Shown here in pieces: positions 1 through 64,000 of a stretch of DNA of 64,000 nt. The first letter of the stretch is position 1. Every line of letters starts with the position of its first letter. A program made the translations under genes and the position numbers. The notes under the pieces are model-generated. The model was not told the origin of the DNA and made no database searches. It worked only from the letters and a program-made list of their open reading frames with translations. This stretch comes from an uncultured Latescibacterota bacterium (GTDB lineage Bacteria; Latescibacterota; UBA2968), in NCBI GenBank assembly GCA_958295785.1, contig OY282377.1:4156896-4220895 (forward strand). Reading direction: 5' to 3'.

Positions 1-46
1 ATTACAGGGCATACTTTTGTGGCGAAACCCACCTCGCGCGCTTTGA

Positions 47-375
47 TTACTCGGGCGGATAGATCCGCACGGCTCGGCCGGGCTGAAGAACTGAGAGTGT
101 TCGCTCAAGTTCGGGCATTAACTTGAGCAAATCCTCAAGTTGTTTGCTCGGCGCACGCAGGATCGCCACGCCAGATCGAACCGTTGCAGAGGTTGCTGAT
201 CGGGAAGGTGATTATCCATCGTCACGAGCACATCGAAATGCGCTTGGGCAGCGTGCAGTAAGGCACCGTTTTTGAGACCCTTCCATCCCCGGTATTCGAC
301 TGTTTCGACATTCACCTCTGTCTGAAAATGAAGTCTGAGCCGAATGGGAATATCCTCGTCAAGCAGTACGCGCAC
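47..375 (-). pseudogene. DUF5615-family PIN-like toxin, frameshifted
   Basis: The first ~65 residues (MRVLLDEDIP, then a VETVEYRGWKGLKNG-type segment and VTMDNHLPDQQ) match DUF5615 proteins, PIN-like predicted RNases that pair with DUF433 antitoxins. The start is a GTG at 375. The reading frame stops at 118, but near position 170 a one-base shift restores a family-like C-terminus (AILRAPSKQLEDLL, then LMPELERTL and PGRAVRIYPPE) ending at a TAA at 47-49. A full-length toxin is therefore broken by a single-base deletion. It overlaps the DUF433 gene by 17 nt, the usual coupled layout. Sequencing error in a single read-out remains possible. Confidence 0.8.
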
Positions 376-616
376 TTTGAACTCGCAGGTGATCCAGTCC
401 TTTGGACGAAACTTCGAGGTATAATTCGACTTGCCAACGTGCGACAGTGGGGAAATCCTTTAGAAATTCTCCAATGGCATGCCCCCCTTTGAGATAATCT
501 ATGAGCGTATCAACGGGCACCCGAGTGCCCGAGAAGACCAAATCTCCGCTGTGGATTTCAGGATCGCGTGAAACAACGCGCCCCAGTTCCGCTGTCTTGT
601 ATTTCATCTTTGCCAT
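359..616 (-). CDS. DUF433-family antitoxin
   Basis: This 85-residue protein carries the DUF433 signature VVSRDPEIHSG followed by a FSGTRVPVDTLIDYL segment and EFLKDFPTV. The family is a small winged helix-turn-helix type that acts as antitoxin and DNA-binding partner for DUF5615 PIN-like toxins. The ATG at 616 is chosen because GGAG lies 8 nt upstream (625-628 on the other strand); an upstream in-frame ATG at 658 has no such site. The stop overlaps the GTG start of the toxin gene, so the two form a toxin-antitoxin operon whose toxin is frameshifted. Confidence 0.85.
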   Translation of the reverse strand: MAKMKYKTAELGRVVSRDPEIHSGDLVFSGTRVPVDTLIDYLKGGHAIGEFLKDFPTVARWQVELYLEVSSKGLDHLRVQSARTA

Positions 617-683
617 CGCATGCACTCCGTTGTTACATTTTTTTCTCTGAGTCAACAAGTAGCCAGGGAATCACAAAACCAAA

Positions 684-1634
684 TTATTTTCCAACGTGCT
701 TTGCCGCGAGTCCCGTCTGCCACGCGCCATCTTTCAGCCCCGCGTAGAGCATAAAATAGCGGTTGTCGATCTCGAATACTTGGGGCGTGAGCAACCCGTC
801 GCAGTCCCACGCATTGGGATCGGGCGAAGGCGTGAAGATGGGATTGTGCGGGTTGGGTTCAAAGGTGCGGAAATCGCGTGTTCGCACATGTCCGATCCGC
901 CAGACCTCGCCATCGCTCCCACCGTAAAAAATGTGGAAATACTGCGGGCCGATGAAAATTTCCGCCTCGCGGACGCCCCAACTGTCCCACGCTTGCCCGC
1001 TGCCTGTGAAGACGGGATTGGCGGGGTCTTTGATGACGGTTGCGGGATCGCCTGTCCGTGCGGTTGCGCGGCATATCGTCGGTGGCTCTGCCGATTCGCC
1101 CGTATAAATGATGTGTATGGTATCGCCTGCGATAGCAACAGAGGGATGAGACGAGCCTTGCCGCTCGTATGCGTTGGCGGCGGCGATCACGGGCGCGTGG
1201 CAAACCCGCGTCCACATGCCAAAATCTCCGTCCCCCACCAAAAGGCCCGTCTGTTTCGGCAACTTTTGGCGGCGTCCCAAATAATAGACGTAAAACCTGC
1301 GGTCCGCGGGGTTCCAAAATGGAAAGGGATATTCAACCGTGTAATCGTCAAACCCTTCGCTCGAAGGCAAGAGGATCGGGTTGCGCGGGTCGTGCGCGAT
1401 CTGTGCGGGATCGCCCACCGGCGCCGTGCTGTGCATTAAGGTCCAATAGTTGTCTTTTCTTCGCCTGCCCCACAGATAGTGAACCGTATCGTCCATGACA
1501 AACGCATGCGCTGCGGCGGCCCATTCGGGCGGCTCACAAGCAATGATCGGGTTGATGCGCTCGAGCCGCTCGAAGCCCGCAAACGCCTCAAAGGGAATGG
1601 GGACGTTTTTTTTCAATTTGATTGACGCGCTCAT
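684..1634 (-). CDS. GH43-like five-bladed beta-propeller glycosidase
   Basis: A 316-residue protein with no signal peptide. Repeated blade signatures of the type (D/N)P.NP(I/V)(L/F) followed by an aromatic or W-D element occur at about residues 83, 204 and 262, typical of the GH43/GH32/GH130 propeller superfamily. EAEIFIGPQYFHIFYGG and FMLYAGLKDG resemble the strands bearing acidic catalytic residues. It probably acts in the cytoplasm on a short oligosaccharide or glycoside; the substrate cannot be assigned. GGAGG lies 9 nt before the ATG. It sits beside a sulfatase relic, consistent with a former polysaccharide-use locus. Confidence 0.7.
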   Translation of the reverse strand: MSASIKLKKNVPIPFEAFAGFERLERINPIIACEPPEWAAAAHAFVMDDTVHYLWGRRRKDNYWTLMHSTAPVGDPAQIAHDPRNPILLPSSEGFDDYTVEYPFPFWNPADRRFYVYYLGRRQKLPKQTGLLVGDGDFGMWTRVCHAPVIAAANAYERQGSSHPSVAIAGDTIHIIYTGESAEPPTICRATARTGDPATVIKDPANPVFTGSGQAWDSWGVREAEIFIGPQYFHIFYGGSDGEVWRIGHVRTRDFRTFEPNPHNPIFTPSPDPNAWDCDGLLTPQVFEIDNRYFMLYAGLKDGAWQTGLAAKHVGK

Positions 1635-1676
1635 TTTGCCAGTCCTCCAATTTAATATAAGATATGCGTTTCGCCC

Positions 1677-2138
1677 TTACACGTCCAAACACCACTCGTA
1701 GGGGCTAGGGCCTGTATGGCAAATCATCTCGGCGATTTGCCGGCGCATGGTCGCAATGTGCGGTTGGTGTTCGGGAAGTTGCGCGAGGTTTTGCATTTCG
1801 CCCGGGTCGGTTTGCAGATCGTACAACTCGTCGATGTCAAAGCGATTGCGGATATACTTCCAGCGTCCGTCTCGGTTCATCACATGCGCGGCAAATTGCG
1901 CCCTTTCTTCCGAGCCGCAATAAATGGCTTTTTGACTGGCGATCTCGGCGAAGATGGGCTGCGGTTCGGGTTGTCGCCCGTTCAGGATGGCGTCTGCAAC
2001 AGAACGCCCATTCAAAGCACACATCAGCCAAGCGATCCAGATGGGGGTTTGAACGATGGAACTCCCCGCAAAACCGGCTGCATCCCAGCGCATCTGATCG
2101 CACATGATGAGTAGGATATTGGGACGGGACTTTGCCAT
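1677..2138 (-). pseudogene. Sulfatase remnant with internal deletion
   Basis: The N-terminus MAKSRPNILLIMCDQMRWD is a classic type I sulfatase start, with the metal-binding Asp in the CDQ motif. The C-terminal half (GRSVADAILNG, then DGRWKYIRN and DELYDLQTDPGEMQNL) is the sulfatase C-terminal signature. Everything between, about 300 residues including the CxPSR site for formylglycine, is missing; the junction lies near 2010-2027. A one-base loss in the C run at 2043-2047 also shifts TPHLDRLAD out of frame. The ATG at 2138 has GAGG 6 nt upstream. The product cannot be active. Confidence 0.85.
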
Positions 2139-2223
2139 AAGATGCCTCGTTAGACGAATCGACGGACGGTGTACAACTGGCCGCCTCTCAGGCCAGTTCA
2201 TCAACGAATCGACATGGGCTGAT

Positions 2224-4659
2224 TTACTCGTACTTCAGCGCGTCAATCGGGTTTGTGTGTGCGGCTTTCCACGCTTGGTAGCTCACCGTGACCAGCGCGA
2301 TGCCAATGGCGAGGGCCGTGCTCATCACAAATACCGCGAAGCCCAGACCAATGCGGTATGAAAAATTGGACAGCCAGTGTTGCAACACATAATACGCCAA
2401 GGGCCATGCGATGAGGCTGGCAAACGCCACGAGTTGGATAAATTCCGCGGAAAACATCAGCACAATCTGCCCGGCAGAAGCACCGAGCACCTTGCGAATG
2501 CCGATCTCTTTGGTGCGCCGTTGTGCCGAGAGCGCGGCCAAGCCAAACAGGCCCAAACAGCAAACGAGAATCGCCAGCAAAGACGATGTGTTTGCGACCT
2601 TTCTCAAGCGGAGTTCATTGCGGTAAGCAGACGCCAGGCCTTCGTCGATGAAAATGGGCCTGAACGGCTCATTGGGCACAAATTGTTCCCACTGCGTCTG
2701 CAAAAAAGCCATCGTCTCTTCAAAGTGCTCCCCTTTCACTCTGAGCGCGAGGAACGCGTACAATCTCGACCATTTGACAAAGGCCAAAGGGGCGATCTTT
2801 TCGCGCAGGGAAGCAAAATGGTAGTCCTTAAACACGCCCACGACCGTGCCCGATCCCAGTCCCGTCCACTCGATTTGCTTGCCGATGGGATCATCCCAGC
2901 CAAAGCCCTTGACTGCGGATTCGTTGATCAAAAATTCAGACGAAAACCGGCGCAATGCACTGCCCTTGCCCGGTGTGAAATTCTTTCCCGCAACGAGTTC
3001 AATGCCCATAGTCGTCAAAAAATCTTCATCAACTTCGTTGAACATCACGCGCCAATCATCGCCGGGCAGCCCCTCTGGGCGCACGGTCCAAATGCGCCCG
3101 CCACCGCCTTGGGGAAAGGGCAGATAGCGCGCTGCTGTGGCGTGCAACACATTGGGATGGCGCAAAAACGATTGTTTCACCGTTGCGTAGCGCGCGGACA
3201 ACCGCTGCTCAAAATCCGCGTGTTCCTCTCGGCTCGGCGCGAAAATTTGCAACATCACGAGGTGTTCTGTCTCAAACCCCAGGTCGCGGTTGAGCATATA
3301 AGAAATTTGATCGCGCACCACGAGCGTGCCCACGAGCAAAAAAATCGAAATCGAAAATTGGAATACGACCAACGCCTTCCAAAACCACGCGCCTTGCGCG
3401 CCAGACCGAATTTGGTGTTTTAAGGTCTCGATGGGTTGCCATGCCGACAATGCAAAGGCCGGATAACTGCCCGCCAATATTCCAGTCGCCAAAATCACCC
3501 CGACCCCTGCGGGCAACAAGGTGACAAAAGCCTCGCTGTCCAAGGCCAGGGGTTGCTGGATCAAATCGTTAAACACGGGCAACATCAACGCGCTGAGACC
3601 CAGTGCCAGCGCCAGCGCGAGAAAGGCCACGATCAGGGATTCGCCCAAAAATTGCTGCATCAACTGCCATCGGCTGGCCCCCACCACTTTTCGCAAGCCC
3701 ACCTCTCGCGCCCGGCCAATGGATTGGGCGGTTGCCAAATTCATGAAGTTCACGCAGGCAATGGCGAGAATAAACGCGGCGACGATGCCCAACACGTAGA
3801 GTTGACCAATATCGCCAAATCTGTCGATGCCGTAATCTGCACGCGAATGGAGATAGACGCGGTGAAAGGGTTGCAGGTGATACGCATTGTGCATTTGCAC
3901 CTCCGCGCCCATATAGCGCGCCATAAAGTCCGGCAACTTGCGCGATAGAGACGCGCTATGCACGCCGTTTTGGAGCAGAATATATGTATGCACGGGGCGC
4001 CATGCCTGAAAATGCTGCCATCTGGTCCATTTGCTCTCCCATTTATTTTTTGGCATCCGCGCAATGATCAAACCGAATCGAACCGTCGAGGGATCGCGCC
4101 GCTCCTTCATCACTCCCCGAATGATATAATCCCCGCCAAAAGTGGCATTGTCAACGGTCAAAACCCTGCCCATCGGATCTTCCTCGCCAAAGATGAGCGA
4201 TGCCACGCGCTCGGTAATCACCACGCCCATCGGGTCTGCAAACGCCGTTTGGGGATTGCCTTTGACAAATTCCGCGTCAAATACGTCAAACACATGTTTG
4301 TCCACGAGACTGAACCGCGCCCGAATCACTCGATTCTGGCGTTCTACTTTCACATTCCAATGCCACATGCGAACCGCCGCTTGCACCTCGGGAAAGTCGC
4401 GTGCCAGCGCAGGCCCCAAAGGTCCGGACGTACCCCAATCAAAACCGCGCGACCCGTCTTTGCCCTGGGTTTCCCGAACGACTTTGTAAATGCGGTCGCC
4501 CTTTTTGTGAACCCGGTCATAGCGCAGTTCATGCTGCACGAACAACACGATCAACAGACAACAGGCCATGCCGATCCCCAAGCCGAGCACATTGAGGGTC
4601 GCGTAGATTTTGTTTCGCATCAAATGGCGGATGGCGACGATGAGATAGTTTTTGAACAT
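2224..4659 (-). CDS. FtsX/MacB-like ABC transporter permease
   Basis: An 811-residue permease with the two-unit layout common in FCB bacteria and Acidobacteria. An N-terminal helix (MFKNYLIVAIRHLMRNK...NVLGLGIGM) leads to a large periplasmic MacB_PCD domain, then an FtsX block (about 290-400), a second helix and periplasmic domain, and a last FtsX block with RRTKEIGIRKVLGAS. It ends in the common signature NPIDALKYE. No ATPase gene is adjacent, so the partner would be supplied in trans. By analogy it would drive mechanotransmission or export of a peptide, lipid or antibiotic; the substrate is unknown. No good ribosome-binding site is visible before the ATG. Confidence 0.9.
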   Translation of the reverse strand: MFKNYLIVAIRHLMRNKIYATLNVLGLGIGMACCLLIVLFVQHELRYDRVHKKGDRIYKVVRETQGKDGSRGFDWGTSGPLGPALARDFPEVQAAVRMWHWNVKVERQNRVIRARFSLVDKHVFDVFDAEFVKGNPQTAFADPMGVVITERVASLIFGEEDPMGRVLTVDNATFGGDYIIRGVMKERRDPSTVRFGLIIARMPKNKWESKWTRWQHFQAWRPVHTYILLQNGVHSASLSRKLPDFMARYMGAEVQMHNAYHLQPFHRVYLHSRADYGIDRFGDIGQLYVLGIVAAFILAIACVNFMNLATAQSIGRAREVGLRKVVGASRWQLMQQFLGESLIVAFLALALALGLSALMLPVFNDLIQQPLALDSEAFVTLLPAGVGVILATGILAGSYPAFALSAWQPIETLKHQIRSGAQGAWFWKALVVFQFSISIFLLVGTLVVRDQISYMLNRDLGFETEHLVMLQIFAPSREEHADFEQRLSARYATVKQSFLRHPNVLHATAARYLPFPQGGGGRIWTVRPEGLPGDDWRVMFNEVDEDFLTTMGIELVAGKNFTPGKGSALRRFSSEFLINESAVKGFGWDDPIGKQIEWTGLGSGTVVGVFKDYHFASLREKIAPLAFVKWSRLYAFLALRVKGEHFEETMAFLQTQWEQFVPNEPFRPIFIDEGLASAYRNELRLRKVANTSSLLAILVCCLGLFGLAALSAQRRTKEIGIRKVLGASAGQIVLMFSAEFIQLVAFASLIAWPLAYYVLQHWLSNFSYRIGLGFAVFVMSTALAIGIALVTVSYQAWKAAHTNPIDALKYE

Positions 4660-4740
4660 GGGGAATCGGGCTGTTTTAAGTAACCGACGTTACGCACCTT
4701 TGAGCCGTGTTGCGTTTCAAAAGCGGATGTCAATAGTCCC

Positions 4741-4804
4741 TCGTTTGTTGCCTCTATGCCTTCGGCCCTACGCGACACATAGGCCACTTTTTTTCAGCAA
4801 CGGC
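4741..4804. repeat. Degenerate fragment of dispersed repeat R3
   Basis: Within the 176-bp gap between the permease and beta-helix genes. TCGTTTGTTGCCTC followed by a GCCTTCGG-like stretch and CTTTTTTTCAGCAACGGC matches the interior of the R3 element at 20671-21079 and 46281-46753. Only about 60 bp is recognisable, so this is a relic. Nothing else is seen in the gap. Confidence 0.45.
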
Positions 4805-4835
4805 TTATGACCCATCCTTGTTGTGGGGCGGGTCA

Positions 4836-7202
4836 TCATTCATTTTCAAGTTCGTGACGCGCCATGAGCTTTGCGATAAATTTGGGATCAAAGGTTTTGA
4901 AGTGATTCACAATGTCATTGCCAAGCGCGGTATTGAGATGGTGGTGTTGCACGGCTTTGTCGATTTCCACAATGCCCGTGCGGTCGATCAGTTCGGGACG
5001 CGCTTTGCCGCCGACGATAGGGGCGTGCAGGGTGCAGTTGGTGAACCGCGTTCCCAAGCTGCTTTTCACGGTGTAAAAAATTTCGGGCACTCGTTGCACA
5101 TCGGGTTGAAAGCGGCAGGTGTCAAAGACCAATTCCCCGCGCAGGCCCGGCGCGTGTACCGCGTTTATCCCACACCGTTCAAAGAACGCGCTGGCAATGC
5201 AATGTCCAAAATAAATGCCGATGTTTTCGCAATCTGTAAAGCGAATATTCGGACAAAGCGCGTGCGAATCGGCATAGCCAAGGGCCGTCTCCCCGCCGAT
5301 CAGGAGGTGCATATCTTCGGGATCAGCGGGATTTTTGGGCGTCAATTTTTCGAGTTGCACATCGGCGCAAATCAGGGTGCAGTTGGCGATCAGGCGGTTG
5401 CCGTCGTAAGTGCTTTTTTGGCGCAGGTCGTAGTGGTGCGGGTTGGGCATGTGGATGAGGCGCACGCCCTGGCCGCGCCCTTCAACGGCAATATTGCGAA
5501 ACTCGATGCGGCGGGGAAAAAAGAGACGTGCGTTCTCATGGGTTTTGGAAAAGGGCACGATGTCCATCAGCCAGCACGGGTCTTTTGAGTTGGGGGCCGC
5601 GATGTAATCCACGATCATATCTTCAATTTTGACACTGCGCGCAAAGCCGATGGCGTATTGATAGTCGAAATTGTCCGGATGATAGGCGAGCACCGAAGCC
5701 TTGCCCTTGCCGCTCGGTTTTAAGGTGCAGTTGCGAAGGTGGATGTGACCGTCCCATTTGGCGCCGTAATCTCGCCGGAAATTGACGAATTGATTGCCGT
5801 AGCGCGTGGTGTTTTCGATGACCAAATCGCCGCCGCCGGTGATGGAAATGCCTTTGAAGCCAATCGCGCAATGGCCGATGTAGAGGTTCCAGCAGTGAAA
5901 GTGGACGTCAATGCGGTTGAGGCGACAATTTTCAACGCGGAAATTTTTATTCAGATTGGTGCCGAAAAACCCCCACGCCACCCATCCGCCTTCGGCTGTC
6001 AAATTGCGAAATGTGCAATTGAGCATCCGCGCGCCGCTGATGCCATAGGTGCCCGCGGCCAGGACGCGATCTGCTGTGCGGCGGTTTTTTTCCCACGGCA
6101 TTGCGCGGATATTTTCCAAGGTCACGTCATAGACGCCACTGAGCACGTAAAAACCGCGGCGGGGTTGCATGGAAATATCGCGCTTGCCTTTTTCCAATCC
6201 CATCCACTGCTGCCGAATGATCACGCGGCTTCGGTGGATGGCAATGCCGTGGTGGTAATATCCGGTGTACTCTTTCCCTGGGATATCGCCCGAAAAATAG
6301 AATCCCCCGCCTTCGATGACGAGGTAGTGGTCGTTGCAGGGCGTGGCTGTTACAGACGTGAAATTTTTGAATGCCCATGCAATGTCGCCGATGACGCGCC
6401 CTTCTTCTTCCACGTAAAAAAATTCCTCGCGCGCCCACCCGGCTTTGGAATAGTTGCCGGCGCGGATGCCAATGCGGTCTTGTGAATCTTCGACTGTGAT
6501 GAGGTGCCCCGCATAAGGGGCCAATTCCGGAATGAGTTGCACGCCGGGTTTGATTTTTTCGAGCAAGGCCGCTTTTAGGGCTTCATCTTGGGTGAGGTCT
6601 TTTCGCGCCTCGTCATTGCGAACGACAAATCGCGCTTTGTTTTTGTCGTTGTATTTTTCGTCGATGTGAAATGTCGTTTTGCCCCAATGCACGTCGGTTG
6701 CGATGGGAATGTCGTTGGTCTGTTTGATCCAGTATTCGCCCGTGCGATTGACAATTGGAACGCCGCGGTTGTTGGCGTATTCGTGCGCCCGTTTGATCGG
6801 GACGCCATCGTCTTGGACGCCATCGCCGACCGCGCCGAACATGGCGTAGTTCACGGCTCGCTTTTCCACCAAAACAGCGGCCATGCCATTTTGGAGGGCG
6901 ATGACGTCGGCGCCGTTGGGCTGAACTTCTCCGCCGCGTTTCCGAATGCGATACACTGCTGCGCCTCCGTCGCCTGGGGCGTAAAACCCCGCGGTTTCGG
7001 CAAATGAGTTGTCCCCTGCGCGCTGTTGGGATTTCATGGCCTGAACCGTGGAATAGCGCGTCAGGCAGATGTTTTCTGTCGTTTGCATTGCGGTCTCCTG
7101 AGCGAGTGTTCGCGTGTACTGCACGAGGGCGATGCCACCCGTGCCAATACCCGTGAGCATTTTGCGTCTGGACATGTTGCTTTGCGTCGGCTGTTCAGAC
7201 AT
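4836..7202 (-). CDS. Tat-exported right-handed beta-helix (pectate-lyase-like) protein
   Basis: A 788-residue protein. The start at 7202 is supported by GGAGG 5-6 nt upstream and by the twin-arginine signal it reveals (SRRKMLTGIGTGGIALVQ), so it should be exported folded. Residues about 110-170 contain NYAMFGAVGDGVQDD, the start of the Pectate_lyase_3/GH28-type fold, and the rest is rich in short N/T/F strand repeats typical of parallel beta-helices. A polysaccharide lyase or hydrolase role is likely; the active site and substrate cannot be assigned. A longer in-frame extension to 7547 would overlap rloA and is rejected. Confidence 0.75.
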   Translation of the reverse strand: MSEQPTQSNMSRRKMLTGIGTGGIALVQYTRTLAQETAMQTTENICLTRYSTVQAMKSQQRAGDNSFAETAGFYAPGDGGAAVYRIRKRGGEVQPNGADVIALQNGMAAVLVEKRAVNYAMFGAVGDGVQDDGVPIKRAHEYANNRGVPIVNRTGEYWIKQTNDIPIATDVHWGKTTFHIDEKYNDKNKARFVVRNDEARKDLTQDEALKAALLEKIKPGVQLIPELAPYAGHLITVEDSQDRIGIRAGNYSKAGWAREEFFYVEEEGRVIGDIAWAFKNFTSVTATPCNDHYLVIEGGGFYFSGDIPGKEYTGYYHHGIAIHRSRVIIRQQWMGLEKGKRDISMQPRRGFYVLSGVYDVTLENIRAMPWEKNRRTADRVLAAGTYGISGARMLNCTFRNLTAEGGWVAWGFFGTNLNKNFRVENCRLNRIDVHFHCWNLYIGHCAIGFKGISITGGGDLVIENTTRYGNQFVNFRRDYGAKWDGHIHLRNCTLKPSGKGKASVLAYHPDNFDYQYAIGFARSVKIEDMIVDYIAAPNSKDPCWLMDIVPFSKTHENARLFFPRRIEFRNIAVEGRGQGVRLIHMPNPHHYDLRQKSTYDGNRLIANCTLICADVQLEKLTPKNPADPEDMHLLIGGETALGYADSHALCPNIRFTDCENIGIYFGHCIASAFFERCGINAVHAPGLRGELVFDTCRFQPDVQRVPEIFYTVKSSLGTRFTNCTLHAPIVGGKARPELIDRTGIVEIDKAVQHHHLNTALGNDIVNHFKTFDPKFIAKLMARHELENE

Positions 7203-7259
7203 GCGAACCTCCAATAAAGTCGGGGCAATGTACATATCCCCACAAGCCGCGTCAAGCAA

Positions 7260-7295
7260 TCGGTTGAGGGCCGTCACTTTGTGCTCGTTTTGAAA
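7260..7295 (+). repeat. Left 36-bp direct repeat flanking rloAB
   Basis: The stretch starting TCGGTTGAGGGCCGTCACTT and ending GTTTTGAAA recurs at 9474-9509 with one mismatch, so the two copies bracket the rloA-rloB genes. They may be attachment-site-like duplications or copies of a dispersed repeat. Confidence 0.8.
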
Positions 7296-7434
7296 ATTGC
7301 TCTGCCCTGATGTCATTCGGGAGTAAGAATGATTTTTCGCCAAAGAGATAATTTCTCTTTTATATTGGCTTTTAGGCAAATATTTTCTAACTTTAGAATG
7401 ATAAATTGAAAATTTCATCGTGGAGAAAAAGAAA

Positions 7435-8850
7435 ATGATAATCAGGTTCTCCGTTGAAAACTGGATGTCTTTCCGCGACCGAGCCACCTTTTCGATGATT
7501 GCCAGCCGAGAACGCCAGCATGGAGCGCGTGTCTCAAAGCTCGACAAGTACCAAACGAGAGTGCTTCCAATCGCGGCGATTTATGGGGGCAACGCATCGG
7601 GCAAGACGAATTTTTTTAGGGCACTGAGTTTTGCCAAAACGCTGGTCGTCAAAGGTAGTCGGCTCGACAGCCTGATCCCGGTCGAGACGTTTCGATTGGA
7701 TGACAAGGGAACAACGCAACCCTCGCGCTTTGCTTTCGAGTTGCTGGTCGGCGAGACCATCTACGACTTCAGCTTCGCAGTGACGCGAAAAGCGGTCTTG
7801 GAAGAAAGGCTGGTGGCGATCACGAGTACCAGCGAAAAAGTGCTCTACGACCGTCGAGATGGCGAACCCAACTTTGCCCCCTCGCTCGCCAAAGACCCCT
7901 TACTAAAATTCGCTTTCAGGGGAACGCGAGACAATCAACTTTTCCTGACCAACTCCGTTTCCCAAAAAGTTGACAATTTCAGGCCGGTCTATGACTGGTT
8001 CAAGAATACGCTCGATCTGGTCGCACCGGACGCGCGATTTGAGCTTTTCGATCAGTTCCTCAATGAAGGGCATCCACTTTACACGGTCATGAACGAGGTG
8101 TTGCCGCGGCTCGATACCGGAATCGCCCATCTCGGCAGTGAAGAAATTCCATTTGAGAACATCCCACTTCCCGAGCCATTAAAGATCGAACTTCAGGAAG
8201 AAGTGAAAGAAGGTATGACCATTCGGTTAGTGGCAGAACGGATGAATAACCGCTTCACAATTACCCGCAAGGATGGCGAATTAATCGCAAAAAAATTGGT
8301 CGCCTTTCACCCCAAATCGGACGGCACAGAGGCCAAATTTGAGATGCGTCAGGAATCGGATGGCACGCAACGGATCATCGATCTCCTGCCCGCCTTTCTC
8401 GATCTTTCGGAGCAAAAATCACGGAAAGTCTATGTTATTGACGAGGTTGACCGCAGTCTGCATTCCTTGCTGCTCCACCAACTGATCGAGGCATATCTGT
8501 ACAATTGTTCTGCGGAAACTCGGACGCAATTGCTCCTGACGACCCATAATGTCATGCTGATGGATCAGCAGTTGTTGCGCCGGGACGAAATGTGGGTAAC
8601 GGAAAGGGATGCGTCCGGCGCGACGAATCTGTTTTCCTTCAGCGAGTATAAAGATATTCGTTACGACAAGGATATTCGGAAAAGCTATCTGCAAGGGCGG
8701 ATGGGAGGAACCCCCCGCATATTGGGAGGGATTCTCACAGGGCTCTCCTCCGTGGAGGAAAGATGCGAGGATAGAAACGTAGGGGCGATGCCCCCGTGCT
8801 CGCCCAAAGATACAAGTGAGGAAATGCCCGATGCCGTCGAAAAGACGTAA
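7435..8850 (+). CDS. rloA: RloA-like AAA (ABC-type) ATPase of an RloAB/AbiL-type module
   Basis: A 471-residue ATPase of the AAA_15/OLD-like clade. It opens with [14 protein letters not shown], has Walker A GGNASGKT (51-58), Walker B VYVIDEVD (D336/E337), and an H-loop TTHNVMLM. The ATG at 7435 has GGAG 9 nt upstream and is preferred over an in-frame GTG at 7420. With the RloB partner it resembles RloAB modules and the AbiLi/AbiLii abortive-infection pair. The last ~35 codons run through a copy of repeat R1, so the C-terminus is extended beyond the expected end near SYLQGRMGG. It overlaps rloB by 20 nt. Confidence 0.85.
8779..8815 (+). repeat. Dispersed repeat R1, copy inside the rloA 3' end
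   Basis: A 37-bp sequence starting GTAGGGGCGATGCCCCCGTG and ending CCAAAGATACAA, identical to 29087-29123. The palindromic GGGGC-GATG-GCCCC-like core recurs in variant form at 12762, 21208, 25118 and 52697. Here it is translated as part of rloA. Confidence 0.85.
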
Positions 8851-9427
8851 ATTTATCAGGCCACCCGGCAGGCGACCTTACCGAAAGCGATTTGTCATTG
8901 CAACAGAAGGGACAAAGACAGAGCCTCAATATTTCGCCCTCTTCAACAATCGGCATTCGGTTATCCGGGTGGATTGCGTAAAAGGCAAACCTCACAGCTC
9001 ACCGCCCCAAGTCTTGAAACGCATGAAAGACCGCCTTGATCGAGAAGACCTATGGGCTTCGGATGAGGCCTGGCTGGGGGTAGATAAGGACCAATGGCGC
9101 GATGGTCAGATAGCACAACTCCACGCCTGGTCGCAGGGGGCGAATAATTACGGATTGGCCCTCAGCAATCCCAATTTCGAGTACTGGTTGTTGCTCCACT
9201 TTGAAAACGGCAGGGGTATCGGATCGCCACGCGAATGTTCAGATCGGTTAAAGCGGCACTGGCCCAACTACGACAAAGGCATTGATGCCCAAAAGATCAC
9301 GCCAGACAGGATTGAGGACGCCATTGATCTGGCCAAGGCTCGCGATAATCCTCCATGCGTGGATTGGCCGCGTGCATTTGGTAGTACAGTTTACAAACTG
9401 GCCGAGAAAATTCTCCGTTTCCAATAA
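8831..9427 (+). CDS. rloB: RloB-family protein (TOPRIM-like partner of RloA)
   Basis: A 198-residue RloB protein. The family motifs are visible in order: [12 protein letters not shown] near the N-terminus, GVDKDQW in the middle, and [17 protein letters not shown]. The first and second are the acidic motifs of a TOPRIM-like nuclease or nucleotidyl-transfer centre. The ATG at 8831 follows GAGG by about 8 nt. It lies 3' of rloA and overlaps it by 20 nt, indicating translational coupling. By analogy to RloAB and AbiL the pair would be a phage-triggered abortive-infection module; the activity is inferred. Confidence 0.85.
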
Positions 9428-9473
9428 ATCACAAACTGCTCGGTTGTATGGGCAGTTTTATTTTTTGTGCCCC

Positions 9474-9509
9474 TCGGTTGAGGGCCGTCACTTTGTGCTT
9501 GTTTTGAAA
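9474..9509 (+). repeat. Right 36-bp direct repeat flanking rloAB
   Basis: Partner of 7260-7295, with one C/T difference at position 27. It lies 46 bp after the rloB stop and about 70 bp before the PhyH gene. Confidence 0.8.
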
Positions 9510-9577
9510 TGGGTTTGGGCTTTTCATGGAGAAACCGCCGTGTATGTGCATCGTGCAAGCAGGCAAAGGAGGATGCC

Positions 9578-11323
9578 ATGGATCAGCAGACGATGACGAA
9601 TGAGGAGAATTACGCCTTTGATTTGACGGGCTATTTGCACGTGCCGGGGGCGTTGACCCGGCCCGAAGTGGCGCGGTTGAACGAGGCGATAGATCGGGCG
9701 GGATCGCTCGAGGGAATGCTCGGGTGGGAAGGCGATTTGCGAGAGCCGTTCCGCGATGTGTTGATTCACCCCCAACTGGTGTGGTATTTGAATCAGATTG
9801 TCGGGCCGGGTTTTCGCTTGGACCGCGAACCCACAATTCTGTGCGACGAGACGTGCGATACGTCTGCGCCGCTGACGGGCGGCAATGAGCCGAGAGACCC
9901 GGCACTGGCGTATTACCACCAAAACGGCCGCAGATTTTGCGAAGGCGTGCGCGTGATTTGGGCGCTGTCGGACGTGAAGGCAGGCGATAGCGGGTTTGTG
10001 ATGCTGCCGTGTTCGCACAAGTCGAATGTGGAGACGCCAGCGGATATTTTGACCGGTGTGGACGATGCGGACTATCTCTTTCGGCCCGAGTTGAAAGCGG
10101 GCGATTTGCTGATCGTCGGCCTGACGGTCGTGCAGGGGATGCGCGCATGGCAAGGCGAGGGGCCGCAGCGGTTGTTGTCCTACGAGTACGTGGGGCGCGG
10201 CGTGATGCGTTCGGCAGGCCCTGGCCCCGAATCCAAAGAGATGCCCGTGCCCGACTGGATGGCAGAGATGCAACCCGAACAGCGCGCCTCCCTGTATCGC
10301 CCCGGGTATTGGGATACGACGCCGCCACCAACTCTGAAGACGGATGGGGAGCGCGTGACATTGGACGCATCCCGCGAACTTTTTCACCCATCTATTTTTG
10401 TGAAAAATCCCAATTCGGACATCGACGAAAAGGAATTTTACTTTTGGGATTTGAACGGGTATCTCGTGTTGCGCGGGGTGATGGACGAAGCGTGGCTGGC
10501 CGAGGCCAATGCGGCTATTGACAAGTTTGAGAATCGCATTGTCGTCGGCGAAGAACTGGCGAGGGGGTCAAAAGCCCTCGCGGGCACGGGCAGGCCCTTG
10601 TTGAACGGACTGACTCAATTGCCCAATCCCTATTGCGACCCGTTTCGGCGAATGCTCGGGCATCCGGCCGTTGAACACCGGCTCAACTGGATGGGCGGCA
10701 GCGGCGGGCGCACGGGCGGGGGAACGGCATTTTGCGCGGTGAAGGGCACATCGGGCCATTCCCTGCACGATTCCAATGAGCCGCTCAATCCCACGCGGGG
10801 CTACGTGTATCACAATGGGCGCAGTTATTGCGAAGCCATTACCGTGACGTGGCAGTTGCGCGATGTCGCCGAAGCCGATGGCGGGTTTGCGTGCGTGCCG
10901 GGCTCGCACAAGGCGTATTATCCGCTGCCCGCAGGCGTGCGTTCCTGCGATGACCACATGGGCTTGGCAAAACATGTGGCGATGAAAGCGGGCGACGTGC
11001 TCTTTTTTATGGATGGCGGCACCACGCACGGCACTTTGGCGTGGCAGAGCGAGATTTCGAGGCGGGGCATTTTGCACAAATACTCCTCGCGGAATTTCAA
11101 TCGCAGCGGCGGGGAATTGACCCATCCCAAAACGCGGTGGGGCGATCTCGTTGCCGGCATGACAGACGCGCAGATGACCGTGATGCGCGGCCCCGACCGC
11201 GATGTGTTCGACAAAAACGTGCCGCGCCTGACAGTTGCCAACGGCGCAGTGGGCGTGTCTTACGAGCGGGGCAGCGCGTTGTACAGCAAGGACGCGCCAA
11301 CGGAGCCGGTGGCAAAACAATAG
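9578..11323 (+). CDS. Tandem phytanoyl-CoA dioxygenase (PhyH) family protein
   Basis: A 581-residue protein of two PhyH-like double-stranded beta-helix domains, about residues 8-225 and 285-520, each with a YH(Q)NGR..CE motif and a (P/G)(C/G)SHK motif (LPCSHKSN; VPGSHKAYY). These Fe(II)/2-oxoglutarate oxygenases hydroxylate small molecules. The second domain has the distal His in GGTTHGTLAW; the corresponding site of the first reads LTVVQGMRAW, so its iron site looks degenerate. AGGAGG lies 6 nt before the ATG at 9578. The gene is followed at 120 bp by a Gfo/Idh/MocA dehydrogenase, a frequent pairing in marine uncultured bacteria. Confidence 0.85.
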   Translation: MDQQTMTNEENYAFDLTGYLHVPGALTRPEVARLNEAIDRAGSLEGMLGWEGDLREPFRDVLIHPQLVWYLNQIVGPGFRLDREPTILCDETCDTSAPLTGGNEPRDPALAYYHQNGRRFCEGVRVIWALSDVKAGDSGFVMLPCSHKSNVETPADILTGVDDADYLFRPELKAGDLLIVGLTVVQGMRAWQGEGPQRLLSYEYVGRGVMRSAGPGPESKEMPVPDWMAEMQPEQRASLYRPGYWDTTPPPTLKTDGERVTLDASRELFHPSIFVKNPNSDIDEKEFYFWDLNGYLVLRGVMDEAWLAEANAAIDKFENRIVVGEELARGSKALAGTGRPLLNGLTQLPNPYCDPFRRMLGHPAVEHRLNWMGGSGGRTGGGTAFCAVKGTSGHSLHDSNEPLNPTRGYVYHNGRSYCEAITVTWQLRDVAEADGGFACVPGSHKAYYPLPAGVRSCDDHMGLAKHVAMKAGDVLFFMDGGTTHGTLAWQSEISRRGILHKYSSRNFNRSGGELTHPKTRWGDLVAGMTDAQMTVMRGPDRDVFDKNVPRLTVANGAVGVSYERGSALYSKDAPTEPVAKQ

Positions 11324-11443
11324 GGCCTTTCTGCGCGAAAAAAAGTCAACTTGACAGATCTTGGCAGGCGGTCTATTTTTGGCATCGCCTGCCTTGCCTT
11401 AGAGCGGACGGGCTGACACTGACGACTGAATGAGGAGAACGCA

Positions 11444-12421
11444 ATGGGCATTAACGTGGGTTTTGTGGGCGCAGGCGGACGTGCGCGGTCACACATGCGC
11501 GTGCTGTCGCGCATTGAAGATGTCGATATCGTCGCGCTTTGCGATGTCAAAGAAGACGCGGCACAAAGCGCGGCTTCTGAATTTGGCGGCGCGGTCTATA
11601 CCGATTACCGCGAGATGTTGGACAAAGAAGATTTGACGGCGATGTACGTGGTGGTGCCGACGTTTGCACATTATGACGCGGAAATTTTGGCCGCGCAACA
11701 GGGCGTCCACATGTTGTTGGAAAAACCCGTGGTGCCGACGATGGAAAAGGGATTGGAAATTTTGGAAGCCATTCAAAAATCGGGCGTGCTGACGTCTGTG
11801 GGCTATCAACAGCGATACACCGGCGGGGCAAAACAAGGGCGCGAGTTTTTACGGGACAAGGACGTGGCGATGGCGACGGCCTATCGCTGGGGCGGTTTGC
11901 CGGGCACGCCGTGGTGGCGCGTGATGGCGCAATCGGGCGGGCAGATTGTCGAGCAGACCACGCACCAAGTCGATTTGTTGCGCTACCTCGTGGGCGAGGT
12001 TGCAGAAGTGCATGCCTATTACGCCACCCGCGCCTTGAACGACGTGGAAAATTTGGATATTCCCGATGTGTACGCGCTGTCGCTCCAGTTTGAAAATGGC
12101 GCGGTGGGCACGCTGAGTTCCTCTTGCGTGCTCCGCAACGGCGGTGGCTCAAATGGGATCGACGTGCTCATGCGCGATATGCGTGCGACGGTTGGGGGAA
12201 ATGGCGTGACGCTGTTTCCAAGCGGTGCCGCCGAGGTGGGCGAGATGCCCGAATCAGAAGATATCGACGAGGTGTTTATGGATGCAGTTCGCTCGGGCGA
12301 TAGATCGGGGATTTTATCGGATTTTGAAGACGGTTTACGCAGCCTCGATATTTCGCTTGCGGCAAACAAATCCGCCGAGACAGGGCAACCCGAGCGAACC
12401 TATTTTTCGCAGAATCGTTGA
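11444..12421 (+). CDS. Gfo/Idh/MocA family NAD(P)-dependent oxidoreductase
   Basis: A 325-residue cytoplasmic dehydrogenase. The Rossmann start is GINVGFVGAGGRARSHM, followed by the family EKP motif (LLEKPVVPTME, residues about 89-99) whose Lys is catalytic. GGQIVEQTTHQVDLLRYL carries the His/Asp region of the substrate domain. Substrates are typically sugars, inositols or related polyols; this one cannot be named. AGGAG lies just upstream of the ATG. It probably works with the PhyH enzyme upstream. Confidence 0.9.
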   Translation: MGINVGFVGAGGRARSHMRVLSRIEDVDIVALCDVKEDAAQSAASEFGGAVYTDYREMLDKEDLTAMYVVVPTFAHYDAEILAAQQGVHMLLEKPVVPTMEKGLEILEAIQKSGVLTSVGYQQRYTGGAKQGREFLRDKDVAMATAYRWGGLPGTPWWRVMAQSGGQIVEQTTHQVDLLRYLVGEVAEVHAYYATRALNDVENLDIPDVYALSLQFENGAVGTLSSSCVLRNGGGSNGIDVLMRDMRATVGGNGVTLFPSGAAEVGEMPESEDIDEVFMDAVRSGDRSGILSDFEDGLRSLDISLAANKSAETGQPERTYFSQNR

Positions 12422-12441
12422 AGAAATGTAAGTGGGCATAA

Positions 12442-12556
12442 GAGTCCCTAACAAAAAGCGTTGCCATGGATTTGTGAGAGGCCGCCTTTGAGGCGTTCCT
12501 GCGGGTGTTCACTCCTCTGTTTCAGATGCTTGATTTCTTTTTCTTAGGGCTTCTTA
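12442..12556 (+). repeat. MITE-like repeat R2, copy A
   Basis: A 115-bp unit starting GAGTCCCTAACAAAAAGCG and ending TTCTTAGGGCTTCTTA. The ends are imperfect inverted repeats (CCCTAACAAAAAG versus CCCTAAGAAAAAG). Copies B (13831-13945, direct) and C (38400-38514, inverted) are about 90% identical. A and B flank the Rpn gene. Confidence 0.85.
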
Positions 12557-12902
12557 GCACTGGCTTACGGCGTTTTGGCACAGGCTCTGCAACGCAACTG
12601 TCTGGATCGCGGATTGTCGCGGATTAGGGGATTGCGCGGATTACCCCCCACCCTCCTGCCTCCGCTATGTCCTCGCTGTCCGCTCCATTCGCCGCCCCTA
12701 TCTGCGCTTCCCAATATTTGTCCCTCTGTGGTTGCCTTTCGCCTTGTGTCTTGCCTTTTCGGTCAGGCACGGGGGCACCGCCCCTACGTTTTTATTTTTT
12801 CATCTTTTAGCCGCGTCCAACAAAGTCTTGTCAAAAATGGCGTGATTGTATCATTTTTTTGTTCCCCATTTTTTGTTCCTCAATTTTTTCAAGGTGGCGT
12901 TT
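12557..12902 (+). other. Non-coding gap with an R1-type repeat
   Basis: No gene is seen in these 346 bp. An inverted R1 relative (CACGGGGGCACCGCCCCTAC) lies at about 12762-12788. The segment before it is a C-rich low-complexity tract (about 12645-12720). The last 60 bp are T-rich and lead into the Rpn gene. Confidence 0.6.
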
Positions 12903-13832
12903 ATGGCCGAATACGATACGATATCCAAACACCTGATTCAAACCTACCCGGACGATTTCATCCGCTTCACACTCGGACGCGCTGACATCGAGGTGCTCGA
13001 GGTGCTCGAAACCGAGCAACCCACTGTGGAAGCCCGGCGCGCCGATAGCCTGATTCTCGTGCGTATTGAGGGTGAGGATGCGTTGATTCATTGCGAATTT
13101 CAAACCGCGGACAGCACGGACACTCCGATGTCGCATCGCATGGCCGGCTATATCGGTCGCGCCATAGAACGCTAGGGTCTGCCGATCTTTTCCTTTGTGA
13201 TCTACCTGCGTCCCGGTGCTGGACGACGCGATAAGGGATACTACATCCAAGAACTGCCCGGCCACCGCGTTGTCGTGGAATATCAGGTGATTCGTCTGAG
13301 TGAGATCGATGGTCAAGCGATTATCGAGGGCGGTCATCCGGGCTTGCTTCCGTTTGCGCCCTTGATGAAACCTCCGTCTGGGGTGTCTGCGGATGCGTGG
13401 TTGCGTCAATGTCTTCATGCGACGGAAGCCTTGCCCTTGGACGCTTCAACCAAGGTTGACATGATGGCGGGTATGGCTATTTTAGGTGGGATATCGTATG
13501 AATTGAGCACCGTTAGGCGTATTATTTCTCAGGAGGGTTTTATGGATGCGATTATGCGTGAATCATCGTTTGCCCAATACCTTACCCAACAAGGTATTGA
13601 CCGCGGCATTGAACAGGGGATGCGTCGCGGCAGGGAGCAAGGGATTAGAGAAAGCACCATTGAAGATATTCTCGATGTGTTGGAGGTTCGCTTTGATGCA
13701 GACGCGCCCGGTCAGTTCGCCGGTCACATTCGGGCCATTGACGATTTGCAACAACTCAAGCAGTTGCTTCGTGCGGCGGTGCAAGTGGACAATCTCGATG
13801 CTTTTCAGCATGCGTTGGACGCAGAGGCTTGA
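12903..13832 (+). pseudogene. Rpn-family nuclease/putative transposase interrupted by an amber codon
   Basis: Read through, this is a 308-residue Rpn (recombination-promoting nuclease) protein of the PD-(D/E)XK superfamily. RRADSLILV and ALIHCEFQT give the D and E-x-Q active-site residues, and GYIGRAIER-x-GLPIFSFVIYL is the family core. Codon 91 (13173-13175) is TAG in the same frame, where relatives usually have an aromatic residue such as Tyr, so a TAT/TAC to TAG change is likely. The rest shows no decay, including the charged REQGIRESTIEDIL tail. The stop overlaps repeat R2-B. TAG terminates other genes here, so recoding is not supported. Confidence 0.85.
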
Positions 13833-13945
13833 GTCCCTAACAAAAAGCGTTGACCTGGATTTGTGAGAGGCCGACTTTGAGGCGTTCCTGCGGGTGTTCA
13901 CTCATCTGTTTCAGATGCTTGATTTCTTTTTCTTAAGGCTTCTAA
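13831..13945 (+). repeat. MITE-like repeat R2, copy B
   Basis: Direct copy of 12442-12556, beginning inside the stop codon of the Rpn gene. The 120 bp after it, up to the next gene, show no recognisable feature. Confidence 0.85.
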
Positions 13946-14065
13946 GTTTTGGGCCTACCTATCTGCCGACCTTACCTCCGTAGGTGGGCAGATAATGCGA
14001 GATTTCATCGGAAAGGCGTCACTGTATTTGCAAAAAAATCCCTTAGATCGAGGTTTGTAACATTC

Positions 14066-15427
14066 ATGATCGGACAGTTTAACATAAAAAATCTGGGTCC
14101 AATCAAGCAGGGATCGTTTGAGGTTAAACCGATCACGCTTTTTTGCGGACCCAATAATAGCGGTAAGACCTGGGCAATGTATTCGCTGTACTACTATTTG
14201 AATTTGCAACATGAGCCACTGCCACTTGGTTCCCTTACTGTTTTTAGAGATATATACGCTTCTCTATCAAAAAACAGCAGTGGTTACACTTTTCCGATAA
14301 AGGAGTGGCTGAAAAAAAACGGGAAAACATTTATTGAGCAGGTCAATCAAATCATTCACGCCAATCTGCCCGATTTGTTTAATACTCCGGTAGCATTATT
14401 CGAGTACTCTTATTTTTCTGTCCAGCCCGATTTGGACAGTCTTGCCGCTGAATTGACAAAAAAAGAGGTCAATACCTCGGTTTTTTTCGGAATGCGTTTC
14501 ACCAAAAAAGCGGGACATGATTCTATTCAACTCATAGCAGAATCAGCTCGACCTCCTTATGAGGTATTTGCAGACATGTTTGGTCGTATTTTGTTGGGAC
14601 TCGGTGAAGAGCGAGATGCTTTTTTGGTGCCGGCAGAACGCAATGGATTGCATTTATTTTTTCGGGAATTGAGCAACAAAAGAACCGCCCTGTTGCATCA
14701 TGCTTCTCGGGAAAATATCGATATCAGGGAACTTTTGAGCGATGTAATGAAATCCCCCTATGCCATGCCTATCGCCCATTACATTGACTGGCTCAATGAT
14801 ATGCAAAGCATCCAAAAACGCGGAACGGGCGATTTCCACCCGTATGCGGAAAAAATAAAAAAAGAATTGGTATCGGGTAGCTACACTGTGGAGGCGCGCA
14901 CTGGCGATATTACCTTTAGGCCCTATCAGAGAAAACGCGATGGCAAGTCAACTCAGCAGATGGGATTGCATTCGACTTCATCCACGGTAAAAAGTTTGTT
15001 CGGTCTTTGGTTTTATTTGGAAAACCAAGCAAAAAAAGGCGATGTGCTGATGATCGATGAGCCGGAACTGAACATACACCCCGAGAACCAACGCAAGATA
15101 GCGCGAGTTTTGGCCCTGTTGGTGAACGCTGGACTGAATGTTGTCGTTAGTACACACAGCGACTATATCGTGCGAGAGCTAAATTCTCTGATCATGTTGT
15201 CAGGTGACAAGGGCAAAGAACTCCGAGAAAAATATCGCTATCGAAAGGACGAGGTCTTGTCTCAAGAAAAAATTGGTGCTTATTTGTTTGACGATAAAAA
15301 AATTACGCCGTTTGAAATTACACCCGAAGATGGTATCTATGCCACGACTTTTGACGAGGTGATTAGGGATCTCAATGCCGTAAACGATGACATTTATTAT
15401 AGCTTGCAGGAAAGCAACAATGGGTAA
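14066..15427 (+). CDS. AAA (ABC/OLD-like) ATPase of a two-gene putative defence unit
   Basis: A 453-residue ATPase starting MIGQFNIKNLGPIKQGSF. Walker A is GPNNSGKT (28-35), Walker B is VLMIDEPELNIHPENQ (D331/E332), and STHSDYIVREL follows as the H-loop, the pattern of the AAA_15/AAA_21 SMC-like group. No TOPRIM domain is attached, so the effector is expected in trans. The downstream gene starts 8 nt before this stop and encodes a PD-(D/E)XK-like protein. The ATG at 14066 fits the family start; GAGG lies 12 nt upstream, further than usual. A role in phage or plasmid defence is inferred from architecture and neighbours. Confidence 0.8.
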   Translation: MIGQFNIKNLGPIKQGSFEVKPITLFCGPNNSGKTWAMYSLYYYLNLQHEPLPLGSLTVFRDIYASLSKNSSGYTFPIKEWLKKNGKTFIEQVNQIIHANLPDLFNTPVALFEYSYFSVQPDLDSLAAELTKKEVNTSVFFGMRFTKKAGHDSIQLIAESARPPYEVFADMFGRILLGLGEERDAFLVPAERNGLHLFFRELSNKRTALLHHASRENIDIRELLSDVMKSPYAMPIAHYIDWLNDMQSIQKRGTGDFHPYAEKIKKELVSGSYTVEARTGDITFRPYQRKRDGKSTQQMGLHSTSSTVKSLFGLWFYLENQAKKGDVLMIDEPELNIHPENQRKIARVLALLVNAGLNVVVSTHSDYIVRELNSLIMLSGDKGKELREKYRYRKDEVLSQEKIGAYLFDDKKITPFEITPEDGIYATTFDEVIRDLNAVNDDIYYSLQESNNG

Positions 15428-16013
15428 TGGGAAAACATTGTTTGATTTATTTCATAGCACAATAGAGAAAACATTTCATTTGGAAAGAGATGGGCAGCGA
15501 TGGATTTTGGCCGAAAGGGCGAAAAAAGGTACTCAACTGTCGATTATTGCTCCGAACAGATATTCACTGGGATTCACGCTGGACGAGGCGAACCTGAAGT
15601 CAGCGCAAAACTTAAAACCTATGCCTTTTATCTCGGGCAATCCCCCTGAACATATTGGAAAAATGTGCGATGCTATAGTGGTCTTGACATACAAGGGTAT
15701 GAGTTATCTGTTTTGCATAGAACAAAAGAGTGGGCATAAGGGAGATTACAAAAAACAACTGATGAATGGCGCGATTTTTTGTAACTGGCTTATGGATTTA
15801 TTCAAAGTTCACGGTCACTTTAACCAAAGGCCAATTTATCTTGGCCTACTCGTCTTCAAGCCTAGGGCAAAGGCAGTGAGAAAAGGTTCGACCTCACACA
15901 GAGAAGATAAACCTGAAGAATGTGGCCCCATCGGAGCTTTTGACAAGTGTTATAGAATGGTCAATAAAAATGAAATTCGGTTGGGAGAGTTGTGTAAATT
16001 GCATCGAGAGTAA
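15420..16013 (+). CDS. Putative PD-(D/E)XK nuclease partner of the AAA ATPase
   Basis: A 197-residue protein I do not recognise by family name. Residues 84-103 (CDAIV, then LFCIEQKSG) place D84 and E101-x-K103 on adjacent predicted strands, the spacing of a PD-(D/E)XK nuclease core, followed by a helix (DYKKQLMNGAIFCNWLM). The ATG at 15420 follows AGGA and overlaps the ATPase gene by 8 nt, so the pair is translationally coupled. I infer an ATPase-gated nuclease. The alternative is a purely structural or regulatory partner. Confidence 0.6.
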   Translation: MGNGKTLFDLFHSTIEKTFHLERDGQRWILAERAKKGTQLSIIAPNRYSLGFTLDEANLKSAQNLKPMPFISGNPPEHIGKMCDAIVVLTYKGMSYLFCIEQKSGHKGDYKKQLMNGAIFCNWLMDLFKVHGHFNQRPIYLGLLVFKPRAKAVRKGSTSHREDKPEECGPIGAFDKCYRMVNKNEIRLGELCKLHRE

Positions 16014-16156
16014 CGGGCGTTTAACGCTTCACGGTTCTCGGCCTCATCGCCTGAACGCGGTCGGGATGGCAACGCACCAATCATACAATATTTTCCCCTT
16101 CGCAAGGCCCGGACGGGTCCTGACAACTGTTCACCTTTATTTGTCATTGGTGGGAT

Positions 16157-16822
16157 ATGGCACGGAAAAACAAAAAAGCGCGGCGAAAGCGAAGCGCGTT
16201 TCGAGAATTTGGGATCGCCATTTTTTTTGCCATTTTGATTCGAGGCACGCTGGTGCAAGCGTATCACATTCCGTCTGGATCGATGGAAAATACGCTGTTG
16301 GAAGGCGATTATGTGTTGGGCGATAAGTTGACGTTTGGCACGCAAATCCCGGACCGCGTGCCAATTTTGAATAACAAATTGCCCTCGTTTCGCGTGCCGG
16401 GGTTTTCAATCCCCCAGCCGGGCGATCTCGTCATTTTTGAATTTCCCCAAGATGCGTCGCGCGATTTTATCAAGCGGTGCATTGCGAATGAAGGGCAAAC
16501 CGTGGAAATCAAAAATAAAATTGTGTATGTAGATGGCAAGCGATTTGAGAATCCAAAAGGGGTGAAGTACGAAGACCCCACAGTGCTGGGCAAACGGGAT
16601 GGCCCGCGCGACAACTACGGCCCGCGCACAGTGCCGCCCGGGCACATTTTTGTAATGGGCGACAACCGCGACAGCAGTTACGACAGCCGGTTTTGGGGGA
16701 TGGTGCCAATCGAGAAAGTCAAGGCACACCCCGTATTTATTTATTTTTCCTGGAACAGCCAAGAGCCGTTGTGGAATATTTTTACAAAAATTCGCTGGGG
16801 CAGGCTGGGGCTTTTAGATTGA
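16157..16822 (+). CDS. lepB: Signal peptidase I
   Basis: A 221-residue inner-membrane serine protease that removes signal peptides. A basic N-terminus is followed by one transmembrane helix (FGIAIFFAILIRG), then box B IPSGSMENTL with nucleophile S42, box D FIKRCIANEGQ with general base K106, and box E MGDNRDSSYDSR. The short length and single anchor match Gram-negative candidate-phylum LepB proteins. It is monocistronic as far as can be seen. Confidence 0.95.
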   Translation: MARKNKKARRKRSAFREFGIAIFFAILIRGTLVQAYHIPSGSMENTLLEGDYVLGDKLTFGTQIPDRVPILNNKLPSFRVPGFSIPQPGDLVIFEFPQDASRDFIKRCIANEGQTVEIKNKIVYVDGKRFENPKGVKYEDPTVLGKRDGPRDNYGPRTVPPGHIFVMGDNRDSSYDSRFWGMVPIEKVKAHPVFIYFSWNSQEPLWNIFTKIRWGRLGLLD

Positions 16823-16915
16823 TTGGGCCCTACTGGGAGGGGAGATAGCGTTTCCCCGTTATGCGGGAAAGGGGCCGAATTTGTTTGAAAACAGTCTTAA
16901 GGCGGAACTTACATC

Positions 16916-19828
16916 ATGATGCAGCGAAATGGGTATCTGAACAAAAGAATCGAGGAAAAAAGATCGACAACAGGGGCTTACTTCCTTTTTTTTCTGGCCG
17001 CTGTTTTTTGTTTTTTGCCCGTGAGCCCAGGCCGGGCCGCAGAGGTGGTGTTGCTCTACTCGGGGGATACGCAGAGTTTTTTGGAAGTGTGTGGCTGCGC
17101 GGACAAGCAACTCGGCGGCGTTGCGCGGCGGGCGACGATTGTGAAGGATTTGAGGCGGTCGTATCCCCACGCGCTGTTGTTGGACGCAGGCGGTCTATTT
17201 GCCGGCGATACGGTCTTGGATCAGTTGCGTTGCAAAATCCACCTGAACGCGATGAAGGCCATGCGCTACGATGTCGCCAATGCGGGGGTGGGCGAGTTGC
17301 GCTTTGGGCAGGCGTTTTTTGAAACCATGCGCGATTCGGGAGGCATACCTTTTGCGAGTGCAAATTTGAGGGTCAATGGCGTGCAGATGGGCGCGGAAAC
17401 GCGAATTTTGGATGCGGGCGGTGTGCGCGTGGGCGTGGTGGGGGTGGCGGGCGAACGAAAGATTGAAGCGCACGACACGGGCATGGGAACGGCGCGTTTG
17501 CACCTGCCCGATGGCGTGGGTTTCGCGCGCGATGGCATTGAAGCAGCGGTTGCAAAGGTGCATCGCACGGTTGATCTCGTGGTGGTGTTGAGCGATTTGG
17601 ACCGCGAGGCAGAACGCGATCTCATCCGGCAGGTCGCGGATATAGATGTGGTGATCAGCACGCGGTCACGCGAGACGACGCGGCGGGTTGGCAACGCGCT
17701 GGCACTGGGGACACAGCCGCAGGGCAAGGCAATAGGACAGGCGATATTGACTGTGGAAAATGGGCGTGTGACAGCAGAACGGGTCACGTCCATCCCGATC
17801 TCGGAATCCATTGCCGAAGACCGCGCGGTAAAACAACTCGTGGATGGATTTTACAATCGGGTGCAACAAAGCGCGGCATTGCAACAGACCGCACGCCCGA
17901 GGTTTGCTGGATTCGCATTGGAAGATCAACTCGCCATGGGCCGCAATCGCTATGTGGGCGCAGAGACGTGCGCCAGTTGCCACACCGCAGAGGCCGCAGA
18001 CTGGAATCAGTCGCATCACGCAGGGGCATTTAACCGGCTGTTGCAACAGCAAAAACACTATCAGCCCGATTGCGTGACGTGCCATACCACCGGGTTTGGC
18101 TATCCGACGGGATTTCGGATTGGCAAAGATGTGCTGACCCATGTGCAGTGCGAAGTGTGCCACGGGCCGGGAGAGCGACATGCGCGCCGGCCCGAAGTGC
18201 AAAATATCCGCCGCGTGCCGCCGGCCGAATTGTGCCAACGCTGCCACGATGCCGATCAGACGCCCGATTTTGACGCCCGATTTGCCCTTATGCTGGCCGA
18301 GGTGAACCACACCGGGCACAGTTCTCCGCACGTCGATACGCATGCCGAGCACGGGGAACTCGGGCGAGATGACCGGCCGCGAGTCGAGTTGTTCGTCATG
18401 GCCGATTGCCCTTACGGCATCCGCGCAGAACAAACTTTGGGGCCTCTGTTCCACAACCTGAGAGATCAGATCGATTTTCAGCTATACTTTATCGCAGAAG
18501 AAGCCGAAGAAGGCGAGGCCAACGCAACACCTGCCCCGGTCAGACAAACGCCGTCAGGCCCCGGCTGTCAGGCGACGACCGCGACGGGGACTGGGCGCTT
18601 TCGCAGTTTGCACGGCGACATAGAAGTGGCCGAGGGCATTCGGCAAACCGTTGTGATGTCCCTGTATCCCGACCGGTTCTGGGATTATATTTTGTGCCGC
18701 AACCGCGCGGGGATTGCGACCGATTGGCGCGGTTGTGCCACGCAGGTAAAAATGGATGCCGACAAAATTGCCGCGTTGACCGAAAGTGCCGAAGGCGAGG
18801 AATTGTTTGCCAAAAATATTCGCCGCGCCAATGTGTTGGGGGTTCAAGCGTCGCCCACCCTGCGCGTCAATGGTCGCTATGTCGATGCGGCTTTTGATGC
18901 GAATGCCGTGACCCAAGTGCTCTGTCGCAATGGCGAGGCACTGCCTTTTTGCGCCGATGTTCCCGAGTGCCGCACGGACATGGATTGCGTTCAGCCGGAC
19001 AAAGTGGGGGTATGTCGCGCAGGTGGAACGCCCAACGCGCACTGCGAATTTCGCGATCCCGTTTCTTTTCAGGCGACGATTCTCAACGACGCGACTTGTG
19101 AGGTGTGCGACACGTATGCGCTTGTTCGATCCACCCTGTCCCTGTTTCCCGGCGCGGCGTTTCAAACCGTGGATGTGAACGGTTGGACAGGGCAAAACCT
19201 GATCGCGCGCTATGGCCTAGACCGAGTGCCGTCGGCCGTGCTGATGGAGGGCTTTGAAAAGACGGCCCGTTTTGGGCAATACGCCCACCTCGTGCAGCGC
19301 GTTGGCGATCAGTTTGTGCCCTCTGTGCGGTTGACCCCGGTGACGCGGCTTTTGCACGGCCGGGATTTGACGGGTATGGATCTGTTTTTGGATGTGGAAT
19401 CGCGCTCGTCTTTGGAAATCGCCAAACGCCTGTTGGACTGGGTCAAACAAGTCGATGCGCCTGCGCGGTTGCGCTTGCACTTTGCGGGCGATAGCGAGCA
19501 AAACGCGCTGTTTCGACAGGTACAACAGGTCGCGCCAAACCGAGTCGCCGATGTGTTGTTGTGCCATTATCAAAAGCGGGCTTCTGGCACTTCCTCTGCG
19601 GCGGACTGCTTAAAACAGGCGGGCATTGCCGCGCAGGGGCAAAATGATCGAGCAGCCGTTCTCGCCGCGGCGCGGGCACTCGGCGTGTCGTCTATCGTGC
19701 CCGCAGTGGTGATCGATGGTCGTTTTGTGGTGCAAGCCAATGGCCTAAAGCAAGTGGAAGCGGTCTTTTACACCCTGCATCCCGAATTGGTTCAGCGCGA
19801 CAGGAATTTGTTATCCGACACCAACTGA
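16916..19828 (+). CDS. Metallophosphatase-like / tetraheme cytochrome c / thioredoxin-like fusion
   Basis: A 970-residue exported protein (signal peptide ending near residue 41). Residues 42-330 resemble the UshA/5'-nucleotidase metallophosphatase domain in the variant with VCGCADKQLGGVARR. Four heme c sites follow: CASCH (352), CVTCH (386), CEVCH (412) and CQRCH (440), in a cytochrome c554-like layout. Next comes a DsbA/thioredoxin-like domain with CPYG (498), a second with CEVC (728), and a C-terminal thioredoxin-like part with SIVPAVVIDGRF. It is likely a periplasmic redox protein; phosphatase activity is doubtful because metal ligands are not all recognisable. It is followed at 18 bp by a lipoprotein gene. 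Confidence 0.8.
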   Translation: MMQRNGYLNKRIEEKRSTTGAYFLFFLAAVFCFLPVSPGRAAEVVLLYSGDTQSFLEVCGCADKQLGGVARRATIVKDLRRSYPHALLLDAGGLFAGDTVLDQLRCKIHLNAMKAMRYDVANAGVGELRFGQAFFETMRDSGGIPFASANLRVNGVQMGAETRILDAGGVRVGVVGVAGERKIEAHDTGMGTARLHLPDGVGFARDGIEAAVAKVHRTVDLVVVLSDLDREAERDLIRQVADIDVVISTRSRETTRRVGNALALGTQPQGKAIGQAILTVENGRVTAERVTSIPISESIAEDRAVKQLVDGFYNRVQQSAALQQTARPRFAGFALEDQLAMGRNRYVGAETCASCHTAEAADWNQSHHAGAFNRLLQQQKHYQPDCVTCHTTGFGYPTGFRIGKDVLTHVQCEVCHGPGERHARRPEVQNIRRVPPAELCQRCHDADQTPDFDARFALMLAEVNHTGHSSPHVDTHAEHGELGRDDRPRVELFVMADCPYGIRAEQTLGPLFHNLRDQIDFQLYFIAEEAEEGEANATPAPVRQTPSGPGCQATTATGTGRFRSLHGDIEVAEGIRQTVVMSLYPDRFWDYILCRNRAGIATDWRGCATQVKMDADKIAALTESAEGEELFAKNIRRANVLGVQASPTLRVNGRYVDAAFDANAVTQVLCRNGEALPFCADVPECRTDMDCVQPDKVGVCRAGGTPNAHCEFRDPVSFQATILNDATCEVCDTYALVRSTLSLFPGAAFQTVDVNGWTGQNLIARYGLDRVPSAVLMEGFEKTARFGQYAHLVQRVGDQFVPSVRLTPVTRLLHGRDLTGMDLFLDVESRSSLEIAKRLLDWVKQVDAPARLRLHFAGDSEQNALFRQVQQVAPNRVADVLLCHYQKRASGTSSAADCLKQAGIAAQGQNDRAAVLAAARALGVSSIVPAVVIDGRFVVQANGLKQVEAVFYTLHPELVQRDRNLLSDTN

Positions 19829-19846
19829 CCTCATGGAGGAACGATT

Positions 19847-20476
19847 ATGACTACCTTGAAGAGAATCAGATTCCGCCCACTGTTTCGCGCTTTCGCGCTG
19901 TGTGGCCTGTTGGCGGCTTTGGGTTGTCAGCCGATTCCCACAGGCCCTACCGATGATGGGGAGGGCGTCAGCGGACTTTCGTATGTCAACGAACCGTGGG
20001 GGTTTCAAATCAGTCGTCCGGATACCCTGTGGGGGATTCAGGTCTCAACGGATAACCTCAACCGAGATATCAATGGTTTGGCACCTGTGTCAGTGCGAAT
20101 TTCCAGCCCTATACCGTCAGAGTTATCAGGTGAATTTCGCCCTCATTTTCGCCTGTCTCCGCGGGCACTGCGCGAGATTACGACCTTGGATTCGCTCGTT
20201 GTGAATTTTGAAGAGCAGAGTTTGAAGCCCGCGTTTGATCAATATCGGGTCATTGGCGAAAAACAGCGCGTGCAACTCAAGGGCGGTGAGGCGATGCTGT
20301 GGGAATTTCGCTATTCTCAACTGGAACGACCCGGACCATATCCCGGCACGCGCTTTCTGACCGCCGTGGCCCTCCACAATCAGGTGGGGTTTTTTATGAT
20401 CGGCAATGGCAGCCGAGATGCCGGCTATCCCGCAGAGGCATATCGGCAAATCGTCACCAGTTTGGAATTTCGATAA
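19847..20476 (+). CDS. Lipoprotein of unknown function
   Basis: A 209-residue protein with a type II signal peptide and lipobox LAALGC (lipidated Cys at 27). The mature part (YVNEPWGFQISRPD, then later FLTAVALHNQVGFFMIGN) resembles the PsbP/Mog1-like fold of small secreted proteins that start with a G-F-Q/S-I strand. AGGA lies 7 nt before the ATG. Its 18-bp distance from the cytochrome fusion suggests co-transcription. Function is not known. Confidence 0.75.
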   Translation: MTTLKRIRFRPLFRAFALCGLLAALGCQPIPTGPTDDGEGVSGLSYVNEPWGFQISRPDTLWGIQVSTDNLNRDINGLAPVSVRISSPIPSELSGEFRPHFRLSPRALREITTLDSLVVNFEEQSLKPAFDQYRVIGEKQRVQLKGGEAMLWEFRYSQLERPGPYPGTRFLTAVALHNQVGFFMIGNGSRDAGYPAEAYRQIVTSLEFR

Positions 20477-20670
20477 ACCCCTCGCGCTACCCGTTCCCTC
20501 TCCAACTTTCCTTCTATCACAGCCCTTTCTCCGAGATATGCTTCCGCCTTCCCGCCTGTAAATTCTATCTCCTGTGCTGAAAAATAAAAACGGGATGTGT
20601 GTCTCGATATTTCGTAAATTAAATAATTTGGTATTTCAATTTTTTTAACGAGGCATTCGCATGCCCAAAT

Positions 20671-21079
20671 AATACCAATTTGCTTTTAAGTTGTCCGTAT
20701 CCTGCCTCCCATCAGGAAGGAATGAGGAACAGACTTTCCGTAGAGATCATGCCTTGCTTGTCTAAAGCGTTTGGTTCTAAAGCATCGTTTGTTGTCTTTG
20801 ATGCCTTCGGCGACCTACTTTTTTTTAACAGAAAAAAAAGTAGGCGAGCGGGGTACAACTGCCCCAGCAGTTCAAAAATGCCGCTCTCAAACGCCGAGGG
20901 ACTGGCACAGCGCAAATCGCTTTGCGGGTCGCACAACATGCGTTGGCCTGCAAGGTGGGTTGCAAAATGGCTGTGGGTTGCGAGACGGACTTGCGCGCTG
21001 TGCGTGATGGTTTTGTCTGATGGTCTTTTGCGATGGCATTTTTGCAATGGCTTCTTTGAATGACTGCGGAACGTCAAGG
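20671..21079 (+). repeat. Dispersed element R3, copy 1 (right end truncated)
   Basis: About 409 bp, roughly 80% identical to the inverse of 46281-46753. It begins AATACCAATTTG and TTGTCCGTATCCTGC like the terminal inverted repeat of copy 2, but the similarity ends at GGAACGTCAAGG, so the right terminus is lost. It contains a hairpin at 20815-20845 (CCTAC plus a T run, loop AACAG, an A run plus GTAGG). The remaining gap to the next gene (21080-21255) holds an R1 relative at 21208-21235. No gene is supported. Confidence 0.8.
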
Positions 21080-21255
21080 GGATCGCTTGCTGGCAACATA
21101 GCGCATCATATTGATCGGTCGGCACAGTCAAAGCTCATTCCGGTTTTTATGACCGCACGTCTGAGTGCCTAAAACAATTTCAAAATACACGACAAAAAGC
21201 GCGATTCGCAGGGGCGGCACCCCCGTGCTTGCCCGAAACAGTGAAGGAGTTTTTC

Positions 21256-23544
21256 ATGAGATTGTGGTATGACGAGCCAGCGGAAAATTGGAATCACGCA
21301 TTGCCGGTGGGGTGTGGGAAACTCGGCGCGATGGTGTTTGGGGGCGTGCAGAAAGAGCGCGTTCAGATGAATGAAGATTCGATTTGGGCGGGGCCGCCAG
21401 TGCCCAAAGCACAAGCCGGGGCGCGGGCCGTGGTTGATCGGGCGCGTCAATTGATCTTTGACGGGCAATACGCCGAAGCGCAGGAACTGATGCAAGAACA
21501 GGTGATGGGGGAACGCATTGTCCCGCGCAGCTATCAGCCCTTGGGCGATTTGTCAATCGCGCAAGACCGGGTGGATTCACCCACCGATTATTGCCGTGAA
21601 CTCTCGCTCACCTCTGCAATTGCAACCACGCGATGGGTCGCCGGTGGAATCGCGTTTCAGCGCGAGGTCTTCGCCACGGCGGTCGATGGGGCCATTGTAT
21701 GTCGGATTGAGGCGGATCGGGCAGGTGCCATATCGTGCCGGGTTGCGTTTCACCGAAAGGAAAATGCACAGTGGTCGAGCGCGGGCGAGGATGCGTTGGC
21801 AATAACCGGACGCGCGGGGCATGGCGCAACACATGCTGGCGTGAAATTTTATGCAGGCATTCGGGCGGTTGCGGAAAACGGGTGCGTTCAGTGTGAAAGC
21901 GATACGCTCATCATCACGGATGCAGACGCGGTTACGATTGTCGTTTGCGCGGGTACGGACTACAATTTCGATCAGCCAGAAATGCCTTTGAAACGCGACT
22001 TGCGCCCTTTGGTCATGGAACAGGTCAAGGCGTGTTGTGCGCGACCATATCCCGATGTCAAGCGCGATCACATGCGCGATCACGCGCAGTACTTTGATCG
22101 GTGCGCGTTTTCCCTCGGCGCGGACAACGATGCCGATGTGCCAACGGATCGCCGGTTGGCCGAGTTCGCGCAAACCTCCGACCCCGCACTCGTCGCGCTC
22201 TACTTTCACTTTGCGCGGTATTTGACGATCTGTTGTTCGCGGCCGGGCAGCCTGTGCGCCAATTTGCAGGGGATTTGGAATGGGCAATACGAGGCGCCGT
22301 GGAACAGCGATTACCACATCAACATCAATATCCAGATGATTTACTGGCTCGCCGAGTTGGTCGGCTTGCCCGAATGTCACAAACCGTTTTTGGACTTTGC
22401 GGATGCCTTGCGCGACAATGCGCGCCAAACCGCGCGGGACGTGTATGGGTGCAGGGGAACGGCCGCGCATCACACGACAGATGTGTGGCGTTTTACCGAT
22501 CCCTTTGGGAAGGTGCAATACAGCATGTGGCCGATGGGCTGCGGGTGGAACAGCCGGCATTTTGTGGAGCACTGCGATTTTAATGGTTCAAAAGCCTTTT
22601 TGCGCGATTCGGCTTGGCCGGTTTTGCGAGATGCCGCGCTGTTTTTTCTCGATTGGTTGGCAGAAGATCCCCACGCGGGCAAACTCGTTTCCGGGCCGTC
22701 GTCTTCGCCCGAGAATCGCTTTCTCGCGCCGCGCACGGGCGAGGTGTGCAACCTCGTGATGGGGCCGAGCATGGATCAGCAGATTATTTGGGAGACGTTC
22801 ACAAATTGTCTGCGTTGTGCCGAGCTTCTCGGCCTTGACGATCCCGTTATCAAAAAAATAAAAAGCGCGTTGTCGCGCCTTGCCGAACCCCAAATCGGTT
22901 CGGATGGTCGCCTGATGGAATGGCCCGAAGAATTTGACGAGCCAGAGCCAGGGCATCGGCATATTTCACATATTTACGGCGTGTATCCCGGTTTTCAATT
23001 TGTCGCGCGTCCCGATTTTTTGGCCGCTGCGCGCAAGAGCATTGAACACCGCCTCGCGCACGGGGGCGGGCACACGGGTTGGAGCCGGGCGTGGTTGATC
23101 AATGTGTGGGCGCGTCTCAAAGATGCAAACAATGCGTGGGAAGATGTGCGCCAGTTGTTGATTCGCTCGACCCTGCCCAATCTGTTTGACAACCATCCGC
23201 CTTTTCAGATGGACGGCAACATGGGCGGGGCCGCAGGCATTGTGGAGATGGTGTTGCAAAGCCACCACTGCGCTGTCGAATTGTTTCCCGCATTGCCAGA
23301 CGCATGGGCAGAAGGCCGTGCAAAAGGGCTGCGCGCACGGGGCGGTTTTGTCGTGGATTTGCAGTGGAAAGACGAAAAAAAAACCGCGCACATTGTCTCG
23401 CGGCTGGGCAATCCCATTCGGCTGTTGTACGATGGGTCAATGCGCGTTGTCAATGCAGACGATCACGCGCTTATCGCAGAAGGGCGGGACGAGGTGGTTT
23501 TTCAAATCGAGAGAGGAAAATGCTGCGAGATTGCGCTGGGTTGA
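21256..23544 (+). CDS. GH95-family alpha-L-fucosidase/galactosidase
   Basis: A 762-residue glycoside hydrolase. The N-terminal domain starts with the family motif [21 protein letters not shown] and [11 protein letters not shown]. The (alpha/alpha)6 catalytic domain shows [25 protein letters not shown], typical of GH95, and the C-terminal part has [16 protein letters not shown]. Family members are inverting exo-hydrolases of alpha-1,2-L-fucosides or L-galactosides. No signal peptide is present, so it is cytoplasmic or released otherwise. The ATG at 21256 follows GGAG by about 6 nt. Confidence 0.92.
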
Positions 23545-23601
23545 CCGGTTTGAAAGAAATTACAGCACGAGCAGATCGAAAAATAGCAAGGAGATGAGAA
23601 G

Positions 23602-23808
23602 ATGAAATCCGTGGCTTTTTGGTTGGTGTTTCTGTTTAACATATATGCGACATTCCATTGGCAGATTTGGATGCGCCGCTATTGGCGCGCTCGGCGTAAT
23701 GGGCTTGGTGATGACGCCTTGGAACAGAAACTTCGGCGCGAAAAGAATCATTGGCATATTACAAGTGGTGTTTCGCTTGCGGTGTTGTTGTATTTGTGGC
23801 TGTGGTAG
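23602..23808 (+). CDS. Small two-helix membrane protein
   Basis: A 68-residue protein with hydrophobic segments at about 4-20 and 53-67 separated by a strongly basic loop (WMRRYWRARRNG). AGGAG lies 9 nt before the ATG, which supports it as a real gene. It follows the GH95 gene by 57 bp on the same strand. No family recognised. Confidence 0.55.
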   Translation: MKSVAFWLVFLFNIYATFHWQIWMRRYWRARRNGLGDDALEQKLRREKNHWHITSGVSLAVLLYLWLW

Positions 23809-23870
23809 CGGTGTACTGCGTATGAAGTTTGGTTTGGCAGGATGTTGCCCGCCCCGCATTGATCACGCGG

Positions 23871-24983
23871 TTATTGGGCTGTCTTGCCGGTCTCACTACG
23901 AGGCTTGAGGTGCTTTTCCAAAAATTGTGCGGCCATTTCAAAGAGCGATGCCGCGCTGTCTCGCGTGGCATTGCGAAAGCCGTGATCGGCATTGACGACT
24001 TTGTAAAGCGCGACATCCAGTCCCGCTTTTTTCATTGCAGCGTAGAGGAGTTCGCTTTGGTTATAGGGCACGGCCCGATCTTTTTCTCCGTGTACGATGA
24101 GCATGGGCGGGTCGTTTTTGCTGACGTAAGTGATGGGATTGGCCGCGGCAACTTTCTCCTCGTTTTCCTGAATGGGGCCACCGATCAAGCGGGATTCGGG
24201 AGAATCGGCTGAGTCGTGATCGATGCGGCCCTCAAAGTCATTCATACGCAAAAAGTCCGTGGGTCCATACCAGTTGCAGACCGCCTGTACGCGGCTCGAA
24301 TATTGACCGTGCTCAGGGGTTTCAAATGCCTTTTCATCGTGCGTCAAACCCATCAGGGCAACGAGATGACCGCCGGCAGATGATCCCCACGCGCCGATGT
24401 GGTCGGAATCGAGGTTGTATTTTTTTGCGTTTGCCTTGACCCAGCGCACGGCTGTTTTGCAATCTTCAATTTGCGCTGGAAACAGGGCTTCGCCGCTGAG
24501 GCGGTATTCCACATCGACGACAGCAAATCCGCGAGTGGTCATGTTGCGCGCCCGCCCGCCATTGCCTTTGGCCCCGTTGCGCCAACCGCCGCCGTGAACC
24601 CAGATGACCACGGGTACCGGGGCAGATGTATCGGGCGGAAGGTAGAGATCAAGGGGCAATTTTCTTTCCCCGACCTGCCCGTAGATCAGGTCTCGATAGA
24701 CAGTGACGCCTTCTGGAATGTTCACGGTATTCCTCCGTCGGTTGTTGCGAAAATCCACGTCTTCTTCAAGCGTGACAAAGCCATCTTTGTCCGTGTCGAT
24801 CTGATCGAACAGACGGCGTTGTCGCTCGGGAAATTCTTCCCGCGACAATTTGCCATCTTTGTTTTTGTCATTGCGCGCAAAAAAACGCTCGGCCGCGCTT
24901 TGGACGCGATTTTCCGATTGCACTTGGGCAACAATCGGGCTTGTGATCAGCAGGGCGATAGCGAGAATTTTCCATGTTTTCAT
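23871..24983 (-). CDS. Secreted EF-hand plus alpha/beta-hydrolase (esterase/lipase)
   Basis: A 370-residue exported protein with a signal peptide ([20 protein letters not shown]). Two EF-hand loops follow ([12 protein letters not shown] and [12 protein letters not shown], about residues 38-75). The BD-FAE/esterase domain has oxyanion-hole HGGGW, nucleophile elbow GSSAGGH, an Asp region ([10 protein letters not shown]) and the catalytic His in NADHGF. It likely hydrolyses acyl or feruloyl esters on polysaccharides, with Ca2+ binding by the EF hands. The start at 24983 has GGAG 8 nt upstream. Confidence 0.88.
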
Positions 24984-25325
24984 GAGAGGGTCTCCGGTGG
25001 TTGGTGATTGGAAATCCGCCTGTTGATACCACGCGGCTTGTAGGGCGAACAGGTCGGCATATCGCCCGTCCTTTTGCACCGGCGTTTGATTTGATTTTCC
25101 TTTCTTACATCTTGTATCTTCGGGCGGGCACAGGGGCTACGTTGCGGAATGACACCACATCAGCATGTGCCTCGCGTTTTACAGCCTCATCTGGCCGCCG
25201 GTTCCGCTTGGATAACTTTTGTACCCCTTCGTGTCGTGAACTGCTATCGCAGTTGTACCCCGCCCGTGGATCACATCTTCCGTCTCGCGCCTTTGGGCAG
25301 GGGATAGGTGGATACGAGGGACGGA
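24984..25325. other. Non-coding gap with R1 and R3 fragments
   Basis: No gene seen. An R1-like piece (GGGCGGGCACAGGGGCTAC) lies near 25118-25140. An R3-like piece with the small stem AACTGC-TATC-GCAGTT followed by GTACCCCGCCCG lies near 25228-25264. Confidence 0.5.
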
Positions 25326-25523
25326 TCATTCCTCGGTATCGGCCTGCGTTTCAACCCATTGCCCAATGGCTTGGCGGATGGATTCGACAGCGGCTTTTTT
25401 GCGCTCGAAGCGGTCAATTTGCGCGTGTAGTTGAGCGATTTGTGCGTCGATGTCTTGCAGTTCTCCATTCGCTGCCGCGAGTGCTTGTTGATAGAGGGGC
25501 TCGTTGTGAGTCGGTTTCGCCAT
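25326..25523 (-). CDS. Small coiled-coil protein
   Basis: A 65-residue protein whose centre (about residues 16-52) is a continuous amphipathic helix with heptad-like spacing (ELQDIDAQIAQLHAQIDRF). AAGGAG is positioned 9 nt before the ATG. No catalytic features; the function is unknown and it stands alone. Confidence 0.55.
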   Translation of the reverse strand: MAKPTHNEPLYQQALAAANGELQDIDAQIAQLHAQIDRFERKKAAVESIRQAIGQWVETQADTEE

Positions 25524-25745
25524 AGATGCGCTCCTTCAAGAGTGTGTTGTGGAACAAAATGCGCGACGCTTACAACTATAGAACTTAATGCCGTGATTGG
25601 TCAAGCGCAAAGTAGTTGCTGTGCATTGCGCGCGGTTTAAGGATATGCAACTTTCTTTTTCTTCACGCATTTAATAACTGATGCTACGCAAACGCCACAA
25701 ATGGTCTTCAATGATCATCGCTATCCAACCCAAAAGGAGGTTACC

Positions 25746-28700
25746 ATGAAGCATTGTTTCGCGCCGGTCAAGCCAATCGCAGGACTTATGTTCGTCCTTA
25801 TTTTGGGCTTATGCGTTTCAACCTCTGCGTTCGCCCAAGAGTATTTTGGCAAAAACAAGGTCAATTACAGCCAATACGCTTGGCATTATATCGACAGCGA
25901 ACACTTCACGATCTACTTTGACAAGGGGTCGTTGGGCCTGGCCGAGTTTGTCGCCAAAGAGGCGGAGCGGTCTTTAGTCCACATTGAAAAAACCCTCAAA
26001 TACACCCTGAAAGAACGCTATCCCATCGTGATTTACAATTCGCACAATGGATTTTCCGTGTCCAATATCACCAATGCTGAACAGTCTGAGTTTACGGGGG
26101 GGTTCACCGAGTTTGCACAAGGTCGCGTGGTCATTCCCTTTACCGGGTCTTATGAGGATTTGCAGCACGTCATTCACCACGAGTTGGTTCACGCGGTTAC
26201 GATAGAGTTGTGGACCGGCGGCGGCTGGTTGGGGTCTTTGGTTACGCAAACATCCACGTTGCCCCCGCTGTGGATTGCCGAGGGCATTGCCGAATACGTA
26301 TCGCGCTATGGCTGGCACAAAGAGCACGACAATTTTATGCGCGATGCCACCATTACCGGCTATGTGCCGACCATTGAAATGATGTCGATGAGTTATTTTG
26401 CTTACCCCGGGGGCAACTCGGTTTTTTATATGATAGAACAGGAATACGGCAAGGACAAGGTGGCGTCTTTTATTTCGTCTTTCCGCACGGCCAAAACCCC
26501 CGACAAAGCACTCAAAGCGTCTTTGGGATTTGGGATGAAGGAATTGGAAGAGAAATATCAACTGTGGCTCAAGCGGCAATACTGGAACGAGATCAACCTG
26601 CGCCACACGCCCGCCGAGATGGCCAAAAATTTGACAGAACGCGAAGATGAGCCTCCGTCGTACAATCTGGCTGCCGCGCTCTCGCCGCAAGGCGACAAGG
26701 TCGCGTATTTGACCAACCGAAATGGCACGTTTGATATTTATCTCATGTCGGCAATTGACGGCAAGGACCTAGGGCGGTTGGTCGAGGGCCAAAAGTCGTC
26801 CGATTTTGAATCGATGTTCGTTTTGCGGCCCGGCTTGACGTGGTCGCCGGATGGCAGGCACATTGCGTTTGCCGCCAAATCGAATAACAAAAATACCCTG
26901 TACATTCTCGACGTAAAAAAGAAACAGATTCGCAAGCGGTTTAAGTTTGACCTCGACGGGCTGTTTGAACCGGCGTGGTCGCCCAATGGAGAAAAAATTG
27001 CCGTTGCGGGAATCAAAGATGGCTGGTCCGATATCTACGTGATCGATCTCAATGACGAGTCGCTCACCCGCCTGACCAATGACCCCTACGACGAGCGGCA
27101 CTTGGATTGGTCGCCCGATGGCGCGTGGATCGCCGTGAGCTCTGACCGCCCCGATACCACATTGGCATTTCGCGGCGGGAAGGATTTTGCTTTCGGGCAA
27201 TACGACATCTTTTTGGTGCGCGCCGATGGGTCAGAAATGCGCCGCATTGTCGCGTATGAAGACGCCGAGGAATCGCATCCGGTGTGGGGGGCAGACAGCA
27301 AACACCTCGCCTTTGTCTCCGACCACACGGGGGTGGGCAATATTTATATCGCAACCGTAGATGGCACACAGGAGATCTATCCCATCACCAATTTGCTATC
27401 CGGGGCGCAATACCTCGATTGGTCAGCCGATGGCAAAAAGATCGCGTTCAATGCCTTTCACAAGGGCACCCTGGATGTGTTTGTGATGCGCGACCCGCTC
27501 GTACAAAAAAAAGAAATGGCGGATTTGCCGCGCACCCGTTTTGTCAAGCGACTCGCAGGCGAAGACAAAAAGATGTTTGTCGAGTTGCAAAAGGAAAAAT
27601 ACGCATCTCGCGATACCGCTGAAGCAGAAGCCGATAGCGCGGTGGATTCGACCAAGCGAGAACCCACAAAAAAGGTGGCGCAGTGGATCGCGGATCAAGA
27701 AGCCCTCGCGGCGGCTGATGCTGATGCAGACAGCACCGAACACGCGACCACCCATCCGGTCGCAGGCAGCCCGGACATGGCCGATTCCGGGGTCAAAGAC
27801 TGGGGCGAGCGGGAATTTCAGGTGAAGAAGTACAAGTTGAAATTTAAGCCCGAACTGTTCGGTGCCCAGGCGGGGTTTAACACGTTCTACGGCGTGAGCA
27901 GTCTTATCATGTTGTCGATGAGCGATGTGATGGGCGATCACCGCGCCACATTGTTGACGAGTGTGAGTTTTTCGCTCAAAGACAGCAATTTTCTGCTCAG
28001 TTATGCCTATTTGAAGCATCGCACGGATTACGGCGCGCAACTTTTTCACACGCGCTCCTATTTCTTTGCCAATATCGGCAATGGAATCGATCTGTACGCC
28101 GACCGATATTACGGGGTTGCCGGGGGGCTTGAGCGGCCGTTTAATCGATTCTCGCGCTTGGAGTTCAATGCGCGCTTTGTCGCTGTTGATCGCGAGTTGT
28201 TGGGGCAAATAGAGAATACGCCATTTTTTACTCCGGGCTTTCGAGGCATTGGGCGGGGGTTCACGAGCGAATTGATCGACAGGAGTCGGGCGGCCATTGG
28301 CGAAGTGGCTCTGGTGGGCGATAGCGCGCTTTACAGTCTGTTTGGCGCCGCAGACGGGCATCGCTACCGGTTGGGATTTGAAGGGTCTGGTTTGGGTATG
28401 AAATTTGCCACGTTTCGACTGGATTATCGCAAATATATTCGCCTGTTAAACGAATATACATTTGCCCTTCGAATGTCGGGCGGGACGAGTTATGGCCCAA
28501 ACAGCACCGTGTTTTTTGTCGGCGGTGTGAACAATCCGATCAATCCCACGTTTTCAACCATTGCCAATGTGAATCAGAGTCGCATATTTTTCTCCTCTTA
28601 TGCCTGGCCCTTGCGCGGGGCCTCCCTGCTCGAAATGGCGGGCGATTCTTATGTGCTGGGCAATATCGCGTTCCGGTTCCCGCTCATCCGGCAATTGGCT

Positions 28701-29018
28701 ATGGGCTGGCCCTTACCATTTTTCTTTCAAAATGTACAGGGGGAATTGTTCTTTGACATCGGCGGGGCTTTTGAGCGCGCCGATTGGCGAAGTGGATGGG
28801 TGGCCCGCGATGGCGGGTTCCAACTCAACACGCCGCAAAACTACCGGAAGCGGGAAATCGCAAAATCAAAACCGCAACTTGCCGCTGGGTATGGCTTTGG
28901 CGTGCGCGTGAATCTGGGCTATTTCCTGTTCCGCTACGATCTGGCCTGGCCCACAGACCTCGCGCAAACCTATCACCCGCATCAGTATTTCTCGATTGAT
29001 TTCACGGGGTTGTTTTAA
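25746..29018 (+). CDS. Peptidase MA-like metallopeptidase / TolB beta-propeller / outer-membrane barrel protein
   Basis: A 1090-residue exported protein (signal ending STSAFAQ). Residues about 35-290 form a gluzincin peptidase MA-like domain with H145-E-L-V-H149 and the downstream WIAEGIAEYV glutamate segment. Residues 300-620 hold PD40/TolB propeller repeats (LTWSPDGRHIAFA, PAWSPNGEKIAVA and similar). The C-terminal ~350 residues alternate aromatic strands and end in a YFSIDFTGLF barrel signature, a Bac_surface_Ag-like outer-membrane barrel. It may clip or remodel surface proteins. AAGGAGG lies 6 nt before the ATG, and a terminator lies downstream at 29145. Confidence 0.85.
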   Translation: MKHCFAPVKPIAGLMFVLILGLCVSTSAFAQEYFGKNKVNYSQYAWHYIDSEHFTIYFDKGSLGLAEFVAKEAERSLVHIEKTLKYTLKERYPIVIYNSHNGFSVSNITNAEQSEFTGGFTEFAQGRVVIPFTGSYEDLQHVIHHELVHAVTIELWTGGGWLGSLVTQTSTLPPLWIAEGIAEYVSRYGWHKEHDNFMRDATITGYVPTIEMMSMSYFAYPGGNSVFYMIEQEYGKDKVASFISSFRTAKTPDKALKASLGFGMKELEEKYQLWLKRQYWNEINLRHTPAEMAKNLTEREDEPPSYNLAAALSPQGDKVAYLTNRNGTFDIYLMSAIDGKDLGRLVEGQKSSDFESMFVLRPGLTWSPDGRHIAFAAKSNNKNTLYILDVKKKQIRKRFKFDLDGLFEPAWSPNGEKIAVAGIKDGWSDIYVIDLNDESLTRLTNDPYDERHLDWSPDGAWIAVSSDRPDTTLAFRGGKDFAFGQYDIFLVRADGSEMRRIVAYEDAEESHPVWGADSKHLAFVSDHTGVGNIYIATVDGTQEIYPITNLLSGAQYLDWSADGKKIAFNAFHKGTLDVFVMRDPLVQKKEMADLPRTRFVKRLAGEDKKMFVELQKEKYASRDTAEAEADSAVDSTKREPTKKVAQWIADQEALAAADADADSTEHATTHPVAGSPDMADSGVKDWGEREFQVKKYKLKFKPELFGAQAGFNTFYGVSSLIMLSMSDVMGDHRATLLTSVSFSLKDSNFLLSYAYLKHRTDYGAQLFHTRSYFFANIGNGIDLYADRYYGVAGGLERPFNRFSRLEFNARFVAVDRELLGQIENTPFFTPGFRGIGRGFTSELIDRSRAAIGEVALVGDSALYSLFGAADGHRYRLGFEGSGLGMKFATFRLDYRKYIRLLNEYTFALRMSGGTSYGPNSTVFFVGGVNNPINPTFSTIANVNQSRIFFSSYAWPLRGASLLEMAGDSYVLGNIAFRFPLIRQLAMGWPLPFFFQNVQGELFFDIGGAFERADWRSGWVARDGGFQLNTPQNYRKREIAKSKPQLAAGYGFGVRVNLGYFLFRYDLAWPTDLAQTYHPHQYFSIDFTGLF

Positions 29019-29086
29019 GAAGCTACCAGCCCCTCCCCATCCGCTGATAGCCGAGATGGAAGTTTAGCCACAAAAGGCGAGCGTGT

Positions 29087-29123
29087 GTAGGGGCGATGCC
29101 CCCGTGCTCGCCCAAAGATACAA
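29087..29123 (+). repeat. Dispersed repeat R1, second identical copy
   Basis: Identical over 37 bp to 8779-8815. Flanked by short AAAAGGCGAG direct repeats (29071 and 29122). Confidence 0.85.
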
Positions 29124-29144
29124 AAGGCGAGAGCGTAGCCCATT

Positions 29145-29181
29145 CAAGAGAGGCATGCCGTGCATGTCTCTCTTGTTTTAT
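29145..29181 (+). terminator. Rho-independent terminator after the peptidase/barrel gene
   Basis: A stem of about 14 bp with one mismatch (CAAGAGAGGCATGC paired with GCATGTCTCTCTTG, loop CGT), followed by TTTTAT. It lies between the barrel gene and the Uma2 gene. Confidence 0.8.
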
Positions 29182-29261
29182 GTTCTCGGCGCAGTTGATG
29201 GATGTCGATTTTTTGCGTATTATTGAAGCGGTCACATCTTGAACCAAAAGGAGGGTATATC

Positions 29262-29873
29262 ATGGCAATTGAAACGCCGCGAGAGGTCGAAACACAGCGA
29301 GCCGTTGAAACGCCGCGAGAGGTTGAACCCCTGCGCTGGCAATTTACGGTTGCGGACTTTACGCGCATGGCAGGAGCGGGGATTCTTTCTGAAGATGATC
29401 GAGTCGAACTCATAAATGGGGAGGTACGCGCAATGAGTCCCGTTGGTCCAACGCATGGTGCTGTTATCAATCGGCTAACTATGCTTCTCGCGCCCAGACT
29501 GGTCGGGAAGGCGATTGTGAGTATTCAAAATCCGGTTCAGTTGGACGACTTTTCCGAACCCTTGCCCGATGTTGTGGTTGCACGGTTACGCGATGATTAT
29601 TATGCCCTGGCGCACCCGTCGCCTGACGATGTGTTGTTGCTGATCGAGGTTGCGGATTCCTCGCTGCCTTATGATCGCGGGGAGAAGCGGACGCGCTATG
29701 CCCAAGCGGGCATTCCCGAATACTGGGTGATCGATATTCCGAGAAGGCGCGTGTTTCAGTATGTCGCGCCCGGTGCTACTGGCTATCGCACGGAGCGCGT
29801 TTTGAGCGCGGGCGATGCGATCACCTGCGCTTTTGCATTGGACATCACGCTCTCGGTTGACGAGATTTTCTAA
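29262..29873 (+). CDS. Uma2 family (DUF820) restriction-endonuclease-like protein
   Basis: A 203-residue Uma2 protein of the PD-(D/E)XK fold. The core shows DDRVELINGEVRAMSPVGPTHG, PLPDVVVARLRDDYY with the Asp, LLLIEVADSSLPYDRGEK with the E-x(n)-K positions, and AGIPEYWVIDIPRRRVFQY. These genes are abundant in cyanobacteria and some candidate phyla, and their role is unsettled. Residues 4-20 carry a short internal duplication (ETPREVE twice). AGGAGG lies 6 nt before the ATG. Confidence 0.9.
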   Translation: MAIETPREVETQRAVETPREVEPLRWQFTVADFTRMAGAGILSEDDRVELINGEVRAMSPVGPTHGAVINRLTMLLAPRLVGKAIVSIQNPVQLDDFSEPLPDVVVARLRDDYYALAHPSPDDVLLLIEVADSSLPYDRGEKRTRYAQAGIPEYWVIDIPRRRVFQYVAPGATGYRTERVLSAGDAITCAFALDITLSVDEIF

Positions 29874-29887
29874 CCATAGGATTTGTT

Positions 29888-30202
29888 ATGACGGCAAAAG
29901 AATACTATATGGCGGGGTTGGGCAAATTGGGGACAGGGGATTTGGATGGCGCTATCGCCGAATTTGAAAGGGCCGTTGCAGACGACGCATCGTTTTACAT
30001 GGCGCGTTTGGGATGGGCGCAAGCACTGGACAGGCAGGGAAAGATCGACAATGCGATTGAACAGGTCAATCACGCCTTGAAAATCGTGCCGGACGAGGCA
30101 CTCGCGCATACGAGTCTGTCGCGGTTGTATCAGCAAAAAGGCATGATCGAAGAGGCCGAAAGGGAAATGGCGATTTCGCAAAAACTTTCTCAAAATATCT
30201 GA
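29888..30202 (+). CDS. Small TPR protein
   Basis: A 104-residue cytoplasmic protein made of about 2.5 tetratricopeptide repeats (YYMAGLGKLGTGDLDGAIAEF, then ARLGWAQALDRQGKIDNAIE). It is probably a protein-interaction module. AGGA lies 7-8 nt upstream of the ATG. It sits 3 bp before the GWxTD gene, also TPR-rich, so the two are likely co-translated and may interact. Confidence 0.8.
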   Translation: MTAKEYYMAGLGKLGTGDLDGAIAEFERAVADDASFYMARLGWAQALDRQGKIDNAIEQVNHALKIVPDEALAHTSLSRLYQQKGMIEEAEREMAISQKLSQNI

Positions 30203-30205
30203 AAC

Positions 30206-32206
30206 ATGGCGCGAGCACAGAACATGAGGACGTCCGGGATGGGCGTCCTTTTTGCGTTGATCCTCGTGGCATCGGCAAGTGCAAATCCGGTCGATTCCCT
30301 GCTGGCCCGCGTGCAGAGCGACACGGCTAAACCGCTCGAATACCGCATTGACCTGCTCAAAAAAGCCCTGCGTGCGGGCCGCGACCGCGCAGATGTTTGC
30401 GCGGCATTGGGCGCGTTGTTGATGAAAAAAAATACGCCTGCCGCACGGTTGCGCGCGGACCGCTATATTTATCGCGCGATAGTATTGGAGCCCGAAAATA
30501 TCGAATACCGCCTCTTGTACGCGACTTTGCAACGCAAAAAGGGCTTTCGCTACAATGCCATGAACGGTTTCAAGAAAGTGCTCGCCCTCGATTCCACGCA
30601 GGTGCAAGCGGCATGCGAGGTGGGCGATTATTATTTGCAGGACATGTTGAAATACGTGGATGCGCGGCGGTTTGACGGCGGCGGCAGCATGCGGTCTTTT
30701 GCAATGGAAAGTGTGCAAACCGCCGCGCATTACTACCGCTACGCGCGATCCCGCGATCCCTATTGCAAACGCGCGTATTACGGGTTGGGGATGCTGAGTA
30801 TAGAAGGAGGGTATGCCGAAGATTTGATAGCGATAGCGCGAGAACTATTAGTCCGATGGCCGAGGGATCGCGACGGGCTTTTGTTTTTGGGGTTGGGGTA
30901 TTACGCGACCGAAAAGTTCGACGCGGCGGGCACGGCATTTGATAGGGCGTATATGCAGATGGATTCGGTCGGGCAGGCCGCCATGACATCGGTGGCATTG
31001 CTCGGCGGCAAAGATGGGGACGCGCTTTTTTGGCAAGGCCGAGACCCTTTGTTTCTCACGCCTGTGAACGAGCGAAAGCTGGCCCACCGAGGGCGGGTCG
31101 CGTACGCGAATTTGCGATTTGGGTTGCCAGATGAGGGGATTGCGGGATGGGAAACGGATATGGGCAAGGCGTGGATTCGCTACGGTCGTTATGTCAATCG
31201 CGTGAGAACCCTGATTCCGCATCGAGAGATTTGGACGTACGAGGATTTTTCACTGGCCTTTTTTTCCTACGATTCCGTGCATTGGAAATTGGAATTGATG
31301 AAGGATCAGCACTGGGCACTCGTTCCGGGCGGGTGGGGCCGAAGCCAAGTCTTGGCGAGGGATTTTTATTTGTCCGAGCGATATGTGGATCCGTATCGCG
31401 ATCAGAAATACGAATTGCCCGCGCAGGTGGGATTTTTCAAGGCCGGAAAAGGGCGCGTCAAAGTGGCCCTGTCATGGGGCGTGCCCAAGCGCGCATTGCA
31501 ATATCTCGAGCTCTATGAAACTCATCAAGTCGAGGTCGATGCCGGCGTTTTCGTTCACAAATACAATGGGCAAGTGGTTGAGCAAATCAGGTGGCGACCC
31601 GAGACATTTCGAGATGTTTGGCGCGATTCCATGAAAAGTCGCTATTTGTTGGGCCAGCGCGAGGTCGTTGTGCCGCCGGATTCACTGGCATTGTCTTTGG
31701 AAATCAGGGATGAGGGGAAGCAGACCGTGGGCGTGTTCCGCGACACCATCTTTGTACAGGCATTTCCCGATGATGAGGTGGCGATGAGTTCGGTCGTGTT
31801 GGCTTCGCAGGTGGCGGAGGATAACGCGGGAATTGAGGTCATACCCAATCCATTGAGAACTTATGGCGCGGGGGAATTGCTGCATCTCTATTTTGAGATC
31901 TACAATTTGGCGCGTGACGAATTTGGGCAGACCGATTTTTCGGTGACTTATCGGATTGGGCCGCCGGATTTGCGGCGTTTTGCCGATCCCCAAGACCGCA
32001 AGGCCATCGCGCAATTGGGCCGAAGCGATGCGCTGTGGCGCGTTTCCGTGAGCACGGATTACCGAGGCAAACAGACGCACGCGCCGATTTATTTGGCCGT
32101 CGATTTGAGCGAGTTGGGGCCCGGGGTACACTTGCTGTCGCTGGTCGTCACGGATCGCCAAACCGGACTGCAAACCTGGCGCGAAACCCTGTTTCGCATT
32201 TTGTAA
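30206..32206 (+). CDS. TPR plus GWxTD-domain exported protein
   Basis: A 666-residue protein with a signal peptide (VLFALILVASASA). Residues 40-270 are TPR-like helices, and around residue 310 comes GWETDMGKAWIRYGR, the hallmark of GWxTD proteins, which are confined to a few FCB-type and related phyla. The C-terminal half is a beta-rich domain. The function of the family is unknown; it is probably periplasmic or outer-membrane associated. An alternative start at 30224 is possible because neither ATG has a strong ribosome-binding site. Confidence 0.75.
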   Translation: MARAQNMRTSGMGVLFALILVASASANPVDSLLARVQSDTAKPLEYRIDLLKKALRAGRDRADVCAALGALLMKKNTPAARLRADRYIYRAIVLEPENIEYRLLYATLQRKKGFRYNAMNGFKKVLALDSTQVQAACEVGDYYLQDMLKYVDARRFDGGGSMRSFAMESVQTAAHYYRYARSRDPYCKRAYYGLGMLSIEGGYAEDLIAIARELLVRWPRDRDGLLFLGLGYYATEKFDAAGTAFDRAYMQMDSVGQAAMTSVALLGGKDGDALFWQGRDPLFLTPVNERKLAHRGRVAYANLRFGLPDEGIAGWETDMGKAWIRYGRYVNRVRTLIPHREIWTYEDFSLAFFSYDSVHWKLELMKDQHWALVPGGWGRSQVLARDFYLSERYVDPYRDQKYELPAQVGFFKAGKGRVKVALSWGVPKRALQYLELYETHQVEVDAGVFVHKYNGQVVEQIRWRPETFRDVWRDSMKSRYLLGQREVVVPPDSLALSLEIRDEGKQTVGVFRDTIFVQAFPDDEVAMSSVVLASQVAEDNAGIEVIPNPLRTYGAGELLHLYFEIYNLARDEFGQTDFSVTYRIGPPDLRRFADPQDRKAIAQLGRSDALWRVSVSTDYRGKQTHAPIYLAVDLSELGPGVHLLSLVVTDRQTGLQTWRETLFRIL

Positions 32207-32215
32207 GCCCCGGCA

Positions 32216-33217
32216 TTAGCGCGTCTGTTTTTCCGCCTTTTGACGCCACAGCAACCGGATCAGGGGCGGGCCGCCAAAAAGAATAAACCCGAAGAGCGCG
32301 ACCGCGTGTACCGATGTGGCAAATGCCAGCGCGAGTTCCTCGGGCACCTGGTAAAAGAGGTGGAGGGTTTGGGCGCAAAAGAGGTGATACGCGCCGATGC
32401 CGCCCGGCGCGGGGATGACAAACCCGATAGTGGCGAAGGTCATGACGACCAGGGCTTCAAACAGACCGAGGTTGTATTGATCAGCCAAATCAAAGCTGTA
32501 AAAGGGCAAGTACATGGCGAGCCAATAAAGGCTGTTGAGAACGAGCGTGGAGACCAAAATCCCCGCATAACCCTCGACTGTGTGAATGGCGCGCAAGCCC
32601 TGTAAAGCGGAACGCAATAAGTGGGTCACTTTGTCGGCCAGTGCGGGAGAAAGACGCGCCAACAAGCGGTGAAAGACCACCAACCCCGGTTCGCCGCGCA
32701 CGGAAAGCAGGCCCAAAAAGACGAATGCAAACAGAATGATCGGCAAGGCCAGCAACGCGACTTGCTCAAGGCCGGGGAATGCCGCGCCGATTTGCTCGCG
32801 GGCAAAGAAGAGCACCACGCCAAAGGTGATCAACAAGGTGAGGACATCGAGCAGGCGTTCGACGACCACAGTCGCCAAAATCGCGCTGATGCCGGTGGGA
32901 TGATCCCGTTCAAGGGCCAAGGCACGCGCCACTTCGCCAGCGCGCGGAAAAACGCAGTTGCCCGCATAGGCGACCATCACGGCCCAAAACGCCGAGCGCG
33001 TGGAAATATCCGGGGCAATGGGCGCGAGCAAAACGCGCCACCGCCACGCGCGCGGAATGCCCGAAGCAATGACGGTGAGGCCGGACGCGATCAACCACAA
33101 GGGGTTGGCGGTTTGAAAGGCGTGTTGGAGGAGTGCCCCATTGACATTCCGAAACGCGGCCCACAAAAAGCCCCCCATGAGGACGAGGCTGACCGCGAGT
33201 TTGAGAGCGGTTTTCAT
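32216..33217 (-). CDS. YbhN/LPG_synthase_TM-like integral membrane protein
   Basis: A 333-residue protein with about eight hydrophobic helices. The UPF0104/lysylphosphatidylglycerol synthase TM signature is seen in NCVFPRAGEVARALAL, VVVERLLDVLTLL and FVIPAPGGIGAYHL. Relatives are flippase-like membrane proteins without the soluble acyltransferase domain, so aminoacyl transfer is not expected. The ATG at 33217 overlaps the era stop as ATGA, which fixes the start. Last gene of a five-gene minus-strand operon. Confidence 0.85.
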   Translation of the reverse strand: MKTALKLAVSLVLMGGFLWAAFRNVNGALLQHAFQTANPLWLIASGLTVIASGIPRAWRWRVLLAPIAPDISTRSAFWAVMVAYAGNCVFPRAGEVARALALERDHPTGISAILATVVVERLLDVLTLLITFGVVLFFAREQIGAAFPGLEQVALLALPIILFAFVFLGLLSVRGEPGLVVFHRLLARLSPALADKVTHLLRSALQGLRAIHTVEGYAGILVSTLVLNSLYWLAMYLPFYSFDLADQYNLGLFEALVVMTFATIGFVIPAPGGIGAYHLFCAQTLHLFYQVPEELALAFATSVHAVALFGFILFGGPPLIRLLWRQKAEKQTR

Positions 33218-34095
33218 GAATACCCCAGGCCGCGAAGGGCCGCGTCTTTTTTTCGCCAATTTTCATAGACCCTGACGTGCAGGTCGAGGTAGATGGGGCG
33301 GTCCAAAAAGGCTTCAATTTTTTTGCGCGCATGCTGCCCAATGGTTTTAAGCGTTTTGCCTCCGCGTCCGATCACAATGCCTTTTTGAGACTGGCGTTCG
33401 ACAATGATATTGGCCTGAATATAGACCTTGGGGCGGTCTTCTTCATACGCCTCGATGCCGATGGCCGTTGCATAAGGCAGTTCTTGGCGGAGTTGGTGAA
33501 ACACTTCCTCGCGAATGAGTTCGGCGACAAAAAATCTTTCCGGCTGTTCGGTGAGCATATCCTCCGGGTAGTATTGCGGGCCTTCTGGCAAGGCGTGGCG
33601 CAGGGCCGCGTGGAGTTCGGGCACACCCTGCCCGCTGATGGCCGACACAGACAAAACCGCCCGGGTGCAAAGCGAGGCGCGAACCCGTTGCTCGCAACGT
33701 TGGGCCTGGGCGCGCGAGATGAGGTCCGCCTTGTTGATGGCGACGATCTTGGGCATTTCCCACTGTTCAAACGTGCGTTGCACCTCCGCGTCAAAAGAGG
33801 CGTCAAATTTTGAGCCATCGACAATGCCCAAAAGCACGTCTGCACTTTGGGATGCACGCCCGATTTGCCGGTTCATAAATTCGTGCAGGCGATAGCGCGC
33901 AGACAACAGACCGGGGGTGTCGAGAAACATCATTTGCACCTGATTGTCCGTCACAATCCCCAGAATATTGTTGCGGGTTGTTTGGGGCTTGGGCGAAATA
34001 ATCGACAACCGCTCCCCCACCAGCGCGTTAAACAGCGTGGATTTGCCGACATTGGCCCGGCCCGCGATGATGATATATCCAGATTTGAAAGCCAT
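33214..34095 (-). CDS. era: Era GTPase (16S rRNA maturation)
   Basis: A 293-residue GTPase. G1 is GRANVGKS (12-19), G3 DTPGL, G4 NKAD, and G5 SAISG. The C-terminal KH domain includes GIVIGRGGKTLKTIG. Era binds the 3' end of 16S rRNA and assists 30S assembly; it is inner-membrane associated. It lies between a PorV-like gene (8 bp upstream) and a YbhN-like gene with which it overlaps by 4 bp. Confidence 0.97.
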   Translation of the reverse strand: MAFKSGYIIIAGRANVGKSTLFNALVGERLSIISPKPQTTRNNILGIVTDNQVQMMFLDTPGLLSARYRLHEFMNRQIGRASQSADVLLGIVDGSKFDASFDAEVQRTFEQWEMPKIVAINKADLISRAQAQRCEQRVRASLCTRAVLSVSAISGQGVPELHAALRHALPEGPQYYPEDMLTEQPERFFVAELIREEVFHQLRQELPYATAIGIEAYEEDRPKVYIQANIIVERQSQKGIVIGRGGKTLKTIGQHARKKIEAFLDRPIYLDLHVRVYENWRKKDAALRGLGYS

Positions 34096-34103
34096 GTTGT
34101 CAC

Positions 34104-35033
34104 CTAAAAAAACAGGGTGGCCGAAATGCGGTACGTGTTGTCGAGTTGGTCGTGTTCGAGGAAGGCGAGGTCAAGGCCAAAGCGACTCAGTTGCAGGCCG
34201 GTGCCTGCTGTAAAGTGCCCGTCCCTGCGCCCGAGGCGAAACGCAACGCGCTGTTGCAAGCGGTATTCAATGCCCAGTTGGATGCTGCGCGCGTTTTCCC
34301 GAGTCGGTTTTTGGTCGTTTATGCGCGTGCTAACACTGACCGTTATCTCGCCGCCGGGCACGGCGCGTTGAAAGGCCGTGCCAATGAGCAACGACGGTGA
34401 AACGCGATCTGTGACGCCGTCGGGAAATGCGATGCGCGTCTTGGTGAGGTCGCGCAGGGTCGCGCCGATGCGGAATGTTGAGATGGGCAAATAGAGCGCG
34501 CCGAAGTCCATGCCGATGCCGGTTCCGATGCCCACGCCCAAGTCGCGCCTGATGAGTTTCACGCCCGCGCCCAAGCGCAATTTGTCCGTTATCCGCCGCC
34601 CATAAGCGATCCGAAAAACGTAATCGGTCGTGCCGATCTCGTCGGTGATGACCGGGCGATTGTCCGGGCCGATGGGCCGATTGGGGTCTTCCAAACTCGT
34701 CAGGGCAATGGCGTCAACGCCTGCGCGCACAATGCCCACGCCCATGCCGCCTTTGAAGATGGGCACGCGCGCGGCAAAAACATCGTGATTGACACTGCCG
34801 CCAAATTGCTCGGCGTGTTGGAGGTGGATTTCTCGCACGGGCGACACTTGGGCCAGGCCCGCGGGGTTCCAATAGACAGCGGTGGCGTCCAAACTGAGCG
34901 CGACGTATGCGCTGCCCATGCCCAAGGCGCGCGCGCCTGCACCCAACAGGAGGGGATCGCCCGCATAGTGGCCCGTTTGTGCATGGGCCGCACTGGTCAG
35001 CGCGAATATCAGACAAGTCGCAATGCGTTTCAA
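34104..35033 (-). CDS. PorV/PorQ-like outer-membrane protein
   Basis: A 309-residue protein with a signal peptide (IATCLIFALTSAAHAQ) and the diagnostic start GAGARALGMGSAYVALSLDATAVYWNPAGLA, seen here in pieces, of the PorV/PorQ/UPF0164 FadL-like family. Alternating strands run to a C-terminal aromatic (TYRISATLFF). Relatives act in type IX secretion or as general porin-like proteins. I choose a TTG start at 35033 because it overlaps the upstream stop as TTGA and gives a proper signal peptide; a longer start at 35120 lacks both. Confidence 0.8.
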   Translation of the reverse strand: MKRIATCLIFALTSAAHAQTGHYAGDPLLLGAGARALGMGSAYVALSLDATAVYWNPAGLAQVSPVREIHLQHAEQFGGSVNHDVFAARVPIFKGGMGVGIVRAGVDAIALTSLEDPNRPIGPDNRPVITDEIGTTDYVFRIAYGRRITDKLRLGAGVKLIRRDLGVGIGTGIGMDFGALYLPISTFRIGATLRDLTKTRIAFPDGVTDRVSPSLLIGTAFQRAVPGGEITVSVSTRINDQKPTRENARSIQLGIEYRLQQRVAFRLGRRDGHFTAGTGLQLSRFGLDLAFLEHDQLDNTYRISATLFF

Positions 35034-35623
35034 GGGTCGGTCTCGCGTGATGGGGGGATGAGGATCGCGGCGGTGCCCGGGCGCAGAGCCGAACCGAGGG
35101 CTTTGATATCCTCGGGCCACAGCGCGATATATGGCGTGGTGTCTGTTGACATTCCACTATCTTGAACGACGAGGTCGGGCGCGAAATAGAGGCGGGAGCG
35201 GTGGCGAGGCCCTTCGAGCAGGCGTCCGAAAAAGTCGAGGGGCAAAAGCCGACCGCGCAATCGCAGGTTTGCATTGCCCGGCTCGACCGAAAAGGGATCG
35301 ATGCGGCGCGCAAACCGATAGGTCTGCGTATGCTCGGCACTCATAGGCGACAGGTCGAGAATGGGACACGTTCTCAAAATATTGCCATTGGCCTTGAGGT
35401 GAACGCGCTTTGCCGCGAGGTCGATCACGAGGTAGAAATCGCCTGTTCGGACTTGATCGAGTTCGAGAATCAGGGCGTCTCTTTGGTTTTGGAGCGCGAT
35501 CTCGTCCCGACCAAATACAGGGGGTTGCGCGAGGAGCAAACCGATCAGTAAATATAGACCCGGTCGCCAACTTGAAGGGTGAGATGCACAAAGGCGAGGT
35601 CGTCGTCGTTGAGGCGAATACAT
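35030..35623 (-). CDS. Degenerate L,D-transpeptidase-like paralogue
   Basis: About 197 residues from the ATG at 35623; the start is uncertain because the signal-like segment LYLLIGLLLAQPPVFG begins only near codon 23. FYLVIDLAAKRVHLKANG matches the N-terminal strand pair of the YkuD fold, parallel to YIVIDTVHNRLQVWRDN in the upstream gene, but there is no catalytic HxxSHGC motif. It looks like a duplicated, catalytically dead copy. It overlaps both neighbours, by 79 nt upstream and 4 nt downstream. Confidence 0.65.
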   Translation of the reverse strand: MYSPQRRRPRLCASHPSSWRPGLYLLIGLLLAQPPVFGRDEIALQNQRDALILELDQVRTGDFYLVIDLAAKRVHLKANGNILRTCPILDLSPMSAEHTQTYRFARRIDPFSVEPGNANLRLRGRLLPLDFFGRLLEGPRHRSRLYFAPDLVVQDSGMSTDTTPYIALWPEDIKALGSALRPGTAAILIPPSRETDP

Positions 35624-36147
35624 CCGTGCGTGATATGCCGTCCGAGCAGGGCGGGATAAAGGGTGCCGTGGATTTCGTAGCCCTCGCCCAGTTCGAGGGC
35701 ATAAGCACCTAAGGTCGTTTGGTCGAGGCGGCGAAAGGCCCATGGCAATGCCGGGGGTTCTTCGCCACTTTCGACAAAGGCCCATAAGGGTTTGGCCCAG
35801 ATGGGATCTGTCACTTTACGCAAAATTGTTCTGACGCCCAGTGGGGTGTGAAATTGCCAGCGCGCCGAATCCCCTGGGCGAAGCAATACTTTGCCGCTGC
35901 CAGTCGCACAGGTCGCTTCGCGCATCACCCGATTGTCGCGCCACACTTGAAGGCGGTTGTGGACCGTATCAATGACGATATAGGTTTTCGCCGCGTGGCG
36001 GTTCAGGGTTTCGCGGAGGGATGCGATTTCGGCCTGGAGTTGTTCGAATTCCATATCCCGCGCAGAGGACTGCTGGCAGAAACCAAAGCACAAAAACAGG
36101 GCGATCAATAGAGATAGGCGCGTGGTGTGGATCGGGAATTGTTTCAT
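35545..36147 (-). CDS. L,D-transpeptidase (YkuD domain)
   Basis: A 200-residue exported protein with signal peptide LSLLIALFLCFGFC. A short coiled segment is followed by the YkuD domain with Y-E-I-HGT and the catalytic ITHGCIRL motif. L,D-transpeptidases make 3-3 peptidoglycan cross-links or attach proteins to the wall in the periplasm. AAGGGG lies about 7 nt before the ATG. First gene of the operon leading to era. Confidence 0.9.
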   Translation of the reverse strand: MKQFPIHTTRLSLLIALFLCFGFCQQSSARDMEFEQLQAEIASLRETLNRHAAKTYIVIDTVHNRLQVWRDNRVMREATCATGSGKVLLRPGDSARWQFHTPLGVRTILRKVTDPIWAKPLWAFVESGEEPPALPWAFRRLDQTTLGAYALELGEGYEIHGTLYPALLGRHITHGCIRLNDDDLAFVHLTLQVGDRVYIY

Positions 36148-36224
36148 TATGACCCCTTCGCAAAATGGGGGAGAGACTTGATCCTCTCATCCGTGGCGGG
36201 CATAGGGTAGGTCCCAGAAATTGC

Positions 36225-36257
36225 AAAACCGAGACGCTTTTTGCACGCCTCGGTTTT
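36225..36257 (-). terminator. Bidirectional rho-independent terminator
   Basis: An AACCGAGNCG/CGNCTCGGTT stem with an A-rich loop, T runs on both strands. It lies directly after the coiled-coil lipoprotein gene on the minus strand and before the transpeptidase operon. Confidence 0.75.
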
Positions 36258-36285
36258 TGTGTTTTGAGCAACTATCGGAAGGGGA

Positions 36286-36897
36286 TTACATACGCAGATA
36301 CCAGGGTTTGTTCTGTTCTTTCCAGTCTTCGATCTTCTGGAGAGCCATCGCGATAGAACCCTGAACCTGAGACAACTGGGTTTCTGAATCTTGTGCACGG
36401 GCGAGTGCGTCATTGTATTTCCCGCTGTCGAGGTTGCTGCGCGCATCGCTCGCATTGGCTTCGGCCTGATTGAGATCGGCGTTGAGTTGATCGAGATCAC
36501 CGTCCGCGCCTTTGCCCCGAGGGGCTTCGCCCAAACTGCCTCTGGTGTCTGAAATGCCGAGCATGACGCGGTCAATGATCATTTGGGTTTCCGCGCTGAT
36601 CTCGGTCTTTCTGGTCTCGGCTTCCGCTTTGGCGCGGTCAAACAAGTCTTTTGCCTGCATATAACCCGCCGTGGCCTCATCGTGCTCTTTTTGCTCAAAG
36701 TTGCTGTTGGCATCGTCAATGGTGCTGGTGGCCGAACGATAGGTGTCGGCAGCATAAATATCGGCTTCCGCTGCTTTGGCCGCGTCTTGGGCAACCATCG
36801 CTTCTTCTTGCGCTTTCAGGTCGGCCTCGTTGGGCCGACAACCCGAGATGGCAAGTGCCAATACGAGAACTGTGCAAAGGCTTAAAATGGGTCGCAT
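36286..36897 (-). CDS. Coiled-coil lipoprotein (DUF4398-like)
   Basis: A 203-residue lipoprotein with lipobox LAISGC (Cys20). The mature protein is almost wholly helical and rich in Ala, Asp, Glu and Gln, with repeats such as AKDLFDRAKAEAETRK and NLDSGKYNDALARAQDSE that resemble paired TPR/DUF4398 helices. Likely periplasmic and scaffolding. AAGGAG lies 7 nt before the ATG, and a terminator follows. Confidence 0.75.
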   Translation of the reverse strand: MRPILSLCTVLVLALAISGCRPNEADLKAQEEAMVAQDAAKAAEADIYAADTYRSATSTIDDANSNFEQKEHDEATAGYMQAKDLFDRAKAEAETRKTEISAETQMIIDRVMLGISDTRGSLGEAPRGKGADGDLDQLNADLNQAEANASDARSNLDSGKYNDALARAQDSETQLSQVQGSIAMALQKIEDWKEQNKPWYLRM

Positions 36898-37040
36898 CGT
36901 GAAACTCCTTGTTTGCTGTTGGATGAAACATTGTTCCCCGCGAGTGTATTGGGAAGATAAAACACATTTTTCAACTTGTCAATACCAATTTGGGAACCTA
37001 CGCACAGGAGCAACCTGCAATGAGCGAAGCGCGTATTCTG

Positions 37041-37886
37041 CTACCGCCGTTCACTTTTTTTGTAGAAAAGTTTGTTCAGTGGTCGTTTGGGATCTGTGAG
37101 GTATTTGACTTCGTCGGGCGTCAGTGCTTTGTCGAAAACGGCGATTTCGTCGACTCCTCCGGGGTATTTGAAATGATTAAATCGCATCACGAGGGTTTCT
37201 ATGTCCCATGTCACCTGTTGTGGAAGCGGACCCTTGCGCCCCACGCTCTCGCCATCGACATACAGTGCCCATTCTGCATCGGCTTTGCCGCTGTTAAAAT
37301 TGGACCACGCAATCGCAATGTGGTGCCAGTCGTTGGGTTGCCAGTTGACGGGCACAGCGATCACGCGCTCTTCGACCACTTGGTCTGTAATTTCCCGATC
37401 TTTGTCCGGATAGCATCCAAATCGGAGGGTGTTATCGGCTTTTTTGAAATCGACAAATACGACGGCGTCATCCCACGGATATCCGCTGCCATCTTTTTTT
37501 CCAATGTGAAAGGGTTCGGGATAGGTGGCTTCAAAGCTGGCAATGTCGGCCTTGAGCCAAAACGCAACGCTGCCCGACCACGCGCTGTTCGCGCTGTACG
37601 CGAGGTTGTCTTTGCCCGCGTACTCGAGCGCGCCCGCATTGGGTTTGAAAGACAGATACCCGTCGGGATTGCCGCCCTGTGTGATGTGATTGGTGTTGGC
37701 CGTGTCAAAGGTCGCCAAATCCTTGCCGAGACTGTCGAGGGCATCCACGCCCTTTTCAAAGTTGGCAAAAAAGAGTATGTGCGCCCGCAGGCTTTCTTCA
37801 ATGGCCTTTTCCGGACCGCCACAGGATATCGCCAAAAAAATGAGGGCGAGCACGCCGCGAAACATAAGGGAAAGACGAAACGACAT
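37041..37886 (-). CDS. LamG/concanavalin-like lipoprotein
   Basis: A 281-residue lipoprotein with lipobox FLAISC (Cys22). The body is a LamG-type jelly roll: SGSVAFWLKAD, NDWHHIAIAWSN, WALYVDGESVG and the family ending GGVDEIAVFDKALTPDEV are all characteristic. Such domains bind carbohydrate or protein ligands at the cell surface. AGGAG lies 8 nt before the ATG. Monocistronic. Confidence 0.88.
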   Translation of the reverse strand: MSFRLSLMFRGVLALIFLAISCGGPEKAIEESLRAHILFFANFEKGVDALDSLGKDLATFDTANTNHITQGGNPDGYLSFKPNAGALEYAGKDNLAYSANSAWSGSVAFWLKADIASFEATYPEPFHIGKKDGSGYPWDDAVVFVDFKKADNTLRFGCYPDKDREITDQVVEERVIAVPVNWQPNDWHHIAIAWSNFNSGKADAEWALYVDGESVGRKGPLPQQVTWDIETLVMRFNHFKYPGGVDEIAVFDKALTPDEVKYLTDPKRPLNKLFYKKSERR

Positions 37887-38399
37887 GGGGGAAATCTCCT
37901 AAAAAAAGTTCAGCGCGTTGTAATTGCCGCGCAAGTGAAGTCTTGATTTGATATACTCCCAAAACACGGGGATGTCAACACCAAAACGCAGGATGAAAAC
38001 GCAAAATAGCTGAAACGCGCAAAAAATCAATGGCATTGTATCAGACTCTGGAAATTGCCTTGACATCGCAAAAATTATTTATTAGCATAAAATTTGCTTT
38101 TTTTCATCTAAACGCCAAACGGAGAGGTTTGGACATGAAACGATTTTTGACGCAATCAATGGACAATGCCCATTCTGATCGGCGCGCTCATTTGCGGGCA
38201 GGCGGTCTTCTGCACGGGCAGAGGCGATAGCACAGATCGCAGCGCGATTTCCCAACAGCGACAAACCAGCCGAGCAGATTTACGATGAAGGGCAAATTTG
38301 GTACATTGCAAAAACATTTGCCAAAATTACTTTTATCCAAACAGGCATAGAAAAAAGAAGTGCGGGTTCGGGCTTTGACAGATACAATGACGTTAATTG
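37887..38399. other. Non-coding gap, possibly with decayed coding sequence
   Basis: No gene is supported. Short stretches in different frames look protein-like (a signal-like ILIGALICGQAVFCTG near 38170, then IAARFPNSDKPAEQIYDEGQ near 38240), so a frameshifted relic of a small exported protein is possible. Confidence 0.35.
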
Positions 38400-38514
38400 T
38401 AAGAAGCCCTAACATAAAGAAATCAAGCGTCTGAAACAGATGAGTGAACACCCGCAGGAACGCCTCAAAGTCGGCCTCTCACAAATCCATGTCAACGCTT
38501 TTTGTTAGGGACTC
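38400..38514 (-). repeat. MITE-like repeat R2, copy C (inverted)
   Basis: Inverse of the copies at 12442 and 13831, about 90% identical, ending in ...TTAGGGACTC. It is solitary, with no Rpn gene beside it. Confidence 0.85.
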
Positions 38515-38591
38515 TAAATCGCGTTCGCGTATAACCAGAATCGGAAACCGGATCGTCGTTTTCTTTTTCGCCTTTCAACAGGAGCTTTTCA

Positions 38592-41500
38592 ATGCGTAAA
38601 ATCGGCACAGGCATTCTTTGGGTCATCACGATTTTGATGTTGTCTTCGGTGACCATTTTTAACCCGGGGCAGGTGACGGATTTTTTTGTCGCGCTTTTCA
38701 ATATCAAACCGAGCATCCCCGAACTCAAGCCCATTGAAATTTCAGAACGCGACCGAGAAATTCGGGCAATTGCCGAGTCCATTGGGCAAGAAGATGTGCG
38801 CCAAATCATTGCCGACCTCTCGGCGATGGAATCTCGGGTGCCCGGCTATGCGGGGCATCGGCAGGCGTTTGAATATGTCAAACGGCATTTTGAGCAAATC
38901 GGTCTTGAAGACATACAGGTGGAAGAACACACGGTCACGGTTCCCATCGACAAAGGCGCGTCCCTCACGCTGACGGAGACCGGCGAAAAAATTGAAATTT
39001 ACGGGTTCTGGCCCAACCACGTTCAAACGCCCTCTGTGCCCGGCGATGGGATTTCAGGGGGGCTGATTTACGGCGGCAAGGGGTCATTCGCAGAACTCAA
39101 CGGCAAACGGGTCGAAGGCAGCGTTGTCCTGATGGACTTCGATTGCGACCAGAGTTATTTAAGCCCGCGCATGTTGGGCGCGCAGGCGATTTTGTTTTAC
39201 GACAATGGGCGCGTCACGCGGGGGCAGGCGATGGACAAGTTTTTGCCCGTGCCGGTCGACGTGCCCAGGTTCTGGGTGAAGAAAGACGATGCGATGCGCT
39301 TGCTCGAAATGGCCCAAATCCAATCTCCCGACGTGCATTTGACGTCGCGGATGGCCTGGGAAGAAGTGCCGACGTGGAATATCTTCGCCACCCTGCCTGG
39401 CTCTGATGCCTATATTACGGAACGCGAAGAGCGCAAGTGGAAAGATCAGCAAATTGTGCTAAGCGCGTTTTACGATGCGATTTCCGTCGTGCCCGCGCTC
39501 GCGCCGGGTGCTGAAAATGCGTCGGGCTTGGCTGCGCTGTTGCACGCGGCAAAAATATTAAAACAGAATCCGCCGCAATACTCCGTGACCTTTTTGGCGA
39601 CTGGCTCGCACTTTCAGGGCTTGGCCGGCATCAACGATTTTTTGTATCGCCATTCGCGGGAAAGCGACCACTTCCGCGATAAGATCCCCGATAGCCTATC
39701 CACGGCAGGGGCCTATCTCGACGGCGAGTTGATTCCCCGCGACAGCGAGGATTTCGAGGAACTCATTCCCGACAGTTACAAAATCGACTTTCGGTTGTTC
39801 GTGGGCTTGGACTTGTCGAGCGAATCCGATCAGTTGGCGAGCTTTTCGCACGGCACGTTTAACAACCCCAACTGGCAAACCGACAATTATCTGAACAATC
39901 TGTTGGCGCCTTATGCCGACAAATTCGACAAATACATGGCCAAAGTCTTTCCCGGCGATGAGGGCCGGCACATGGATGCCATCGCGCCGCCCAAGCGCAC
40001 GTGGAAAAATTTCATGCCCATTCGCATGGGGTTCGACAGCGAGGCCGTCACATTCGTCGGCAAAGAGGGCATTACCCTGGCCACGCCTTCAACCGTGCGG
40101 CGCTTTGTCGATACGCCTATCGACCGCGTAGAGCACGTCAATTTGGACAATTTGACGCGCCAAGTGCAAACCGCGGTTGCCTCGATGATGAAGGCAGGTG
40201 AAGACCCGGAATTTTTCAGGGTGTCCAAACTCAAGTTGCAAGACCGCGGGCACAGCTTGTCCGGGCGCGTGTTGTGGTTCGACCGCAATGTCGATTTCGC
40301 CTTGCCCCGCGTGCCCGTGCCGGGCGGTGTCGTCACCTATCGGCAACCGGGCAATGTGCCGAGTTGCGCGGGCGTCCGCACGCTGATCATCGACAAGACC
40401 ACGCGCGGCCCCATTTACGACATCAAATTGGCGGGCGGCAAAACAGATGTGGATGCCAATTTGTTTGGCACGCCCAAGCGCGTGAGGGAAACCGGGACGT
40501 TTTCCTTCGATATTATGCGGAATCGCTTTAGCAATCGCATTTTGGCTTACGACATTGACGAAGAAGGCCGAATCACGTCCGCGCCCGACATGGGATCTGA
40601 AGGCGAGGACAAATTCCCCCTGATACAGCGGTATGGCTGGTGGGAAAACGAAATGATGACGGTTTTGTTTAAGAGCCGTTCCATCAGCGTTTTTGAAATT
40701 ATCGACTCGAGTTATTTGTCCGCGCTCGATTTTATGACCGTGCTCAACCACAACGACACGCAACCCCTGGAATTTGGCAACACGTATTTGCCGGGACAGA
40801 GCACCAAAGAGGGGGATGTGACGCGCGCTGCGGTGACATTTGCACACGTAGATGAATTTACGGGCGAGGCCGAGCGCCTGAAGATTTTGATGAGCACGGG
40901 CCTGTTTGGCGTGAAATATTTGCTGATCAACGCGCCGCAGAAGTTTTTGGACAATCCCGTTGACAAACGCGACGTGAATCCCAAACTCTTGGAAGAGGCG
41001 CGGGGGAAGGGATATGAACCCGGCGTCATTTTTAGACCCTCGTATCAGGCGGCGAGAGATATGTGGGTCATAGACGATGTGCGGATGAAACAGTTGGCGC
41101 AATTCGGGATTGAAAACAACCGCCTCACCCTGTTGCACAACAGCGCGCGCGAGGCCCTTATCGAAGCCCGTCAACACCTGGCAAATTTGGATTACGAGAG
41201 CTTTATGGCCGCTTCTCGCCGCGCATGGGGCCTCGAGGCGCGGGGGTATCCGGAGGTGATGGCCACGGCCAACGACACGGTGCGGGGCATTATTTTTTAC
41301 TTTATTTTGCTGCTGCCGTTTTCGTTTTTCTGCGAGCGGTTGTTAATCGGCGCGTCGAGCATTACCGCGCGCTTGAGTTGGTTCGCCGGGTTTTTCGTGT
41401 TTTTCTTTATCGTGTTGCGCTTTGTCCACCCCGCCTTTCAGTTGAGCAATTCCCCCTACATCATCTTTCTCGCATTTGTGATTATGGCCTTGGGCGGCGT

Positions 41501-43445
41501 GGCCATGGTCATTGTGGTGTCCAAATTCGGCGACGAAGTTCGCAAAATGAAACAGGCTTCCGCCGGCACTTACGAAGCCGATGTGGGGCGCATCAGCGCG
41601 ACGTCTGCCGCGGTTGTGCTGGGCATTTCAAACCTGCGAAAACGCCCGATGCGAACGGGATTGACGGCGATTACCCTCACCCTCTTGACGTTTACGACCC
41701 TGTCCTTTACCTCGGTGCAGACGTCCTTGAAATTTTACAAATTGCCCCGCGACAACGAACCGTCTTATCAAGGGGCATTGGTGCGCGACCGCTCGTGGCG
41801 CGGCATGCAGGAATCCGTGCTCAATTATCTCAACAGCGCGTTTGAAGGCCGCGCCGACATCGTGCCGCGGTCGTGGTATTTGTCGCAGGTGCGCGGCGAA
41901 CGCGCGTACGTGAATTTTTCGCGCGTGACCGCGGCCACCGCGGATATGGGGCCCAAAGAGATCTACGTGGATTTCGATGTGGGCATCACCACGGGCAAAG
42001 ACAGTTTTGTCAACGCGCTGTTGGGCCTCACCCCAGACGAGCCCAAAATTACCGGCGTGGATCGCTATTTGATGAGCGGGCGGTGGTTTGAACCCGGCGA
42101 AGAGTTCGTCTGTTTGTTGCCCAATGATTTGGCCGAGCTCGTGGGGATTTTTCCAGAAGATGCCGGCACGGCCAAAATCGAAATGCAGGGGCAGATTTTT
42201 ACCGTGATCGGCATTCTCGATTCCGAGGCGTTTAACAAGTTCAAAGATTTGGACGACGAAAAGCTGACGCCCGTGGATACAGTAAAAGAAAAAGACGATT
42301 TGGCCGATGCCCAAGACCAGGATCCGCGCGTGGTCGCCGCCGCGCCCATCGAGACCTTTACCCATCTGGAATCGACCAATGTGCTCGTCGTGCCCTACGA
42401 GTACATCCGCGATATCGGGGGCGTCTTGGCTTCGGTTGCCATCGCCAATTTCAAGGACGACAGCGGACAGCCCAAATCGGATTTTGTGCCCGATATCGAA
42501 GAGTTTATGGCGCGCGTGTCCCTGACCATGTTCGTGGGCAAAGGCGAGGGCGTCACGGTGTATAGCTCGATTGGTTCAACGTCGCTTTCCGGGCTGGGCA
42601 ATTTGTTTATTCCCATTTTGATCGCCGCGCTCATCGTGCTCAATACCATGATGGGCGCCGTGTATGAACGCTTCCGCGAGATCGGCATTTATTCATCGGT
42701 GGGGCTGGCGCCCAATCACATTGCCGCGCTTTTCCTGGCCGAGGCCGGCGTGTTTGCCACGCTCGGCGCGGTGATGGGATATTTGATCGGTCAAGTGCTC
42801 GTGCTCGTGCTGTACAATCAGGGGTTGTTGGGCGGCTTGGAATTGAATTACTCATCTCTGTCCGCGATTTCCGCCACGCTGATCGTGATGGCAACGGTGT
42901 TCCTCTCCGCGCTTTATCCGGCCAAAAAAGCCGCGGATATGGCCGTGCCCGACGTGACCCGCAAGTGGGAATTTCCCGATCCGGATGGGGACCGGTGGGT
43001 ATTCGACTTTCCCTTTACCGTGGGCGGTGCCGAGGTCTTGGGCATGTATTCCTATCTGACGCGGGTGTTTGAATCTTATGGCGAGGGGTCCGTGGGCGAT
43101 TTCGTAGCCGATCACGTGAAGTTCTGGTCCGAGGATCACGCGGGCGAACCGCAGTACAATATCGACCTGACGGCGTGGTTGGCGCCTTATGATTTGGGCA
43201 TCAGTCAGGACGTGCAACTCAAAGCCATTCCAACGGGCGAGCACAATATTTACAAAATTGAAGTGGTCATCAATCGCCTGAGTGGCGATGTGGCGTCGTG
43301 GAAGCGGATCAATCGCGGATTTTTGAATGTGTTGCGTAAGCGATTCCTGGTCTGGCGCACCATTCCGGGGGATATGAAGTTCAATTACGCAGAAGAAGGG
43401 CGCCGGGTTTTGTCTGGCGAAATCGTGGAAGAAGCCGTCGCATAA
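38592..43445 (+). CDS. M28-like pseudo-peptidase fused to an FtsX-type permease
   Basis: A 1617-residue membrane protein. One N-terminal helix is followed by an M28 aminopeptidase-like domain with PA-type insert (about 60-560). The metal ligands are changed: HxD reads F293-Y-D295, GADDNASG reads GAENASG (E308), and the GEE motif reads GSHFQG, so peptidase activity is unlikely. Residues 560-890 are beta-rich. Helices near 900-970 precede FtsX blocks at about 1016 (RKRPMRTGLTAITLT) and 1338-1450 (YERFREIGIYSSVGLAP), with a soluble tail. AGGAG lies 7 nt before the ATG. It is followed at 36 bp by an OPT-like transporter. Confidence 0.8.
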   Translation: MRKIGTGILWVITILMLSSVTIFNPGQVTDFFVALFNIKPSIPELKPIEISERDREIRAIAESIGQEDVRQIIADLSAMESRVPGYAGHRQAFEYVKRHFEQIGLEDIQVEEHTVTVPIDKGASLTLTETGEKIEIYGFWPNHVQTPSVPGDGISGGLIYGGKGSFAELNGKRVEGSVVLMDFDCDQSYLSPRMLGAQAILFYDNGRVTRGQAMDKFLPVPVDVPRFWVKKDDAMRLLEMAQIQSPDVHLTSRMAWEEVPTWNIFATLPGSDAYITEREERKWKDQQIVLSAFYDAISVVPALAPGAENASGLAALLHAAKILKQNPPQYSVTFLATGSHFQGLAGINDFLYRHSRESDHFRDKIPDSLSTAGAYLDGELIPRDSEDFEELIPDSYKIDFRLFVGLDLSSESDQLASFSHGTFNNPNWQTDNYLNNLLAPYADKFDKYMAKVFPGDEGRHMDAIAPPKRTWKNFMPIRMGFDSEAVTFVGKEGITLATPSTVRRFVDTPIDRVEHVNLDNLTRQVQTAVASMMKAGEDPEFFRVSKLKLQDRGHSLSGRVLWFDRNVDFALPRVPVPGGVVTYRQPGNVPSCAGVRTLIIDKTTRGPIYDIKLAGGKTDVDANLFGTPKRVRETGTFSFDIMRNRFSNRILAYDIDEEGRITSAPDMGSEGEDKFPLIQRYGWWENEMMTVLFKSRSISVFEIIDSSYLSALDFMTVLNHNDTQPLEFGNTYLPGQSTKEGDVTRAAVTFAHVDEFTGEAERLKILMSTGLFGVKYLLINAPQKFLDNPVDKRDVNPKLLEEARGKGYEPGVIFRPSYQAARDMWVIDDVRMKQLAQFGIENNRLTLLHNSAREALIEARQHLANLDYESFMAASRRAWGLEARGYPEVMATANDTVRGIIFYFILLLPFSFFCERLLIGASSITARLSWFAGFFVFFFIVLRFVHPAFQLSNSPYIIFLAFVIMALGGVAMVIVVSKFGDEVRKMKQASAGTYEADVGRISATSAAVVLGISNLRKRPMRTGLTAITLTLLTFTTLSFTSVQTSLKFYKLPRDNEPSYQGALVRDRSWRGMQESVLNYLNSAFEGRADIVPRSWYLSQVRGERAYVNFSRVTAATADMGPKEIYVDFDVGITTGKDSFVNALLGLTPDEPKITGVDRYLMSGRWFEPGEEFVCLLPNDLAELVGIFPEDAGTAKIEMQGQIFTVIGILDSEAFNKFKDLDDEKLTPVDTVKEKDDLADAQDQDPRVVAAAPIETFTHLESTNVLVVPYEYIRDIGGVLASVAIANFKDDSGQPKSDFVPDIEEFMARVSLTMFVGKGEGVTVYSSIGSTSLSGLGNLFIPILIAALIVLNTMMGAVYERFREIGIYSSVGLAPNHIAALFLAEAGVFATLGAVMGYLIGQVLVLVLYNQGLLGGLELNYSSLSAISATLIVMATVFLSALYPAKKAADMAVPDVTRKWEFPDPDGDRWVFDFPFTVGGAEVLGMYSYLTRVFESYGEGSVGDFVADHVKFWSEDHAGEPQYNIDLTAWLAPYDLGISQDVQLKAIPTGEHNIYKIEVVINRLSGDVASWKRINRGFLNVLRKRFLVWRTIPGDMKFNYAEEGRRVLSGEIVEEAVA

Positions 43446-43481
43446 CGCGCAACTCGTGGATTTCCTTACCGGGAGGCAATT

Positions 43482-45536
43482 TTGGCAACCGAACCCAGAG
43501 ATACCGAAGAGACAAAAGAGGACCTGGCGGAATACGAACAGATTATGCCAGAGGACGCGCCCTTTGAAGAGGGCTTTGGCTGGAAGACGATTTGGGCGAC
43601 GATGTTCGTCGGCTTGGTGATGTTGCCCGGCGCGATTTATCTGGGCCTGGTGACCGGGCAGAGCATGGCCGGCGCGTCTGAGTGGGTGACGATCATTCTC
43701 TTTCTCGAGATTGCCAAACGCTCTTTTGTGCGGCTCAAAACACAGGAGATTTTGATCATCTATTGGGTCGCCGCGGGCCTGTTGGGCATTGGCGTGAAAC
43801 TCGGCACGGGCGCGCACCTATACGGCGGGCCTTTTGGGGGGTTGATCTGGGATCAGTATTTGATTCAATCGCCCGCGGCAAAAGGGCTGGATAAATACAT
43901 TCCCAACTGGGTGACCCCGTCTTTGGAATCGCCGGTTTATGCGGAGCGCACATTTGTCCATCCGGACTGGGCTTTGCCGGTGTTGATCCTGTTTCTGGTC
44001 ATGATCGTCAACCAGACCGCACGGTTATCCTTTGGGTATGTGATGTTTCGCATTACCAGCGACATCGAGCAACTGCCATTCCCGCTCGAACCCGTTCACG
44101 CACGCGGCGTGACAGCGCTGGCCGAGACCTCGTCCAAGACCGAGGGTTGGCGGTGGCGCGTGTTTAGCACGGGAACGTGTATTGGGCTTGTATGGGGCTT
44201 GCTCTACGTGGTCGTGCCCACGTTGTCGGGCATTTTCCTAACAGAAACCGTTCAGGTTTTGCCCATTCCATTTATCGACTTTACGGCCGAAGTCAAGACC
44301 ATATTGCCCGCTGCCGTGTTTGGCCTGGGAACGGATTTGGGGCATTTATTGCTCGGTTTTGTCCTGCCGTTTTACGTGGTGGTCGGGTCGTTTATCGGCG
44401 CGGTGCTCGGCAATTTGGTGATCAATCCCTTGCTCTATCTCCACACCGATGTTTTGAGCCGATGGGCGCCGGGTATGACGGCCATTCCCGCGCGTATTTC
44501 CAATAGTTTTGACTTCTGGTTGAGCTTTGGGATCGGCACTTCGATGGTGATCGCGCTCACCGGATTTTACATGGTGGGCAAAACCCTGCTGGAACAGCGC
44601 AAGGTGCAACGGGAAACCGGGCATCATTCGGCAAAAATTAGCATGGAGGATTTGCCAGAAGGCCGCGGGGATATAGGGATGAAGTGGCCCCTTGTTTTGT
44701 GGGTGCTGGCTTCTTTTGCCGCCATTGGCCTGTGCCAGTGGCTCGTCCCGGAATTTCACTGGGGGTGGCTGGTTTTCTTCGCGTTTATCTACACACCTAT
44801 TTCGTCTTATATCGGCGCGCGGATGATCGGCCTGACGGGCAGCCCTTATGGCGCGAGCATTCCCTTTATTCGAGAAGCGGCCATTTTGCTGTCCGGATAT
44901 AAGGGCGTGGCCGTGTGGTTTGCCCCCATCCCACTGCACGACCACGGGCTGGCCGTGCGGTCGTTCAAACAATTGGAATTGACCAAGACGAAGATCGGCA
45001 GTTATGTCAAAATGGTGGCTGTCACGTCGGTTGTGATTTTCCTGTGCAGCTTTATATTCTACGAGTTTATCTGGCGTTTGGGCCCCATTCCGTCTTCGAC
45101 ATATCCCTACGTGCAACTGTTCTGGCCCTTTGAAGCTACGATGCAAACGATGTGGCTCAAATCGACCTTGCCACCCGGAGAAGTGCAGGGCGCCGCTGGC
45201 TTGGATCTCCTGCTGGATATTATCAAGCCGAAATACATCGGCGTCGGGCTGGTTGCGGGCGGGCTTCTCTATATGGTGCTGGTCGCCATCAAAGTTCCCG
45301 TGCTGGCCTTTTTCGGCTTTGTGAACGGCCTGGCCCAATGGCCGCACTTTGTCATTTTGAACTTTGCCGGCGCCATGCTCGGCCGCTACCATTTTTCCAA
45401 GCGGTTTGGCGAGTCCAAATGGAATGCTTACGCGCCCATTTTGTTGGCGGGCTATTCCTGTGGCATGGGATTGATCGGCATGACCTCGATAGCCGTGGCA
45501 CTGATCTCCAAGGCCGTGTCTCAAGTGGTGTTTTAA
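43482..45536 (+). CDS. DUF6785-type OPT-like multispanning transporter
   Basis: A 684-residue integral membrane protein with about 14 hydrophobic helices and an acidic cytoplasmic N-terminus. FRITSDIEQLPFPLEPVHARG and IGARMIGLTGSPYGASIPF resemble oligopeptide-transporter (OPT) proteins of the DUF6785/6784 type found in Planctomycetes and Poribacteria. The start is TTG at 43482 with GGGAGG 5 nt upstream. Probably co-transcribed with the M28/FtsX fusion; the substrate is unknown. Confidence 0.75.
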   Translation: MATEPRDTEETKEDLAEYEQIMPEDAPFEEGFGWKTIWATMFVGLVMLPGAIYLGLVTGQSMAGASEWVTIILFLEIAKRSFVRLKTQEILIIYWVAAGLLGIGVKLGTGAHLYGGPFGGLIWDQYLIQSPAAKGLDKYIPNWVTPSLESPVYAERTFVHPDWALPVLILFLVMIVNQTARLSFGYVMFRITSDIEQLPFPLEPVHARGVTALAETSSKTEGWRWRVFSTGTCIGLVWGLLYVVVPTLSGIFLTETVQVLPIPFIDFTAEVKTILPAAVFGLGTDLGHLLLGFVLPFYVVVGSFIGAVLGNLVINPLLYLHTDVLSRWAPGMTAIPARISNSFDFWLSFGIGTSMVIALTGFYMVGKTLLEQRKVQRETGHHSAKISMEDLPEGRGDIGMKWPLVLWVLASFAAIGLCQWLVPEFHWGWLVFFAFIYTPISSYIGARMIGLTGSPYGASIPFIREAAILLSGYKGVAVWFAPIPLHDHGLAVRSFKQLELTKTKIGSYVKMVAVTSVVIFLCSFIFYEFIWRLGPIPSSTYPYVQLFWPFEATMQTMWLKSTLPPGEVQGAAGLDLLLDIIKPKYIGVGLVAGGLLYMVLVAIKVPVLAFFGFVNGLAQWPHFVILNFAGAMLGRYHFSKRFGESKWNAYAPILLAGYSCGMGLIGMTSIAVALISKAVSQVVF

Positions 45537-45636
45537 TTCGCTGATCGATAATGGAACTTTTATCCGGGCATGTGTCGTCTAATGCACTGCGATGCATGCC
45601 CAATCTGTTTTCACCCTTTTTCAAAGGAGCAGCAAG

Positions 45637-46122
45637 ATGCAGAGGTTTCGACTTTTCGGGGTTTTGGCACTGGCAATGCTCATGGCCGCAACCTGCGACG
45701 TGTGGGCACAGCCCAGAGGCGACGGCGGTGGTCAAGGCCGGCGCGGCGGCGTTCAGGTGCAGCGATTTTTGCCCGTTGAACAGGTGCTGAGTTATCTGGC
45801 ATTTAACGACAATATCGCCCTGACCGATGAGCAACTCGCCGAGGTGCGTGCGTCTCTCAAAGGGATTTACACCAAACGCCAAGAACTTCAAAGAAGCATG
45901 CGCGAAAACAACGATCAGCAGGCGGCCATGCAGGCGGTGCGCGAGTTGCGAATGGAGATGACGCAGGGGTTGGGCGCGATTCTCAATGAGGATCAGACCA
46001 AAACACTGCAAACATTTATGCAGCGGATGGGGCAGCGCGGTCAGCGCGGGGGGCAAGGTCGCGGGGGCGAAGGGGGTCGCCGAGGCGGCGGTCGCGGGGG
46101 CGGTCAGGGCGGCGGTGCGTAA
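45637..46122 (+). CDS. Spy/CpxP-like periplasmic protein with Gly/Arg-rich tail
   Basis: A 161-residue exported protein (signal LFGVLALAMLMAATCDVWA). The middle is helical, with LTDEQLAEVRASLKGIY and a LNEDQTKTLQTFMQRM pattern like the LTxxQ motifs of Spy-type chaperones. Both the mature N-terminus and the tail are Gly/Arg rich. AAGGAG lies upstream of the ATG at 45637. A strong terminator follows at 46225. Confidence 0.7.
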   Translation: MQRFRLFGVLALAMLMAATCDVWAQPRGDGGGQGRRGGVQVQRFLPVEQVLSYLAFNDNIALTDEQLAEVRASLKGIYTKRQELQRSMRENNDQQAAMQAVRELRMEMTQGLGAILNEDQTKTLQTFMQRMGQRGQRGGQGRGGEGGRRGGGRGGGQGGGA

Positions 46123-46208
46123 AAACGCGCGGGCGAAACAGGGTACAACTGCATCAGCCGTTCATCGGCAAATCAACGTGCGTAGCGGTTGGGCGGCGGC
46201 CTTTCACG

Positions 46209-46280
46209 TCTCGCCTCTCACTTCAAAGCGGGTTTCTGTGAAAGAAGCCCGCTTTTGTTTTTTTCAAAATGGCTTACATC
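46209..46280 (+). repeat. Direct repeat with terminator, copy 1
   Basis: A 72-bp stretch (TCTCGCCTCTCACTTC, the AAGCGGG hairpin, then CAAAATGGCTTACATC) repeated at 46758-46838. The two copies flank the R3 element. Confidence 0.85.
46225..46264 (+). terminator. Rho-independent terminator after the Spy-like gene
   Basis: Stem AAAGCGGG/CCCGCTTT with an inner TTCT/AGAA extension, then a run of T. The same structure recurs at 46774-46821. Confidence 0.9.
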
Positions 46281-46753
46281 ATACCCATTTGATTTCAAGT
46301 TGTCCGTATTTTGCATAGAAATTTGCAAATTAGGACCTGACGTTCCGCAGTACATCAAATAAGCCATGGCAAAATGCCATCGCAAAAAGCGATCACGCAC
46401 AGCGCGCAAGTCCATCTCGCAACAAACATCCATCTTGCAACCCACCTCGCAGGCCAACGCATGGCGTGCAAAAGCGATTTGCGCTGTGCAAGCCTCTCGG
46501 CGTTTGAGAGCGGCATTTTTGAACTGCTGGGCAGTTGTACCCCGCTCGCTTCCTTTTTTTTGCTGTTGAAAAAAAGGAAGTCGCCGCACGCCGTAGGCAC
46601 AGGCGTAGCCAACGCATCGGAGGCAACAAACGATGCTGTAGGGCCAAACGCTTTAGACAAGCAACGCATGATCTCTACAGAACGTCTGTCCCCAATCCCT
46701 CATTCATCCCTAATGGGAAGCAGGATACGGACAACATCAATTCAAATTGGTAT
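46281..46753 (-). mobile_element. MITE-like element R3, copy 2 (intact ends)
   Basis: 473 bp bounded by imperfect inverted repeats of about 30 bp (ATACC(C/A)ATTTGA..., then GTTGTCCGTAT). The sequence TTACATC occurs at both edges and could be a target-site duplication. No transposase. The interior hairpin (CTTCC plus T run, GCTGTTG loop, A run plus GGAAG) matches that of copy 1 with compensatory base changes. Likely a non-autonomous mobile element. Confidence 0.7.
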
Positions 46754-46757
46754 TACA

Positions 46758-46838
46758 TCTCACCTCTCACTTCAAAGCGGGTTTCTGTGAAAGAAGCCCG
46801 CTTTTGTCTTTTTGTTTTCTTTTCAAAATGGCTTACAT
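46758..46838 (+). repeat. Direct repeat with terminator, copy 2
   Basis: Second copy of 46209-46280, with about 9 extra bases in the T-rich tract. It includes a complete terminator hairpin at 46774-46804 with a T-rich tail. Confidence 0.85.
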
Positions 46839-46867
46839 TACCACACACATTGCAAGGGGAGGGCGTT

Positions 46868-48220
46868 GTGGTTGTCGAATCTATCAAACATCTCAAGCGG
46901 CCTTTTTCGTTTGCGGTTGTGAGCGACCCGCATTTTGTGACGCGGGATTTTGTCGGGCAAGCGTTTGACGAGGCCAGACCGCTCAATGCCGACGGGTACG
47001 CGGAAAACGTGACCTATTCGCTCGCGCCCATGATGGATGCCCTGCGCGATCTCAAACCCGATTTTCTCGTTCTGACCGGCGATGTGGCCGAACAGCCATT
47101 GGAACCAGAACGCCACAGCGCGAACCTCGAGGCCGCGCTGGATTTTTTCGCAACGAGCGATATTCCCCTGGTCGTCGCGCGCGGCAACCGCGATGGCATA
47201 TCGGTTTTTGACGAGGTGACCGGGCCGCGCATGGCGCCATTTCTCGGCGATAGACCCAACGCGCCCTATTTTGCGTTTGAAGTGGATGGCTGCCTGTTCG
47301 CGGTCTTGGATACGCCGTTTTGGAATGCCGATCAGTATTGGTGGCTCGATGCCGTGTTGGAAAATGACAATGCCCCGCGCTTTTTGCTGGGCCACCATCC
47401 CATCTGGCCCATTGCGCGCGCTTTTTTTTTCAACCGCGATTTTCAGGCCGATATGGTCGATTTGCTATCTCGGCACGCGGTTGATGCGTATTTTTGCGGG
47501 CATTCGCACAATCAGAGTTTGGTGTTGCACCGCACGCCGCACTTGCCGGTGTTGCAGTGCATGGGCGCGCTGATCGGCGTGCCCGAAGCCCTGCCGCTTC
47601 CGCTCGACCACATCCAATCCCTTTTGCCCGCGCCCGATGATCTCATGGCCGTTTGGCCCGGCTATCTCGAAAATACCGCGCCGGGCTGGTTTATGGGATA
47701 TGTCGCACCTGACCATGTGCGCGTGGAATGGCATCATATTAACCGCGGGGCCGAAGCCGTGGTCAGTTGGTTTCGCCCGGGCGATATTCAGTCTTTCTGG
47801 ACGATGGCACCCGCGCCCGTGCCGCAATTGATAGAAGCCAATTTGAGACGCATTCGCCAGGGATTTCTGCGCTTTTGTGCTTACGAGAGTATGGCAGATG
47901 CGCGCGTGTTTCTCAATGGAAACGAGATTGGGGTTTTGCCGCGTGCAGATCACTTCGCGCCCAGACGACTGACCGTGCCCCCAAACGCGCTCGCCTGTTT
48001 GCAGATGGAAAACAAGGTGCGCGTCGAACCGGCCACAGGTAGCGAGATGACCCTCGGCAATTTGGTTCTCGAAGTGGTCTTGCCCGGCGGTCACAGCGTG
48101 CGCTCGCAGATTTTTGACGATATTTATACGTGGTCCAACCGGTGGGACGCGCGCGAATCTGAGACCCTAAAAAAACTAAAACCGGGCCGCCCCTTAACGA
48201 CCGTGTTGTCTTTCAGGTGA
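46868..48220 (+). CDS. Calcineurin-like metallophosphoesterase
   Basis: A 450-residue cytoplasmic protein. All five metallophosphoesterase motifs are present in order: VSDPHF (D-x-H), LTGDVAE, ARGNRDG, LLGHHPIW and FCGHSHNQ. A beta-rich C-terminal domain of about 150 residues follows. Substrates of such stand-alone enzymes are phosphomonoesters or diesters; this one cannot be named. The start is taken as GTG at 46868 with GGGGAGGG about 4 nt upstream; the frame is open further 5' through the repeats without a ribosome-binding site. Confidence 0.85.
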   Translation: MVVESIKHLKRPFSFAVVSDPHFVTRDFVGQAFDEARPLNADGYAENVTYSLAPMMDALRDLKPDFLVLTGDVAEQPLEPERHSANLEAALDFFATSDIPLVVARGNRDGISVFDEVTGPRMAPFLGDRPNAPYFAFEVDGCLFAVLDTPFWNADQYWWLDAVLENDNAPRFLLGHHPIWPIARAFFFNRDFQADMVDLLSRHAVDAYFCGHSHNQSLVLHRTPHLPVLQCMGALIGVPEALPLPLDHIQSLLPAPDDLMAVWPGYLENTAPGWFMGYVAPDHVRVEWHHINRGAEAVVSWFRPGDIQSFWTMAPAPVPQLIEANLRRIRQGFLRFCAYESMADARVFLNGNEIGVLPRADHFAPRRLTVPPNALACLQMENKVRVEPATGSEMTLGNLVLEVVLPGGHSVRSQIFDDIYTWSNRWDARESETLKKLKPGRPLTTVLSFR

Positions 48221-48271
48221 AATGAGCCATCAGCTCAAATTGGTATAACCACTGCTTCTCAAGGTGAAACT

Positions 48272-50308
48272 ATGACCAACCCCAAAAATACCAACCGACT
48301 GATCCGCGAAACCAGCCCCTATCTGTTGCAACACGCGCACAATCCCGTGGCGTGGTTTCCGTGGGGCACAGAGGCATTTGAAAAGGCTGTCGCCGAAGAC
48401 AAGCCCGTTTTTTTGAGCGTGGGATATGCAGCCTGCCACTGGTGCCATGTGATGGCGCACGAGTGCTTTGAAGATCCGGAAATCGCGCAGATTATGAACG
48501 CGCATTTTGTCAATGTGAAAGTGGATCGGGAAGAACGGCCCGATGTCGATGAAATCTATATGAATGCAGTGCAGGTGATGACCGGATCGGGCGGGTGGCC
48601 CATGAGCGTGTTTTTGACGCCGCAGGGCGTTCCGTTTTACGGGGGGACGTACTTTCCCCCGCGCACGCGGCACGACATACCGGGCTTTCCCCACGTCTTG
48701 GAATCCGTTGCCAAACACTATCGGGAGCAAGGCGACAACGTGGCGGATGTGGCCCACCGCCTGCACGCGCACTTGCGCCAAATGACGCGCATAGACGCGC
48801 TGACCGATGCACTCGGGGAGGCGGATTTTGAGATGGCATTCCAAAAGATCCGGGCGAATTTCGACTTTCAAAACGGGGGGTTTGGCACGCAGCCCAAATT
48901 TCCCAATGCGATGAATCTCGAAGTGTGTTTGCGAACCCATTTGCGGACCGGGAACGCCGAGGCCCTCGATATGGTGACGTTGACCCTCGAGAAGATGGCG
49001 CGGGGGGGTATCTACGATCAACTCGGCGGGGGATTCCACCGCTATTCTGTGGATTATCGCTGGCTCGTGCCGCATTTTGAAAAGATGTTGTACGACAACG
49101 CATTGCTCGCGCGGCTGTACACGCAGACCTATCTGGTGACAAAGCGACCGCTGTTTGCGCGCATTGCCCGCGCTACTTGCGATTATGTGCTCAGGGAAAT
49201 GACCGCGCCCGAGGGCGGTTTTTACTCCACGCAAGACGCGGATAGCGAGGGGGAAGAGGGCAAATTTTTTGTGTGGGAGCCGCAAGAGGTGATCGCGTTG
49301 TTGGGCGAAGAAGATGGCGCGGCGTTTTGTCGGTATTTCGATATTACAGCGCGCGGCAATTTTGAGGGGCAAAATATCCCGAATATCCCCATTGCCCAAG
49401 CAGTGGATGAAGACGCGATAGCGCGATGGTGCGCGGTGTTGTTTGAAGCGCGGGAACAGCGCGTGAAGCCCGCGAGAGATGAGAAAATTCAGGCGAGTTG
49501 GAATGGGCTGATAATTTCCGCGTTTAGTCAGGCGTATCGGGCGTTTGGCGAGCCGGCCTATCTGACGTGTGCGGCGAATGCGGCGCGGTTTATCCTCGCG
49601 CACATGCGGACCGATGAGGGGCTGTTGTTGCACACGTATTGCGATGGTCGCGCGCGGTTCAATGCCTATTTGGACGATTACGCCTGCTTGATCCTCGGCT
49701 TGATCGATTTGTACGAAGCGGGTTTTGAGCCGTCCCATCTCGGGGCGGCGCGGGATTTGATGACGGTGATGATCGATCAATTTTGGGATGACGCTGATGG
49801 CGGTTTTTTCTATACGGGGAAAGACCACGAAACCCTGATTGTGCGGTCGAAAAACCCCTTTGACAATGCCACGCCTTCGGGCAATTCCACAGGCGTGTTT
49901 GCCTTGATGCGGTTGAGCGCGTTGCTCGAACGCGAGGATTGGGGGGAGATGGCCGAGCGCGTGTTGCATCTTTTTGGGCGGCATATCCGGGAAATGCCCT
50001 CGGGGTTTGGCAACATGGTTTGCGCTTTGGATCTCTTTTTGCAACGGCCGGTTGAGGTCGCTGTTTTGGGTGCGCGAGACCGTGCGGATACCGCCGCGCT
50101 GCTCAATGTGGTCGATCAAACGTGGCGGCCCCATGTCGTTTTGTGCGGAGGAGATGAATTTGCGTCTGACGCCATCCCCCTGTTGCAAAATCGCGGGTTG
50201 GTCGATGGCCGCGCCACCGCGTACGTATGCCGCAATTTTGTATGTTCCGAACCCGTCACCGACGCGAAGGCACTGAGAAAATTGCTGGATGAAGGGGCTG
50301 ATTTTTGA
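48272..50308 (+). CDS. YyaL/DUF255 thioredoxin-fold protein (SPATA20-like)
   Basis: A 678-residue cytoplasmic protein. The N-terminal DUF255 thioredoxin-like domain starts [20 protein letters not shown] and carries ACHWCHVM. An (alpha/alpha)6 barrel follows, with [31 protein letters not shown] and [12 protein letters not shown]. The family is widespread and conserved, with unknown biochemical role. AAGG lies about 7 nt before the ATG. Confidence 0.93.
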
Positions 50309-50366
50309 ATATATTGACATACGTCTAACCGCTAATCCCACCCACTCCTAACAGAAAGGATACGTT

Positions 50367-50912
50367 ATGGCAGATGTTTTGATTATTGGCGATGGGCCCG
50401 CAGGATTGAGTGCCGCGTTGTTTTTGGCAAAAAACGGACAGCGCGTCACAGTGTTTGGGCAAGACAATACGCCCATGCACAAGGCCATGCTCTACAATTA
50501 TCTGGGCATTCCCGAGATGACGGGCAGTGAGTTTCAGCGGGTTTCTCGCGCCCAAGTCCAGCAGCAGGGCGGTCAAATTGAGGATGTGGAAGTGACGCAT
50601 GCCGAGAAGACCGATACCGGCTTTGCCGTCACCACTGCAAATGGCGACCGCGTGGAGGGAAAGTATCTCGTGCTGAGCACGGGCACCAATACCAAATTGG
50701 CTGAAGGGCTGAATTTGGAAAAGAAGAACAAGGGCATTGTCGCCGATGAAGACGGCAGGACCTCGGTCAAGGGATTGTTTGCTGTGGGGTGGAATACGCG
50801 CCTCATCCGCACGCAGGCGATTATTTCCGCCGGGCAGGGTGCCGCCACTGCGCTGGAGATTTTATCGCTCGAAGCCGGTGAAGATGTACACGACTTTGAT
50901 GTCGTTGAGTAA
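50367..50912 (+). CDS. Short FAD-binding thioredoxin-reductase-like protein
   Basis: A 181-residue protein with dinucleotide-binding start VLIIGDGPAGLSAALFLAKNG and the C-terminal FAD motif GLFAVGWNTRLIRTQAIISAGQG, split here into two motifs. The NADPH domain and CxxC of true thioredoxin reductases are absent. It probably binds FAD, with the electron donor supplied otherwise. AAGGA lies upstream of the ATG. It follows the DUF255 gene by 58 bp, which may mean a shared redox role. Confidence 0.82.
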   Translation: MADVLIIGDGPAGLSAALFLAKNGQRVTVFGQDNTPMHKAMLYNYLGIPEMTGSEFQRVSRAQVQQQGGQIEDVEVTHAEKTDTGFAVTTANGDRVEGKYLVLSTGTNTKLAEGLNLEKKNKGIVADEDGRTSVKGLFAVGWNTRLIRTQAIISAGQGAATALEILSLEAGEDVHDFDVVE

Positions 50913-51040
50913 GTTGCGATTGCGCGCCGTGGGGTTCCAGATATGCCTTGTGCAGACGTCTGGAGCCTCCCTTTTGTTTTTTGCCTGTTCGTTTGGCAAT
51001 AGGCGCGATCATACGGGACTTTGCTCAGGGAAATATCGCT

Positions 51041-52615
51041 ATGCGCTTCTTTAACACCAGCGGGCCGGTGGTGGCTGCGGACCACTACTGCATCCCGCCT
51101 TTGGAACGGCTCAATCTCAATGAGATTCGCCGGCTCATCCGCGACAAACGCTATTTCGTCATGCACGCGCCCAGGCAGACGGGCAAGACCTCTGGCCTTC
51201 TGGCACTGCGCGATTTGCTCAACGCCGAGGGCGATTACCGCTGCGTGTACGTCAACGTTGAGGGTGGACAAGCCCTGCGCGAAGATGTGGAACGGGTGAC
51301 GCGCACTATTTTGACCGAGTTGGCGTCTCGGGCGCGTTCAATAGGCGACGATTTTTTGTTCGAAGGCTGGCCTATTATTTTCGTTGAGTCCGGGCCGGGG
51401 GCTGCGCTGCGCGAGGCATTGACGCGGTGGGCCGAGGCGTCCCCGAAGCCCCTGGTGCTGCTCATCGACGAGATCGACGCGCTGATTGGGGACGCGCTGC
51501 TGTCTGTGCTGCGGCAGTTGCGGGCCGGCTATGACCGCCGTCCGGAAAGTTTTCCGCAAAGTGTAATACTATGCGGGGTGCGCGATGTGCGCGATTACCG
51601 CATTCGTTCCAGTTCGACCAATGCGATTATCACTGGGGGTAGTGCGTTCAATATCAAAGCGCGATCCCTGCGTTTGGGCGACTTTTCGCGGGACGAGGTG
51701 ATCGCCTTGCTCGCGCAACACACCGAGGAAACCGGGCAGGTGTTCACGCCCGCCGCGCTGGAAACGATCTGGACGCAGACTCAGGGTCAGCCCTGGCTGG
51801 TCAACGCGCTGGCGGATGAGACCTGTTTCTATGGCGAAGCCGCAGAAGACCGGAGCCGTCCGATCACCGCCGCCGACATCCTCGACGCACGCGAGCAACT
51901 CATCCTGCGCCGCGAAACGCACCTCGACCAACTGACGGACAAACTCCAAGAGGAGCGGGTCAGGCGCGTGGTCGAGCCGCTGTTGAGCGGTACTGAACAG
52001 AGCGCGTTCTCGACCCGAGACCTCGAGTACGTCCGCGACTTGGGCTTGGTCGCCCAGGACACCCCGCTTCGCATTGCCAATCCCATCTACTCAGAAGTCG
52101 TGCCGCGTGAACTGACCTACGCCACGCAGGCGGGCCTCGTCCAAGACCCAGCTTGGTACGTCCATGCCGATGGCAGCTTGGATGTGGAAAAGCTGATGGC
52201 TGCGTTTCAGACCTTCTTCCGCGAGCACTCAGAGCATTGGGTCGGGCGGTTTCAGTATCGGGAAGCCGGGCCGCAGTTGTTGCTTCAAGCGTTTTTGCAG
52301 CGGATTGTCAACAGCGGTGGACGCATCGAGCGCGAGTATGGCCTAGGTCACATGCGTACCGATCTGCTCATGATTTGGCCGCAGGCCGAGCGCACGCGCA
52401 AATTCGTGATCGAGTGCAAAATTCTGCACAAAAGTCTGAAACGCACCATCGCCGAGGGTTTGGAAAAGACCGCCGAGTACATAGACCGTTGCGATGCAGA
52501 AAAGGGTCATTTGGTGATTTTTGACCGGCGCAAGGGAAAGCGTTGGAAGGACAAAATTTTTCACTGCCGCCGCACGTCGAACAGCGGCGTTGAGATCGAT
52601 GTTTGGGGGATGTGA
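51041..52615 (+). CDS. AAA-like ATPase with C-terminal PD-(D/E)XK domain
   Basis: A 524-residue protein. Walker A is APRQTGKTS near residue 45, Walker B VLLIDEIDALIGD near 145, and a sensor-type Arg region follows. A winged-helix-like middle precedes a PD-(D/E)XK-like end with TDLLMIWP and KFVIECKILHK (D, then E-x-K). This belongs to the AAA-like group common in DGR- and conflict-rich genomes. The ATG at 51041 follows AGGGA. It lies 178 bp upstream of the first kinase-FGE gene on the same strand and may belong to that system. Confidence 0.78.
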   Translation: MRFFNTSGPVVAADHYCIPPLERLNLNEIRRLIRDKRYFVMHAPRQTGKTSGLLALRDLLNAEGDYRCVYVNVEGGQALREDVERVTRTILTELASRARSIGDDFLFEGWPIIFVESGPGAALREALTRWAEASPKPLVLLIDEIDALIGDALLSVLRQLRAGYDRRPESFPQSVILCGVRDVRDYRIRSSSTNAIITGGSAFNIKARSLRLGDFSRDEVIALLAQHTEETGQVFTPAALETIWTQTQGQPWLVNALADETCFYGEAAEDRSRPITAADILDAREQLILRRETHLDQLTDKLQEERVRRVVEPLLSGTEQSAFSTRDLEYVRDLGLVAQDTPLRIANPIYSEVVPRELTYATQAGLVQDPAWYVHADGSLDVEKLMAAFQTFFREHSEHWVGRFQYREAGPQLLLQAFLQRIVNSGGRIEREYGLGHMRTDLLMIWPQAERTRKFVIECKILHKSLKRTIAEGLEKTAEYIDRCDAEKGHLVIFDRRKGKRWKDKIFHCRRTSNSGVEIDVWGM

Positions 52616-52696
52616 CGAAGGCAGTTGTCAGCAGTCAGTCCCCGCCCATCCGCCCAAAGCGATGTATGGGCTTATTGCTTGTTTTGCTGACTGATG

Positions 52697-52761
52697 AGGA
52701 CAGGCCCCTGTGCCTGTCCCTACGGGTGATGGGGCCGGGCACAGAGGCACCGCCCCTACGG
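52697..52761 (+). repeat. R1-type palindromic repeats before the kinase array
   Basis: A hairpin GGACAGGC-CCCTGT-GCCTGTCC is followed by a second R1-like half (GAGGCACCGCCCCTACGG). Together they fill most of the 177-bp gap between the AAA gene and the first kinase-FGE gene. Confidence 0.65.
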
Positions 52762-52792
52762 TTTCACATCTAATTTAATCACGAGGTTCACA

Positions 52793-54445
52793 ATGAACGA
52801 AAAACACCCCATCAACGCCCTGCCCAAAGGGTATCGGCTCCATGAATACGAACTGGTGCGCGTGCTGGGCTTTGGAGGCTTTGGCATGACGTATTTGGGG
52901 CATGACCTCCATTTGGACAAACCCGTGGCGATCAAAGAATATTTGCCCTCGAACTTTGCCACGCGCACAGGCGATTACAGCGTGGTCCCGCAAGCGAGCA
53001 ATTCTCGCGATGACTTTAAGTGGGGGTTGAAACGCTTTTTGGACGAAGCGCAGACCTTAGCGCTGTTTGACCATCGCCACATCATCAAAGTGCATCGGTT
53101 TTTTGAAGCGCATGGCACGGGGTATATCGTGATGGAATACGCCGAGGGCGAGACCTTGTTGGACTTTCTCGACCGCAAAGGGACGCTGACCGAAAGCGAA
53201 CTCAAGGAGATTCTATTTCCTTTGCTGGCTGGGTTGGAAGCAGTGCATAGGGCAAAATTCTTGCATCGAGACATCAAGCCGGGCAACATCGTCATTCGTG
53301 CCGAGGATGGTTCGCCTGTGTTGATAGACTTTGGCGCGGCGCGTCAGGCCATAGGGACCATAAGCGGTTCCCTTTCCGTCATCCTGACGCCGGGCTACGC
53401 GCCTGTTGAGCAGTATTCGACCAGCGGGGATCAAGGGCCTTGGACGGATATCTATGCGTTGGGTGCGGTATGCTATCGCGCCTTGACAGGTGCTGTGCCC
53501 GATGATGCCATAAAAAGGATGATAGGCGATGCTCCGCTGGTTCCCATTGCCGAGCGATGCAACAAAGATCAAGCGAGCCGGGGCTTTCTGTCGGCGATAG
53601 ATCACGCGCTCCAAGTGAATAAGGAGGATCGTCCGCAGACTATCGGTGCGTGGCGTGCCAAGTTGGTGCCGGATAAGCCGCATCCTCCGCGACCAGGCGA
53701 GACATTCAAGGACTGTGCGGAGGGTCCGCAGATGGTGGTGGTGCCGCCGGGTTGGTTTATGATGGGTTCGCCGTCGAGTGAGGAGGGTCGTTATGCTGCT
53801 GAAGGGCCTCAGCATCGTGTTGAGATCGGTTATCGGTTGGCAGTGGGGGTGTATGCGGTGACGTTTGCCGAGTGGGATGCGTGTGTGTCGGGGGGTGGGT
53901 GCAACGGGTATCGTCCAAATGATGTGGGTTGGGGTCGCGGCACTCGTCCAGTGATCAATGTAAGTTGGGAAGATGCCCAGGCGTATGTGTCTTGGTTGTC
54001 TTCCAGGACGGGTCATTCGTATCGTTTGTTGAGTGAATCGGAGTGGGAGTATGTTGCGCGTGCAGGAACGACGACGCCTTTTCATTTTGGTGAGACAATC
54101 TCGACGTCTCAAGCGAACTACTATGGAGATTACACGTATGGTTCTGGCCGTAAAGGGGTGTATCGCGGGAAGACCGTGCCAGTGGGTTCATTTCCGCCAA
54201 ATGCGTTTGGATTGTACGATGTTCACGGGAATGTATATGAATGGACGCAGGATTGTCGGAATGATAGCTATTCAGGCGCTCCTGATGACGGTTCAGCGTG
54301 GGAGCGTGGCGATTGCTCTATGCGCGTGTTGCGTGGCGGTTCTTGGGTCGTCGGACCCAGGTCTCTGCGCTCGGCAAACCGCGTCAGGGACTCCACCGGA
54401 GACCGGAACAGCTACGATGGTTTTCGAGTTGCCCGGTGCTTTTAA
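52793..54445 (+). CDS. DGR target protein 1: Ser/Thr kinase fused to FGE-sulfatase domain
   Basis: A 550-residue soluble protein. The Hanks-type kinase domain (about 14-275) looks active: glycine loop VLGFGGFGMTYLG, VAIKEY lysine, HRDIKPGN (D160), DFG (D179). A short linker leads to an FGE-sulfatase/SUMF1 domain (about 300-549) beginning MVVVPPGWFMMGSPSSEE and ending GGSW...GFRVARCF, the C-type-lectin-like fold used by DGR variable proteins. Codons 519-542 are the variable repeat. The ATG follows GAGG by 6 nt. First of three paralogues; long stretches are nearly identical in DNA to the third copy. Confidence 0.93.
   Translation: MNEKHPINALPKGYRLHEYELVRVLGFGGFGMTYLGHDLHLDKPVAIKEYLPSNFATRTGDYSVVPQASNSRDDFKWGLKRFLDEAQTLALFDHRHIIKVHRFFEAHGTGYIVMEYAEGETLLDFLDRKGTLTESELKEILFPLLAGLEAVHRAKFLHRDIKPGNIVIRAEDGSPVLIDFGAARQAIGTISGSLSVILTPGYAPVEQYSTSGDQGPWTDIYALGAVCYRALTGAVPDDAIKRMIGDAPLVPIAERCNKDQASRGFLSAIDHALQVNKEDRPQTIGAWRAKLVPDKPHPPRPGETFKDCAEGPQMVVVPPGWFMMGSPSSEEGRYAAEGPQHRVEIGYRLAVGVYAVTFAEWDACVSGGGCNGYRPNDVGWGRGTRPVINVSWEDAQAYVSWLSSRTGHSYRLLSESEWEYVARAGTTTPFHFGETISTSQANYYGDYTYGSGRKGVYRGKTVPVGSFPPNAFGLYDVHGNVYEWTQDCRNDSYSGAPDDGSAWERGDCSMRVLRGGSWVVGPRSLRSANRVRDSTGDRNSYDGFRVARCF
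54322..54435 (+). repeat. DGR variable repeat VR1
   Basis: 114 bp aligned without gaps to the template at 60086-60199. There are 17 differences, and all lie at template adenines. The first 25 bp and the last 31 bp outside the variable codons are unchanged. Confidence 0.97.
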
Positions 54446-54564
54446 GTCTTGCCTCTTTACCTCTTTACCTCTTATGTTTTTGTGGGGGAAAGGGTGTGGA
54501 TTTTGTAGAAAAGTTTTGCGTGGGGTGTTCAATTTTTTTTGGGTTCCCTGCCCTCTCTCTTCCC

Positions 54565-54624
54565 GGCCCTGCCCTTGAAACACAATATCCGTTTCTCTTG
54601 TGGCTGATTCCCAAGCTGGTTTTT
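54565..54624 (+). pseudogene. avd 5' remnant after target gene 1
   Basis: Encodes GPALETQYPFLLWLIPKLVF, nearly the same as avd residues GPALEAHYQFLLWLIPTLERF at 58681. The rest of avd is missing, and the sequence passes into the leader of target gene 2. The whole 321-bp gap (54446-54769) is otherwise non-coding and matches the gap after target gene 2. Confidence 0.85.
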
Positions 54625-54769
54625 ATGGGCACGATGAGGGGGCATTGCAATTGGCATTGCCCAAGCAAAAAAGAAATGGCGTTGAACGAACCAATCGGGG
54701 CAATCTCGTTTGGACAATTTGATCAAACGACGGTAAAAAAATGACCCCAACCACAGATAGGAGGATATG

Positions 54770-56530
54770 ATGCCAGAAGCACAACACCCCAAGCATGCCC
54801 TGCCCCTAGGGTATCGGCTCCAGGAATACGAACTGGTGCGCGTGCTAGGCTCTGGGGGATTTGGCAGGACGTATTTGGGCTATGACCACAAATTGGACAG
54901 ACCCGTGGCGATTAAAGAATATTTTCCTTCGGACCATGCCACGCGGCGTACAAAAGATTTCAGCGGGGTCCCGCAACCGATTGAATTGCGCGATAAAGAT
55001 AAATTTGAGTGGTGGCAACACTTTTTGGACGAAGCGCGTACCTTAGCCCGGTTTGACCATCGCCACATCATCAAAGTGTATGATTTTTTTGAAGCGCATA
55101 ACACGGGGTATATCGTGATGGAATACGCCGAGGGCGAGCCCCTGTCGGACTTTCTCGACCGCAAAGGGGTGCTGACCGAAGGCGAACTCAAGGAGATTCT
55201 ATTTCCGTTGCTGGATGGGTTGAAAGTCGTGCATGGGGCAAAATTTTTGCATCGAGACATCAAGCCGGGCAACATCGTCATTCGCGCCGAGGACGCTTCG
55301 CCTATGTTGATAGACTTTGGCGCGGCGCGTCAGGCCATAGGGGTCATGAACATGAACCGTGCCTTTACATTCCTCCTGACAGCGGGCTACGCGCCTGTTG
55401 AGCAGTATCCGCCCGAGTATTGGCCCCGCAGGGATCTAAGGCAAGGGCCTTGGACGGATCTCTATGCGTTGGGTGCGGTATGCTATCACGCCTTGACGGG
55501 CAAGGAGCCACCTGAAGCCATAGCTAGGATGATCAATGATCCGCTGGTTCCCCTTGCCGAGCGATGTAGCGAGGATCAAGCGAGCCAGGGCTTTCTGTCG
55601 GCGATAGATCGTGCGCTCCAAGTGGATGAGGAGGCTCGTCCGCAAACCATCGATGCGTGGCTTGCCGAGTTGGGCCCTAAGCCGATTCCTAAGCCGATTC
55701 CGCCACGACCAGGCGAGACATTCAAGGACTGTGCGGAGGGTCCGCAGATGGTGGTGGTGCCGCCGGGTTGGTTTATGATGGGTTCGCCGTCGAGTGAGGA
55801 GGAACGTTATGTTGCTGAAGGGCCTCAGCATCGTGTTGAGATCGGGTATGGGTTGGCAGTGGGGGTGAATGCGGTGACGTTTGCCGAGTGGGATGCGTGT
55901 GTGTCGGGGGGTGGGTGCAACGGGTATCGTCCAAATGATGCGGGTTGGGGTCGCGGTCGTCGTCCCGTGATCAGTGTAACTTGGGAAGATGCCCAGGCGT
56001 ATGTGTCTTGGTTGTCTTCCAGGACGGGTCATTCGTATCGTTTGTTGAGTGAATCGGAGTGGGAGTATGTTGCGCGTGCAGGAACGACGACGCCTTTTCA
56101 TTTTGGTGAGACAATCTCGACGGATCAAGCGAACTACTATGGAAATTACACGTATGGTTCTGGCAGGAAAGGGGTGTATCGCGCCTTGCCTGTAGGTCCG
56201 CAAGGACTTGGCGCGCAAAGAAGCCCTGAAGGCAGGAAAGGGGTGTATCGCGAGCAGACCTTGCCAGTGGGTTCATTTTCGTCAAATGCGTTTGGGTTGT
56301 ACGATATTCATGGGAATGTATGGGAATGGACGCAGGATTGTTGGAATGATAGCTATTTAGGTGCTCCTGGTGACGGTTCAGCGTGGTTGCGTGGCGATTG
56401 CTCTGTGCGCGTGTTGCGTGGCGGTTCTTGGGACAGCGAACCCTGGTTTCTGCGCTCGGCGCACCGCGGCAGGAACCCCACCGGGAACCGGAGCCTTGAC
56501 TATGGTTTTCGAGTTGCCCGGTGCTTTTAA
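54770..56530 (+). CDS. DGR target protein 2: Ser/Thr kinase fused to FGE-sulfatase domain
   Basis: A 586-residue paralogue of target protein 1 with the same kinase motifs (VLGSGGFGRTYLG, VAIKEYFPSD, HRDIKPGN, LIDFGAARQ) and FGE domain. The activation segment has an insertion (YPPEYWPRRDLRQGP), and an extra 23 residues sit in the FGE domain from a 69-bp duplication/insertion at 56162-56252. Two adjacent ATGs exist (54767 and 54770); the second is better spaced from AGGAGG. The variable repeat covers codons 555-578. It probably shares a transcript with the other targets. Confidence 0.92.
   Translation: MPEAQHPKHALPLGYRLQEYELVRVLGSGGFGRTYLGYDHKLDRPVAIKEYFPSDHATRRTKDFSGVPQPIELRDKDKFEWWQHFLDEARTLARFDHRHIIKVYDFFEAHNTGYIVMEYAEGEPLSDFLDRKGVLTEGELKEILFPLLDGLKVVHGAKFLHRDIKPGNIVIRAEDASPMLIDFGAARQAIGVMNMNRAFTFLLTAGYAPVEQYPPEYWPRRDLRQGPWTDLYALGAVCYHALTGKEPPEAIARMINDPLVPLAERCSEDQASQGFLSAIDRALQVDEEARPQTIDAWLAELGPKPIPKPIPPRPGETFKDCAEGPQMVVVPPGWFMMGSPSSEEERYVAEGPQHRVEIGYGLAVGVNAVTFAEWDACVSGGGCNGYRPNDAGWGRGRRPVISVTWEDAQAYVSWLSSRTGHSYRLLSESEWEYVARAGTTTPFHFGETISTDQANYYGNYTYGSGRKGVYRALPVGPQGLGAQRSPEGRKGVYREQTLPVGSFSSNAFGLYDIHGNVWEWTQDCWNDSYLGAPGDGSAWLRGDCSVRVLRGGSWDSEPWFLRSAHRGRNPTGNRSLDYGFRVARCF
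56162..56252 (+). repeat. 22-bp direct repeat bounding a 69-bp in-frame insertion
   Basis: GGCAGGAAAGGGGTGTATCG occurs at 56162 and again at 56231. The 69-bp period adds 23 codons found in neither sister gene. The inserted part contains a small hairpin (GTCCGCAAGGAC). Confidence 0.85.
56407..56520 (+). repeat. DGR variable repeat VR2
   Basis: 114 bp aligned to the template without gaps. 18 differences lie at template adenines, plus one C-to-T in a codon that reads AAC in the template and CTT here. Confidence 0.97.
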
Positions 56531-56635
56531 GTCTTGCCTCTTTACCTCTTTTGTTTTTGTGGGGGAAGGGGTGTGGATTTTGTAGAAAAGTTTTGCGTTT
56601 CGATTTTTTTTTGGTTCCCTGCCCTCTCTCTTCCC

Positions 56636-56695
56636 GGCCCTGCCCTTGAATCGCAATATCCGTTTCTCTTGTGGCTGATTCCCAAGCTGGTTTTT
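56636..56695 (+). pseudogene. avd 5' remnant after target gene 2
   Basis: Encodes GPALESQYPFLLWLIPKLVF, matching the avd N-terminus and the remnant at 54565. The shared spacer of about 300 bp includes the leader GGAGGATAT before the next target gene. Confidence 0.85.
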
Positions 56696-56833
56696 ATGGG
56701 CAAGGTGATGGGCATTGCATTGGCATTGCCCAAGAAAAAAAGAAATGGCGTTGAACCAATCGGGCAATCCCGTTTGGACAAATTGATCAAACGACGGGAA
56801 AAAAATAACCCCAACCACAGACAGGAGGATATA

Positions 56834-58495
56834 ATGCCTGTTTATCGAGACGACGAAGAGAAACTCGAGCTGCCCCTAGGGTATCGGCTCCAGAAATACG
56901 AACTGATGCACGTGCTAGGCTCTGGGGGATTTGGCATAACGTATTTGGGCAAAGACCACAATTTGAACAGGCCCGTGGCGATCAAAGAATATTTTCCCTT
57001 GAACTCTGCCATGCGGCGTACAAGCGATCTCAGCGTGGTCCCGCAAATTAAATTTCGCGATAAATTTGAGCAGTGGCGGAAACGCTTTTTGGACGAAGCG
57101 CGTACCTTAGCCCGGTTTGACCATCGCCACATCATCAAAGTGTATGATTTTTTTGAAGCGCATAACACGGGGTATATCGTGATGGAATACGCCGAGGGCG
57201 AGCCCCTGTCAGCCTATCTGAAACGCAAAGGGGTGCTGACCGAAAGCGAACTCAAGGAGATTCTATTTCCGTTGCTGGATGGGTTGAAAGTCGTGCATGG
57301 GGCAAAATTCCTTCATCGAGACATCAAGCCGGGCAACATCGTCATTCGCGCCGAGGATGGTTCGCCTGTGTTGATAGACTTTGGCGCGGCGCGTCAGGCC
57401 ATAGGGACCATAAGCGGTTCCCTTTCCGTCATCCTGACGCCGGGCTACGCGCCTGTTGAGCAGTATTCGACCAGCGGGGATCAAGGGCCTTGGACGGATA
57501 TCTATGCGTTGGGTGCGGTATGCTATCGCGCCTTGACAGGTGCTGTGCCCGATGATGCCATAAAAAGGATGATAGGCGATGCTCCGCTGGTTCCCATTGC
57601 CGAGCGATGCGCCGAGGATCAAGCGAGCCGGGGCTTTCTGTCGGCGATAGATCACGCGCTCCAAGTGAATAAGGAGGATCGTCCGCAGACTATCGGTGCG
57701 TGGCGTGCCAAGTTGGTGCCGGATAAGCCGCATCCTCCGCGACCAGGCGAGACATTCAAGGACTGTGCGGAGGGTCCGCAGATGGTGGTGGTGCCGCCGG
57801 GTTGGTTTATGATGGGTTCGCCGTCGAGTGAGGAGGGTCGTTATGCTGCTGAAGGGCCTCAGCATCGTGTTGAGATCGGTTATCGGTTGGCCGTGGGTGT
57901 GTATGCGGTGACGTTTGCCGAGTGGGATGCGTGTGTGGCGTCGGGTGGGTGCGACGGGTATCGTCCAAGTGATGCGGGTTGGGGTCGCGGCCGTCGTCCA
58001 GTGATCAATGTAAGTTGGGACGATGCCCAGGCGTATGTGTCTTGGTTGTCTAATAAGACAGGTCATTCGTATCGTTTGTTGAGCGAATCGGAGTGGGAGT
58101 ATGTTGCGCGTGCGGGGACGGTGACACCTTTTCACTTTGGGGAGACGATCTCGACGTCTCAAGCGAACTACGATGGAAATTACATGTATGGTTCTGGCAG
58201 GAAAGGGGTGTATCGCGAGCAGACCTTGCCTGTGGGTTCATTTCCGCCAAATGCGTTTGGATTGTACGATGTTCATGGGAATGTATGGGAATGGACGCAG
58301 GATTGTTGGAATGGTAGCTATTCAGGCGCGCCTGGTGATGGTTCATCGTGGGAGCGTGGTGCTTGCTCTCTGCGCGTGTTGCGTGGCGGTTCTTGGCTCA
58401 GCGAGCCCAGGATTCTGCGCTCGGCTATCCGCTTCAGGGACACCTCCGTTATCCGGAACGTCAACAATGGTTTTCGAGTTGCCCGGCGCTTTTAA
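56834..58495 (+). CDS. DGR target protein 3: Ser/Thr kinase fused to FGE-sulfatase domain
   Basis: A 553-residue paralogue with an intact kinase (VLGSGGFGITYLG, VAIKEYFPLN, HRDIKPGN, LIDFGAARQ) and a C-terminal FGE domain. From about 57340 to 57890 the DNA is almost identical to target 1 (53280-53830), pointing to recent duplication or gene conversion. The ATG at 56834 has AGGAGG 5-6 nt upstream; the open frame extends 5' through the avd remnant but no start there is supported. The variable repeat covers codons 522-545. Confidence 0.93.
   Translation: MPVYRDDEEKLELPLGYRLQKYELMHVLGSGGFGITYLGKDHNLNRPVAIKEYFPLNSAMRRTSDLSVVPQIKFRDKFEQWRKRFLDEARTLARFDHRHIIKVYDFFEAHNTGYIVMEYAEGEPLSAYLKRKGVLTESELKEILFPLLDGLKVVHGAKFLHRDIKPGNIVIRAEDGSPVLIDFGAARQAIGTISGSLSVILTPGYAPVEQYSTSGDQGPWTDIYALGAVCYRALTGAVPDDAIKRMIGDAPLVPIAERCAEDQASRGFLSAIDHALQVNKEDRPQTIGAWRAKLVPDKPHPPRPGETFKDCAEGPQMVVVPPGWFMMGSPSSEEGRYAAEGPQHRVEIGYRLAVGVYAVTFAEWDACVASGGCDGYRPSDAGWGRGRRPVINVSWDDAQAYVSWLSNKTGHSYRLLSESEWEYVARAGTVTPFHFGETISTSQANYDGNYMYGSGRKGVYREQTLPVGSFPPNAFGLYDVHGNVWEWTQDCWNGSYSGAPGDGSSWERGACSLRVLRGGSWLSEPRILRSAIRFRDTSVIRNVNNGFRVARRF
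58372..58485 (+). repeat. DGR variable repeat VR3
   Basis: 114 bp aligned to the template without gaps. 17 differences, all at template adenines. Nearest target to avd and the reverse transcriptase. Confidence 0.97.
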
Positions 58496-58629
58496 GTCTT
58501 GCCTCTTTACCTCTTTACCTCTTTTGTTTTTGTGGGGGAAAGGGTATGGATTTTGTAGAAAAGTCTTGCGTGGGGTGTTCAATTTTTTTTGGATTTCCGG
58601 ACCTCTCTCTATTGGACGAAATTTGATCT

Positions 58630-59028
58630 ATGAATACGCAACCCAACCCAAGTCAAGGCTCATCTGTGGCGCGTCAGACCGGCCCTGCCCTTGAAGCGCA
58701 CTATCAGTTTCTCTTGTGGCTGATTCCCACGCTGGAGCGATTCCCGCGTAGCCAAAAGTTCTTGTTGGGCGACCGCATTCAAAGCACGGCCCTCAACGTG
58801 TTGGAATCGCTCATTGATGCCACCTATACCCGGCAGCGCAGCCAGCATCTGGCTCAAGCCAATTTGGGCCTTGAAAAATTGCGCTTTCTCTTGCGCCTCG
58901 CATGGGAGTTGCACCATCTAAACCGCCGCCGCTACGAATACGCCGTCCGCATGGTCAATGAGGTGGGACAGCGTGTGGGCGCGTGGAGAAAGGCACATCA
59001 TGCCCACGAAAGCACGCGATCTGTTTGA
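58630..59028 (+). CDS. avd: DGR accessory variability determinant (Avd)
   Basis: A 132-residue, strongly basic, all-helical protein of the Avd/four-helix-bundle (S23-like) family, with core GDRIQSTALNVLESLIDATY and GLEKLRFLLRLAWELHHL. Avd forms a pentameric barrel that binds the reverse transcriptase and template RNA and is needed for mutagenic cDNA synthesis. Its 3' end overlaps the reverse transcriptase gene by 29 nt. The ribosome-binding site is weak, and translation may depend on the upstream gene. Confidence 0.9.
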   Translation: MNTQPNPSQGSSVARQTGPALEAHYQFLLWLIPTLERFPRSQKFLLGDRIQSTALNVLESLIDATYTRQRSQHLAQANLGLEKLRFLLRLAWELHHLNRRRYEYAVRMVNEVGQRVGAWRKAHHAHESTRSV

Positions 59029-60085
59029 CGACATGGCCTCGTTTTCCGCTTTGCTAACGGCCAGCCAATGCGCCGCCAAAGGCAAGAGAGCCAAACCGGG
59101 TGTGGCGGCATTTCTCGCCAATTTAGAAAAAGAGATCTTGCGCTTGGAATGGGAACTCACCACGGGTCACTACCGACCTGGTCGCTACACCGAGATCGAA
59201 ATTTTCGACCCCAAGCATCGCATTGTCTCGGCTGCGCCCTTCCGCGACCGGGTGGTGCATCACGCTTTTTGCGCGGTGTGCAACCCAATTTTTGAGCGCG
59301 GCTTTATTTACGATAGCTACGCCAACCGCAAAGGCAAAGGGACGCACCGGGCAATCGCCCGCTACGAGACATTCCGCGACCACTTCCGCTATGTTCTTCG
59401 CTGCGACCTCTATCGCTATTTTCCCGCCATTGACCACGAAATTCTCAAGCGCGACCTGCGGCGGCGCATTGCTTGTGCGCGGACATTGGCCTTGGGGGAT
59501 CAGATCATCGATGCCTCCAATCCCCAAGAGCCGGTCAACCGCTACTATCCGGGCGACGATCTGTTTACACCCTATACGCGGCGGCGCGGCCTACCCATTG
59601 GCAATCTCACCAGCCAGTTTTTTGCCAATGTGTATCTGGATGGCCTGGATCACTTTTGCAAAGAAGTGTTGCGGGCCAAGGGCTATGTGCGTTATGTTGA
59701 CGACTTTGCGCTGTTCCACGACGACCCCAAACAACTCGGTGCATGGCGCGAGCGTATCGCTCGTTTTTTGGAAGGCCGCCGGTTGTGCCTGCATCAGGAA
59801 AAGACCGAGATTATCGAAACAGAAGCACCGACCACCTTTTTGGGCTTTGTGCTCTTGCCCGGCGGGTATCGGCGGTTGCCCGAAGCCAATGTGCGTCGCT
59901 TCCGCAACCGGCTACGGAGTATGCGCGACCGCTGGCACCAGGGCCATATCACACACGAGGAAGTGGTCGCTCGGGTATGCGCGTGGATCGCGCATGCCAA
60001 TCATGCCCATACATGGCGGTTGCGCCATGCGATCTTTCGAGGTGGGTGGTTCGATCCGCTTTGGAAGCCTGACCGTCCCCCCTAA
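59000..60085 (+). CDS. DGR reverse transcriptase
   Basis: A 361-residue reverse transcriptase. The DGR hallmark in motif 4 is GLPIGNLTSQ (197-206), and the catalytic motif is YVDD (232-235). The N-terminal region has APFRDRVVHHAFC and DSYANRKGKGTHRAI, as in group II and DGR enzymes. It copies the template RNA with errors at adenines. The ATG at 59000 follows AAAGG by 6 nt, and the gene overlaps avd. Its TAA is directly followed by the template repeat. Confidence 0.96.
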   Translation: MPTKARDLFDDMASFSALLTASQCAAKGKRAKPGVAAFLANLEKEILRLEWELTTGHYRPGRYTEIEIFDPKHRIVSAAPFRDRVVHHAFCAVCNPIFERGFIYDSYANRKGKGTHRAIARYETFRDHFRYVLRCDLYRYFPAIDHEILKRDLRRRIACARTLALGDQIIDASNPQEPVNRYYPGDDLFTPYTRRRGLPIGNLTSQFFANVYLDGLDHFCKEVLRAKGYVRYVDDFALFHDDPKQLGAWRERIARFLEGRRLCLHQEKTEIIETEAPTTFLGFVLLPGGYRRLPEANVRRFRNRLRSMRDRWHQGHITHEEVVARVCAWIAHANHAHTWRLRHAIFRGGWFDPLWKPDRPP

Positions 60086-60199
60086 GCGCGTGTTGCGTGG
60101 CGGTTCTTGGAACAACAAACCCAGGAATCTGCGCTCGGCAAACCGCAACAGGAACACCACCGAAAACCGGAACAACAACAATGGTTTTCGAGTTGCCCG
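60086..60199 (+). repeat. DGR template repeat (TR)
   Basis: 114 bp, beginning at the base after the reverse transcriptase stop. Of the 24 codon positions in the variable core, eleven read AAC or AAT, so adenine substitution can reach many residues but not a stop codon there. The core has 32 adenines. All three variable repeats align over the full length without gaps. Confidence 0.97.
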
Positions 60200-60219
60200 C
60201 ACGCTCGTCGGCCAGAACT

Positions 60220-60239
60220 GGCAACACGACAGTGTTGCC
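60220..60239 (+). other. Stem-loop just downstream of the template repeat
   Basis: A perfect 8-bp stem GGCAACAC/GTGTTGCC closes a GACA tetraloop (GRNA type). It may be part of the structured DGR RNA. The rest of the gap to 60462 shows no gene. Confidence 0.75.
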
Positions 60240-60462
60240 GGGTGTGCAACGGAGCGTCCAGGGGCGGTCATGATGAGGTCCCGGCGGTGTCCCTTTTGCC
60301 CTGCATATATGGGGAAGGGACATCGCTACAACTAGGTGGCGGTGGTCAATGCTCTTGAGACAGCCGAGGTCTTGCGCCCTTAAAAAAATAAAGGGATTCT
60401 CGAAGACCCCCCTCCCATGCGAAGGGCTATGCGTTTCATAGGATCAAACAGAGGAGATTGTC

Positions 60463-62004
60463 ATGCGTATTTTTGATGTGCGGATGTATTTCGTGGTATT
60501 GCTTTTCACAAGCCCCGTCTCGGCGCAGATCGATGTTGCGGTCGTATCCGAAAGCATTGTGCGGGTGCGGGCGTATCAGAATAATAAGCTGGTGGCGGAA
60601 GGGAGCGGCTTTGTCCTCAATGACGGAGGGCATGTGCTGACGAACGCCCATCTCTTAGCGGATGCAAAGCGATTAACCGTCCTGTCCCTAAAGACCGGCG
60701 CCGAGATCGTGTCACAGCAGGTCTTTGCCAAGCAGGACATGAACTTGGCCTTGTTGCGCGTGCAAGGGTTGGGGGTACCTGCGCTGTCCTTGTCCGAGCA
60801 AGGGGCTGCTGTGGGCAGAGTCGTGCAGACTTTGAAGTTTGGCATGGGAGACAGTGTTCAGGTTTCTCATGGAACGATTGGCACGTACTACGATAGGCCG
60901 GGTAGGCGAGCGGATGATCCCGTGGTACACATGCTCCAGCACAATGCCATTGTGATGTCCAAAGCCTTTGGGATGCCCGTGTTCAATGAATGTGGGGATG
61001 TGATCGCCATCAACACGCCAGATCCAAGCGGACGCTGGCCGTTTCGGAAAAATGCGGAGCCACAGGGGACGGTCTTTGCCCTACGCAGCGGCGATATCAT
61101 CACCGCGCTTAAAGACCGAGAAATCGCCCACAACGTGGTTGAAGAAGCGTGCTTGAGTGCGATTGAACGCGCAGAGCAAGAGAGCGAAGCCGCAAAAGCG
61201 CGGGCGGACAGCATCCAAGCCAAGGCCGACAGCATCCAAGTCGCAAAAGCGCGGGCAGATTCCATCCATCGTGCGCGGGCGGACAGCATCCAAGCCGCAA
61301 AAGCGCGGGTAGCAGAAGAACACGCCGCTCGGGTGGCAGCAGAACGGGCCAAAGCGCGGGCGGATTCCGCCAATCGTGCGAAGTTGGACAGCATCAAAGC
61401 AGCGGCCCAAGCGGATTCTCAGAAGGCGGCGGCAGCGGCGGACAGTGCCAAAAGAGCGAGAGAACGGGTACAGGCAAAAGCCGATAGCCTCAAGGCGGCC
61501 GAAGCGAGGACCGCGCAACGGCTACAATGGAGCGTTATTGCCGGGGCGGTCATTGTGCTTCTCGCGTTTATCGGTTGGTTTGTTTCCTCGCGGAGAAAAA
61601 AGGCACAATTGAGCGAGGCAGAACAAAAGGCAGCAGCAGCGCGTCGTGCCGCAGCGAATGCACCGCAACCCGCGCCTTTTAGCTGTGTGTTGGAAGGACA
61701 AGACCACACGGGCAGGCCATTCGCGTTGCGTATATCGGCCTTGGCCTTGGGCGAGGGGGCCGGTGTGGTGCTTGGACGGAGCACGACCAAAGTCGATTTT
61801 ATGATCGACCACGAAGCTGTTTCCCGCGAACACATCAGGCTGACCGTGACGGGTGGCGATCTCTATGCCGAGGATTTGAATACCCTGAATGGCACGCGGA
61901 TCAATGGCCGCAAGCTCAATCCGCGTGAACAGGCGTTGTTGCAAAACAATGATCAACTTAAGTTGGGGCCAGTTGTTTTTCAAGTGCGTTTGGTGGAGAA
62001 ATAA
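60463..62004 (+). CDS. Inactive trypsin-like protease / coiled coil / TM / FHA protein
   Basis: A 513-residue exported, membrane-anchored protein. A signal peptide is followed by an S1-like domain (about 25-225) with H63 (TNAHLL) and D92 (KQDMNLALL), but the GNSGGP motif reads KAFGMP with Phe169 at the Ser position, so it is probably a pseudo-protease. A long Ala-rich coiled coil of KARADSIQ-type repeats (about 235-350) leads to a transmembrane helix (VIAGAVIVLLAFIGWF) and a C-terminal FHA domain (GRSTTKVDF, then SREHIRL and LNGTRING). GAGGAG precedes the ATG. It lies 4 bp from the next gene. Confidence 0.87.
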   Translation: MRIFDVRMYFVVLLFTSPVSAQIDVAVVSESIVRVRAYQNNKLVAEGSGFVLNDGGHVLTNAHLLADAKRLTVLSLKTGAEIVSQQVFAKQDMNLALLRVQGLGVPALSLSEQGAAVGRVVQTLKFGMGDSVQVSHGTIGTYYDRPGRRADDPVVHMLQHNAIVMSKAFGMPVFNECGDVIAINTPDPSGRWPFRKNAEPQGTVFALRSGDIITALKDREIAHNVVEEACLSAIERAEQESEAAKARADSIQAKADSIQVAKARADSIHRARADSIQAAKARVAEEHAARVAAERAKARADSANRAKLDSIKAAAQADSQKAAAAADSAKRARERVQAKADSLKAAEARTAQRLQWSVIAGAVIVLLAFIGWFVSSRRKKAQLSEAEQKAAAARRAAANAPQPAPFSCVLEGQDHTGRPFALRISALALGEGAGVVLGRSTTKVDFMIDHEAVSREHIRLTVTGGDLYAEDLNTLNGTRINGRKLNPREQALLQNNDQLKLGPVVFQVRLVEK

Positions 62005-62007
62005 AAA

Positions 62008-63558
62008 ATGCAAAACAAACTCAAACACGGGCGTTTCATCCTTTTCATTTTCATCGCGCTCTTGCAGGGCCGCGATGCCATCGCCAAGCCGGATTTTGCC
62101 GTGATCGAGCAAAGCGTTGTGCGTATTATCACGCATAAGCGCCTGGGGGTTCATACTAAAGGCACGGGATTTGTGCTCAATAACCGCGGTTATATTGCGA
62201 CAAATGACCACGTTATTGAGGGTGGTCATCGGATCACAATCAGGCCGACAAATTCTACTACGGAGTATGATGCCGAAGTGATCTACGAGGACTTCCAACT
62301 CGATCTGGCAATCGTCCGCGTCCCGAATATAGACCTTCCGCCGATCTTGTTGTCGCTCGCGCCAATGGACAAAGGGGATGCGGTGTGGAGTGTAGGTTAT
62401 CCCGGTATTGCCGACAAGGGAAGACTCGCCGGTGACCCGACAACGCGAGGAGGCAAGTATGCTCGAGAAGATAGAGTTCCCTGGGGATTGGATGGTAGAA
62501 AGCAACCATTAAGAATGATTTACCACTCTGCAGAAATCAACCGCGGCAACAGCGGCGGGCCTTTGTTGGATGATTGCGGCAGGGTGATCGGGGTGAATAC
62601 TCAGTCATTCGAGGGAGGAGTCGAAAATCAGGGTCTATTCTTTGCTTCTCACATTGAGGAATTGGCAAAGCTCTTGCAAACGCGCAATATCGCCTTCCAA
62701 TCAGAGACCCGCGTGTGTTTGCCGGCTGGTGGTGGTGGAAGTTCTGAGGCTCTGGAACAGGCGCAGCGGAAACTCGAAGAAGCACAGCGCAAAGCCGAGG
62801 AGAATGCCACGAAGCTGGAAGAGGCGCGGCGAGCATTCGAAAGAATCCAACGCGATGGCGGGAATACCGGGGTACTGGAACAGGCGCGGCGGGAACTCGA
62901 AGAAGCGCAGCGCAAAGCCGAGGGGATGGAATCCAAAGTCAACGATCTGAAAGAGGTGATTCAAAAACTCGAATACGACCTACGCGAATCCGAAGATGCA
63001 CGCGAGCAATTATGGGGCATCGTATTGGGTGTCCTGACATTGATCGCCTTGGCATTGGCGATTAGAAAACCCAGGCAACAGATCGTTCACGCCTTAGAAC
63101 AGGTGAGCAAGTGGATCAACCTGCCGGGCAGAGATAGCGTGGTTCCAGAACCAATCCCAGAACCAATCCCAGAACCAATCCCAGAACCAATCCCAGAACC
63201 AATCCCAGAACCAATCCCAGAACCACTTCCAAAGCGCGGTCTGGTGCTGTCCGGGTTTGACGGCCGCGGCAATCGAGTTCGCATTGCATTATCGCCCGAG
63301 AAATTCGCGGGACAACGCTTGGGGATTTCATTGGGTCGGCATGCCGATTTGGTGGATGAAGTCGTCCCTGATGAAAAGGTATCCCGGCGGCATTTGCGTA
63401 TTGCGTTTCGGGATAATCGTTTTTATGTTGAAGATTTGAACTCCAGCAATGGCACATTTTTGAACGATCACCTCTTGTCGCCATTTGACCCCCAGCGATT
63501 GGACGACGGCACCACAGTCAAGCTGGGCAGTCTGACGCTCACGATCTCAGAACTTTAG
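62008..63558 (+). CDS. Active trypsin-like protease / coiled coil / TM / FHA protein
   Basis: A 516-residue paralogue of the preceding protein with an intact triad: H68 (ATNDHVI), D99 (FQLDLAIV) and S182 (RGNSGGPL). A charged coiled coil (about 245-335), a TM helix (WGIVLGVLTLIALALA), a rigid (EPIP)n linker and a C-terminal FHA domain (GISLGRHADL, then SRRHLRIAF and LNSSNGTFLND) follow. The protease domain would be periplasmic and the FHA domain cytoplasmic, where it could bind phosphothreonine made by the upstream kinases. It starts 3 bp after the previous stop. Confidence 0.9.
   Translation: MQNKLKHGRFILFIFIALLQGRDAIAKPDFAVIEQSVVRIITHKRLGVHTKGTGFVLNNRGYIATNDHVIEGGHRITIRPTNSTTEYDAEVIYEDFQLDLAIVRVPNIDLPPILLSLAPMDKGDAVWSVGYPGIADKGRLAGDPTTRGGKYAREDRVPWGLDGRKQPLRMIYHSAEINRGNSGGPLLDDCGRVIGVNTQSFEGGVENQGLFFASHIEELAKLLQTRNIAFQSETRVCLPAGGGGSSEALEQAQRKLEEAQRKAEENATKLEEARRAFERIQRDGGNTGVLEQARRELEEAQRKAEGMESKVNDLKEVIQKLEYDLRESEDAREQLWGIVLGVLTLIALALAIRKPRQQIVHALEQVSKWINLPGRDSVVPEPIPEPIPEPIPEPIPEPIPEPIPEPLPKRGLVLSGFDGRGNRVRIALSPEKFAGQRLGISLGRHADLVDEVVPDEKVSRRHLRIAFRDNRFYVEDLNSSNGTFLNDHLLSPFDPQRLDDGTTVKLGSLTLTISEL
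63145..63230 (+). repeat. 12-bp tandem repeat encoding (EPIP)n
   Basis: About seven copies of a CCAGAACCAATC-type unit inside the protease/FHA gene. Six read EPIP and the last EPLP, between the TM helix and the FHA domain. Confidence 0.95.
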
Positions 63559-63592
63559 CGCAACCTACCCCCTAACCCGTTGTTCGCCTCGC

Positions 63593-63623
63593 TCCTTGTA
63601 GGCTACGCCCGTGCCTACAAGGA
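63593..63623 (+). terminator. Hairpin after the protease/FHA gene
   Basis: A perfect 10-bp stem TCCTTGTAGG/CCTACAAGGA with an 11-nt loop. There is no T run after it, so termination is only possible. The 215-bp gap to the FHA gene has no other clear feature. Confidence 0.4.
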
Positions 63624-63773
63624 AGGGGGAATCAGCTTTCAGCACAAAAACGCTGACAAGACAAGGTAAAAAAATTCTGGTGGCAACCATCACCGTGGAC
63701 ACCGAAGGCAATATGCGCGTTTCACGGAGGTGAGGGCCAGGGGTTGCTTCATTAAACCAACGGGAGGCGACTT

Positions 63774-64000
63774 ATGGCGAACAATGAGATTTACCGAATC
63801 GGTCGCGTATCGGATATGGATATTCAAATCTCCGATACGTCTGTTTCCCGCGTGCATGCAGAGTTGATCGTGACCCACCAGGGCGCGTATCACCTCACCG
63901 ATTGCAACAGCACAAATGGCAGTCGTGTTGCGCGGGATGGCGCGTGGGTCAAAATCAGGCAGGAATTTGTAAGCGCGACAGAGAGCTTGTCGCTCGGTGA
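63774..64000 (+). CDS. FHA-domain protein (cut by window end)
   Basis: 75 codons are visible, open to the right edge. IGRVSDMDIQISDTSVSR, then VHAEL and LTDCNSTNGSRV are the full FHA core (GR, S-x-x-H and NG motifs). The ATG has GGGAGG about 6 nt upstream. The short distance between start and FHA core shows this is an N-terminal FHA. It continues the FHA theme of the cluster, which therefore extends beyond the window. Confidence 0.88.
   Translation, partial: MANNEIYRIGRVSDMDIQISDTSVSRVHAELIVTHQGAYHLTDCNSTNGSRVARDGAWVKIRQEFVSATESLSLG

What the first reader, a model, noticed from the sequence alone, without database searches (positions are those of the whole stretch)
16916..19828. Metallophosphatase, tetraheme cytochrome and several thioredoxin folds in one chain
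One exported protein joins a UshA-like domain, four CxxCH hemes, a CPYG DsbA-like domain, a CEVC domain and a third thioredoxin-like part. UshA-like plus multiheme c architectures are known; the attached series of thiol-redox domains is unusual and suggests heme-thiol electron transfer.
Basis: partly seen in the sequence, partly recalled or inferred. Interest (0 to 1): 0.6.

Follow-up and report, generated by a model that had tools for sequence, protein, structure and literature searches.

The report
Heme protein with thioredoxin arms
A secreted bacterial protein joins a disabled phosphatase fold, four predicted hemes and three thioredoxin-like domains in one chain that is kept across many relatives, so it may be a single-molecule wire between protein thiols and hemes, but no electron transfer has been shown.

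Summary
Window 16916-19828 (+) is one uninterrupted 970-aa exported protein in a closed Latescibacterota genome: signal peptide, UshA-like domain, tetraheme c554-like domain, GILT/DsbA-like domain (CPYG), six-Cys segment, thioredoxin domain (CEVC), and a third, degenerate GILT/DsbA-like domain without its Cys. It is not a local fusion: 19 of 47 genomes of the class carry it (11 of 11 in the genus), with all domains under purifying selection. The parts also occur apart. UshA plus four hemes is a known, often selenocysteine-containing family (NF041198, C-x-U). The thioredoxin array stands alone in many DPANN archaea and in five close relatives, at a locus where a sixth relative has the fused form. 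Poribacteria have UshA, four hemes and one DsbA domain; four genomes have UshA plus array without hemes. 'Metallophosphatase' holds for the fold only: 15 of 15 fusions examined lost at least four of six metal ligands plus the catalytic His, and 14 of 15 keep a C-x-C. Best reading: a periplasmic Cys/heme redox protein with disulfide-exchange arms. Heme-thiol transfer is inferred, not shown. Verdict: new variant of a known kind.

The parts
16916..17041 (+). Signal peptide-like N-terminus (residues 1-42, cleavage near GRA-A), predicted export
   Evidence: Sequence; predicted helix 19-32. No signal-peptide program was available.
17042..17905 (+). UshA-like (5'-nucleotidase/SoxB fold) catalytic-type domain, residues 43-330, metal ligands lost
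   Evidence: NF041198; fold match Z 27-28 to CD73, T. thermophilus 5'-nucleotidase and SoxB over model residues about 42-330; ligand table
17090..17098 (+). C59-G-C61 motif, the position of C-x-U (selenocysteine) in relatives
   Evidence: First Cys in 44 of 44 rows, second Cys or U in 43 of 44
17948..18325 (+). Tetraheme cytochrome c554-like domain (residues 345-470); CxxCH at 17969-17983, 18071-18085, 18149-18163, 18233-18247
   Evidence: PF13435 46 bits; CxxCH motifs and His 368, 381, 422, 465 invariant in 19 of 19 fusion rows
18365..18916 (+). Thioredoxin-like D1, GILT/DsbA-like, CPYG at 18407-18418 (C498), C551 at 18566-18568
   Evidence: C498 in 62 of 62 rows
18917..19057 (+). Six-Cys segment (C670, C679, C685, C691, C700, C710)
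   Evidence: All six Cys invariant in 26 of 26 rows: 19 fusions and 7 other module carriers
19058..19360 (+). Thioredoxin-like D2 with CEVC at 19097-19108 (C728, C731)
   Evidence: PDO N-domain match E 9e-6; CxxC in 16 of 16 fusions
19361..19813 (+). Thioredoxin-like D3, degenerate GILT/DsbA-like copy without CPYG
   Evidence: hhalign with D1 98.6%; CPY absent in 16 of 16 fusions, present in 38 of 39 other arrays
19847..20476 (+). 209-aa lipoprotein-like gene, conserved neighbour in the family; function unknown
   Evidence: Homologues downstream in the genus and in two more genera; no Pfam hit
16157..16822 (+). Signal peptidase I (LepB), conserved upstream neighbour in the genus and in G013
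   Evidence: PF10502 139.9 bits

Best explanation
It is an exported redox protein made of three modules. (1) A 5'-nucleotidase-type fold that has lost its di-metal site and carries a C-x-C (C59/C61), the cysteine form of the C-x-selenocysteine motif of the UshA-like (seleno)protein family. (2) A four-heme c554-like domain with four invariant extra histidines, so probably bis-His hemes made for electron transfer rather than substrate binding. (3) An array GILT/DsbA-like (CPYG), six-Cys segment, thioredoxin (CEVC), degenerate GILT/DsbA-like, shared with a widespread stand-alone family. Most likely the C-x-C site oxidises or reduces a thiol or sulfur substrate and exchanges electrons with the hemes, which pass them to or from a periplasmic cytochrome, while the array binds the thiol/disulfide partner and presents or regenerates it (CEVC as dithiol site, CPYG as mono-Cys exchange site, third domain structural). 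SHOWN: architecture, conservation, loss of the metal ligands, Cys/Sec motif, modular history. INFERRED: heme attachment, bis-His ligation, periplasmic location, direction of electron flow, substrate, and any electron transfer between thiols and hemes.
For: Domain matches; structure models and fold matches; D85, N117, H118, H220 and H243 of CD73 lost in 15 of 15 fusions examined, with C-x-C kept in 14 of 15 and U at the second position in 13 of 22 stand-alone UshA-heme relatives; fusion in 19 of 47 genomes of the class; dN/dS under 1 in every domain of 4 close pairs, lowest in the heme domain in 3 of the 4; cytochrome c assembly genes (3 matches) and DsbD present in the genome; Poribacteria also show UshA, four hemes and one DsbA domain in one chain.
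Against: No measurement of redox activity. One fusion (L060) has C-x-F instead of C-x-C. The array keeps CxxC in five relatives where no heme part is attached, and four genomes carry UshA plus array without hemes, with the CxxC lost in the two that were aligned, so hemes and thiol sites are not strictly coupled. CPYG lacks a second Cys and the candidate partner C551 is missing in the two Poribacteria aligned and in 38 of 39 other arrays. The heme domain was modelled without heme and with low confidence, so no heme-to-Cys distance can be given.
Confidence: 0.45

Rival explanations
1. The array serves biogenesis rather than catalysis: it keeps or makes the CxxCH cysteines (its own or those of other apocytochromes) competent for heme attachment, like CcmG/ResA do, and was fused to a cytochrome client.
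For: In family f2 the stand-alone array gene, and in one genome the full fusion, lies downstream of a heme cluster: in L057 Cytochrom_C_asm, CysG-like, HemA, HemC, HemD, FlgD-Ig, array, PCMT; L060 has the fusion in the same order where visible.
Against: The array is common in DPANN archaea where no heme part is attached; that gene order is not kept in the window's genus or in f4; heme-cluster co-location may be chance.
Confidence: 0.17
2. The array is a binding device, not a redox device: tandem thioredoxin folds hold unfolded or partner proteins, as in UGGT or the plant vacuolar sorting receptor, and merely tether the UshA-heme enzyme to a target.
For: Weak Foldseek matches of the module to the UGGT folding-sensor region and to VSR1 (VSR1 Z 14.9); D3 has no active-site Cys, D1 has one.
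Against: C498 is kept in 62 of 62 rows and CxxC in 16 of 16 fusions, and D2 is 98-99% identical in three close pairs of the genus, which a pure binder would not need.
Confidence: 0.2
3. The UshA-like domain still works as a metal-dependent nucleotidase or thiosulfohydrolase (SoxB-like) and the rest is accessory.
For: Fold match Z 27-28 to CD73 and SoxB; SoxB NCBIfam E 5.6e-17.
Against: D85, N117, H220, H243 and the catalytic H118 lost in 15 of 15 fusions, H38 in 14 of 15; model range of the fold matches stops near residue 330, without the 5'-nucleotidase substrate domain; no Metallophos hit in Pfam.
Confidence: 0.04
4. The gene is a chance, recent or artefactual fusion.
For: Both halves occur as separate genes elsewhere.
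Against: 19 of 47 genomes of the class, two of them single-contig, carry the same order at 36-72% identity; purifying selection in all domains.
Confidence: 0.01

Closest known systems
UshA-like (seleno)protein, NF041198 (UshA_like_PCGU; COG0737 UshA-like selenoprotein with CxU)
   Same: UshA-type fold with C-x-C/U near the former metal site, followed by four CxxCH; 243 bits over both halves. Family listed as CxU selenoprotein in PMC13188914 and PMC2398784 (passages read).
   Different: Score below the curated cut-off (275); Cys instead of Sec; about 490 extra residues forming a thioredoxin array; the ligands D85, H220 and H243, kept in 12, 8 and 9 of 22 stand-alone relatives, are gone.
Stand-alone tandem GILT/DsbA - thioredoxin - GILT/DsbA proteins of DPANN archaea, Kuenenbacteria, UBP6 and Myxococcota
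   Same: Same order of thioredoxin-like domains, mostly 18-27% identity.
   Different: Not fused to hemes; 38 of 39 keep CPY in the third domain too, which all fusions have lost.
Rcas_1661 family thioredoxin-like (seleno)lipoprotein, NF041057 (DsbG-like, UxxC)
   Same: Matches 34 of 62 array members weakly.
   Different: No match of the window protein at E 0.001; the two scores seen are far below the cut-off.
SoxB thiosulfohydrolase / CD73 5'-nucleotidase
   Same: Fold of the N-terminal domain, Z 27-28.
   Different: Metal site absent; no substrate-binding second domain.
GILT and DsbA
   Same: Fold of D1, Z 18.0 (mouse GILT) and 15.8 (S. aureus DsbA).
   Different: CPYG instead of CxxC; part of an array fused to a cytochrome.

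Membership tests
NF041198 UshA-like (seleno)protein | Score over the curated equivalog cut-off | tested here: not met
   243.2 vs 275 bits; 0 of 64 genomes of the phylum had a match over it
NF041198 UshA-like (seleno)protein | C-x-U or C-x-C after the first strand | tested here: met
   C59-G-C61; 14 of 15 fusions C-x-C, one C-x-F
NF041198 UshA-like (seleno)protein | Four-heme C-terminal part | tested here: met
   Profile positions 353-517 matched by residues 291-453; four CxxCH
Metallophosphatase / 5'-nucleotidase | Fold of the catalytic domain | tested here: met
   Z 27-28 over about 260-290 residues
Metallophosphatase / 5'-nucleotidase | Di-metal ligands (CD73 D36, H38, D85, N117, H220, H243) and catalytic His118; CD73 numbers recalled | tested here: not met
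   Window D, Q, G, V, D, R and G
Cytochrome c554 family (PF13435) | Score over the gathering cut-off and CxxCH motifs | tested here: met
   46 vs 20.8 bits
c-type cytochrome | Covalently bound heme | not testable with these tools
   Motifs, four invariant extra His and assembly genes only
DsbA (PF01323) / GILT (PF03227) | Score over the gathering cut-off | tested here: not met
   DSBA 22.5 vs 25.6 in the whole protein and 24.3 in the module; GILT 20.0 vs 22.4; Thioredoxin_4 22.8 whole, 25.5 module vs 23.2
DsbA / GILT | Thioredoxin fold with inserted helical domain | tested here: met
   Model pLDDT 92.1; GILT Z 18.0
DsbA / GILT | CxxC active site in D1 | tested here: not met
   CPYG, single Cys

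The most novel reading that the evidence does not exclude
The chain is a complete, cytochrome-coupled disulfide system: substrate thiols are oxidised by the thioredoxin arms, the arms are re-oxidised through the C-x-C pseudo-phosphatase site, and electrons leave through the four hemes to the respiratory chain instead of through DsbB or VKOR to quinone. In the window's genus no DsbB or VKOR was found in 11 of 11 genomes and this protein holds the only exported-looking DsbA-type domain found in the genome (the other match looks cytosolic). The link is not exclusive: 7 of 19 fusion genomes do have DsbB or VKOR, and 10 of 22 genomes without fusion or array lack both (Fisher p 0.35).
Probability: 0.13. 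Interest if true: 0.8.

Novelty: new variant of a known kind. Interest (0 to 1): 0.45.

Why it matters
The UshA-like selenoprotein with C-x-U is a predicted family; the passages read gave no tested function for it. A natural fusion that ties it to four hemes and to thiol-disulfide exchange domains is a strong hint that the family is a thiol or selenol redox enzyme talking to cytochromes, and it gives a single soluble protein with which to test that. If electrons do pass between thiols and hemes in one chain, it would be a route for disulfide chemistry that bypasses DsbB and VKOR.

Tried and rejected
Assembly artefact or private fusion: rejected by conservation in 19 of 47 genomes. Active metallophosphatase: rejected on ligands. 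Replacement for DsbB/VKOR as a general rule: 12 of 19 fusion genomes lack both, but so do 10 of 22 genomes without fusion or array (Fisher p 0.35). Strict coupling of hemes and CxxC: not supported, since the f2 array-only proteins keep CxxC without hemes. Order of gain or loss at the f2 locus: the tree unites fusions of families f1 and f2 and the array-only genes in one clade (100/99), but the forks among L060, L056 and the other four are open, so N-terminal loss in f2 is likely but unresolved. The first single-protein scan of named genomes found no relative; the second, by profile, found 254, of which the best 80 were kept, so the survey is not complete. Literature: three searches for such a fusion listed no paper whose title or abstract start describes it; NF041198 is named in one held paper only. 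No library of predicted cellular structures was on hand. Coordinates of the models were not available, so Cys-Cys and Cys-heme distances were not measured. Rows of the VIA second look on the module cover mostly the first domain; D2 and D3 were not searched alone. L054/L020/L031 (G014) is cut at a contig end and was left out of the ligand table.

Full report
Check of the observation. The ORF at 16916-19828 (+) is open over 970 codons and lies in a single-contig 5.66-Mb genome. The organism is a Latescibacterota: its genus includes G008, whose contig length equals that of OX638329.1 'uncultured Latescibacteria bacterium'. Pfam and NCBIfam give Cytochrome_C554 (46 bits, cut-off 20.8), UshA_like_PCGU NF041198 (243 bits, cut-off 275) and sub-threshold DSBA, Thioredoxin_4 and GILT hits (Thioredoxin_4 passes its cut-off when the module is scanned alone). 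The full-length model has mean pLDDT 79.6 (heme part mostly under 60, without heme); the C-terminal module alone 92.1, pTM 0.76.

Domain by domain. (i) UshA-like domain, 43-330: best matches are T. thermophilus 5'-nucleotidase, CD73 and SoxB at Z 27-28; only the catalytic domain of 5'-nucleotidases is present. Compared with CD73 (ligand numbers recalled) the window keeps D36 and has lost H38, D85, N117, H118, H220 and H243. Across 15 fusions D85, N117, H118, H220 and H243 are lost in 15 of 15; H38 is kept in one; D36 is kept in 13; C59 is kept in 15 and C61 in 14. Among 22 stand-alone UshA-heme relatives examined, the second position is U in 13 and C in 9, and D85, H220 and H243 are still present in 12, 8 and 9. 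The window genome encodes SelB (385.8 bits, over the cut-off), so the Cys form occurs in an organism that probably can use selenocysteine. (ii) Tetraheme domain: four CxxCH plus His 368, 381, 422, 465, all invariant in 19 of 19 fusion rows, a number that fits four bis-His hemes (inference). (iii) D1, 484-667: GILT/DsbA fold (GILT Z 18.0), CPYG; C498 in 62 of 62 rows. C551 in its insert is present in 16 of 16 fusions and 5 of 5 array-only Latescibacterota, absent in the two Poribacteria aligned and in 38 of 39 other arrays. (iv) Six-Cys segment, all six Cys invariant in 26 of 26 rows. (v) D2, CEVC, related to the N-domain of protein disulfide oxidoreductases (E 9e-6). (vi) D3, a degenerate copy of D1 (hhalign 98.6%): the CPY motif is absent in 16 of 16 fusions and 5 of 5 array-only Latescibacterota but present in 38 of 39 other arrays (the one miss, L100, lacks D3).

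Conservation and spread. Among 100 genomes full-length matches occur in 10 of 10 other members of the genus (71-72% identity), G013 and G014 (52%, 51%; G014 truncated by its contig end), G020 (43%) and five g14 genomes (36-37%): with the window, 19 of the 47 genomes of the class (G000-G046). G015-G019 have the array alone (42-45%). G021 has UshA plus array without hemes, as do G097, G242 and G376 outside the class. In 386 genomes (cut-off 1e-20) the full fusion was seen only in the class, while UshA plus four hemes alone is spread over many families, often with one in-frame TGA. In the named collection a profile of the array gave 254 relatives, of which the best 80 were kept: 15 fusions, 5 array-only Latescibacterota, 3 Poribacteria with UshA, four hemes and one DsbA domain (623-638 aa), and 57 others, mostly DPANN archaea, none with a four-CxxCH domain (L084 has two CxxCH in a zinc-ribbon-like N-terminus). 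Pairwise dN/dS is about 0.05 to 0.40 in all six segments of four close pairs; D3 is the least conserved segment over longer distances.

History. In a tree of 49 array rows the 11 fusions of families f1 and f2 and the five array-only Latescibacterota form one clade (100/99); the five g14 fusions and the Poribacteria lie next to it with poor resolution. The fused gene of G020 (L060) and the array-only genes of L056-L059 and L061 sit at the same locus, downstream of HemD and FlgD-Ig genes and upstream of a PCMT gene (part of whose output was cut; families named for L057 and the FlgD-Ig gene of L060). Loss of the UshA-heme part in f2 is therefore likely, but the forks are open.

Neighbourhood. In family f1 the gene lies between lepB and a 209-aa lipoprotein-like gene (in G013 one more gene stands before the lipoprotein gene, and upstream of G014 nothing is held); in g14 between a GT87-like gene and a lipoprotein-like gene followed by a Peptidase_MA-PD40-Omp85 gene. 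No neighbour names the function. The genome has DsbD and three Cytochrom_C_asm matches and no VKOR or DsbB match. The only other DsbA-family match (L167) shows CSWC and no clear signal peptide. DsbB and VKOR are both absent in 12 of 19 fusion genomes, 5 of 5 array-only genomes, 0 of 1 heme-less fusion genome and 10 of 22 others, which is no significant link (Fisher p 0.35, fusion against others).

Mechanism. The lost metal site next to a conserved C-x-C/U, the electron-transfer-type hemes and the added thiol-exchange domains point to a thiol or selenol redox enzyme coupled to cytochromes. The direction of flow, the substrate and any thiol-heme step are inferred. Against a strict relay stand the array-only proteins, the heme-less fusions, the mono-Cys CPYG and the one C-x-F variant.

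Known and new. The UshA-like selenoprotein is in print (PMC2398784 and PMC13188914, passages read). A fusion with a thioredoxin array did not appear in the three searches made (listings only). It is a new variant of a known kind, interesting because it makes a hypothesis for an uncharacterised selenoprotein family testable.

Noticed in passing
window 13949-16013: Two-gene cassette like the PD-T4-4 anti-phage system (A: 370 bits; B: E 1.7e-13), inserted between a Gfo/Idh/MocA gene and lepB; relatives L048, L051 and L053 have no such insert there.
   Followed up: partly
window 25701-29018; L062-L067: Peptidase_MA-PD40-Omp85 protein 6 kb downstream; a 26%-identical homologue lies closely downstream of the fusion gene in the distant g14 genomes, separated by a lipoprotein-like gene.
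   Followed up: partly
L047:855-3695 (G009): 946-aa protein with a long N-terminal part without Pfam match, then UshA-like CGC and four hemes: another fusion of the same family in a genus member.
   Followed up: no
L068-L127 (except L095-L097): Large family, not named by the libraries scanned, of tandem GILT/DsbA-Trx-GILT/DsbA proteins, mostly in DPANN archaea, some with acidic double-disulfide repeats as linkers.
   Followed up: partly
L040:2776-5127, L042:6632-9049, L142, L153: UshA-like C-x-C domain fused directly to the thioredoxin array without hemes; in the two aligned (L040, L042) the array lost the D2 CxxC.
   Followed up: partly
window 21229-23544: GH95-type glycosidase gene between the lipoprotein and esterase genes, absent at that place in relatives L048, L051 and L053.
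   Followed up: no
genus of the window (11 genomes): No DsbB or VKOR found in 11 of 11 genomes, although this exported protein alone holds many conserved Cys.
   Followed up: partly

Follow-up and report, generated by a model that had tools for sequence, protein, structure and literature searches.

Avd–motA chimeric spacers in a Latescibacterota diversity-generating retroelement as probable scars of target duplication

The window analysed here, a stretch of 64,000 nucleotides from an uncultured Latescibacterota bacterium, harbors three consecutive target genes followed by avd, and the spacers behind the first two targets encode short segments resembling the amino-terminus of Avd. The question raised by this arrangement is whether the segments are working parts of the locus or a record of how its targets multiplied.

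The retroelement and its targets

Three aligned target repeats are present on the + strand, namely, the ORFs T1 (52793..54445) and T2 (54767..56530) and the gene T3 (56834..58495). The domains were shown on T3, which contains a protein kinase (PF00069) and an FGE-sulfatase domain (PF03781); T1 is taken to have the same make-up of a kinase and an FGE-sulfatase/C-lectin fold. T3 is followed on the same strand by avd (58630..59028; PF22296 bAvd, E 2e-18; phrog_3206 Avd), an overlapping ORF for a reverse transcriptase (RT) of the diversity-generating retroelement (DGR) type with a YVDD motif (58958..60085; PF00078 (RVT_1), E 9e-17; phrog_1423, E 3e-109), and the template repeat TR (60082..60199). 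Each target carries a VR on the + strand (T1, 54318..54435; T2, 56403-56520; T3, 58368-58485), and that of T3 sits at the end of the FGE-sulfatase domain, i.e., at the C-terminus of the predicted C-lectin-fold target. Mismatches to the TR were located at TR adenines in 18/18, 20/21, and 19/19 cases, respectively. Comparison of the TR with seven VRs, three in the window and four beyond it, placed 133 of the 138 mismatches at TR adenines; hence, the DGR acts, or recently acted, on all seven. With a DGR-type RT, a TR/VR pair, and Avd all present, the locus is, judged by its sequence, a DGR.

The full-length avd is a single copy in the window genome, where no trace of a second RT or TR was found, and one intact avd, RT, and TR appear to serve all seven targets. 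Among 64 genomes of the phylum, a close full-length avd was present in the window genome only, and an RT scan of viral contigs revealed no viral relatives. Traces of the DGR were observed in related genomes. A lone avd fragment (AYVRQTGPALEAHYQF), with no target or RT, was found in a sister species (genome G007, L208:5734-5811), and a same-genus genome harbors two target-like genes (L024:5304-10360) with the RT present only as a fragment (aa 227-346, 85% identical); the DGR is disappearing there. The hairpin after the VR is weak in the window (predicted −6 to −11 kcal/mol). A strong GC-rich hairpin soon after the VR, lacking in the window locus, was seen in Nitrospirales and Binatota (L018:4390-4420, L080:9020-9050, and L019:9615-9640).

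Chimeric structure of the spacers

Self-BLAST and a repeat search revealed that avd nt 50-106 (window 58679-58735) recurs in both spacers with 91-93% identity (E about 1e-17 to 1e-19). Remnant 1 (54563..54619; 91%, E 3e-17) and remnant 2 (56634..56690; 93%, E 6e-19) lie on the + strand and have the same ends, each consisting of 19 codons (PALExQYPFLLWLIPKL) that correspond to avd codons about 17-35. They are preceded by the 3' flanks of T1 (54446..54562, +) and T2 (56531..56633, +), and the T-rich and G-rich tract next to the remnants is also common to the region upstream of avd (94% over 115 nt). The sequence-only reading had noticed about 20 Avd-like residues after targets 1 and 2 as well as the shared flanking tracts, and both observations were borne out, the similarity being far beyond chance. 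The equal distance from the stop codon, which it had also described, was not observed: the block starts 118 and 104 nt past the target stop in the two spacers and 184 nt in the real avd, because the same 66 nt, including the avd start codon, are missing from both remnants.

Downstream of the remnants, the spacers continue with the 3' end and leader of a MotA/ExbB-like gene (motA; family PF01618), which extend over 54620..54766 and 56691..56833 (+) and end in the RBS of T2 and T3, respectively. In the window genome itself, the segment after the remnant matched a motA-like ORF before T4 (90% over 113 nt, E 2e-38), and the T3-side spacer matched the motA of a sister genome across the junction (80%, E 6e-9). 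Its interpretation as the decayed 3' part of avd was rejected, as it matches motA. At the junction, avd and motA (of genomes G004 and G005) share 14 identical bases, TGGCTGATTCCCAC. The intact motA encodes WLIPTMGFIGTVVGIAFALDY...LHIAQGREEMALNQSGQ, and the spacer encodes PALExQYPFLL-WLIPKL-(G/V)FMGTMRGIALAL-PK...IGQSRLDKLIKRREK, i.e., avd up to WLIP and MotA thereafter. The spacer contains one internal motA deletion, and the motA copy before T4 has an internal deletion as well. WLIP and the 14 nt are indeed common to Avd and MotA, and a chance similarity or a convergence of the two proteins on this motif might be invoked; but the avd identity comprises 57 nt at 91-93%, mostly upstream of WLIP, and 115 nt of 94% identical target-avd flank precede it. 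We give this explanation practically no credence, as the self-BLAST identity of avd and flank already refutes it.

A search of the window genome with the second spacer showed that the array runs about 9 kb past the window, in the order motA-like ORF, T4, J4, T5, J5, T6, J6, T7, J7, FHA gene, and PP2C gene, with J denoting a chimeric spacer; the motA-like ORF stands directly before T4, and the last junction copy precedes the FHA gene. T6 has lost its FGE domain, and J6 is an eroded, further deleted copy. T7 (L012:6662-9463) has two FGE domains and a separate diversified VR in each. All five readable remnants (two in the window and three beyond) match avd nt 50-106 with identical ends, which excludes an independent avd deletion in each spacer. 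As all copies share their junctions, the scar formed once and was then amplified with its target. J1, J5, and J7 are 98-99% identical despite lying in different arrays, from which it follows that the arrays exchange sequence.

In five same-genus genomes, the corresponding neighbourhood consists of FHA, motA, FHA2 (MPVYRGPDGKIIEE...), kinase, and PP2C genes with trypsin-FHA and VWA genes upstream, and FHA is the normal neighbour of motA. This operon (trypsin-FHA, VWA, FHA, MotA/ExbB, FHA, kinase, and PP2C; L059-L064) is conserved in the genus, and in the window genome it has received the DGR with its targets; it is akin to the conflict-system settings of other DGR targets. The second array sits between motA and the FHA gene in the FHA2 position, and T3-T6 start with M(P/L)VYRDD(E)..., resembling FHA2, the gene after motA in the sister genomes. 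The leader of T1 is not derived from motA. Elsewhere in the genome, a remote kinase-FGE target (L013:8794-11397; C1 at about 0.67 Mb) was found 3.5 Mb from the RT; all 14 mismatches of its VR are at TR adenines, and no avd piece lies behind it. A degenerate target fragment with a VR (L014:8200-8673; C1 at about 0.78 Mb) has 18/28 mismatches at TR adenines.

Comparable scars in Nitrospirota and Binatota

Fragments of the avd 5' part behind targets with no nearby RT were also found at 15 Nitrospirota and 2 Binatota loci, with one more inside a complete Nitrospirales array (L018). In 296 Nitrospirota genomes, all 15 examined N-terminal-only avd fragments were downstream of a C-lectin target with no RT nearby. 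Several of them have a junction or downstream sequence in common; truncated units were therefore copied or inherited in this phylum as well. In an independent look at Nitrospirota, 39 matches to the VR 3' end were sorted. Of these, 4 were complete units, at least 11 were targets followed by a fragment of avd, and about 19 were targets lacking one; TRs, weak hits, and a contig end made up the rest. Among the roughly 30 targets with no RT in the vicinity, about 11 carry the fragment. The L018 array contains 11 targets, and one of its spacers matches the target flank and about 100 nt of avd with 92% identity before passing into the post-TR flank. This joining of avd 5' to the post-TR flank implies that avd 3'-RT-TR was deleted there, and a cassette followed by a deletion does fit this locus. 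In Binatota, the L080 target is followed by a piece of avd that has an internal deletion and ends at about codon 51, and then by an ORF that, by its appearance, we take to be a putative IS3-type transposase. L209 consists of target-avd-RT-TR and a second target whose avd is broken at PRSQ and contains a stop. These fragments indicate that many detached targets in both phyla are probably cut-down copies of target-avd units. In addition, L111 carries a second, frameshifted avd fragment, and avd seems frameshifted at L018:9651-10041 and L019:9711-10222 (in L019, the RT start too), by decay or possibly assembly error.

No avd fragment extends past codon 69 of about 130, and in the 296 Nitrospirota genomes, truncated copies ending at codons 71-115 were seen only as matches full of stop codons. 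At the loci examined, the retained fragments end roughly 180-280 nt past the VR. Under uniform breaks, such clustering has a probability of 5e-7 if all 15 junctions are independent and of 1e-3 if 7 are, the junction list and end positions being the analyst's own reading and the number of independent junctions (about 15 in all) judged by eye from shared downstream sequence. Homing by the DGR might itself seed rearrangements, with repeated breaks near the VR being repaired in ways that duplicate or truncate sequence and leave 3' ends no more than a few hundred bases away from it. We regard this as doubtful; if true, the scar would be an imprint of the process by which DGRs disperse their targets.

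Origin of the scars and relation to known systems

The recurrence of the avd 5' segment behind targets in three phyla, with ends in a narrow range, could suggest a retained functional element, either a DNA or RNA homing site or a short Avd peptide. The Nitrospirota copies mostly keep the start codon and a low pN/pS, although the latter is uninformative for such fragments, with synonymous sites near saturation. Against such a role, about 19 of some 30 Nitrospirota targets lack the segment, as does the remote L013 target, whose VR has changed only at TR adenines; the start codon is lost in the window, and the copies in L111, L080, and L209 have a frameshift, an internal deletion, and a stop, respectively. 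Moreover, the target site of Bordetella phage BPP-1 needs at most 35 bp downstream of the VR (PMC3240598). An essential cis element or a mini-Avd gene is disfavoured by the targets that lack the piece and by the frameshifted copy, as is any regulatory sequence on which targets would depend, and we consider a function very improbable. Since L013 and the 19 or so Nitrospirota targets do without it, the avd segments are best read as relics not required for target diversification.

We consider it probable (about 0.7) that the segments are fossil halves of one recombination junction, formed by a tandem target duplication and then amplified. Starting from the order motA - target - avd, the short stretch shared by avd and motA would have recombined, giving a tandem duplication of a unit that reached from the 3' end of motA through the target to the 5' end of avd. 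As such a unit ends in the avd 5' part, the duplication alone would have truncated avd, and no subsequent deletion of avd need be invoked. The start codon of avd and a portion of motA would then have been lost by small deletions, and the truncated unit would have been multiplied by unequal homologous exchange to give two arrays holding seven targets. The scars would do nothing and be kept along with the VR; they would persist because they lie directly behind it. The duplication proposed in the sequence-only reading is hence right, and its order of events is not: the spacers do carry avd-derived scars of target duplication, but a later deletion of avd from each spacer disagrees with five remnants that have the same two ends and the same motA fusion.

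This origin is supported by the identical ends of the five remnants, the tail matching both own and sister motA even across the junction, the 14-nt junction identity, the motA-like ORF before T4 and the last junction before FHA, the identity of up to 99% between junction spacers of the two arrays, the action of one TR on all intact VRs, and the comparable fragments in L018, L080, L209, and the 15 Nitrospirota loci. Against it, the precursor motA - target - full avd was not found among the 64 genomes of the phylum, and this origin does not account for the narrow range within which avd is cut off in different lineages. A later rearrangement must also be assumed, since T1 has no motA leader and the RT-bearing array is now upstream of motA. 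Furthermore, the same junction would result if a larger block had been duplicated and had then undergone a single deletion. A whole block target-avd-RT-TR-...-motA could have been copied, one deletion from avd to the next motA removing avd 3'-RT-TR before the junction was amplified. The order avd-RT-TR-...-motA still exists in the window genome today, and this course of events is close to L018, with its avd 5' joined to the post-TR flank, and to L209, where a complete cassette precedes a second target with a broken avd. It is nevertheless rather unlikely, as it takes two events instead of one, and no trace of a second RT or TR was found in the genome. Duplication at the avd/motA junction is the simplest account, and the scar could also represent one deletion in a larger duplicated block. 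By the time of amplification, the duplicated unit retained no more of avd than the front part, and the spacer is an avd/motA chimera, a scar and not a device.

Duplicated, remote, and trans-served DGR targets are already known (PMC10907252, PMC7517822, PMC4891356); no description of avd scars was found in the open-access papers searched. The DGR of BPP-1 (mtd-avd-TR-brt; PMC3240598) has the same parts (target, avd, RT, and TR) and adenine-specific VR change. In contrast to it, the window locus has the TR after the RT, several targets, and only a weak predicted hairpin after the VR, and its targets are kinase-FGE proteins instead of a phage tail protein. The DGRs of Thiohalocapsa PB-PSB1 (PMC10907252) likewise have more than one target, with duplication, domain shuffling, and incomplete loci that are served in trans. 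In that case, transposons and MITE-like repeats were held responsible and the word avd is absent from the paper, whereas in the window avd is fused to the host motA at a 14-nt match. Cyanobacterial target paralogs were also duplicated and dispersed within the genome, with no mention of avd remnants (PMC7517822). In Treponema denticola, the extra remote targets were proposed to represent either leftovers of core modules or duplications of them, a choice that was left open and in which an avd scar is not mentioned (PMC4891356); a scar of the type seen in the window offers a test of that suggestion. As a sequence marker, the avd 5' scar is cheap to use: it identifies a detached target as one that formerly stood before avd, and its junction tells how the target unit was cut. 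In the window genome, the truncated unit, once made, multiplied into a family of seven kinase-type targets sharing one mutator, and the scar is of value for tracing the multiplication of DGR targets.
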